Source: a virus
IMG/VR virus record: IMGVR_UViG_3300048691_000011
Span: 1 to 33,452 of that record
Length of the DNA: 33,452 bases
Reading direction: 5' to 3' (one strand)
Shown: positions 1 to 33,452 of the stretch, piece after piece
How the letters are laid out: each line of letters starts with the position of its first letter
Numbering within the stretch: the stretch's first letter is position 1
Position numbers and translations under genes: made by a program
The notes under the pieces: generated by a model
Database searches by the model: none
What the model saw: the letters and a program-made list of their open reading frames with translations, nothing else
What the model was told of the DNA's origin: nothing

Positions 1-155
1 CTGGATTGCTTGGTTTCAAAAATACTTTAAACCTCATCAAAACGGGCAACTACGCACAAGCTGCTATGAATATGCAAATGAGCAAATGGCATAGTCAAAC
101 ACCAGAGCGTTCTGATCGTCTGATAAAACAAATGATTACAGGGGAGTGGCAGTAA
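1..155 (+). CDS. Endolysin (phage lysozyme-like), C-terminal end only
   Basis: Only the last 50 codons lie in the window, read in the frame beginning at base 3 and ending at TAA 153-155. The visible protein contains the segments 'NYAQAAMNMQMSKWHSQT' and 'RSDRLIKQMITGEW'. This resembles the C-terminal helices of T4-type and GH24 phage lysozymes, where a 'Aa..ml.SkW..QtP.RA..l..mm.tG.W' pattern is common. The catalytic Glu region lies outside the window. The expected role is peptidoglycan cleavage at lysis. The stop overlaps the start of the holin gene (TAATG), which fits a lysis cassette placed before the portal gene as in N4 relatives. The family call rests on this short C-terminal pattern and the neighbour. 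Confidence 0.72.
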   Translation, partial: GLLGFKNTLNLIKTGNYAQAAMNMQMSKWHSQTPERSDRLIKQMITGEWQ

Positions 156-664
156 TGGAATTTCTAAAGACACTTGTACCTATGTTGGGAACAGCATTAG
201 GTGGCCCTTTTGGTGGTATTGCTGCTGGCTTTATTGCAGAGAAGCTTGGTCTTGAAGGTAAGACTGTCGATGCCGTCACTAAAGCGTTGAGTGATAACAA
301 GATGACTGCTGATCAAGTGACAGCTATTCGTTTGGCTGAAATTGACTTCACTAAGTTCTTGGCTCAAAACGAAATCACCATTGCACAACTTGAAGTTACA
401 AACACTCAAGGTGCACGAGAAATGCAAATGGCTGTTAAAAGCAGGACCCCAGACATTCTGGCTGTGATTATTGTGTCTGGATTTTTTGGTATTCTGATCA
501 CTATGATGATGGGGTTACTTACAGTATCTGACCAACAATCATTGCTTATTCTTCTTGGTTCCTTGAGTGCTGGCTTTGGTGCAGTGTTGAATTTCTTTTT
601 TGGTTCCAGCAGGGGATCACAGAACAAAGATGTACTATTAGCGAATAGCACCCCTGCAAAATAA
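155..664 (+). CDS. Holin, three-TM type (GTA-holin-like)
   Basis: The protein has 169 residues. The ATG at 155 overlaps the upstream stop (TAATG), so I prefer it to the in-frame GTG at 146. A Gly/Ala-rich hydrophobic N-terminus (residues 5-28, 'LGGPFGGIAAGFIAEKLGL') is followed by a charged middle (about 45-98) and two strong transmembrane helices (about 101-122 and 128-150), then a short polar tail. The order of small hydrophobic segment, acidic 'AEIDF' helix, 'GAREMQ...RTPD' and two helices matches the 'holin of 3TMs' family seen in gene transfer agents and many phages. It would form inner-membrane holes that release the endolysin. The lysozyme gene directly upstream supports this. Confidence 0.75.
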   Translation: MEFLKTLVPMLGTALGGPFGGIAAGFIAEKLGLEGKTVDAVTKALSDNKMTADQVTAIRLAEIDFTKFLAQNEITIAQLEVTNTQGAREMQMAVKSRTPDILAVIIVSGFFGILITMMMGLLTVSDQQSLLILLGSLSAGFGAVLNFFFGSSRGSQNKDVLLANSTPAK

Positions 665-680
665 CGAATGAGTACTGAAA

Positions 681-2918
681 ATGAAAGATGATTCTCTTAA
701 CCATGATGAACCAAAACAAACAATTGGTAATGTTCCTTTAGACCCTAACCAGTCTGCCAAGATTACTTCTTGGAAGAAAGAACCTTCCATTGCCCAACTC
801 AAGCATGACATGGAACAAGCGGCTGGTGCACACAGTGCCCAGATGCTGAAAATTGGTGCATGGAATGATTTGATGGCAGTCAAGGGTAAAGCACGTCCTG
901 CCAAGGTTAAGGGGCGTTCGTCAGTGCAGCCTAAACTTATTCGGCGTCAGGCTGAGTGGCGTTATTCTGCATTGACTGAACCGTTCCTTGGAACCAATAA
1001 GCTCTATAAGATTAGTCCTCAGACCTTTGAAGATGCCCGTTCTGCCAAGCAGAATGAATTGTTGTTGAACTATCAATTTAGAACCAAACTCAATCGGGTT
1101 AATCTGATTGATGATTTTGTTCGTGCTACGGTGGATGAAGGTACTTGTGTCTTACGTGTGGGCTGGAATCGCAAGACAGTCATGGTCAAAGAGATGGCTC
1201 CGGTGTACTCATACTTCCCTGTGCAAACAGAGGAACAGATACAGGCACTGCAGCAAGGTATGGAGATGAAACAGACTGACCCTCGCATGTACGAGGAAGA
1301 GACTGATTCTGTATTGAAAGCCTCACTTGACTACTATGAGGAGACTGGTCAAACAGTCATGGCACAGCAGACTGGTGAACAAGAAGTTGAAGTTGAAAAG
1401 ATTATCTTTAACCATCCCACCGTGGATGTCATGAATCCTGCCAATGTGGTGATTGATCCGTCTTGTCAGGGTGATGTACTCAAGGCCAAGTTTGGTGTTG
1501 TTTCTTTTGAGACATGCAAGGCAGACCTTGAAGCTGAGAAAGATCGTTATACCAATTTGGATAAAGTGAATTGGGAAAATGCTGCTCCCTTGTCTGACAG
1601 TGAGTTTGCAACCAAAACACCGACAGACTTTCAATTTCAAGATGCCCCACGTAAAAAGATTGTGGCGTATGAGTATTGGGGCTTCTACGATATTCATGGT
1701 AAAGGTGAGCTGACCAGTATCGTGGCTACTTGGATCGGTAATGTCATGATTCGTATGGAAGAAAATCCATACCCCGATAAAGCACTGCCGTTCGTTATCG
1801 CCAAGTATCTCCCGGTTAAACGTGAGTTATATGGTGAGCCTGATGCTGAGTTACTGGAAGATAACCAAGCAATCTTGGGTGCAGTATCTCGGGGCATGAT
1901 TGATTTGTTGGGTCGTTCAGCCAACGGTCAACAAGGTTTTGCCAAGGGTATGTTGGACCCCTTGAATCGCCGCCGTTATGAGAATGGGCAAGACTATGAG
2001 TTCAACCCTACGACTACACCCGCAGCAGGATTAATTGAACACAAGTACCCTGAACTTCCACAATCAGCTTTGATGATGTTAAATCTTCAAAACCAAGAAG
2101 CTGAAGCACTGACTGGAGTGAAATCCTTCGGTGGTGGTATTTCCGGTGAAGCTTATGGTGACGTGGCTGCTGGTATTCGTGGTGTATTGGATGCAGCTTC
2201 CAAGCGTGAAATGGCTATCTTGCGTCGTTTGGCCAAGGCAATTGCTGATGTTGGTTACAAGATTATCAAAATGAATGCGGTATTTCTGTCAGATAAGGAA
2301 GTGGTCCGGGTGACTAACACCGAGTTTGTTGAAATCAAACGGGATGATCTGTCTGGCGATTTCGATCTGGAAGTGGATATTTCCACAGCTGAAGTGGATG
2401 ATGCCAAAGCAAAAGACTTGGCTTTCATGATTCAAACTATTGGCCCTAATGCTGGTCAAGAGATTACATTCATGGTGATGGCTGAGATTGCTGACTTGAA
2501 ACGTATGCCAGCACTGGCAGAGAAACTGCGGCGGTATAAACCAGAACCAACACCAGAACAACAAGAGTTGGCTAAACTTGAAGTGGAAGAGAAGCGTGCT
2601 ACTGTGGCTAAAATCATGTCTGAAGCTGCGTTGAATCAAGCTAAAGCTGCAGAATCTCAATCGAAGAAAGATGAGATGGATTTGAATTATGTGGAACAAG
2701 ATACTGGCACCCACCATGCTCGTGATATGGAACGCATGAAAGCACAAGCAGAAGGTAATCAGAACCTTCAAATTACTAAAGCACTAACTGCAGCAAGAAA
2801 AGAAGGTGAACAAGCACCTGATTTAGCTGCAGCGATTGGATTCAACCAAGTTAGTGATAAACTTAATGATGCACCAAGACAAGGTTATTCTTCCCTTGGT
2901 TCAAATATTTCCCTTTAA
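681..2918 (+). CDS. Portal protein (N4 gp59-like)
   Basis: The protein has 745 residues, close to the 763-residue N4 portal. It is expected to form the dodecameric ring at the head vertex through which DNA is packaged and ejected. Recognisable stretches are '[19 protein letters not shown]' (about residues 87-105), '[20 protein letters not shown]' and '[22 protein letters not shown]', typical of large podoviral portals. The C-terminal quarter (about 640-720) is a long charged helix rich in Ala, Glu and Lys, like the barrel helices of portals. It begins 16 bases after the holin stop with no strong Shine-Dalgarno sequence. The next genes are a small head protein, a scaffold and the N4-type capsid, the usual order. 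The terminase is not in the window. Confidence 0.88.
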
Positions 2919-2941
2919 CCCTTATAGAAAGACCATTCAGC

Positions 2942-3298
2942 ATGTCTGAAGTCACCGTACAACAATTGGAAACTCAACGTGAAGGTATGAAACAAGCTGT
3001 TGAAATGCGTCAAGCAGTTCAACGTCTGACACAAAATGCAGACTTCCGTAAAGTAATCAACGAACAGTTCATGGAGAAGGAATGTGCACGTTATGTGCAA
3101 GCTTCCGGTGATCCTGCATTGAGTGAACGCAGTCAAAAGGATGCCTTGGCCATTGCCCAAGCTGCTGGACATTTGAAGCGTTACCTGTCTGTGCTTATCC
3201 AGATGGGTAATGCTGCAGAAAATGAGCTAGATTCCATTGATAGTGCTTTGGATGACGCTCGTGCTGAGACTGCACTTCCTATTGACAGTCTGGAGTAA
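2942..3298 (+). CDS. Small virion/head-assembly protein between portal and scaffold
   Basis: The protein has 118 residues and is almost entirely helical and charged. The pattern 'RQAVQRLTQNADFRKVINEQFMEKECARYV' followed by 'AIAQAAGHLKRYL' matches a small conserved protein found between portal and scaffold genes in many podoviruses with this head type. Its exact role is not known to me; position suggests head assembly or portal docking. The ATG follows 'CCATTCAGC', with no strong ribosome-binding site, 23 bases after the portal stop. It ends five bases before the scaffold start, so the two are probably translated together. Confidence 0.75.
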   Translation: MSEVTVQQLETQREGMKQAVEMRQAVQRLTQNADFRKVINEQFMEKECARYVQASGDPALSERSQKDALAIAQAAGHLKRYLSVLIQMGNAAENELDSIDSALDDARAETALPIDSLE

Positions 3299-3303
3299 CC
3301 AGT

Positions 3304-4491
3304 ATGGCTATTCTTGACGACGAAGCCTTCTTGAATGAAGCTCCACCTTCAGCTACAGAAACTGTGGCTGGGGATACTCCACCTATTGTTGATGAAACTC
3401 CAGACGTTGTTGTAGAGCCTCCTGCTTCTGTCGTTGAGGAAGTAATTGAGACTCCAACACAGAAGCCAGAAACAGACACACCTGCTTCTGGGGAGAGTAT
3501 TGAGTTGCCGAACCAAGAGAATGGTGAGGCAGACAATGCGCTCAGTCTCCCAAAAGCAGAGGAACCAGAGACTGAAACTGTTGTTAAAACAGTGGTTAAG
3601 CCTGAAGCCACAATCGAGGCAGTACCTGAAATTGTAAACTTTGAAGCCAAGTACAAAGAAGCTATGGCTCCTTTGAAGGCGAACGGCAAGACTATTGAAA
3701 TTCAGTCTATGGACGAATTGAGGCAGCTTGCGTCAATGGGTGCTAATTTCACCCGCAAGATGCAAGACATCGCACCGCATCGCAAGATTCTTGCAATGCT
3801 TGAAAATAATGGTCTACTTGATGAAACAAAGTTATCTTTTTTCATTGACTTGGATAAAAAGAATCCAGAAGCCCTCAAGAAACTGATTAAAGATTCAGGT
3901 GTTGATCCGCTGGATATTGATGTGAGCAGTGAACCCGCTTATAAAGCAGGCAATCATGTGGTGAGTGACAATGAAATTGCGTTTCGTGCAGTGTTGGAAG
4001 ACTTACAGTCCACCCCAACTGGCCAAGAAACCATTTCGTTGATTAACGCATCATGGGATCAAGCCTCTAAAGAAGAATTGTGGAAAGCTCCAGAAGTAAT
4101 GGCTACGATTCAACAGCAAAGAGAAAATGGTATCTACGATACTATCTCTGCTGAAATCAACCGTCAGGCTATGTTGGGCAAGATTTCTGCGGGTACTCCA
4201 TTTATTCAAGCTTACTTGACTGTAGGCAATGAGTTGAATACTCGCGGTGCATTTACTAATTTAAATGTACCAAGTAATAAAGGTGTGCAAAATGCGCCTA
4301 CGCAAACTACTGCCCCTGTTATTGCGCCAGTAGCTACCCGTGTGGTGGCTCCTAAATCGCAAGTAGCAAATGGTGCAGCAGCAAATGCAGCAGCCTTTAC
4401 ACGCCAAACCCAAAAACGCGTCGTACCTGTAGTAAACCTACAAAGTATGAGCGACGACGACTTTCTAAAGAATTGGCAAAACCGCCTTTAA
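3304..4491 (+). CDS. Capsid scaffolding protein (N4 gp57 position)
   Basis: The protein has 395 residues. Residues 1-105 are very acidic and rich in Pro, Thr, Glu and Val, and probably disordered. The middle (about 110-300) is helical, with 'MDELRQLASMGANFTRKMQDI' near residue 138. The tail is Ala-rich and ends in 'MSDDDFLKNWQNRL'. An acidic, disordered start plus a helical core directly before the major capsid gene is the hallmark of phage scaffolds, which guide procapsid assembly and are then removed. Position matches N4 gp57. The stop is followed by AAGGA, the ribosome-binding site of the capsid gene. The assignment rests on composition and order rather than a catalytic motif. Confidence 0.7.
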   Translation: MAILDDEAFLNEAPPSATETVAGDTPPIVDETPDVVVEPPASVVEEVIETPTQKPETDTPASGESIELPNQENGEADNALSLPKAEEPETETVVKTVVKPEATIEAVPEIVNFEAKYKEAMAPLKANGKTIEIQSMDELRQLASMGANFTRKMQDIAPHRKILAMLENNGLLDETKLSFFIDLDKKNPEALKKLIKDSGVDPLDIDVSSEPAYKAGNHVVSDNEIAFRAVLEDLQSTPTGQETISLINASWDQASKEELWKAPEVMATIQQQRENGIYDTISAEINRQAMLGKISAGTPFIQAYLTVGNELNTRGAFTNLNVPSNKGVQNAPTQTTAPVIAPVATRVVAPKSQVANGAAANAAAFTRQTQKRVVPVVNLQSMSDDDFLKNWQNRL

Positions 4492-4503
4492 GGATTGAAC
4501 AAA

Positions 4504-5715
4504 ATGTTGAATTACAACGCCCCTATTTCGGGTAGCAAATCATCTGTCGATGGTTCTGGCTCCAATCAAATGAACTCGTTTTACTGGTTGCGGAAATCTC
4601 TGATTGAAGCTCGCCGGGAACAGTTTTTTATGCCTTTGGCTTCGGTCACGAACATGCCAAAAAACTTTGGCAAGACTATCAAGGTCTATGAGTACGTGCC
4701 AATTCTAGATGACCGCAACGTGAACGATCAAGGTATTGACGCTGCTGGTGTCACCATTGCCAATGGCAATTTGTATGGTTCGTCCAAAGACGTTGGCACG
4801 ATTTCCAGCAAGCTGCCTCTGGTTGGTGAGAATGGTGGCCGTGTGAATCGTGTTGGTTTTACCCGTCTGTCGCGTGAAGCTTCGTTGCTGAAGTTTGGTT
4901 TTTTCTATGAATTCACCCAAGAGTCGATGGACTTTGACAGTGATGACATGCTGAAGGAACACTTGGCCCGTGAATTGATGAACGGTGCTACCAAGATCAC
5001 GGAAGACGTGCTGCAAAAAGACTTGCTGGCTTCGGCTGGTGTGGTTTTGTATGCTGGTTCTGCCACTTCCAACGCTACCATCCGTGGTGAAGTCAGTGGC
5101 CCTAATCCAATTTCACTCTTGAGCTACAAGAACATCATGCGTTTGTCTTCGGTACTTGATGAAAATCGTACACCGAAACAAACCACGGTGATCTCTGGTT
5201 CACGTTATGTGGATACCAAAGTCATTGGTGCTGGCCGTATTGCCTACATTGGTTCGGAGTTGGCTCCTGTCGTAATGGAAATTTTGGACAGTTTTGGCAA
5301 CCCTGCTTTTGTAGCTGTGCAGCATTACTCTGATGCAGGTACTGTTCTCAATGGTGAGATTGGTTCGGTTGGTCCTCTGCGTTTCGTACAAGTTCCTGAC
5401 ATGCTGCATTGGGCTGGCGCTGGTGCTACCGTTACTGCAAATCCGGGCTACCGCACTACTACTGTGCTCGGCGTGGAAAAGTATGACGTGTACCCTGTGC
5501 TGGTGGTGGGTGATCAGTCCTTCACAACCATTGGTTTCCAGACCGATGGCAAAACTGTGAAGTTCACGGTTATGACCAAAATGCCGGGTCGTGAGACTGC
5601 TGATCGGAATGATCCTTATGGTGAAACTGGTTTTAGTTCGATCAAGTGGTACTACGGTATTCTGGTCACACGTCCTGAACGTATCGGCTTGATGAAGTCG
5701 GTTGCTCCTATCTAA
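4504..5715 (+). CDS. Major capsid protein, N4-gp56 family
   Basis: The protein has 403 residues, the usual size for the N4 gp56 capsid family. Family-like features include the N-terminal '[21 protein letters not shown]' stretch split by conserved basic residues, '[23 protein letters not shown]', '[21 protein letters not shown]', and a late '[18 protein letters not shown]' end. It forms the icosahedral shell with an HK97-type fold. I start at ATG 4504 rather than TTG 4495, because AAGGA (4490-4494) is then about nine bases upstream and the TTG would be too close. A strong terminator follows 16 bases after the stop, which would give extra short transcripts for this most abundant protein. Confidence 0.93.
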
Positions 5716-5731
5716 TCAGATAGATAATTGG

Positions 5732-5759
5732 AAAGAAGGGGAATGCTCCCCTTCTTTTC
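5732..5759 (+). terminator. Strong intrinsic terminator after the capsid gene
   Basis: An 11-bp perfect stem (AAAGAAGGGGA / TCCCCTTCTTT) with loop ATGC runs into a T-rich tail. Because the A-run and T-run flank it, it could also work on the opposite strand. It separates the capsid gene from the gp55-like gene. Confidence 0.88.
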
Positions 5760-5785
5760 TTGGTTCCAATAACTAGGTAAATAAC

Positions 5786-6421
5786 ATGACTGAAAATGAA
5801 CAACTCCTTGCAGACTCGGAGAATCAAGTTGAACAAGAAAATGCTGAGATGGTTGAAGATGAACTGGCATTGTTGAAAGACCGTGCCAAACTGATGGGCA
5901 TCAAATTCTCCAACAACATTCGCATTGAATCTTTGCGTGAAAAGATTGCAGCAAAACAAGCAGGTGAAGAAGTGTCCGATGAACCAGTGACCAAAGTGAA
6001 TCCACTGGCTGCTGTCGGTGCTGCTGAAGAAGCGCCTCTTGTCAGACAAATGACGTTGCGTGAAATTATGGTTAAGGAACAGATGAAACTGGTACGCCTG
6101 CGTATTCAGAATCTGGACCCAAAAAAGAAAGACCTTCCCGGTGAAGTCTTGTGCGTGGCTAATGAATATCTGGGCACTATCAAGAAGTACATCCCATACG
6201 GTGAAGCAAGTGATGAAGGCTACCATGTGCCATTCTGTATTTATACGGAAATGGAGTCACGGCGCTTCCAGAATGTGCGTACCTATACAGACAAGGCTAC
6301 TGGCCAAATCCGTATTGAATCGTCTTGGGTGCGTGAGTTCTCCTTGGAAATACTGCCTCCTTTGACACAAGCTGAATTGACCCAATTGGCTTCTGCACAA
6401 GCGGCGGCTGGAAACAAATAA
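5786..6421 (+). CDS. N4 gp55-like structural/head protein
   Basis: The protein has 211 residues. The N-terminal 25 residues are acidic. Residues about 28-62 ('LLKDRAKLMGIKFSNNIRIESLREKI') look like a small helix-extension-helix (HeH/SAP-like) nucleic-acid-binding fold. The C-terminal half ('RLRIQNLDPKKKDLPGEV...VPF...ESRRFQNVRTYTD') resembles N4 gp55, which lies in the same place just after the capsid gene. Its precise job is unknown. GGTAAATAACATG gives a modest ribosome-binding site, and the octamer TTGGTTCC lies in the leader at 5760-5767. Confidence 0.7.
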   Translation: MTENEQLLADSENQVEQENAEMVEDELALLKDRAKLMGIKFSNNIRIESLREKIAAKQAGEEVSDEPVTKVNPLAAVGAAEEAPLVRQMTLREIMVKEQMKLVRLRIQNLDPKKKDLPGEVLCVANEYLGTIKKYIPYGEASDEGYHVPFCIYTEMESRRFQNVRTYTDKATGQIRIESSWVREFSLEILPPLTQAELTQLASAQAAAGNK

Positions 6422-6443
6422 ACTACTTTGACCCACAATGAAC

Positions 6444-6470
6444 GGCCCTTTGATTGGGCCATTCTTATTT
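6444..6470 (+). terminator. Possible weak intrinsic terminator
   Basis: GGCCC-TTTGATT-GGGCC (5-bp GC stem) is followed by the T-rich stretch ATTCTTATTT. It lies between the gp55-like stop and the ribosome-binding site of the next gene. The short stem suggests partial termination. Confidence 0.5.
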
Positions 6471-6481
6471 AAGGAATTGAC

Positions 6482-7315
6482 ATGAGTAATGGTGCAGAAG
6501 TCGTAGCAGATGCCTTGATGGACTCTCTGCTAGTTGATGAGGTGTTCGCAGTTCCCACAGTTAATCTGAATGATCCAGCATTCAACTTTCCCAGTATTGT
6601 GGGAAACCCTCTTTACAACGCAGTATCTGAACTGACAAATGAAGACCTCACCACACGTACTGTAGGTGGTACAGGTACGTATGACGCAATCATGGCGTCA
6701 CAAGCTGTGCACTTAAAAGATGAATTTAATGCTGGTCGTATCACTGGTGCTGAATACACCAAGGCTTATATTGCTCTGGCTCAAGCTGCATGTGGTCAAG
6801 CCATTCAATTTCTTCTGGGTAAAGATCAAGCTTATTGGGCATCTGTAAATGCACAGGGACAAGCTCTTATTGCCAAGGTCCAGCTTGAGACTGCAAAAGC
6901 ACAGTTAGCTATTGCTACGGCTGAAATGAAAAATCAGCGTGCTACATTTGCACTTAACAAGATACGTCTTGCCAATGAAGATGCACAATACGGTATTGCC
7001 AAGTACAACTTGGATAATATTCTGCCTGCTCAACTGACTCTAGTTAAAGAACAGGGTGAAGTACAACGTGCACAAACTATGGATGCTCGTTCTGATGCTG
7101 CTGCTGTAGCTGGTTCTGTCAAGTCTCAAAAGGACTTGTATGCTCAACAGGTTATCAGCTACAAACGCAGTTCTGAAGTAAATGCAGCCAAAATCTTTAC
7201 TGATGCTTGGGTGGCTGATTCTGCAATTCAAGACTCTCCAATTGTTCCAACAGCATTTTCTAGTGCAAACATCTCATCTGTGTTGACATCCATTAAGACT
7301 CTTAACGGTCTGTAA
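6482..7315 (+). CDS. N4 gp54-like virion protein (head-tail connection candidate)
   Basis: The protein has 277 residues with AAGGA nine bases before the ATG. Characteristic family stretches are 'GGTGTYDAIMASQAVHLKDEF' and 'GRITGAEYTKAYIALAQ' (about residues 61-101), then 'QFLLGKDQAYW' and a long Ala/Gln/Glu coiled-coil region (about 122-225) ending near 'YNLDNILPAQLTLVKEQ'. This layout, coil included, is shared by N4 gp54 and counterparts in other podoviruses, placed after gp55. N4 gp54 is a virion component linked to the head-tail connector. Exact position in this virion is inferred. Confidence 0.72.
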   Translation: MSNGAEVVADALMDSLLVDEVFAVPTVNLNDPAFNFPSIVGNPLYNAVSELTNEDLTTRTVGGTGTYDAIMASQAVHLKDEFNAGRITGAEYTKAYIALAQAACGQAIQFLLGKDQAYWASVNAQGQALIAKVQLETAKAQLAIATAEMKNQRATFALNKIRLANEDAQYGIAKYNLDNILPAQLTLVKEQGEVQRAQTMDARSDAAAVAGSVKSQKDLYAQQVISYKRSSEVNAAKIFTDAWVADSAIQDSPIVPTAFSSANISSVLTSIKTLNGL

Positions 7316-7337
7316 ACAATAAGCAGAGGAATGCAAT

Positions 7338-10013
7338 ATGTGTTTTAGTGATGAAGAAGTAATCACTGTTGGTTCCTCTGCTTATAACTTAGCGGGGGAT
7401 GTTAGTAGTCGTGATAATTTCATAAAGAATAACATCCTCAGCATGATTTTCTCTGGTACTTCAAAAGGAGGATTGGGTAAAGGTATTGTTGATGCTCACA
7501 TTGCAGGACCAGCAACTGCATACTCTCGATTTTATAAATGGGCGGAGAGTTCAGGATACAACACACAGGTTGGTAATCTTGGGGGGTTAATCTATAGCTC
7601 AGATTCTCTGACAGCTGCAGGCTTTGTTTTCTTGGTTCCTGTGAAGTCTACTCATGACCAAAGAGCCATCTCATTTACTACATCAGCATTAGATTTGAAC
7701 CTTGTTGCTCTTGAATGGATTATTAAGAATGCTCCTACAAACAGAAGTAAAACTTTCAAGGCTACCTTAGAAAAATCACCGGGATTTTTAGGAACACTGA
7801 CGGGTAAGCTACTTATTACTTACTCAGACAACACTACTGCAACTTTTACCCCAACGTACAACCTAACTAATAACATGCCTGTGGTACATCTGTATCATGA
7901 GGAACGTCTTAAAGTATCTCAGGTGGTTACAGATACTGGTTGGTTAACCGCATCACCACCAGTTAAAGTAGATTTCACTGGAAGTCCAATTACTGTTGCT
8001 CAAAATATTGAGCAAAACGAAGTAACGACAACAGTTACTTCGTACTCAGATGGCACACCAACAAATACATCAGTTAGTGATACTGTACAAAACCTTGCTT
8101 TCAATAAGATCACGGGTAGATATACCAAAGTAACTACTATAGTTGCTACACCAACTGTTAAAGGTAAAGTAATTACACTTGTACAAGATGAAGAATCTTT
8201 TTACAACGTCTTGACTTCTTCAAGTATTTCCACCAGTTCAGAAATTATTGATGGAGTTACTGTAACTACAGAAACAACTGTCGTTACTCCCTACCTTGAA
8301 GTTTATTGGAAATATAAACAAGTAAGTACTGCTGATACTCAAGAAAAGTGGTTGCCTTACTTATTGACGTTGTACCAAAAAAGTACAAGCACTACGGGAG
8401 ATTCATTACTGTTTAATACTCCTGCAACCATACAGAAGTTCTTTCCAGTCATTCCATTGCGTAGAGATAACGTAATGGTTGATGAAGCCCACTTCCCAAC
8501 ACAGTATGGTTGGAATAGAAAAGCATTTAGGAAATGTTTTGGAACCAAAAAGAAATACGACAACTTGATTACTTCATTGGCTGACAATCCATCACTGAGT
8601 GATATTGACCATGCTTGGGTTGTGTTTGGTGTTTCACTGAGTACCAAGCAACAAGACGGTCAAAAGTATTTGTATGAGTTTTTCAAGAATTTTTCTGATA
8701 CAACAATCAGTGCAGTAGGTACATATAAAAGCCCTTCTGCTTTTGAAAGTGCATGGGCAACATATATAGCTGCACTGCAAACATCTACAAACGATGAATC
8801 TGGTACTGCCCCAACTCGTCCTGTTGCTCCAATAGCACAGGAATATACCCTTACTGTTAATGCTTCTGCTGCAGCACAAGATTGGCTGTATAACACATCT
8901 ATTACTTGTCGTGGTGGCGGTCAAACTGTTGGTAATGGCTTTCATGCAAAGGCATTAGGTAAAGTTGGCCATTGTTGGGTGTATGTAAAAGGCACCATAA
9001 CATTGAGCATTCCAACGTATGTTTCAGGTGATGGGGGTATTGGTGACACTCTTCAATATGTACCTACAGCAACAACAATTATTGGTTTTGGGAAACAAAC
9101 AACTGAAGATATTTGGGTAGAGTATGACTTTTATGACTTGGTTCACGTCAATAATGTGTATCAAGGGATAACTGCAACCACGTTGGGAACAACTGTTGTT
9201 GCCAGTACAGATGAAAACTCCAGCTTTATCATCCCATTACATGAAAGTGTGTTTAGTGATTTAACCTTGGTTCGCAGAACACAATTGAGTTTGGAGTGTT
9301 CATTTCTTGTTATCAATTACTACGACAAGCAGTATATCCCTTGGTATGCCACTAGCTTTTTCCAGATTGTTATTGTTGTGGCTATTATTGTTATTGCTAT
9401 TTTTACTGGATATGTTGGTCCAGAATCTGCAGGTGTACTTGGAACTAATGCAGCAGTAGGGGCTACGCTTGGATTTACAGGTACTGCAGCAATTGTTGCT
9501 GGTGCTATTGCCAATGCTGTAGCTGCAGCAATCATTTCTGCAATGATCACCAAAGTAGCCATCAGTGCTCTTGGTGAAGATGTTGGTCAGATTGTTGGTT
9601 TCATTGTTTCAGTGGTCACCATCAACTTGATGAGTTCTTCTGGTCCATTCAATCTTGCTGACTCTTGGACACAGATGACCAAAGCAGACAACCTCATCAG
9701 GCTGTCTATGAGTGGTGTCCAACAATATGGTGCCCAATTACAGAGTAAAGCAATGGAAATCAATGCCAAGACTCAAGCCTTGATGCTGGAGAGTAACAAG
9801 GCATTGGAAGAAATCAATCGCCTTACCCAAGAGTTGATGGGAGACACTGGTGTGAATCCCACAACAATCACTGACGCAATACGCTATGCTGCTGAAAACC
9901 CTGCACAGTTCTTCAACAGAACTACAATGACAGGCACTGAGATTGCTGCAATCTCCATTCAACTCGTGGAAAACTTTCCTGCTCCACAACTCGCACTCCC
10001 TTACCTTGACTAA
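7338..10013 (+). CDS. Large virion protein with C-terminal membrane segments (N4 gp53 position)
   Basis: The protein has 891 residues. Residues 1-660 are rich in Thr, Ser, Val and aromatic residues, with repeated beta-like stretches (for example 'TTETTVVTPYLEVYWKY'). Three strongly hydrophobic segments follow at about 674-690, 712-740 and 752-768. The last 100 residues are an amphipathic helix with Gln, Ala and Glu. The position between the gp54-like and gp52-position genes suggests the N4 gp53 counterpart. The membrane segments suggest it may be ejected or may contact the cell envelope during DNA entry; that is inference. I do not recognise a catalytic motif. AGAGGAATGCAATATG gives an acceptable ribosome-binding site. 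Confidence 0.65.
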   Translation: MCFSDEEVITVGSSAYNLAGDVSSRDNFIKNNILSMIFSGTSKGGLGKGIVDAHIAGPATAYSRFYKWAESSGYNTQVGNLGGLIYSSDSLTAAGFVFLVPVKSTHDQRAISFTTSALDLNLVALEWIIKNAPTNRSKTFKATLEKSPGFLGTLTGKLLITYSDNTTATFTPTYNLTNNMPVVHLYHEERLKVSQVVTDTGWLTASPPVKVDFTGSPITVAQNIEQNEVTTTVTSYSDGTPTNTSVSDTVQNLAFNKITGRYTKVTTIVATPTVKGKVITLVQDEESFYNVLTSSSISTSSEIIDGVTVTTETTVVTPYLEVYWKYKQVSTADTQEKWLPYLLTLYQKSTSTTGDSLLFNTPATIQKFFPVIPLRRDNVMVDEAHFPTQYGWNRKAFRKCFGTKKKYDNLITSLADNPSLSDIDHAWVVFGVSLSTKQQDGQKYLYEFFKNFSDTTISAVGTYKSPSAFESAWATYIAALQTSTNDESGTAPTRPVAPIAQEYTLTVNASAAAQDWLYNTSITCRGGGQTVGNGFHAKALGKVGHCWVYVKGTITLSIPTYVSGDGGIGDTLQYVPTATTIIGFGKQTTEDIWVEYDFYDLVHVNNVYQGITATTLGTTVVASTDENSSFIIPLHESVFSDLTLVRRTQLSLECSFLVINYYDKQYIPWYATSFFQIVIVVAIIVIAIFTGYVGPESAGVLGTNAAVGATLGFTGTAAIVAGAIANAVAAAIISAMITKVAISALGEDVGQIVGFIVSVVTINLMSSSGPFNLADSWTQMTKADNLIRLSMSGVQQYGAQLQSKAMEINAKTQALMLESNKALEEINRLTQELMGDTGVNPTTITDAIRYAAENPAQFFNRTTMTGTEIAAISIQLVENFPAPQLALPYLD

Positions 10014-10029
10014 TAAGGATATATATACT

Positions 10030-10536
10030 ATGGCTGACTATTCTATTGGTTCCACACCACTCACTTTGCAACAGCAACTCCAAGCAATACAAACCCCCAG
10101 TGTTTCCAGCATGTTACCAGCTAACTTTAATCCGGCAGCCGTTGATTATTCACTTGGCCAACAAGGTGGTATGTCTGTTGCTGGAATGGGGGGAGGCCAA
10201 GGTTTGCGGTCAGGTGGTATGAACACTTGGGGGCAAGGTTCTGCTGCTGGTAATTCCTCTGGTTCAGGTTTTGGAATGAATATGCCTACACTTGCTCTTG
10301 GTCTTCAAGGATTAAATTCCTTTGGTTCCTTGTATATGGGTGCTAAGTCTTTGGGCTTGGCCGACAAACAGTTTGAGTCTGCTCAGAAGTTTGCCAATAT
10401 TAACTTGGCAAACCAAACAAAGAGCTACAACGACACACTAGAAAACAAGATTAAGCGTATCGGCTCTTTCAACGGTACGTCTGCTGCAGATACTGCTGCT
10501 GAGTATGAGCGTCGTAAACTTACTGGCCAAGCTTAA
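10030..10536 (+). CDS. Gly-rich internal virion protein (N4 gp52 position)
   Basis: The protein has 168 residues. I choose ATG 10030 ('MADYSIGS') because AAGGA lies about ten bases upstream; the longer in-frame ATG at 9943 is buried in the upstream gene. Residues 45-100 are rich in Gly, Ser, Met and Asn. The C-terminal 60 residues are helical and polar ('LADKQFESAQKFANINLANQ'), like tails of internal virion proteins of podoviruses. It is placed like N4 gp52, a small virion protein carried with the vRNAP. The function is inferred from position only. Confidence 0.62.
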   Translation: MADYSIGSTPLTLQQQLQAIQTPSVSSMLPANFNPAAVDYSLGQQGGMSVAGMGGGQGLRSGGMNTWGQGSAAGNSSGSGFGMNMPTLALGLQGLNSFGSLYMGAKSLGLADKQFESAQKFANINLANQTKSYNDTLENKIKRIGSFNGTSAADTAAEYERRKLTGQA

Positions 10537-10545
10537 GGAATTATT

Positions 10546-12447
10546 ATGGCTCAACTTACTTGGCGTGATGTTGCTGCCCCTAATTTGGGCAACCCACAAG
10601 ACAGCATCAATTCTGCTGCAAAGCTTCTTGCTGTTAGTACTGGTGGTTTGTCCGGTGCACTGACACAGTTTGGTGATCAACAAGCTCTGCAACAACTGGC
10701 TCAATACTCTGATGCACAGAAGTTGCAAGCAGATATTCAATCTGGTCGATTCAACACAGCCAATGCTTCAGTTGAAGCTTTGGCTACGATCATGGGCCGT
10801 CCAACCAGTTTGATTGCAGATCAGTCAAATCAACAAATGGCCGATTACCGTAAGGAATTGAATCCTCTGTTGCTTGCTTCACAGCAAGGTCAGAACAGTG
10901 CTGCAGCACAAAAACTGATAGAAGATCAGTATGGGCATACACGTAAGGTGGACACCAATGTGGCTACCGATGCTGTTAAGCCTTTAGTCAACAGTTTGAT
11001 TTCTAAAGCTACAGGGCAAGACTTCAGTGGTTTTGCCGGTTTATCCCCTGAAGCTCAAGCTACTCTATCAAATGGTATTGTCTCGAGTCAGCGAACTACC
11101 GTTGCCAACACCAAATCTGACACAGACGAAGCCAACAGGAAGACTGCATTGGCCTTGCTTCAAGACATTCAACGCAATGTTGCTGGCCCTGATGGTGCAC
11201 GTCAACGTCTTGCTGCTATTGAAAACCCTGAAGTAGCTGCCTTGGTTCAACAAGGTATGGGGGGTAACTTTGGCAATCTGTATGGTTCTAAAGCTGATGT
11301 GGACCCTGCAAGTGCTGTGCAGCCTGCTGATGATTTGACTTCAACTATTCATGCTGGTACACGCAAGGGCAGGCAAGAGGATGTGGTGTTGGGTTATGGT
11401 GAATATGGTTTACCTTCTAAACCAGTATCTCAATCTACCTTGGGTGAATTGGGTGAGTTTGGGCGTAAGACTCTTATTCCTAACACCAGAGACAATGAAA
11501 AGCTTGGCCTAAAAGGTACAGGCAAAGGTTCTTCTGCAGTGGGTAAATACCAATTTACTCAGGAAACTGCAGAGCGTTTGGCTCCAAAAGTCTTTGGCAA
11601 AGACTGGGAAAAAACAGTCTTCACTTTGGAGAACCAAGACAAACTGGCTGAAGCTTTATTCAATGAATCCAAGGGTGGTAATTTAAAAGCTATTTGGCAA
11701 GGTCTGCCAAATGCTACTGCCGGAGCATATAAAGATGTGCCTTGGTCCCAAATGAAAGAGGTTATAGGACGTGTTGAATCTCAGGTAGATAGACCTACCC
11801 TGTCTGATACTATCACACCTGCAATGGCAACACGTCTTTTGGAGAAAGCCACCACGGACAATGCTTTCCAGAAAGTCAAGAATGATCCTACTGGACTCTA
11901 TAAAGATATTGAAGCTAACGCCAACAACAATGCTTCTGCTGCTGAAGTAGCAAACCTTGTCACCGGTCCTAAAGGCATCTTGGAAGGTGAAGACTCTGGG
12001 CGTGTGCTTGACCAGATCAATTCTATTGTGCGTGAAACAGGCATGACCCCTGCTCAAGCTGCTGACACGATTGTTCGCAATAGTGAACGCAATGATTGGA
12101 CAACCAAGATTGACTGGTTCACACCGGGTAGCACAACCAAATTGGGTGATGGCCGTGTTGTTCGGGATACCCGCTTGGCAGATGACATTAAGCGTTACCA
12201 GAACAAAGACACCCTGCGTGCATACGGAGCCAATAAAGATATTGATGCCGGGAATGCAGCCGTTGCTGCTGCTATTCAAGCACAAGCTGCTGCAGAAGAG
12301 TTGTACAAACGGGCTAAGGGATTGCAAAGTAATGCTGGCTTTAAAGCACAACTTCCTGCTCTGGAAAAAGATGTGCTTAAAAAGAGAAGTAAGGTTGCTG
12401 AACTGCTTCAAAGCAAAGCGGCAGTTAACACTACAGGCAGTTGGTAA
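10546..12447 (+). CDS. Virion protein with lysozyme/transglycosylase-like domain (N4 gp51-like)
   Basis: The protein has 633 residues. Residues 1-260 are helical and rich in Gln and Ala. Residues about 300-390 resemble phage lysozyme-like domains: a Glu in the 'ELGEFGRKTLIPN' region, then 'GKGSSAVGKYQFTQETAERLA' and 'FGKDWEKTVFTLENQDKLAEALF', which match the 'SsavGkYQf...' signature of muralytic domains. The rest is helical and ends in a basic coil. Such domains are carried in virions to open the cell wall during infection. It starts nine bases after the gp52-position stop, with AAGGAATTATTATG as ribosome-binding site. A strong terminator follows. The catalytic residue is not proven from sequence alone. 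Confidence 0.72.
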   Translation: MAQLTWRDVAAPNLGNPQDSINSAAKLLAVSTGGLSGALTQFGDQQALQQLAQYSDAQKLQADIQSGRFNTANASVEALATIMGRPTSLIADQSNQQMADYRKELNPLLLASQQGQNSAAAQKLIEDQYGHTRKVDTNVATDAVKPLVNSLISKATGQDFSGFAGLSPEAQATLSNGIVSSQRTTVANTKSDTDEANRKTALALLQDIQRNVAGPDGARQRLAAIENPEVAALVQQGMGGNFGNLYGSKADVDPASAVQPADDLTSTIHAGTRKGRQEDVVLGYGEYGLPSKPVSQSTLGELGEFGRKTLIPNTRDNEKLGLKGTGKGSSAVGKYQFTQETAERLAPKVFGKDWEKTVFTLENQDKLAEALFNESKGGNLKAIWQGLPNATAGAYKDVPWSQMKEVIGRVESQVDRPTLSDTITPAMATRLLEKATTDNAFQKVKNDPTGLYKDIEANANNNASAAEVANLVTGPKGILEGEDSGRVLDQINSIVRETGMTPAQAADTIVRNSERNDWTTKIDWFTPGSTTKLGDGRVVRDTRLADDIKRYQNKDTLRAYGANKDIDAGNAAVAAAIQAQAAAEELYKRAKGLQSNAGFKAQLPALEKDVLKKRSKVAELLQSKAAVNTTGSW

Positions 12448-12461
12448 AGTGCTTTATTAGC

Positions 12462-12496
12462 AAGACCCTGTAACATAAGCTGTTGCAGGGTCTTTT
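12462..12496 (+). terminator. Strong intrinsic terminator before the vRNAP gene
   Basis: A 9-bp stem (AAGACCCTG / CAGGGTCTT) encloses a second small stem (AACA-TAAGC-TGTT) and ends in TTTT. It lies 14 bases after the gp51-like stop and would limit vRNAP transcripts, consistent with the few copies needed per virion. Confidence 0.85.
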
Positions 12497-12548
12497 CACA
12501 TTTATTGAGTTATGCTTAAGGTAAGCCCTCACAATTTTCAGGAATACC

Positions 12549-15500
12549 ATGTCTGACTTTCAAACCCTGTTGAATCAATATTCCGGTGGTAGTGTATTAG
12601 GAGAAAAACAGAAAGTAGTAGCACAAACTGCTGCCCAAAAGCAAGCACGTTTGGGCGGTATGCCTATGCCTTCTGCTGCTACCTACACCAATGCTGTGGT
12701 GGGGGGACAAAACAATGTCGGTGCTAATTCTGCTTCCATGATGGAATTGGAACTACGTGAATTAACCCCTTTCCAGTTGGCCATGAAATATGGTGAGAGT
12801 ACTGCAGCTCAATTGAATACTGGCATGGTGGATGCTGCTTCAGACATTCAACGCAAGCTTTCTGTTGAACGTAGCCCGGGCCGTGCTATTGGTGATACGG
12901 TGACTGAGATTCTGTCAGGTGCTGTAAATGGTATTGCAAACGTTGGTAATGTTGGTTTAGGCATTATTGATAAAACTACCAATACTCTTAACAGTGGTGT
13001 AAATGCAGGGCTTGGTGCTTTGGGTATTAACTATAAACTTCCCAATTCAAATCTGGGTATTAATACTGCTCAAGCTTTGAGTGGCATTAACAAGGCTGTT
13101 GCTAGTACAGAGTCTGAAACTCTACAAAATCGCAATGAAATTCTGGCAATAAAGAATAACCTGACCAACCGTGATAACACACTGGCAATGGATCAGGAGA
13201 TTACTGCTGGTGGTGATTCCACAATAGCAGGATTGAAGCGTATTGGGAATGACTTTCTTGATGCTGTGGGCAATGCCACAGATGACCCGACTACGTTCAT
13301 GTCAGGCACTGCTCAAGGTATTGGTTCCTTACTTGCTGCTGGCCCTATCGCCAAAGGTATCACTCTGGCTGGTACAACTGCTGGCCGTGCCTCTGGATTG
13401 CTCACTGAAGCTGCTGCTCGTGCAGTACCCAAGATAGCTACAGGTGCTGTGCCCTTGTCTATTGGTGCAATGGAAGCTGGTGGTGCTTACCAACAGACAG
13501 CTACTGCTGCTATGGAGAAGCTGGCTGGTCGTGCCGACTTGAGCCAAGAACAGAAACAATCATTGGCTAACGACACTGCTTTGAAAGCTGCTTCGTGGGT
13601 TGCTCCTGCTGCGATCTTGGCAGGTAAGCTGGTTGCGCCATTTGAAGCAAACCCTCTATCTAAAGTTGGTTTCAAGACTGCCGCTAGCAACATCATTAAG
13701 GAACCAATTGAAGAAAGTATCCAAGGTGGTGTTGGCCAAGCTGCACAGAACTTGGCCGCACAACAGAACATTGACCCCACACAATCCTTGTCTCAAGGTG
13801 TAGGTGAACAAGCTGGTGTTGGTGCGTTGTACGGTCTTGGTACTACTGGTGTGCTTCAAGTACCTGCTGTTGGTCGTGGCACTGTGGAAGCTGCAGTTAA
13901 AGCTGCTGGTTCAATCATTGGTGGTGTGACTGACTATCTGGCCAAACGTGGTGACAAACTTATGGCAGAGACTGAAGCTGCTGGCCCTGCATCCATCAAT
14001 CGTACTGTTGAGCAGTCTTTTGCTTTGGTTCAAGTAGCTCCTGCACTTAAAACTGAAGTAGAACAGGCATTGGCTCCTGTTGCTAAAGATACGCCTGAAG
14101 TGGCCGCTGCTAAAGCAACTGCTATGGCAGATTTCCCTGGCTTCATTGATGCACTAAACATTCAAGAAAGTGAATTGCAGTCACCTCTTTTGCAGCCTGT
14201 GGCTTCTGTTATTGCTGGTGCAAAAACACGTCCTGAAGCAATCACTGCAGTGCTAGCAGACATAAAGCAAGAGAAAGACCCTAAGGCTTACTTTGCGAAA
14301 GCAGTTGCTTTGCAGACTTTAATTGATACTGCTTTGTCAGCGACAGACAAATTGGGAGGCATTGACGATACGTTGCTCCCCCCGGAGATAAGCAAACTCT
14401 TCCAGAGTGTTGCCGGGATTGGTGATTCCCTGTTGAACTCGCCAGAAGTCATGGGACATTTGGTCAAAGCTACTCAACTGTTGCAATCACCTGCTGGTGT
14501 GAAGCTTATGAATGAGTTGCAACAAACACCTGAATCAGCACAGGTCATCGCTATGGTTGCTCAAACTAACCCTGATCAAATTGTTCCTGCTGTGGGCAGG
14601 ATAGTTTTGAAAATGGCACAAGAAGGGGAACTTGTATTAACTGATGCTCAGAAAACTTCTTTGCAATCAGCCGTTAATTTGATGGAATCAGCACAAGCTT
14701 TTGATGTTGAGTTGAAAGCACAGGGTGTGCCAAAACTTCGGGACATTGTGACTTTTGAAATTAAAACTGAAGATGACCCAAAACTAGATAAGCAAGGTAC
14801 ACGTTCTGCTTTACAACATGCCCGTGGTATTGCTACGTTGGCAATGCGTGGGGATATGAAAGGTGCCAAGGCAGCATTACAAGCACTGGGTAATTTTGCC
14901 CTAGGTCAATCCAACAAAGTGACTGGTATCAATCAACACTATGCTGCTGGTCCAAATGCACCCCGTATAACTGTGCAGGTTGCATCTTTTAAAGGTGGAA
15001 TGACTGACATTAAAACGCCAGTCGGTATTTCCCCCACGAAAGAAGGTTCTATTAACCATGCAAAGCGTGTTACTGCTGAGGCACGCTTCTTGGCCAACAT
15101 GTACAACAAGTTGAATGAGACATACAACTTGGGTTTATCAGCACTTCCAATTGTTGAATTGGATGCTGCTTTATCCAGTGGCCGTACTGCTGATGTAGTT
15201 GCTGAATTCAACAATGGTAAACGTGGTTACCCACAACAACAGACATTGCGGCCTGCTGCTGTTCTTCCTGTTACCACGGTGGTAACTCCTGCTGCACCTG
15301 TGGTGAAAGCCAAGAAAGAACGTAAACCTAAAGCAGTCAAAGAACCTAAGCCTCTGAAGATTTCCAAGGCTGTGAAAGCAAGCAAGACAGCTAAATTGCA
15401 AGAGCGTTTGAATACTGAAAAGCGTTCAGCTATTCTGGAACAAATCAAAGCTGAGTTAGCCCTGCGTGAAAATACATCAACCCCGGAGATTACAAATGCC

Positions 15501-18500
15501 ACTCAAACCTCTGAAGCCATCCAAACAAAACCGAACCAAACGCCCCAAGAAACAGGAACCAGTGCAACAGGAACTTCCGCTGTAACACCAGTTGTTACGC
15601 CTGCAAAAGTAGATGCTGTAAATGTACAGGTTACTCCTCCTGCTGCACCAAAGACAGTGGCTGAAGCCTACCCTGAATTGTTGGGCAATACCCGTGGTGT
15701 AACCTCGCTGGATAAGGCATTCAGCCTACGCAAGATTGCCTCTCGTTTCCTTGGTTCGGTATCACCTGCAGCACTGGTGCAGTCTGTTCTTGGTTCCACT
15801 GATGCACTAGTGGACTTCCTCGGTAGAGACACAACCAAGCGTTCTTTGACGCCTGAGATTACTACTTACTATGTAGAGCGTGTGCCCGCAATGGTGGGTG
15901 AGTTGGTCAAGCGTATGAATGCTTCCATGAATACAGCTCTTGATATTGTGCCCAAGAGTGGCACCAGTCTTCGTATGCTGCTGGACAAGGGTGAGCCTGT
16001 TCATGATTACTTGCGTGGCAAGGCACTGAACATTGTTGAGTCTGATGGCAAAGGTGGCTATATCTATAACCAAGAGCTTGTAGAAGCTGCTGTTCTTGGT
16101 TCCTTGAATTGGTTCCAGAATGCAACCAATATGGGTGTTATTCGTGAACAAAAAGACGTTGCAGCTTTACTTGGTATCAATGAAGATGATGTGTCTGATC
16201 AGATGCTGGCAGCATTCAACAGTGGTGATCAACTGACTATGTGGGATGTGATTCCACGTATTGCAGCAAACATCACTGAGTTCTGGGGTATGAAGGCTAA
16301 CAATGATTTCTCACAGTCAGCTACTGTAGGTATTCCTCAAGCAGTGGCAACTGAAGTGCTCACTGCCATGATTGAGGTTGGTCTGGTTGAATACAACAAG
16401 ATCAAGCCTGAAGGTGCAACACAAGACTTGAACGTGTTCAAGCTGGATCATGAACAATTGGGTACTGGCTATGAAGCTTATCCAACATTCTTGGCTGAAA
16501 TGGCCAATTCTGAAATCATTGAACCAATGTACTTTGGTGATGCTGTTGTACCTGTGGCTAAGACACAGATGAACAATGCTGATGTGGCATTGACTTCTGA
16601 TCAAGTCAAGGCAATTGAGCATGAACAGAAGACTCCATTCTTTTTGAACCAACCGATGCTGGACTTATACAAGCAGCTTGGTCTAGATAGTTTGCTCAAT
16701 ATCTTTGGTGCTGGTGTTTTGAATGAAGAGGACAAGAAACTGTTCAATAAGACTCACCTTGAGTCAGTGGAAGGTAAGAATCTTTCCATTCTGTCTGCAT
16801 TTGAATCACTGCTTGGTCGTGCTGAAGAGATGCAGAATATTGCTGATGCAAATGGTGTGCCCCTGAATAGACTGTCAGCACGTTTTGCTTATGGCATGAG
16901 TCGTGCTGGTCGTATGCAGATGTTGGGTAAACAGAATCCTCAAGCATCTAAGTTGGTACGTGAAGCATTGATGCCCAATGCAGCAACTATTGATTTGAAC
17001 AATGCTGATGACTACAACGGCTATATGCTGGCAGTAGCACAGATGCTTGGCATCAAAGTGCACACAAAGCCTATTGAAGATTCTGTTACTGAAGCAAAAG
17101 CACTGCTTGATGGCAAGCTGAAGCCTGCAGTCGATCTGATGCTGAAGTTCAATGAGACTGGAACATTAGATAAGGATGCTGAAGAAGTACTTAAGGAATT
17201 GATGCCTCTTGCTAAAGGTACATTCATGGGTCTTCATGCCATTGTTGACTATGCTCGTACACAAGCTGATGGCTTTGATGGTACAGAGTACACAACCAAT
17301 GTTTACGTTGAAGCAGACGGTATGACTAATGGTCCTATTAATGCGATGGTGAATCTGTTTGCTGGCCGATTCAATTTGAATTGGCTTCAAAATATTGCCA
17401 AAGGTGGTCTGTACTTAACACCTAATCAAACTGCCAACCAACACCGTAAAACTGATGGTGTTGACTTGTATGGACAAGCTACCAAACAATTTGATATAGC
17501 ACGTCTTGCACTGAAAGCCAATCTTGATAAAGATGGTGTTGGTGCACAAATGACTACCTTGATGAAATTGATGAGTACATTTATCAAGGACATTACTGTT
17601 AGTGAAGGTGGTGACGTTACTCTTACCCGAGGTGTTGCAAAGAATCCTTTAACCATTACCATTTATGGTTCTGGTGAACGTGGTATTGCCAACAAAGTAA
17701 CTGGTGAACTGCTGGATGCTATTTATGCCAAGATGTCAGAAGCAATGCAGAAGCAGGCCAATTATGAAAAGGATTCCACTGGTGCTGAGTTGACATTTGC
17801 ACAAGCAATGTTTGGGCTTACTCATACAAATCCTGACGCAGCATTGACCGAGTTCCGTAATGCTTTGGTTCAGTTGTCCACACGTATTGTGGTCTATTCA
17901 TCCAAGAAAGATAAGCATTTCAACGTACCACATTCTGTTGACCCATTTGATGCTCTTGTCAGGAACATGACTACACCTATTCGTGTGGGTGATCCACAAT
18001 TGTTTAAGGTGAGTGGTGCACAACTTGCAGCATTACAAGAGAACATGTTAACTCTGTTTGTGAAGCCATTGCGTCAAGGCATTGAGCAGACTGTTGGTGC
18101 TGAAGTTATGGCAACAGCCAAAATGCTTCAAATCGCTACACAGGTTCAGTCAATCGGTTTGCAGGCTGCATTCAAACAAGCAGTGGCTGATGCACTGGTA
18201 AAGTTTCAACGCCCCGATACACTGTTTCTGAGCAAGAATGAACAGAGCTTGATCATGCAAGAACTGATTAAAAAGTTTCCTACGGTCAAGACTAAAGCTC
18301 AAGAGTTTCTGATTGCTAGTACTTCACAGAGTCAAGTCAAGGCATCTGATTTCTCTCGTGCATTGAACAATGGTTTGGAGATGAAAGCATCTGTATTTGC
18401 ACCTGCAGATTCTGGTGTGGCTGGTTCCCCACTCCTGAACATTGGTATGGGTGATGGTTTGATGATGCAAACCATGAGTCTGATGAAGGATGCCATTCAA

Positions 18501-21500
18501 GGCACTCTGAAGATTTTTGACGGTGTGAATATTCCTGTTGATAAGATTAAGGAAGGCTCACTGCAAGCCAACACTGCTGTGGCAGAGACTTGGCAAGGCA
18601 ACCCGATGCGTGCTGTGGCTGACAGTTTCAAGGCTGCACTGGGCAATATTGAAGAGGCAATGAAATCTGCCACCGAAGATGAAATCAAAGCCGTAGAGCG
18701 TATTTTTGTATCCTTTGGGTTGCCAAGTTTGGACATGAAAGATGGTCTGGAATACATCTTGAGTGAGGTGGAGCACATGGCCAACCAAGTAGAAGCACGG
18801 CATTTGACGATGCAAACTGTGTCTCATTCCATTGATCAGATGGCTTCTGCTGAAGCACCATTTCAGAACCAAGGGGAAAACCTTTCTGCCTTGGCTCCTG
18901 AAGCTCAAGTGATTCGCCTCAATGAGATTTATCAACAGAAGCTGACCGAAATACAAGCTCACCGTGGCGCTAATGCATCTGTTTCTGCAGAGCTTGAAGG
19001 ACGTAACAGCACACCGATGCCCCGCATCATGTACACCTTTGAAGGTATGTTGACTGAGATTAGTAAGTTGCCCGCTGACTTACAAGAAACAGCCAAGCAA
19101 GCTTTGCGTAGTCCTGCCATGCGTGATTACGTGATCATTGTGGCCTCTCCTGAAGACATCAATGCTGAGACTGGTGGTTTGCTTGGTTCTTCTAATGGTG
19201 TGACTGACATTGAAAACAAACGTGTCTACATTGCTTCGACCAATCCTGAAGTCTGGGTGCATGAGTTGGTGCACGCTGCTACCTTTGAAAAGGTGCAGAG
19301 CGTGCTGAGTGGAACCAACAAAGACAAAGTAACCATTACTGCTGTGGAGCATCTGCAAGCACTGCGTGATCAGTTCAAGATCATGAGCAATGACCAAGCA
19401 ACTTGGACTACTGAGCAAGTACGTGCTTACCGTGAAGCTATCAATTCAATGGCTGTTGCCAAGATGGAATATGGTGAAGCTGCTGAGTTGAATGAGTTGA
19501 TGGCTTGGGCCACAACCAACAGTGCATTGATTGAATTGGGTAAAGCTACCCCTGCTACTTTCCGTGCATTTGAAAAGTTTACACGGGCAACAGTCAACGC
19601 AATTCGCCGTATTTTCTTTGGTTCTTCTCCTGACAAATTGCCACGAGATTTTTTCAATGCTGTGCGTTTCAACACTACATTGATTGCTACCCGCAAACAA
19701 CCTTCAGCAACTGAAGAAGGACAGGATTTGATTCTGCGTCACACCAACAGTTATGGTAATGATGCTCGCTTGAACCAAATTCAAAGTACCTATTTGTCAA
19801 TGATGACTCCTTTGTTTGCTGGTCTGAAAAACCAAGCAAAGAAAATGAATGCTGCTATTTACTCAACCAATTTAGCATTGGCTGTTGAATCTGCATTCCC
19901 AATGAACCAACAAGGGAAAAGTACTTTTCAAACTGTGGTGGCAGCATTGGCAACAGAAGCAGTAATCAATCCTGCATCAATGGCTAAAGCACAAGAGCTT
20001 TATAACCATGTGACTAAGCAGTTAGAAGTTGAAGACTTCATGAACAATCCTGAGTTGCAAGACCCAGTGGACCGTTTTTATGCTCAAGAAAAGTATGACG
20101 TGATCATGGGTAAGACTGGGCTTGTGAAAGATGCTCTGGGCCGTAGCTCGCTGATGCCCGTGTTTCTAGCATTGGCTACGACTGATGCTGGTTTTCGTTC
20201 TATTTTGTCCAAGATGAACATGCCTGAAGTAGTTAAGAACACTGGCTCAACACTGGATGTTTACTTGCGTAACTATGGCACTGAAGCAATGGAAGCATTG
20301 TCTGATCGTTTGTCTGGTGTGAAGTCCACTGATACAGTGACACAGGCTATTGATAATCTTCAGAGTAATGTTGTGGCCAACAATGCAGAGAAGACTAGCA
20401 TCCTAGGGATGGTGAGCAACAAGTTTGGTGGGTGGGTAGATATTACCAATGATTACGCTGTAGAAAAGCTTGGTGCCACAGCTACTGCTGGTGTTGCCTT
20501 GGGCGACAAGATGGAGAAGTCCAATTTCAAAGTAGTGTCTGGTGCTGCTGGTATTGTGAAAGTATTGTCAGGTAGTTTGTCAGACAAGACTTCTGCATTC
20601 ATGGCTGAAGGTCTACTGTCTGCCATGAACAGTCGTAATGGTTTACAACCCCTACGAGATTTTGCCAATGACATGCTTGGACGTGTGGCCTCTAATGCCA
20701 ATATTTACGACATGATCAAACAAGTACGCTCTACTGTTGCTGCTGTTCGTCAGGAGTTTCGTGAGAATGTGCCTACCAAATTGACCAAGACATTCAAAAT
20801 TGCTCCTACTGATGAAGTATGGACTGAATTGAATCGTGCAATGGGTAAGACTGATATGGCAGCTTTGGATATGCCTTTTGCTGATATTGTTGAGTTGGTT
20901 CGCAATAAGGCACAGACTGCTCGTGAAATCAAGACACGAGAAGATGCAATCCGGGCAGAGCTTGGTGCTGTGGCTCCAAGGTATCTGACCAAAGCTGCAC
21001 AGTTAGCCAAGTACATGAAGACAGGTATTGTGGGGAATAATTTGTTGCGTAATGCAGGGGCTATTGCTTACCTTGTGCAGAACAAAGCACCTAGCCCATC
21101 GCTGGTTAAGAATATTGATGAACTCGTATCTCTGTATGCTCTGCGTGATATGGAACAGAATGAGCGTGATGCCTTTAATTCTTTGGTTCAAGATGAAGGT
21201 TTGGAATTTACTTTCATGTATTTGAAACAACAACGTTCTGATGAGACTGCTAAAGCTCTGCAGTATGGTGGTTCCAAATTTAATCACTATAAAGGATACA
21301 TCCCTTCAGTTCAATCTTCGGGTATGTCTCTGATTGTGGCTGATGATGCTCAAGATGCACGGCTTAAAGCTATGAGTTATGTGCGTGTGGGTGATTACAA
21401 CGGTGCTGGCGCTGAAGGTATTGTGGTAAAACGTGGTTATTACTTTAATAATGCACCTACCCGTGGGACATTCAACCAAGGCATTATGCAAAATGTGAAC

Positions 21501-23039
21501 ATTACTGCTAATGGTGTTGGTGCAGTACATGGCTTTACACAAGGTTTAACTGCAGGTGTGATTACTGATCCCATTTATGTAGCCAAACTGTCCAAGCGTA
21601 TTGCAATGGGTGCTGAAAAAGGAACCAATGAACACTTGATGCCGATCTTTGATGAACAAGGCACAGTGTTTGCTTATGAACGCTCTGTTGACCCTGTTCA
21701 ATTGGAACGACTACAGAGTAATAACAAGCTGCATCAAATGCTTGGTGTGTGGCGTGGTCGTCAAATTGAAGAAGCAATGGCTAATGAAATCAACAACAAA
21801 TTGGTTGATAACATGGTGCAGATGTATGAGAAAGATAAGAAGGCTAATCGTGGGTCTGAGTATGTGAATATTTTTGATCCAAAGGATAAAATCCTTGCTG
21901 ATGCTTTGAAGTTAATGCCTACTGCTGTGCGTGAATACATGCTTGCAGCTACGGGAAATACGGATGAATTTTGGGTGCGTCGTGATATGGTGTTTGATGC
22001 TTTTGGCTACCGTACCGCATCAGTGGGTGATGCTTGGACTGGCAATAGTCGCTTCTCTGACGAGACACAGAAAGTGTTTCAGAAGGTTGCTTTGGGTGTG
22101 ATGGGGAATCAAGCCTTCAGTCGTTTGCTTACGGCTGAGAAGTTTGTTCAAGGCTTTATGTCTGATGCCCGTACCACTATTGTTGTGAAGTCTGTCATTG
22201 TCCCCGCATTGAATTTGATTTCCAATTTGGGACAATTGGTAGCTCGTGGCGTACCAGTGAAAGATGTGTTGCGCAAAGCTCCTGCCAAGACTGCTGAGAT
22301 TGAGTCTTACGTGAAGAACCGTTTGCGTCAAGTGGATGCTGAAGCTGAACTGCGTGCAGCCAAGACAACCAATGAAACACTCAAACTGGAAGCTGAGATT
22401 CAGTCATTGAAAGATGCTCAACGTCGCTTGACCATTTGGCCATTGATTGAAGCTGGTGAGTTCACAGCCATTTCTGATGTGGGACTGACCCATGATGATG
22501 TTGACTTGAGCCAAGGACGTTGGCACCAGTACATTGAGAAGCAGGTAGACAAGCTGCCAGAGGCTGTTCGCAATGCTGGCAGGTACGCATACATCACCAA
22601 AGACACTGCGTTGTTCCAAGGGCTGCAAAAGGCTGTTCAGTATGGTGATTTCTTAGGTAAAGCACTTATGTACGATGATATGGTGCTTCGCCAAAAGAAA
22701 ACTCCTGCTGAAGCAATGGCACGAATCACAGAGGAATTTGTGAACTATGATCGTCTACCCGGTAGATTCCGTGGGTATCTGGAACAGATGGGTATGCTTT
22801 GGTTCTACAACTTCAAGTTGCGTTCATCCAAAGTGGCAATCAGCATGATGCGTAACAACCCTGTACACGCTTTGATGAGTAATTTTATGCCAGTGCCTGA
22901 AGTGTTTGGTCCTGTTGGTTCCCCGTTGGAAGACAACTTTTTAGCCAAAGCTGCTGGTGACACTCTTGGTTATTCAATTGGGCCGGGTATGGGATTCCGT
23001 GCACCAACAATGAATCCTTGGTGGCAGATGGTGAACTAA
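12549..23039 (+). CDS. Giant virion-encapsulated RNA polymerase (N4 gp50 vRNAP-like)
   Basis: The protein has 3496 residues, the size of N4 vRNAP (about 3500). Residues 1-900 are Ala/Gly-rich helical, with hydrophobic patches at about 115-140 and 255-330. A Lys-rich hinge (about 918-975) and a Pro/Thr linker precede the polymerase core. The core has the TxxGR-like motif SRAGR (R1455), motif A 'VEADGMTNG' (D1590), motif B R-x3-K-x7-Y (R1694, K1698, Y1706) and motif C 'KIFDGVN' (D1991). From memory the N4 mini-vRNAP residues are R424, D559, R666, K670, Y678 and D951, so spacing is nearly the same (135 residues from R to D in both). A HELVH zincin-like motif lies at 2238-2242. The enzyme would be injected with the DNA to transcribe early genes. 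AGGAATACC precedes the ATG. Confidence 0.93.
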   Translation: MSDFQTLLNQYSGGSVLGEKQKVVAQTAAQKQARLGGMPMPSAATYTNAVVGGQNNVGANSASMMELELRELTPFQLAMKYGESTAAQLNTGMVDAASDIQRKLSVERSPGRAIGDTVTEILSGAVNGIANVGNVGLGIIDKTTNTLNSGVNAGLGALGINYKLPNSNLGINTAQALSGINKAVASTESETLQNRNEILAIKNNLTNRDNTLAMDQEITAGGDSTIAGLKRIGNDFLDAVGNATDDPTTFMSGTAQGIGSLLAAGPIAKGITLAGTTAGRASGLLTEAAARAVPKIATGAVPLSIGAMEAGGAYQQTATAAMEKLAGRADLSQEQKQSLANDTALKAASWVAPAAILAGKLVAPFEANPLSKVGFKTAASNIIKEPIEESIQGGVGQAAQNLAAQQNIDPTQSLSQGVGEQAGVGALYGLGTTGVLQVPAVGRGTVEAAVKAAGSIIGGVTDYLAKRGDKLMAETEAAGPASINRTVEQSFALVQVAPALKTEVEQALAPVAKDTPEVAAAKATAMADFPGFIDALNIQESELQSPLLQPVASVIAGAKTRPEAITAVLADIKQEKDPKAYFAKAVALQTLIDTALSATDKLGGIDDTLLPPEISKLFQSVAGIGDSLLNSPEVMGHLVKATQLLQSPAGVKLMNELQQTPESAQVIAMVAQTNPDQIVPAVGRIVLKMAQEGELVLTDAQKTSLQSAVNLMESAQAFDVELKAQGVPKLRDIVTFEIKTEDDPKLDKQGTRSALQHARGIATLAMRGDMKGAKAALQALGNFALGQSNKVTGINQHYAAGPNAPRITVQVASFKGGMTDIKTPVGISPTKEGSINHAKRVTAEARFLANMYNKLNETYNLGLSALPIVELDAALSSGRTADVVAEFNNGKRGYPQQQTLRPAAVLPVTTVVTPAAPVVKAKKERKPKAVKEPKPLKISKAVKASKTAKLQERLNTEKRSAILEQIKAELALRENTSTPEITNATQTSEAIQTKPNQTPQETGTSATGTSAVTPVVTPAKVDAVNVQVTPPAAPKTVAEAYPELLGNTRGVTSLDKAFSLRKIASRFLGSVSPAALVQSVLGSTDALVDFLGRDTTKRSLTPEITTYYVERVPAMVGELVKRMNASMNTALDIVPKSGTSLRMLLDKGEPVHDYLRGKALNIVESDGKGGYIYNQELVEAAVLGSLNWFQNATNMGVIREQKDVAALLGINEDDVSDQMLAAFNSGDQLTMWDVIPRIAANITEFWGMKANNDFSQSATVGIPQAVATEVLTAMIEVGLVEYNKIKPEGATQDLNVFKLDHEQLGTGYEAYPTFLAEMANSEIIEPMYFGDAVVPVAKTQMNNADVALTSDQVKAIEHEQKTPFFLNQPMLDLYKQLGLDSLLNIFGAGVLNEEDKKLFNKTHLESVEGKNLSILSAFESLLGRAEEMQNIADANGVPLNRLSARFAYGMSRAGRMQMLGKQNPQASKLVREALMPNAATIDLNNADDYNGYMLAVAQMLGIKVHTKPIEDSVTEAKALLDGKLKPAVDLMLKFNETGTLDKDAEEVLKELMPLAKGTFMGLHAIVDYARTQADGFDGTEYTTNVYVEADGMTNGPINAMVNLFAGRFNLNWLQNIAKGGLYLTPNQTANQHRKTDGVDLYGQATKQFDIARLALKANLDKDGVGAQMTTLMKLMSTFIKDITVSEGGDVTLTRGVAKNPLTITIYGSGERGIANKVTGELLDAIYAKMSEAMQKQANYEKDSTGAELTFAQAMFGLTHTNPDAALTEFRNALVQLSTRIVVYSSKKDKHFNVPHSVDPFDALVRNMTTPIRVGDPQLFKVSGAQLAALQENMLTLFVKPLRQGIEQTVGAEVMATAKMLQIATQVQSIGLQAAFKQAVADALVKFQRPDTLFLSKNEQSLIMQELIKKFPTVKTKAQEFLIASTSQSQVKASDFSRALNNGLEMKASVFAPADSGVAGSPLLNIGMGDGLMMQTMSLMKDAIQGTLKIFDGVNIPVDKIKEGSLQANTAVAETWQGNPMRAVADSFKAALGNIEEAMKSATEDEIKAVERIFVSFGLPSLDMKDGLEYILSEVEHMANQVEARHLTMQTVSHSIDQMASAEAPFQNQGENLSALAPEAQVIRLNEIYQQKLTEIQAHRGANASVSAELEGRNSTPMPRIMYTFEGMLTEISKLPADLQETAKQALRSPAMRDYVIIVASPEDINAETGGLLGSSNGVTDIENKRVYIASTNPEVWVHELVHAATFEKVQSVLSGTNKDKVTITAVEHLQALRDQFKIMSNDQATWTTEQVRAYREAINSMAVAKMEYGEAAELNELMAWATTNSALIELGKATPATFRAFEKFTRATVNAIRRIFFGSSPDKLPRDFFNAVRFNTTLIATRKQPSATEEGQDLILRHTNSYGNDARLNQIQSTYLSMMTPLFAGLKNQAKKMNAAIYSTNLALAVESAFPMNQQGKSTFQTVVAALATEAVINPASMAKAQELYNHVTKQLEVEDFMNNPELQDPVDRFYAQEKYDVIMGKTGLVKDALGRSSLMPVFLALATTDAGFRSILSKMNMPEVVKNTGSTLDVYLRNYGTEAMEALSDRLSGVKSTDTVTQAIDNLQSNVVANNAEKTSILGMVSNKFGGWVDITNDYAVEKLGATATAGVALGDKMEKSNFKVVSGAAGIVKVLSGSLSDKTSAFMAEGLLSAMNSRNGLQPLRDFANDMLGRVASNANIYDMIKQVRSTVAAVRQEFRENVPTKLTKTFKIAPTDEVWTELNRAMGKTDMAALDMPFADIVELVRNKAQTAREIKTREDAIRAELGAVAPRYLTKAAQLAKYMKTGIVGNNLLRNAGAIAYLVQNKAPSPSLVKNIDELVSLYALRDMEQNERDAFNSLVQDEGLEFTFMYLKQQRSDETAKALQYGGSKFNHYKGYIPSVQSSGMSLIVADDAQDARLKAMSYVRVGDYNGAGAEGIVVKRGYYFNNAPTRGTFNQGIMQNVNITANGVGAVHGFTQGLTAGVITDPIYVAKLSKRIAMGAEKGTNEHLMPIFDEQGTVFAYERSVDPVQLERLQSNNKLHQMLGVWRGRQIEEAMANEINNKLVDNMVQMYEKDKKANRGSEYVNIFDPKDKILADALKLMPTAVREYMLAATGNTDEFWVRRDMVFDAFGYRTASVGDAWTGNSRFSDETQKVFQKVALGVMGNQAFSRLLTAEKFVQGFMSDARTTIVVKSVIVPALNLISNLGQLVARGVPVKDVLRKAPAKTAEIESYVKNRLRQVDAEAELRAAKTTNETLKLEAEIQSLKDAQRRLTIWPLIEAGEFTAISDVGLTHDDVDLSQGRWHQYIEKQVDKLPEAVRNAGRYAYITKDTALFQGLQKAVQYGDFLGKALMYDDMVLRQKKTPAEAMARITEEFVNYDRLPGRFRGYLEQMGMLWFYNFKLRSSKVAISMMRNNPVHALMSNFMPVPEVFGPVGSPLEDNFLAKAAGDTLGYSIGPGMGFRAPTMNPWWQMVN

Positions 23040-23047
23040 AGGTAAGG

Positions 23048-23136
23048 CAAGATTGGCATATTGAAATTTTAAGGATGAGACGTTGCAGACCGCGAATCTG
23101 TTCTGAAAATCCAGCGAGATAACCTATCCAATCTTG
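23048..23136. repeat. Inverted repeat just after the vRNAP stop
   Basis: CAAGATTGG and CCAATCTTG are perfect 9-bp complements (extendable by a G-T pair) separated by 71 bases. The enclosed bases can form a smaller hairpin (CAGA-CCGCGAA-TCTG). It could be a 3'-end structure or a small RNA. The outer stem and roughly 90-base size recall a tRNA, but D-arm and T-arm signatures are missing. Confidence 0.5.
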
Positions 23137-23385
23137 TCTACATACTAGGTGACGGTGGCAAGATATGATCGTTGCTTGGTGTCCTGACGTTTGCAAAGAG
23201 AGCCTATTGCCAACATAAAATTGACCCGCTATTTCTTGCACCTAGAGTTTGTAGGATCGAAACGGATTCAATTGCCGTTACTCATAGCACACCACAACTG
23301 GCTCTCCCACGTGTCTTTAGACTGCTTACGCCAGTCAATCGTGTCATTGTTCCCAGAATTAGTACTACGAGTAGTACCCTAATCA

Positions 23386-23444
23386 TCAGGAATCGAACCT
23401 GACTCACTTCCTACCAAGCCTCGACAAACGAGATAGAATCGAAC
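23386..23444 (-). other. Two tRNA T-arm-like hairpins, no complete tRNA
   Basis: On the minus strand, GGTAG-TTCGATT-CTATC and, about 40 bases on, TCAGG-TTCGATT-CCTGA each give a 5-bp stem with the canonical 7-base T-loop. Neither has a matching 7-bp acceptor stem or anticodon arm at the right distance. They may be tRNA remnants or a tRNA-like structured RNA. Confidence 0.4.
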
Positions 23445-23626
23445 TACCACTTAATGAGCAGACTGTAATTCTTTAGTATCCCAGCTTATGCTTTTGTGTG
23501 CTTATCCAATTACTTGGGGGGATCAAAAATTGGGCTTGGCTCCACGACAGTTTGTTCATTGAGTGGTCTTCGTCTTTCCGAAGAGTCATTTGGTATTATT
23601 ACGGGGGCCCAAATAACCCGCACCGT

Positions 23627-23779
23627 CTATTCCGATGTGTCTTTTGCATTATGCACGAAGGCATACACAATTAAACCTAGAACCAAAATAATTGCTACAT
23701 AGGGCGCAATAGCAATGATGGCTGCAGTAACGGCAAGCACAGCAGCCAACACTAGTACAGCGTACAGGGTGGCTTTCAT
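23627..23779 (-). CDS. Small two-helix membrane protein
   Basis: This short frame encodes 50 residues: two hydrophobic helices (about 4-24 and 26-42) and a polar tail 'HNAKDTSE'. The ATG is six bases after the stop of the upstream gene, and GAG in the upstream stop region (CCTGAGTAA) sits at ribosome-binding distance, so translation is probably coupled. It is the last gene of the replication block. The function is unknown; I see no holin or spanin signature beyond the helices. Confidence 0.62.
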   Translation of the reverse strand: MKATLYAVLVLAAVLAVTAAIIAIAPYVAIILVLGLIVYAFVHNAKDTSE

Positions 23780-23784
23780 GCCGA

Positions 23785-24198
23785 TTACTCAGGTTTTTTC
23801 AGACTACCGAAGAGTGGACGACGCACAACGGGGGTAGTTTCGGCAACTTCCGTTTCGATTTCAGCAGCAACTTCTTGCTGCTCGCTTTTGTCAGCCACAG
23901 GAGTAGCCCCCACGTCAACAGTTTTTTCTTCAGTTACAGAAGCTTCTTCTTTGGTAGTACGTGCAGGCAGCTTAATTGGTGCAGGCGTAGTCACAGGGAT
24001 CACGGCTGCAGGCACTACAGTTTTGGCAGGCATGACCGTACCCGTTTTGACAATATCTACAGTAGCTGTGAAGCCATCAAGACCACGGCCAGCTTTTAGG
24101 TCGATGGTCATGGTGTTGCCATCTTTGATGTTCATGATGCCATGCACATACTCAGTGATTGCTTGTTCAAGTTCAGATTGCGGAAGGATGATTTGCAT
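23785..24198 (-). CDS. Conserved-looking phage protein of unknown function
   Basis: The protein has 137 residues. Residues 1-52 ('MQIILPQSELEQAITEYVHG' then 'TMTIDLKAGRGLDGFTATVDI') form a compact alpha/beta-looking start that resembles small proteins encoded near recombination genes in other phages. Residues 55-125 are Pro, Thr, Val and Glu-rich and probably disordered. The tail ends in 'RRPLFGSLKKPE', resembling the flexible tails of phage single-stranded DNA-binding proteins, including 'KKSLFGKKA' of the gp45-like gene upstream in this operon. I infer a role near DNA metabolism; no enzyme motif is visible. CCTAAGTTATAGGG lies in the upstream gene's end; TTAGGAAAAATTATG gives a good ribosome-binding site. 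Confidence 0.7.
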   Translation of the reverse strand: MQIILPQSELEQAITEYVHGIMNIKDGNTMTIDLKAGRGLDGFTATVDIVKTGTVMPAKTVVPAAVIPVTTPAPIKLPARTTKEEASVTEEKTVDVGATPVADKSEQQEVAAEIETEVAETTPVVRRPLFGSLKKPE

Positions 24199-24206
24199 AA
24201 TTTTTC

Positions 24207-24590
24207 CTAAGTTATAGGGTTAATGGTGACTTCGACACGGGGGTTCTTACTATCTACAGAACCAAACAAATACTGAACTCCAAGTACATGTTGGTAGTTA
24301 TCATCTGCTATATAACCAAGATTGACTAAAGCATCACTAAAGAATTTATCCACGACACTACAAATATTGGCCACATCACACAGTCTGTAAGACTTTGGGT
24401 ACAGTTCATAAGATAGTGAGATTTGTTGAAGTGGTGGTAGATTCTTCAGTAGGGGTGCCACTTTCTCTTGAAAGCTTATCTTCACTTTATTCAACGTTTG
24501 GTGGTGAGCATTCCGATAAATGTTTAGGTTTAACTGAAAGACTTTAGTCTTACTTTGTTGAATGGACAGTGGAAGCGAGAGTACCCACAT
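24207..24590 (-). CDS. RusA-like Holliday junction resolvase
   Basis: The protein has 127 residues from ATG 24590 ('MWVLSLPLSI'). Longer frames start at TTG 24638 or ATG 24623, but the RusA-type N-terminus 'LSLPLSI...LNLNIYRN' begins right after this ATG. The core has 'DVANICSVVDKFFSDALVNL' followed by 'GYIADDNYQHV', the RusA pattern with conserved Asp residues (D..N..K..DaL...G.i.DD). The enzyme cuts four-way junctions and branched replication intermediates before packaging. It follows the single-stranded DNA-binding gene, fitting a recombination role. The start has no strong ribosome-binding site. Confidence 0.8.
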   Translation of the reverse strand: MWVLSLPLSIQQSKTKVFQLNLNIYRNAHHQTLNKVKISFQEKVAPLLKNLPPLQQISLSYELYPKSYRLCDVANICSVVDKFFSDALVNLGYIADDNYQHVLGVQYLFGSVDSKNPRVEVTINPIT

Positions 24591-24601
24591 AATTGTGATC
24601 A

Positions 24602-24631
24602 AAAGTTGAGAATACGCAAGCATACTCTCAA
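24602..24631 (-). terminator. Hairpin, possible weak terminator, after the SSB gene
   Basis: On the minus strand TTGAGAGTA pairs with TATTCTCAA (9 bp with one G-T pair, loop TGCTTGCG), followed by CTTTTG. The tail is short, so it may attenuate rather than stop transcription, or mask the longer resolvase start codons. Confidence 0.4.
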
Positions 24632-24640
24632 CAATCAATA

Positions 24641-24646
24641 ATTATA
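24641..24646 (-). promoter_or_regulatory. Candidate -10 box (TATAAT)
   Basis: A perfect TATAAT lies between the SSB stop and the resolvase gene, on their coding strand. No good -35 box is seen at 16-18 bases, so this is only a candidate. Confidence 0.25.
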
Positions 24647-24654
24647 GTAAGTAC

Positions 24655-25407
24655 TTAAGCTTTCTTACCGAACAAAGATTTCTTTGGTGCACCAGCAGCA
24701 AATGGGGTAGTACCCGGTACAGGTGGTTTACCTGACGTAGCAGAGCTACCACCTTTCTTATTGCGACGATCACGAACTTTGCCCACACCATTTTCATCAG
24801 TGTTGGCTTCAATCCACTTGTGATAGAACACGCCAGTTTCCAGGCCCTGTTCAGCTTCGGTGATGGTCAGCAGGGTTTCCGTGTGATAAAACTTTTGCAG
24901 TTCATTCTTTTCTGTTTCTTCAGCCGTATCAACGTAGTTGCCTGCGTTGTCTTTTTCCTGCTTGTTTACCAATTGCTTTTCAATAGCAAAGGTGATTGGC
25001 TTATCGAGCAAACCAACCAGCACAGGCATGGCAGTTGGGACTTCTTTCTTTTGATCGAAGTCGTAAATGCTGATGATTTTCTCTTCAACATCTTGGCTGG
25101 CCAATGGTTCTTCAGTGGTCAACATGCAGAGACTGTCGATCATGCTGAAGCCCATAAGAGGAAGCTTCTTACCGTCTTTGACGTAGAAGTTTTCACCCTT
25201 GCCATTGGTGATCAGGATTTGTTGACGGTACTCACGGGAACCGACAGCCAAAATCAGAGCAATGAACTGTGCACCGGATTTGTAGGCACCAGCATAAGCC
25301 ATCTTGACACGGCCATCATAGACACCAGTGTCCCATAGGCCACCACCGCCGACACGATCTTCTTGTTTTTCAAGGCCATCAGAGGAGAGGTTTTTAAAAA
25401 ATGACAT
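24655..25407 (-). CDS. Single-stranded DNA-binding protein (N4 gp45-like)
   Basis: The protein has 250 residues, near the size of N4 gp45 (about 265). It begins 'MSFFKNLSSDGLEKQEDRVGG', followed by beta-rich stretches (about residues 25-130) typical of an OB-type core, and ends in a flexible Gly/Pro/Ser-rich basic tail 'KSLFGKKA'. The opening and the position in the replication block match N4 SSB-like proteins. In N4 this protein coats single-stranded DNA, opens the template for vRNAP promoter hairpins and activates late transcription by host RNA polymerase. The same use here is inferred. It is preceded by the RecA-like ATPase gene. The leader has AAGAAAGAAAATACC before the ATG. Confidence 0.75.
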   Translation of the reverse strand: MSFFKNLSSDGLEKQEDRVGGGGLWDTGVYDGRVKMAYAGAYKSGAQFIALILAVGSREYRQQILITNGKGENFYVKDGKKLPLMGFSMIDSLCMLTTEEPLASQDVEEKIISIYDFDQKKEVPTAMPVLVGLLDKPITFAIEKQLVNKQEKDNAGNYVDTAEETEKNELQKFYHTETLLTITEAEQGLETGVFYHKWIEANTDENGVGKVRDRRNKKGGSSATSGKPPVPGTTPFAAGAPKKSLFGKKA

Positions 25408-25435
25408 GGTATTTTCTTTCTTGGTTCATGGTTGG

Positions 25436-26182
25436 TTATTGATCGTCTGAATAAAACTCATGCAGCTTATTCAGCACAAGTTGACAATCATTGTCGATGT
25501 AGGTTTGTGCACGAGTGAACAAACCCATTGGTCCACGAATTCGTTCACCAACTGTTTTCTTGGTCAGTTGAGTTTGGAATACGTGTTTGTAGCCTTGAAT
25601 CTCATCATCTGTAGTGATGGGAAGCAAGTCATTGGTATAGTCTTTCAAGTCCTTCAGAGGAAGACGCTTGCAAGACACAATGCAGGAGAAGTAAGCTTCA
25701 ATGCCTACCCCTTTAAGAGCACCTTTAACAGGGATAAATGTTTTGCTGTCCAGTGTCTTTTCATCTGTTTCGTCTTTGACGTGAGCAGTGAAAATAACTG
25801 GCTTACCAAAATTAGGTACAAGTTGTTGCAAGATGGTTTTAAAGTATTGTTGGTAATCTCCCCATGCTTTCATCCCATTAGTTGCAGTCAGTACATACTG
25901 TGACTCATACATTTCCATCAGGAAAGTCAAAGAGTCTACAATGATGCCTTCAACATCATCACGATTATCAATCGCTTCTTGAAAGTAACTGATCACTTCC
26001 ATTGGGTCAGTGATTGTAATGCGGTTAAACTTGTTTTTGAATGGCAAGCGTTTACCGGATTCACAGTTGAGATAAACCCAACGATCTTGGTTTTTAATGT
26101 TACGGAGACTGGCACTTTTACCAGTGGATGAATATCCTACGACTGCAATTAGTTGGTCATTGGGTGTGACTTCTTCTGTCAT
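25436..26182 (-). CDS. RecA-like P-loop ATPase (Sak4-type)
   Basis: The protein has 248 residues from ATG 26182, which has TTAGGA six bases upstream; the longer in-frame start lacks one. Walker A is 'GYSSTGKS' (16-23) and Walker B 'GIIVDSLTFL' (D83). Then 'KPVIFTAHVKDE' (about 140-150) looks like the sensor strand of RecA-type ATPases. Phage proteins of this kind (Sak4/UvsX-like) pair with single-stranded DNA-binding proteins in recombination, and the gp45-like gene lies just downstream. The likely role is ATP-driven strand annealing or exchange during replication. The leader contains an inverted pair of GAACCAAA/TTTGGTTC. Confidence 0.8.
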   Translation of the reverse strand: MTEEVTPNDQLIAVVGYSSTGKSASLRNIKNQDRWVYLNCESGKRLPFKNKFNRITITDPMEVISYFQEAIDNRDDVEGIIVDSLTFLMEMYESQYVLTATNGMKAWGDYQQYFKTILQQLVPNFGKPVIFTAHVKDETDEKTLDSKTFIPVKGALKGVGIEAYFSCIVSCKRLPLKDLKDYTNDLLPITTDDEIQGYKHVFQTQLTKKTVGERIRGPMGLFTRAQTYIDNDCQLVLNKLHEFYSDDQ

Positions 26183-26241
26183 ATATTTCCTAAGGTTTAG
26201 AACCAAACAAAACAATCACTTTATTCATTTGGTTCCTTGGT

Positions 26242-28392
26242 TTATTTTCCAGCAATTTTCTTAGCTACTGTCTGCATTATTGTGTTTTCAATTTCTGAAA
26301 CTGCTAGTGCATTATTAAGCTTCTTGTTAAAAGCAAGCACTTGTTTCTGTACTTCATAGAAGTCCATACCACTGTCTACTAATGTCAAAGCAAACTTGAC
26401 CATCTGGTTATTGCGATTACCTGAAGCAATACGTTGGGCAAACCAGCGTTCAAGGTTGTCCATAGACTCGACCTTTTTCATTTCATTTTTGAATTCCTCA
26501 TTCTTTGCAGTCTTGGGAATAAATCTCAGGACATCAAATAGTTCCCCTTCAAGGTTGTAATGATAAGTGCCTTTGTCATTGGATGCCCACTTGCGTGAGC
26601 GTTGATTAGCTTCCTCATCTGTTTGAAAAGGTAGCCATTCAACAATGGCATTCATAAAGTCACGATAGTCATCAGCATCTAATTCCAAGTGATAATTCAT
26701 TGGGATGATCAGACGAAAGCGATTCTCTGCGTCTGTGTGACGTTTAGTTGTGTAAGTCATGAACTTGTATTCCTTAAGTAAGTCATGAACCAAACCAATA
26801 GGCGTACCTCCATCCACATCAATCACAATCATGTTGAAACCAATGATCACATTCTCTTCAGCACGGTGCCCGTTCTTAAATGTGTGGTTAGTCCAGTGCA
26901 AGTCAGGCTCTTGAGTCAACGTATGCAGTTGATCAAAGGGTGCAACAACACCTTCATAGTGGTAAGCAAAGTGCTCACTGTAGGCTAAGTGCATTTCTGC
27001 AATGTCAGTTTCCTTCAGAGTTTCACCTTTGAAGAATTCAATGCCATCCACATAAGTCTTCTTGATCAGAATGTGTTGCTTGTAGCCCCATGCTGTAGCC
27101 AAGCTGATCATTTCATTGCGCGCTGCACTACCTGTTTTGTAGAAAGGTAGTGCTTCATGTAAGTCAGCATGGGTTAAATCTGTACCTTCAGCAGCAATGT
27201 ACTTGGCCAACTTGACGTAAGTTTTCTCACGGTTCAAGATGGTTTGAAAGGCTGTACCAGATTCCTCAACAAGCAGAATTGCTTGCTTCAAGTTGACCAG
27301 TTCAAGCTTGTTGGAGCCATCAATAAATGCGTATGCACCAGCCAGCTTTAAGGCTTTAAAGTAACGGTGTGACAGTTCAGCTTTCTGGATTTCCTTGTGG
27401 TCAGCTAGAGCATCTGCAACTTTTTCACAGTTCATTTTGTAGCGAATCAATTCGATTGCTACGTCATCTTCCACTTCGATTTCCCAGCCAAAGCGGGCAG
27501 GGTCAGCCAGTGTGTGAAAGCAGTTGGCCCACTTAGCCACGATGACAGAGTTCTGAGGTTGAATCAGCTTCTGGTAGCTCTCTTCAGGTGTTTGGGAATG
27601 ACTGGCCTTGCGGTCTTGGTTCCCGTATCCAAAAATGCAGCGACGTGCATAGCCTGTATCCAACATACTGTAAAAAGCATCTTCAGTAGCACCACCATCT
27701 AGCAATTTGGCAGGAGTGCCAAACAACAGCATATTGGTGGGTGTCTTGCCGTCAATCTCTTCGTCACGCTGGCTTTCAGGTGTGTTCTTGGTCAGCTTTT
27801 GCTTGACGATACCTTGGTCATACAACTCAAGGTACAGCTTCAGCAATTCGTCTGAGGCTTCAAGATTGGAACCAATTTCGTCAACTTGCATATTGATGGA
27901 GCCACAATTGGCCATCAACAGCTTGTTACGCAGTTGTTTTACAGCAGGCGTAGTGCCAGAGTCGAATGTGAATGGGTAAGCACCAGCACGTTTGAATGCG
28001 CTGGCTACCTTATCAAATTCCTCTTGAGGATCAGTGCCATTACGGGCAGCTTTGTCATTGGCAATGTCCCACAGATTTTTTTCAGCCACTGTGGGGAAGG
28101 TATCTTCCATGAAGCGTTTCTTGAAGCCAGCAAGGAATTCGTTTTCAAAGATGTGAACAGAATGGCCTTTACCAAAACCAGAAGTTGCCAAAGCCAATGC
28201 ATAGATATTGACAGGAATCTCGCCACGATCTTTGGTCAGGATAGTGGCACGCATTGCTGCAGCCATCTTGCCAAAGAAGTAAGCTGCTTCAGTACGGAAA
28301 AATCCTTTGTCCGTGTTTGAAGTCTTAGCACATAAAACTTCAACTATCTCCTCCATTGCAGGATGATGTTGAGTGCCAGTTAAGTCAATCAT
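26242..28392 (-). CDS. DUF3987-type helicase with primase-like C-terminal domain
   Basis: The protein has 716 residues. The N-terminal half is a DUF3987-like P-loop domain: Walker A 'SGFGKGHS' (71-78) and Walker B 'INMQVDE' (D171, E172), with 'GYARRCIFGYGNQDR' later. The C-terminal part (about 505-640) has 'MIVIDVDGG' (Asp pair near 524), 'FMTYTTKRHT' and 'NRFRLIIPM', the pattern of archaeo-eukaryotic-type phage primases (Asp pair, basic Ser/His-like motif, 'R.R.iiP'). N4 relatives encode such replication proteins close to the polymerase. It would unwind and prime the DNA. CCTTAAGGAAACAAAATG is a good ribosome-binding site. The primase call rests on motif pattern only. Confidence 0.78.
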   Translation of the reverse strand: MIDLTGTQHHPAMEEIVEVLCAKTSNTDKGFFRTEAAYFFGKMAAAMRATILTKDRGEIPVNIYALALATSGFGKGHSVHIFENEFLAGFKKRFMEDTFPTVAEKNLWDIANDKAARNGTDPQEEFDKVASAFKRAGAYPFTFDSGTTPAVKQLRNKLLMANCGSINMQVDEIGSNLEASDELLKLYLELYDQGIVKQKLTKNTPESQRDEEIDGKTPTNMLLFGTPAKLLDGGATEDAFYSMLDTGYARRCIFGYGNQDRKASHSQTPEESYQKLIQPQNSVIVAKWANCFHTLADPARFGWEIEVEDDVAIELIRYKMNCEKVADALADHKEIQKAELSHRYFKALKLAGAYAFIDGSNKLELVNLKQAILLVEESGTAFQTILNREKTYVKLAKYIAAEGTDLTHADLHEALPFYKTGSAARNEMISLATAWGYKQHILIKKTYVDGIEFFKGETLKETDIAEMHLAYSEHFAYHYEGVVAPFDQLHTLTQEPDLHWTNHTFKNGHRAEENVIIGFNMIVIDVDGGTPIGLVHDLLKEYKFMTYTTKRHTDAENRFRLIIPMNYHLELDADDYRDFMNAIVEWLPFQTDEEANQRSRKWASNDKGTYHYNLEGELFDVLRFIPKTAKNEEFKNEMKKVESMDNLERWFAQRIASGNRNNQMVKFALTLVDSGMDFYEVQKQVLAFNKKLNNALAVSEIENTIMQTVAKKIAGK

Positions 28393-28401
28393 TTTGTTTC
28401 C

Positions 28402-29373
28402 TTAAGGGGTGAGGTTGTAACGATCTTTTTGTTTGCACACTTCAAAAGCAGGGCAGTAGCTACACCTCTTGGGTTCACCGGGAATGGTTTTGACAATGCC
28501 TACTTTTTTGGTAAGACAGTGCAAATTGGCCTCAGCCAACGTGTCAAAGTTTTTTGTCGACTTACCGCTTGTTTTGCTAGGGTCAGCGTAGTACTTAAAT
28601 GCTGATTCACTCATCCAGAGTTCTTCAGGAGTACATTCAGGAATGTCCTTTTCATCAGCAGTACTGTACTTGTCCAGTAGACCAAGCTTGGATTCAACCC
28701 AAGATTGAATCAAGTGTGGTTCAGTCAGCACCAAGGTCTTGGACATGAGCCGTGATGGTGGATACTTTGGATTCTGAGCAGCAGATGACTTCATCCAGTC
28801 GGTGAAGATGTAATTGATAATGCCGTAATCTTCAGTGATCTTGCCTTGGTTCAGCCATTTGTAAATGCTCAATTGCAGACGATGGTCTTCATTACGATTA
28901 CCGTACATCCATGAGTAGGCAGATGTGGATTTGTAATCTTGAATGATGCCATCGGCAACCAAATCAAACTTACCACCCAGAGTCCATTTGCCCACGTCCT
29001 TTATGGTGCGCTGTTCTGTCCACAACACAACAGGGTGCTGAACCAAAGAAACCTGTTCAGGGGTTGGATTCACGAGAATCCGTCCAATCACATCTTTGGA
29101 ATAACCAAGCAACTGTAATGCCTTAGGCATGTTGGTATTAATGGCCTTCTCAATTGAGTCATGCAAAGCAGTACCCATACGAGAGGCGATCAAATCTGAC
29201 AAGTCAAACCCTTTGCTTTCAGCAGGTACACGTTGAGCCAAAATAATTTGTTTGACTGGCTTCATCAGCGTAGTCACACTGATGTAATTGGGGTTGTCAA
29301 TGTAGTCATACTCATCGTTGAGTAACCAGATTGCCATTGGCAGGGCAATGTCCTGATTGTTGGTGATTTTCAT
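28402..29373 (-). CDS. Cas4/RecB-like PD-(D/E)XK exonuclease
   Basis: The protein has 323 residues. The nuclease signature is present: 'GTALHDSIE' (H71), 'GGKFDLVADGIIQDYKST' (D137, D146, K148) and 'RLQLSIYKWL' (Q167, Y171). Four cysteines near the end (C286, C304, C307, C313, in 'CSYCPAFEVC') suggest an iron-sulphur cluster as in Cas4 and AddB. It likely resects DNA ends for recombination or degrades host DNA. Its ATG overlaps the upstream stop (ATGA). No CRISPR genes are near, so a phage replication role is more likely. Confidence 0.83.
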   Translation of the reverse strand: MKITNNQDIALPMAIWLLNDEYDYIDNPNYISVTTLMKPVKQIILAQRVPAESKGFDLSDLIASRMGTALHDSIEKAINTNMPKALQLLGYSKDVIGRILVNPTPEQVSLVQHPVVLWTEQRTIKDVGKWTLGGKFDLVADGIIQDYKSTSAYSWMYGNRNEDHRLQLSIYKWLNQGKITEDYGIINYIFTDWMKSSAAQNPKYPPSRLMSKTLVLTEPHLIQSWVESKLGLLDKYSTADEKDIPECTPEELWMSESAFKYYADPSKTSGKSTKNFDTLAEANLHCLTKKVGIVKTIPGEPKRCSYCPAFEVCKQKDRYNLTP

Positions 29374-29657
29374 GTTGACTTTTGATATTGAAGTAAAGAA
29401 GCGGTGGCGTAATGGACACGTTTTTCAGCGTCATATTGTGCAGCTTGACCCGGCTTGCCATTGCCCAAACGAGCAGCAGCAGTACGCCAGATAGCTTTGA
29501 ATTCACAACCCTCATCAAACGTCATATTCAAGGCACGAATAATGTCTTCACATTCTGCTTGATATGGCGCTTGAGTTTCACGTTGAGGGTATGTCACCTG
29601 CACCAAGTAGTAATTAACTTTGCCGCCAGTTAATTTGGTTGGTTCAGGTATTAACAT
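29370..29657 (-). CDS. Small conserved phage protein of unknown function
   Basis: The protein has 95 residues. The stretches 'YQAECEDIIRALNMTFDEG', 'FKAIWRTAAARLGNGKPG' and 'YDAEKRVHYA' recall a small protein that I associate with replication clusters of several phages; its role is unknown to me. Its start overlaps the upstream stop (TAATG) and its stop overlaps the nuclease start (ATGA), so it is translationally coupled on both sides and may work with the nuclease. Confidence 0.72.
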   Translation of the reverse strand: MLIPEPTKLTGGKVNYYLVQVTYPQRETQAPYQAECEDIIRALNMTFDEGCEFKAIWRTAAARLGNGKPGQAAQYDAEKRVHYATASLLQYQKST

Positions 29658-29977
29658 TACTGTACGGGAGTCAAGTTAAGATTGTTGAATTCGTTTTCGG
29701 ATTGAAAACCGAGATACACGACATTTAAGATGATCACGTCAGCGATTTCAATGCTGTTGTCTTCCGTTTTGACACGGAAATGATGCTGCAGCACTTGCTG
29801 TGCTTCGTTTAGATGGGTAACCCCCAGTGTCTGTGTGTCTGAAGTGATCAGGCCGTTGAGGGTGATAATGCCCATAGGATTAGTATCCTTGGTTCCACCA
29901 TCGACTTTGTAAACCACATTGCCAGCAATTAGAAAGTAGTGTTTTTGGGTCGTGGATTCAGAAGCAGTTTGTGTCAT
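29657..29977 (-). CDS. Hypothetical protein
   Basis: The protein has 106 residues and looks like a compact beta-rich domain ('HYFLIAGNVVYKV' near the start, 'DVIILNVVYLGFQSENEF' near the end). I do not recognise it. It is the first gene after a strong terminator, and its stop overlaps the next start (TAATG), tying it to the nuclease operon. AAAGAAATCTTATG gives a weak ribosome-binding site. Confidence 0.7.
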   Translation of the reverse strand: MTQTASESTTQKHYFLIAGNVVYKVDGGTKDTNPMGIITLNGLITSDTQTLGVTHLNEAQQVLQHHFRVKTEDNSIEIADVIILNVVYLGFQSENEFNNLNLTPVQ

Positions 29978-30001
29978 AAGATTTCTTTACAGTAAGGACA
30001 G

Positions 30002-30023
30002 AAAAAGGAGCCGTTTGGCTCCT
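30002..30023 (-). terminator. Intrinsic terminator after the polymerase operon
   Basis: On the minus strand AGGAGCC-AAAC-GGCTCCT is a perfect 7-bp stem followed by TTTTTC. It lies 21 bases after the 43-residue membrane-protein gene. Confidence 0.88.
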
Positions 30024-30044
30024 GTGATGTAAGACGATAAACGT

Positions 30045-30176
30045 CTATTTTAGGGTGAATATGCTGGCGCAAACCATCACAAGTGCAGTCATTTTTTGGT
30101 CGAATGCAGACAATGCAATAGCAGCGGAACCAAGCAAAACAAAGAATACGAAATTCTTTTTGATGAAGTTAATCAT
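30045..30176 (-). CDS. Small hydrophobic protein coupled to the polymerase gene
   Basis: This short frame encodes 43 residues with a hydrophobic helix after 'MINFIKKN' (about 9-24) and a second hydrophobic stretch (about 28-41). Its ATG overlaps the polymerase stop (ATGA), a clear sign of coupled translation, and the terminator follows. The function is unknown. The two helices suggest a membrane location. Confidence 0.6.
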   Translation of the reverse strand: MINFIKKNFVFFVLLGSAAIALSAFDQKMTALVMVCASIFTLK

Positions 30177-30955
30177 GACATTGCTTTTGTAACAATGGAG
30201 ATGATTTTATTCTCCGTGGCATTGTTGGGAATGCCAATTTCATCCTCCCATGTTGGATAGAAAATAGACAGTTCACCTCCTAAACCAACAGTGGGGTGAT
30301 AAATGTCTGGGTGATCATTCCAATTGACTTCACGCACCAGATGCTTGTTTAAAAACATTAGTGCATCCACGTCATCTCGGATAAGCACATAACCAGCATC
30401 ATGGATTTGTGCACAAGGTCGAATTGCTTCAGCATATTTACTATCACGAACAATCTTCATGGTTGCTGCCCATGCACGAGAGTTCAACAAACACCAACTT
30501 TGGCCAAGAGCATTACCAGCAGTACGTCCTTCAGCTTCTGCTTCCCGTGGTGTCTGACGATTACCACGAATAACTTGAGCAAGTAATGGTGTGCGAACAC
30601 GTAAACCAAATGCACCAGTGATATAACCATCTTTGGCTGCACCATCAAGTTTGTTTTGCACCCAAGCAGTACTCACGGTATAAAGCTTGAGATAACTGTT
30701 TTCAATTTGATGAGCAACAGCAGGGGTAAACCCGCAGTTTTTAACCAGAGTTGACCAAGTACCTTGATAGGTTTATTTCCCTTAGTCGCCCACTACTTAC
30801 GCAGTGGGCGACCATCGGGTAAGAGCGAAGGTTGGGGCTTTACTCTTTTGGCGTTCTCCTTTATATATTACTTCGATTGAATTAATGCGATGAACATCAT
30901 GTTCACTGCGCGAAACTTCTTGCACCGAGGCAAGCGTATTATCAACAGTTAGCAT
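30173..30955 (-). CDS. Family A DNA polymerase, C-terminal piece, interrupted by a 45-nt gap
   Basis: This is the downstream piece of the split polymerase. ATG 30955 has AAGGA five bases upstream. The first 46 codons end 'RQKSKAPTFALT'. A 45-nt stretch with three in-frame TAA codons follows, and the same frame then continues 'YQGTWSTLVKNCGF' to the stop. Joined, 'SKAPTFALTYQGTW' is motif B (O-helix: K39, F43, Y47), exactly as in related phage polymerases. Motif C is 'CAQIHDAGYVLIRDD', and the C-terminus 'PNNATENKI' is complete. A joined product has 244 residues. Without joining, only a useless 52-residue peptide is made; a GTG at 30676 would begin downstream of motif B. Intact motifs on both sides argue against simple decay. 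Confidence 0.85.
30773..30817 (-). other. Candidate translational bypass (ribosome-hopping) element
   Basis: This is 45 nt between two ACC codons (30818-30820 and 30770-30772), in frame, with TAA at 30797-30799, 30782-30784 and 30773-30775. Bases 30783-30814 fold into a 14-bp stem (two G-U pairs) closed by a GUAA tetraloop. AAGGGA (30783-30778) ends six bases before the second ACC, like a Shine-Dalgarno guide. Matching take-off and landing codons, a hairpin, stops in the gap, a landing guide and exactly 46 upstream codons are the features of T4 gene 60 bypassing. It is too short for a group I or II intron. Function is inferred. Confidence 0.72.
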
Positions 30956-30962
30956 TTATTTC

Positions 30963-30979
30963 CTTGGTTCTGGAACCAA
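30963..30979. promoter_or_regulatory. Palindromic octamer pair in the leader of the polymerase C-terminal piece
   Basis: TTGGTTC-TG-GAACCAA is a 7-bp dyad formed by two copies of the window-wide octamer. It lies just upstream of the AAGGA ribosome-binding site for the polymerase piece, so it could be an operator or an RNA hairpin that affects initiation. Confidence 0.4.
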
Positions 30980-31006
30980 CAAAACAAAACCCGGAGTTAA
31001 CCGGGT
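30978..31006 (-). terminator. Intrinsic terminator after the ribonucleotide reductase gene
   Basis: On the minus strand ACCCGG-TTAACT-CCGGGT is a 6-bp GC-rich stem followed by TTTGTTTTGTT, 12 bases after the reductase stop. It separates the reductase from the downstream polymerase piece. Confidence 0.82.
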
Positions 31007-31018
31007 CTTGTTTTGGGT

Positions 31019-32941
31019 TTAGATTGTACAGAGTCCTGCTACACAGGCCATTTCTTGTGAGCCTTCAGTTTGGTCATCCAGTTCAATGAACTGATCCCAG
31101 TTGATCGTACCGGGGTACTTGGCCAAAAACTCGGTGTATGCCTCTTTGGTGATTTCTTGGAATGGTGCTTGGCGGTAAGAGCCATTGTCGTGAGGCAAGA
31201 AGCTCACACCAGAGATTTCATCAAAGTGTTTGTACACCCATGCACCAGCTTCCAGCCATTCGTGGTCACGCACGTAAATGGTGATGGAAGGCTTATGTTC
31301 ACACCAATGACGCTGAAACATCAACCAATGCTCTAGCTGCTCAATAGCAGTACGATCATCACGCATCACTGCACCTTCAGGTGACTTAACCACGAAACTG
31401 AAGATTGTCTCAGTGTCAGGTTTCATCACACTTGGTTCCCAAGCAATGCCTTGATCTTTTAAGAATTGAGTGAGAGGGTCTTTGTTATCTTGGCGATAAG
31501 TACGTATGTAGTACTGACCGAAGCGAGGATGCAGGCCACCTGTACCAGCATTGGTCAACTGAGCAACAGTGCCAGAAGGTTTGTTGCAAGTGATAGCCAC
31601 AGAAACATTGATGCCAAAGTAGCCAGCCCATTCAGTAGCTACTGCACGAGCTAGATCACGAAGCTTTTGCAACCATTCCACGGCAACATCATTGACGTTG
31701 TTAAGGACTGGATGGTCCATCACACCTGTCATAGATACACCAAGCAAACGCTCTTCTTCACAGTTCTTTTGTAGTTCTGGGTCAACACCTTTGAAGTCTG
31801 TCAAAGTGGATTGATAGACTCCCATGATGGTTGCTACAGTAATTTTTGCAGCCAATGTTTCATAGGTGTCATTAAAACGAACTACAGCCTCAGTCAAGTT
31901 GCACATCTGATTGGAGCGAAGCAGAATTTCTGAACATGGGTTACAGCCATAGTCGTAATCAGCAGAACGACGATTCCAACGAGAAGCCTGCTTTTTAGCA
32001 GCAGCACGGTTAAAGATACCACGCTCACCAGATTTGGACTTGATGAGGGACAACCACTCAGCCATAAAGATTTCAATTTCAGGACGTTCTGTGTAAACAG
32101 CAGAGTTGTTGGCCAAACCACGTTGACCATGTGAAATCCACCACTGACCTTCTTTGGCGTCACGCATACGTTGATCAGACAGATTGCTCAGACTGATCAA
32201 AGCACTACGGCGAACACCACCCACCACAACAATGTCAGCAATGAGGCAGCAAATGTCATGCACTTCCAGTGATGTGAGTTTCCGACCAGCCGCATTGATA
32301 AACAAGTTGCTTACAAAATCAAAGAGCCGTTTCAAAGGCTCAGGTCCAGAAGCACGACCACCAAAAGTTTTCAGGCGAGCGCCTTTAGCACGTACTTTGG
32401 AATAGTCTACTTGAGGTGCAGCACCTTGGTAGAGGTAACGCAGCAGAATACTGAAAGCATTTGCCCAACCTTCTTTGGAGTCTTTTACCACAATCACATC
32501 ATCAGTTTTATTGATAGTGTCAGGAATAGCAGGAAGCTTGGTAATAAACTGACGTTCACAGGAAAATCCAGAACCAGTACCGTGCAGCAAGATCAATAAC
32601 ATGTCACTGAATTTGCGAACTTTATCAATGGCACCATAATGACAGTTGTATGCAGCGATATTGTTACGCTTAACTGCTTCACCTGCAGTCATCAGTAAAC
32701 GCATTGAGGGCATAGTCCTCAGTGTATAAACATCAGTCTCCAAAGTAGATGCAACTTCTAACCATTTGGTTAATGCTTGGGGGAATTTTTCAGTGATGTG
32801 TTCTTGAGCAAAACTAAAGTAACGTTCCACAGTTTCATCCCAAGATTCACGCCGCTTTTCACTGTCAAGATAGCGTGCGTACTTACTTTTAGCAATGTAC
32901 TCTTGTTGGGGCGTGTCAAAGATTGTTTTTTGTTGATTCAT
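31019..32941 (-). CDS. Class II (B12-dependent) ribonucleotide reductase
   Basis: The protein has 640 residues from ATG 32941. It reduces ribonucleotides to deoxyribonucleotides using adenosylcobalamin. Key residues line up with the Lactobacillus leichmannii enzyme: C100 ('YNCHYG', C119 there), N334/C336/E338 in 'GCNPCSEI' (N406/C408/E410), C347 in 'QMCNLTE' (C419, same 11-residue spacing) and the C-terminal pair C633/C638 in 'CVAGLC' (C731/C736). 'CNKPSGTVAQL' is another family motif. It is shorter than the 739-residue Lactobacillus enzyme. The start is uncertain: ATG 32962 is also in frame, but its GAGGGG directly touches it. The gene lies inside the polymerase gene, between its two pieces. 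The host must supply or import B12. Confidence 0.93.
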   Translation of the reverse strand: MNQQKTIFDTPQQEYIAKSKYARYLDSEKRRESWDETVERYFSFAQEHITEKFPQALTKWLEVASTLETDVYTLRTMPSMRLLMTAGEAVKRNNIAAYNCHYGAIDKVRKFSDMLLILLHGTGSGFSCERQFITKLPAIPDTINKTDDVIVVKDSKEGWANAFSILLRYLYQGAAPQVDYSKVRAKGARLKTFGGRASGPEPLKRLFDFVSNLFINAAGRKLTSLEVHDICCLIADIVVVGGVRRSALISLSNLSDQRMRDAKEGQWWISHGQRGLANNSAVYTERPEIEIFMAEWLSLIKSKSGERGIFNRAAAKKQASRWNRRSADYDYGCNPCSEILLRSNQMCNLTEAVVRFNDTYETLAAKITVATIMGVYQSTLTDFKGVDPELQKNCEEERLLGVSMTGVMDHPVLNNVNDVAVEWLQKLRDLARAVATEWAGYFGINVSVAITCNKPSGTVAQLTNAGTGGLHPRFGQYYIRTYRQDNKDPLTQFLKDQGIAWEPSVMKPDTETIFSFVVKSPEGAVMRDDRTAIEQLEHWLMFQRHWCEHKPSITIYVRDHEWLEAGAWVYKHFDEISGVSFLPHDNGSYRQAPFQEITKEAYTEFLAKYPGTINWDQFIELDDQTEGSQEMACVAGLCTI

Positions 32942-32981
32942 GTTGTGCACAGTTAAAAACATCCCCTCATGGAGATGCAGT

Positions 32982-33247
32982 TTAGTTAGACAGTAGCTGA
33001 TATAACTCAGCACCTGTCACTCTCTTTCCCATGTACATGATGATTTCATGTTCATGGAAATAGATTTCTTTGGTTCCAAGCATTGCTTTGTAACACTTAG
33101 CCCCCTCCGGGGCACGTTCAATGTCAAGCATTGCCTCACCAAAGTAAGCTTGTGCTCGTAGACTGTGCCCGTCGAATCCTTCCAAGTAGACTGTAAGTTT
33201 GTTTGGGTCTTTCGTGGTGAGTGCAGAGATGCGATCTTCTAATGCAA
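32982..33247 (-). CDS. Family A DNA polymerase, middle piece (exon after group I intron), partial
   Basis: Coding resumes after the intron in the middle of motif A: 'ALEDRISALTTKDPNKLTVYLEG' then 'GFDGHSLRAQAYFGEAM', a pattern known from phage family A polymerases ('DF.aLEdRisALtTkDPNKL...GyDGHsLRay.YFG'). The catalytic Asp of motif A and the exonuclease domain would lie upstream, outside the window. The piece ends with TAA 32982-32984 after 'TGAELYQLLSN', before motif B. The reductase gene follows, and the remainder of the polymerase resumes at 30955. The polymerase is therefore probably made as two polypeptides. The splice-site codon is split after its first base if the intron ends at 33248. 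Confidence 0.83.
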
Positions 33248-33452
33248 CTGTTACGTAGTTCGTAAAACTACTCCCATGTTTCCACGGGTGTCGGACTATA
33301 TCACCACCCTTTACGGGTGAGTACTGCTTCGAAAAGCCATAAACTTGCTTCTCTACTCCCTTGCGGGATAGTCTCTGAACCTTACTCATAGCGCCATGTG
33401 AAGCCACCAGCCCTAGGCCGGATTCCTCGCACAACTTTTGAAATGTTTTGCC
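33248..33452 (-). ncRNA. Group I intron, 3' half (td-like), in DNA polymerase motif A
   Basis: The core sequence matches the T4 td intron pattern: GACTATCCC-GCAA-GGGAGTAG (33373-33353) and GATATAGTCC (33302-33293), the conserved P7/P3/P8 and 3' P7 elements. P9 is CCCGTG-GAAA-CATGGG (33288-33273), with a GNRA loop. A further hairpin GTAGTT-TTACG-AACTAC (33271-33255) follows. The intron should end with G 33248 or G 33245. The 5' half, including the guide and any homing endonuclease, lies beyond the window. The frame is open through the visible intron (start of 'KLCEESGLGLVASHG' near 33434), so part of it may be the end of an intron-encoded protein. Confidence 0.87.

Follow-up and report, generated by a model that had tools for sequence, protein, structure and literature searches.

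In phages of the JA-1 group, the DNA polymerase (DNAP) gene is split by an HNH gene that is possibly borne by an intron (PMC3670811). Group IA introns with HNH genes also interrupt family A polymerase genes in SPO1, SP82, Bastille, and Pf-WMP3, as described in a second study (PMC3428280), and in T7-like phages such as JeanTinguely. That study counts three or more sites at which introns occur in phage DNAP genes, with positions 676 and 881 (E. coli numbering) among them, and its passages on these sites make no mention of motif A. The introns of JeanTinguely and MQM1 are located at a site different from the one described below, in motif C (AWVH|DE).

The DNA analyzed here, referred to as the window, is the entire IMG/VR record IMGVR_UViG_3300048691_000011, a linear stretch of 33452 nt. 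It comes from an N4-like phage and carries genes encoding the portal, the major head protein, the ssDNA-binding protein, and the virion RNA polymerase (12549-23039). The interrupted gene encodes an N4-like (Schitoviridae-type) family A DNA polymerase, lies on the minus strand, and is cut by the right end of the contig. Its exon located 3' of the intron aligns with residues 591-640 of the N4 DNAP and matched the profiles phrog_2573 and phrog_17, and the C-terminal tail of this exon was also found in relatives.

The closest described introns are those of the Pacinivirus phages JA-1, VCO139, JSF3, and phi 1 (PMC3670811), which share with the window the insertion into motif A of an N4-like DNAP, the P7-P9 core, and an HNH ORF ending just before P7 with a near-identical C-terminus, but whose junction lies 3 nt further downstream, the intron of the window being also devoid of its 5' half. 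Another intron in motif A was found in the DNAP gene of Pseudoalteromonas phage pYD6-A (NC_020849), which encodes a protein approximately 43-45% identical to that of N4. This intron is complete (RF00028, 88 bits, E = 7e-23) and is likewise a group I intron with an internal HNH gene, but the HNH protein carries NUMOD1 and the junction is at Leu592. As complete homologous introns are thus present 3 nt downstream in JA-1, phi 1, and pYD6-A, the intron of the window is of an already known kind. It adds to a known group, and the sequence around it is of more interest than the intron itself.

A leave-one-out covariance model (R1), built from the P7-P9 region of 11 other phage group I introns with the window excluded, gave by cmsearch a single match in the window, with 83.4 bits and an E-value of 5.7e-17 (Table 1), and no match in 29 intron-minus relatives. 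When the P7-P9 segments of 12 phage introns were aligned and their base pairs counted, 99.2% of the cells in P7, P7.1, P8, and P9 were paired, versus 31-47% in a control in which the helices were slid by 1-3 columns, and both sides had changed in 13 of the 20 pairs. Every pair of these four helices is kept in the window. Rfam detected nothing in the window at its gathering cut-off, and a permissive scan with RF00028 reported the region 33452-33272 (minus strand), a 5'-truncated piece, with 16.5 bits compared to a gathering score of 50 bits (E = 0.052). At the nucleotide level, blastn matched the P7-P9 core best to an intron in terL from a V5-like phage (76.6% across some 93 nt; E = 2e-7); introns of this type, such as that of RudolfGeigy, share the core but reside in the gene of the large terminase. 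The border between the HNH gene and P7 matched that of the JA-1 DNAP intron (72% over 100 nt, E = 1e-4). The group I intron in the window is real, far beyond chance. The td-like core and the P9 hairpin put forward in the original prediction were thus recovered at the positions given, on the minus strand, and the covariance search succeeded for the part present on the contig, i.e., the 3' half of the intron, the 5' half lying beyond the contig end. In IMG/VR, a pattern scan in which LEDRI had to come after a group I P7 yielded no N4-like polymerase interrupted at this site, either with a strict pattern or among the matches listed for a looser one.

On the minus strand, the end of the HNH gene is followed in the 5' to 3' direction by P7, P7.1, P7.2, the 3' strand of P3, P8, P7', P9, an extra hairpin, and G33245. 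In the predicted fold, the window reads GGG-A-GUA-GAGAAGC...GCUUUUC, P7.1 and P7.2 being joined by GUA, and such a joint is given as the mark of subgroup IA2 in the study cited above (PMC3428280). The intron is td-like and, by its GUA joint, belongs to subgroup IA2. P1-P6, the internal guide sequence, the 5' strand of P3, and the 5' exon are located beyond the contig end at position 33452, and the intron may thus be incomplete or inactive.

The HNH ORF (frame CAA-AAC-ATT) ends within the intron at a TAA codon (33384-33382, minus strand), before P7 begins at position 33373, a layout also found in JA-1, and the remainder of the ORF lies past the contig end. Its C-terminus is identical to that of the JA-1 HNH protein at 18 of 22 positions (E = 2e-13 for the pair). 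The JA-1 homologue carries an HNH_3 domain (E = 7e-10), and the window holds only the C-terminal 22 residues of its own protein. Apart from Pacinivirus genomes already known, scans for relatives of this protein gave only three matches, all weak and partial. The reading frame of the HNH C-terminus differs from the one used in the original prediction, and the open frame of 150-156 aa that spans the intron and enters the exon is incidental. This frame stays open from 33452 to 32982, and it could be proposed that no intron is present and that the frame encodes a real polymerase fragment with a divergent N-terminal extension. However, the frame crosses the covarying RNA core and clashes with the HNH frame, and the extension had no phage protein match beyond the neighbors of motif A, so that next to no credence can be given to this proposal.

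Table 1. Coordinates of the features of the interrupted DNA polymerase locus. Positions are those of the window unless another phage is named.
Feature	Coordinates	Strand	Basis
C-terminal end of the HNH homing-endonuclease ORF (QNISKVVRGIRPRAGGFTWRYE)	33382..33452	-	JA-1 match
3' half of the group I intron core	33271..33375	-	cmsearch, covariation, fold
P7 strands	33373-33368 pairing with 33299-33294	-	intron core
P9	33288-33273	-	intron core
Hairpin following P9 (GTAGTTTTACGAACTAC)	33255..33271	-	sequence, minimum-energy fold
Predicted last intron base (G), before the 3' splice site	33245	-	motif A spacing, terminal-G rule, L003/JA-1 comparison
Polymerase exon 3' of the intron	32982..33244	-	motif A remainder ... 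MLDIER, C-terminal tail, stop codon
Ribonucleotide reductase gene (B12-dependent) flanked by the two polymerase ORFs	31019..32941	-	Pfam PF21995, PF02867, PF17975
First part of the second polymerase ORF (46 codons from ATG to ACC, ...INSIEVIYKGERQKSKAPTFALT)	30818..30955	-	sequence, codon count
45-nt non-coding gap, candidate translational bypass element	30773..30817	-	same-site gaps, hairpin, L003 without gap
Rest of the polymerase, beginning at the matched ACC codon (TYQGTW), with motif C (IHDA) and the stop (30173)	30173..30772	-	tblastn, phrog_2573, phrog_17
Gaps of relatives L011/L012 and L013	from 5954
Gap of relative L222	9793-9755	-
Intron-like inserts of phi 1 (L214)	3264-4102 and 4206-5042

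Motif A reads D588-F-A-S591-L592-E-D in the numbering of the N4 DNAP. We take Ser591 and Leu592, from the usual Pol I motif A alignment, to be the equivalents of residues 708 and 709 of E. coli Pol I, shortly after the catalytic Asp705. In the intron-free relative L003, motif A is uninterrupted (GAC TTC GCA AGT CTG GAA GAT), and the sequence is 97-98% identical to that of the window from the junction onward. In N4 numbering, the polymerase sequence is taken up again at residue 591 in the window, and at 591/592 in JA-1, phi 1, and pYD6-A. Group I introns end in G, the sequence after the intron of the window is CA-TTA-GAA-GAT, and the 3' splice site is most likely G33245|C33244, in phase 1 of Ser591; because exon 1 is missing, we infer this junction from the flanking sequence. 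The junctions of JA-1, phi 1, and pYD6-A lie 3 nt downstream of that of the window, in phase 1 of Leu592, and the three introns all end with ...AATG|TAGARGAT, which would favor the use of exactly the same site in the window. This is unlikely, as the intron would then end on T and not on G.

With an exon probably starting at C33244, the "ALEDRIS" stretch that had been given as the exon start is inside motif A as claimed, but its apparent Ala codon would be half intron and would become U|CA, i.e., Ser, upon splicing. That a group I intron interrupts motif A of the polymerase was borne out, with the core found and the exon resuming at N4 residue 591. The site was also described as belonging to the motif that holds the catalytic Asp; the motif is the right one, but the Asp itself is in the missing upstream exon, the predicted Ser591 lying three codons after it. 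The preference of mobile introns for conserved codons in phage polymerase genes holds as well, and motif A of family A polymerases appears as a repeated intron target: three or more lineages of N4-like phages carry an intron there, at either of two positions separated by 3 nt.

The feature is thus very probably a mobile group IA intron with an HNH gene, inserted in motif A of an N4-like polymerase and represented in the window by its 3' half. In the mechanism that we propose, the pre-mRNA would self-splice, the intron ending on G33245 and the upstream exon, with a final U, being joined to CA-UUA-GAA-GAU, and the spliced product would read ...D-F-x-S-L-E-D-R-I-S. The HNH protein would cut intron-free alleles, and their repair would copy the intron in. 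Alternatively, the intron could be degenerate and unable to splice, the HNH gene splitting the polymerase into pieces that assemble as proteins, or the gene could be dead. At another site, the polymerase gene is indeed divided with no splicing involved, and the 5' half of the intron is unseen. However, the core retains all its P7, P7.1, P8, and P9 pairs, translation of the downstream exon could not start at any codon that preserves motif A, and this exon, given its identity to L003, is under constraint, which makes a degenerate intron very unlikely. Finally, the feature lies within the final 205 nt of a linear fragment, and a mixture of alleles with and without an intron is a frequent cause of breaks in assemblies, so that the contig end might be a chimera in which the assembly joined intron and polymerase pieces. 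However, the join lies within 3 nt of the codon used by real phage introns, and motif A is left in frame. A chimera is extremely unlikely.

Downstream of the intron, the first polymerase ORF continues up to ...MLDIER, a tail, and a stop codon. The reductase gene that follows matched phrog_367 (E = 1.6e-168), and the second ORF has an RBS and an ATG, the polymerase resuming at ...RINSI. This genes-in-pieces arrangement is like those of the Aeh1 nrdA gene and phage 25 gene 43 (PMC2988022).

A polymerase in two ORFs with a conserved tail and head and a variable middle gene was observed in the window (33032-30933, minus strand) and in relatives L003-L007, L011, L013, L017, L025, L029, and L222. 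The middle gene was the same reductase in L003-L006, Nmad5 in L007, a ligase-like gene in L017, and an HNH gene in L013, with L011, L014, and L222 looking alike by eye; only a short spacer separates the polymerase ORFs in L025 and L029. The tail after MLDIER, which has a Cys, was considered as a split intein, but this was set aside, as L015 and L017 lack the Cys and inspection by eye revealed no intein blocks.

The second polymerase ORF is itself interrupted in motif B, at SKAPTFALT^YQGT, by a gap with stop codons within its 45 nt and an ACC codon on either side. The gap is made of a hairpin (GTCGCCCACT/AGTGGGCGAC) followed by AAGGGAAATAA. Motif B is continuous in N4 and in L003, which is approximately 95% identical to the window just downstream. 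At the same codon boundary, gaps were found in three other uncultured phages, L013 (45 nt), L011/L012 (44 nt, from two metagenome samples), and L222 (37 nt), and two of these lengths (44 and 37 nt) are not multiples of three. The inserts of the window, L011/L012, L013, and L222 are unrelated in sequence but share their design: all four are flanked by Thr codons and become rich in purines ahead of the landing codon. The flanking codons are ACC/ACC in the window and ACT/ACT in L011, and are only synonymous in L013 (ACC/ACT) and L222 (ACT/ACA). The hairpin of the window has a folding energy of -32.5 kcal/mol (z = -8.9 compared to shuffled sequence), and z-scores of -3.5 to -6.2 were obtained for the gap hairpins of the other phages. 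A tblastn search with the polymerase remainder gave matches in 463 phage records. Among 473 isolate phage records with the motif B region, all 60 that were listed matched in a single piece.

Identity to L003 fell from about 85-95% to 57-65% only in a stretch of 120 nt preceding the gap (30932-30813, minus strand). On either side, the window is mostly 80-95% identical to L003, and identity returns at the landing codon, as if the head and the gap had been copied in together as a co-converted tract.

Short inserts were also observed in the split polymerases of two other phages. L014 has a 5-nt insert with TAG (TAGCT, 5954-5958) at ALT^YQGT, and L016 has a 6-nt insert with TAG (TAGCTT, around 5984) five codons upstream of this site; these could be frameshift errors or gap remnants. 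Other matches to the gap pattern (L221, L223-L226, L228, and L229) had no polymerase context and were discarded as chance matches.

The locus resembles T4 gene 60 with its homing gene mobA (PMC5009743, PMC2988022). In both, the 3' part of a gene is split off by a homing endonuclease gene (HEG) or its replacement, and there is a small non-coding insert that forms a hairpin, with matched codons and a run rich in purines ahead of the landing site, but the T4 gene encodes a topoisomerase and not a polymerase, the HEG is replaced by a reductase in the window, and the sequences are unrelated. The recurrence of gaps at the same boundary, their hairpins, their Thr codons, and the drop in identity to L003 thus suggest that the 45-nt gap is probably a bypass element of the T4 gene 60 type. 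The gap may instead be removed from the RNA, without ribosome bypass. To our knowledge, the bypass element of T4 gene 60 is rare and long stood almost alone among phages, and a search of mainly openly accessible literature returned no report of gaps in motif B. Should ribosomes bypass the motif B gaps, T4 gene 60 would gain natural counterparts, and four sequences without relation to one another would be available for comparing the roles of the matched codons, the hairpin, and the nascent peptide. For the locus as a whole, the chances are about even that it combines the motif A intron with a T4 mobA/gene 60-like cassette, in which the HEG was replaced by the reductase gene, and that a recurrent bypass of 37-45 nt is needed to read motif B in these uncultured N4-like phages.

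The three interruptions are located at N4 residues 591, about 638, and 661/662. They are of three different kinds, and only one of them is an intron. The original prediction had counted three interruptions in about 150 codons and regarded their density as unusual. All three are present, but they span 71 codons (N4 numbering), and while three unlike kinds do lie close together, clustering as such has precedents. In Vibrio phage phi 1, two intron-like inserts with HNH genes are separated by about 35 codons in one DNAP gene, and in L018, about 90 codons contain an intein-like insert (near residue 552) together with two gene splits (near residues 612 and 640). Clustered interruptions are thus not unique to the polymerase gene of the window. 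The wider value of this locus lies in one essential enzyme with three unlike interruptions at such short distances.

The intein-like insert of L018 (CVAGDTQVMTEDG ... VNHN, around 3260-3957) is located in the SSSEPN region. The same relative shows a second split after KLLVY (4157-5046), made of a tail, an HNH-like gene, and a head. The tail resembles that of the 640 site, suggesting that the tail may travel with the element.
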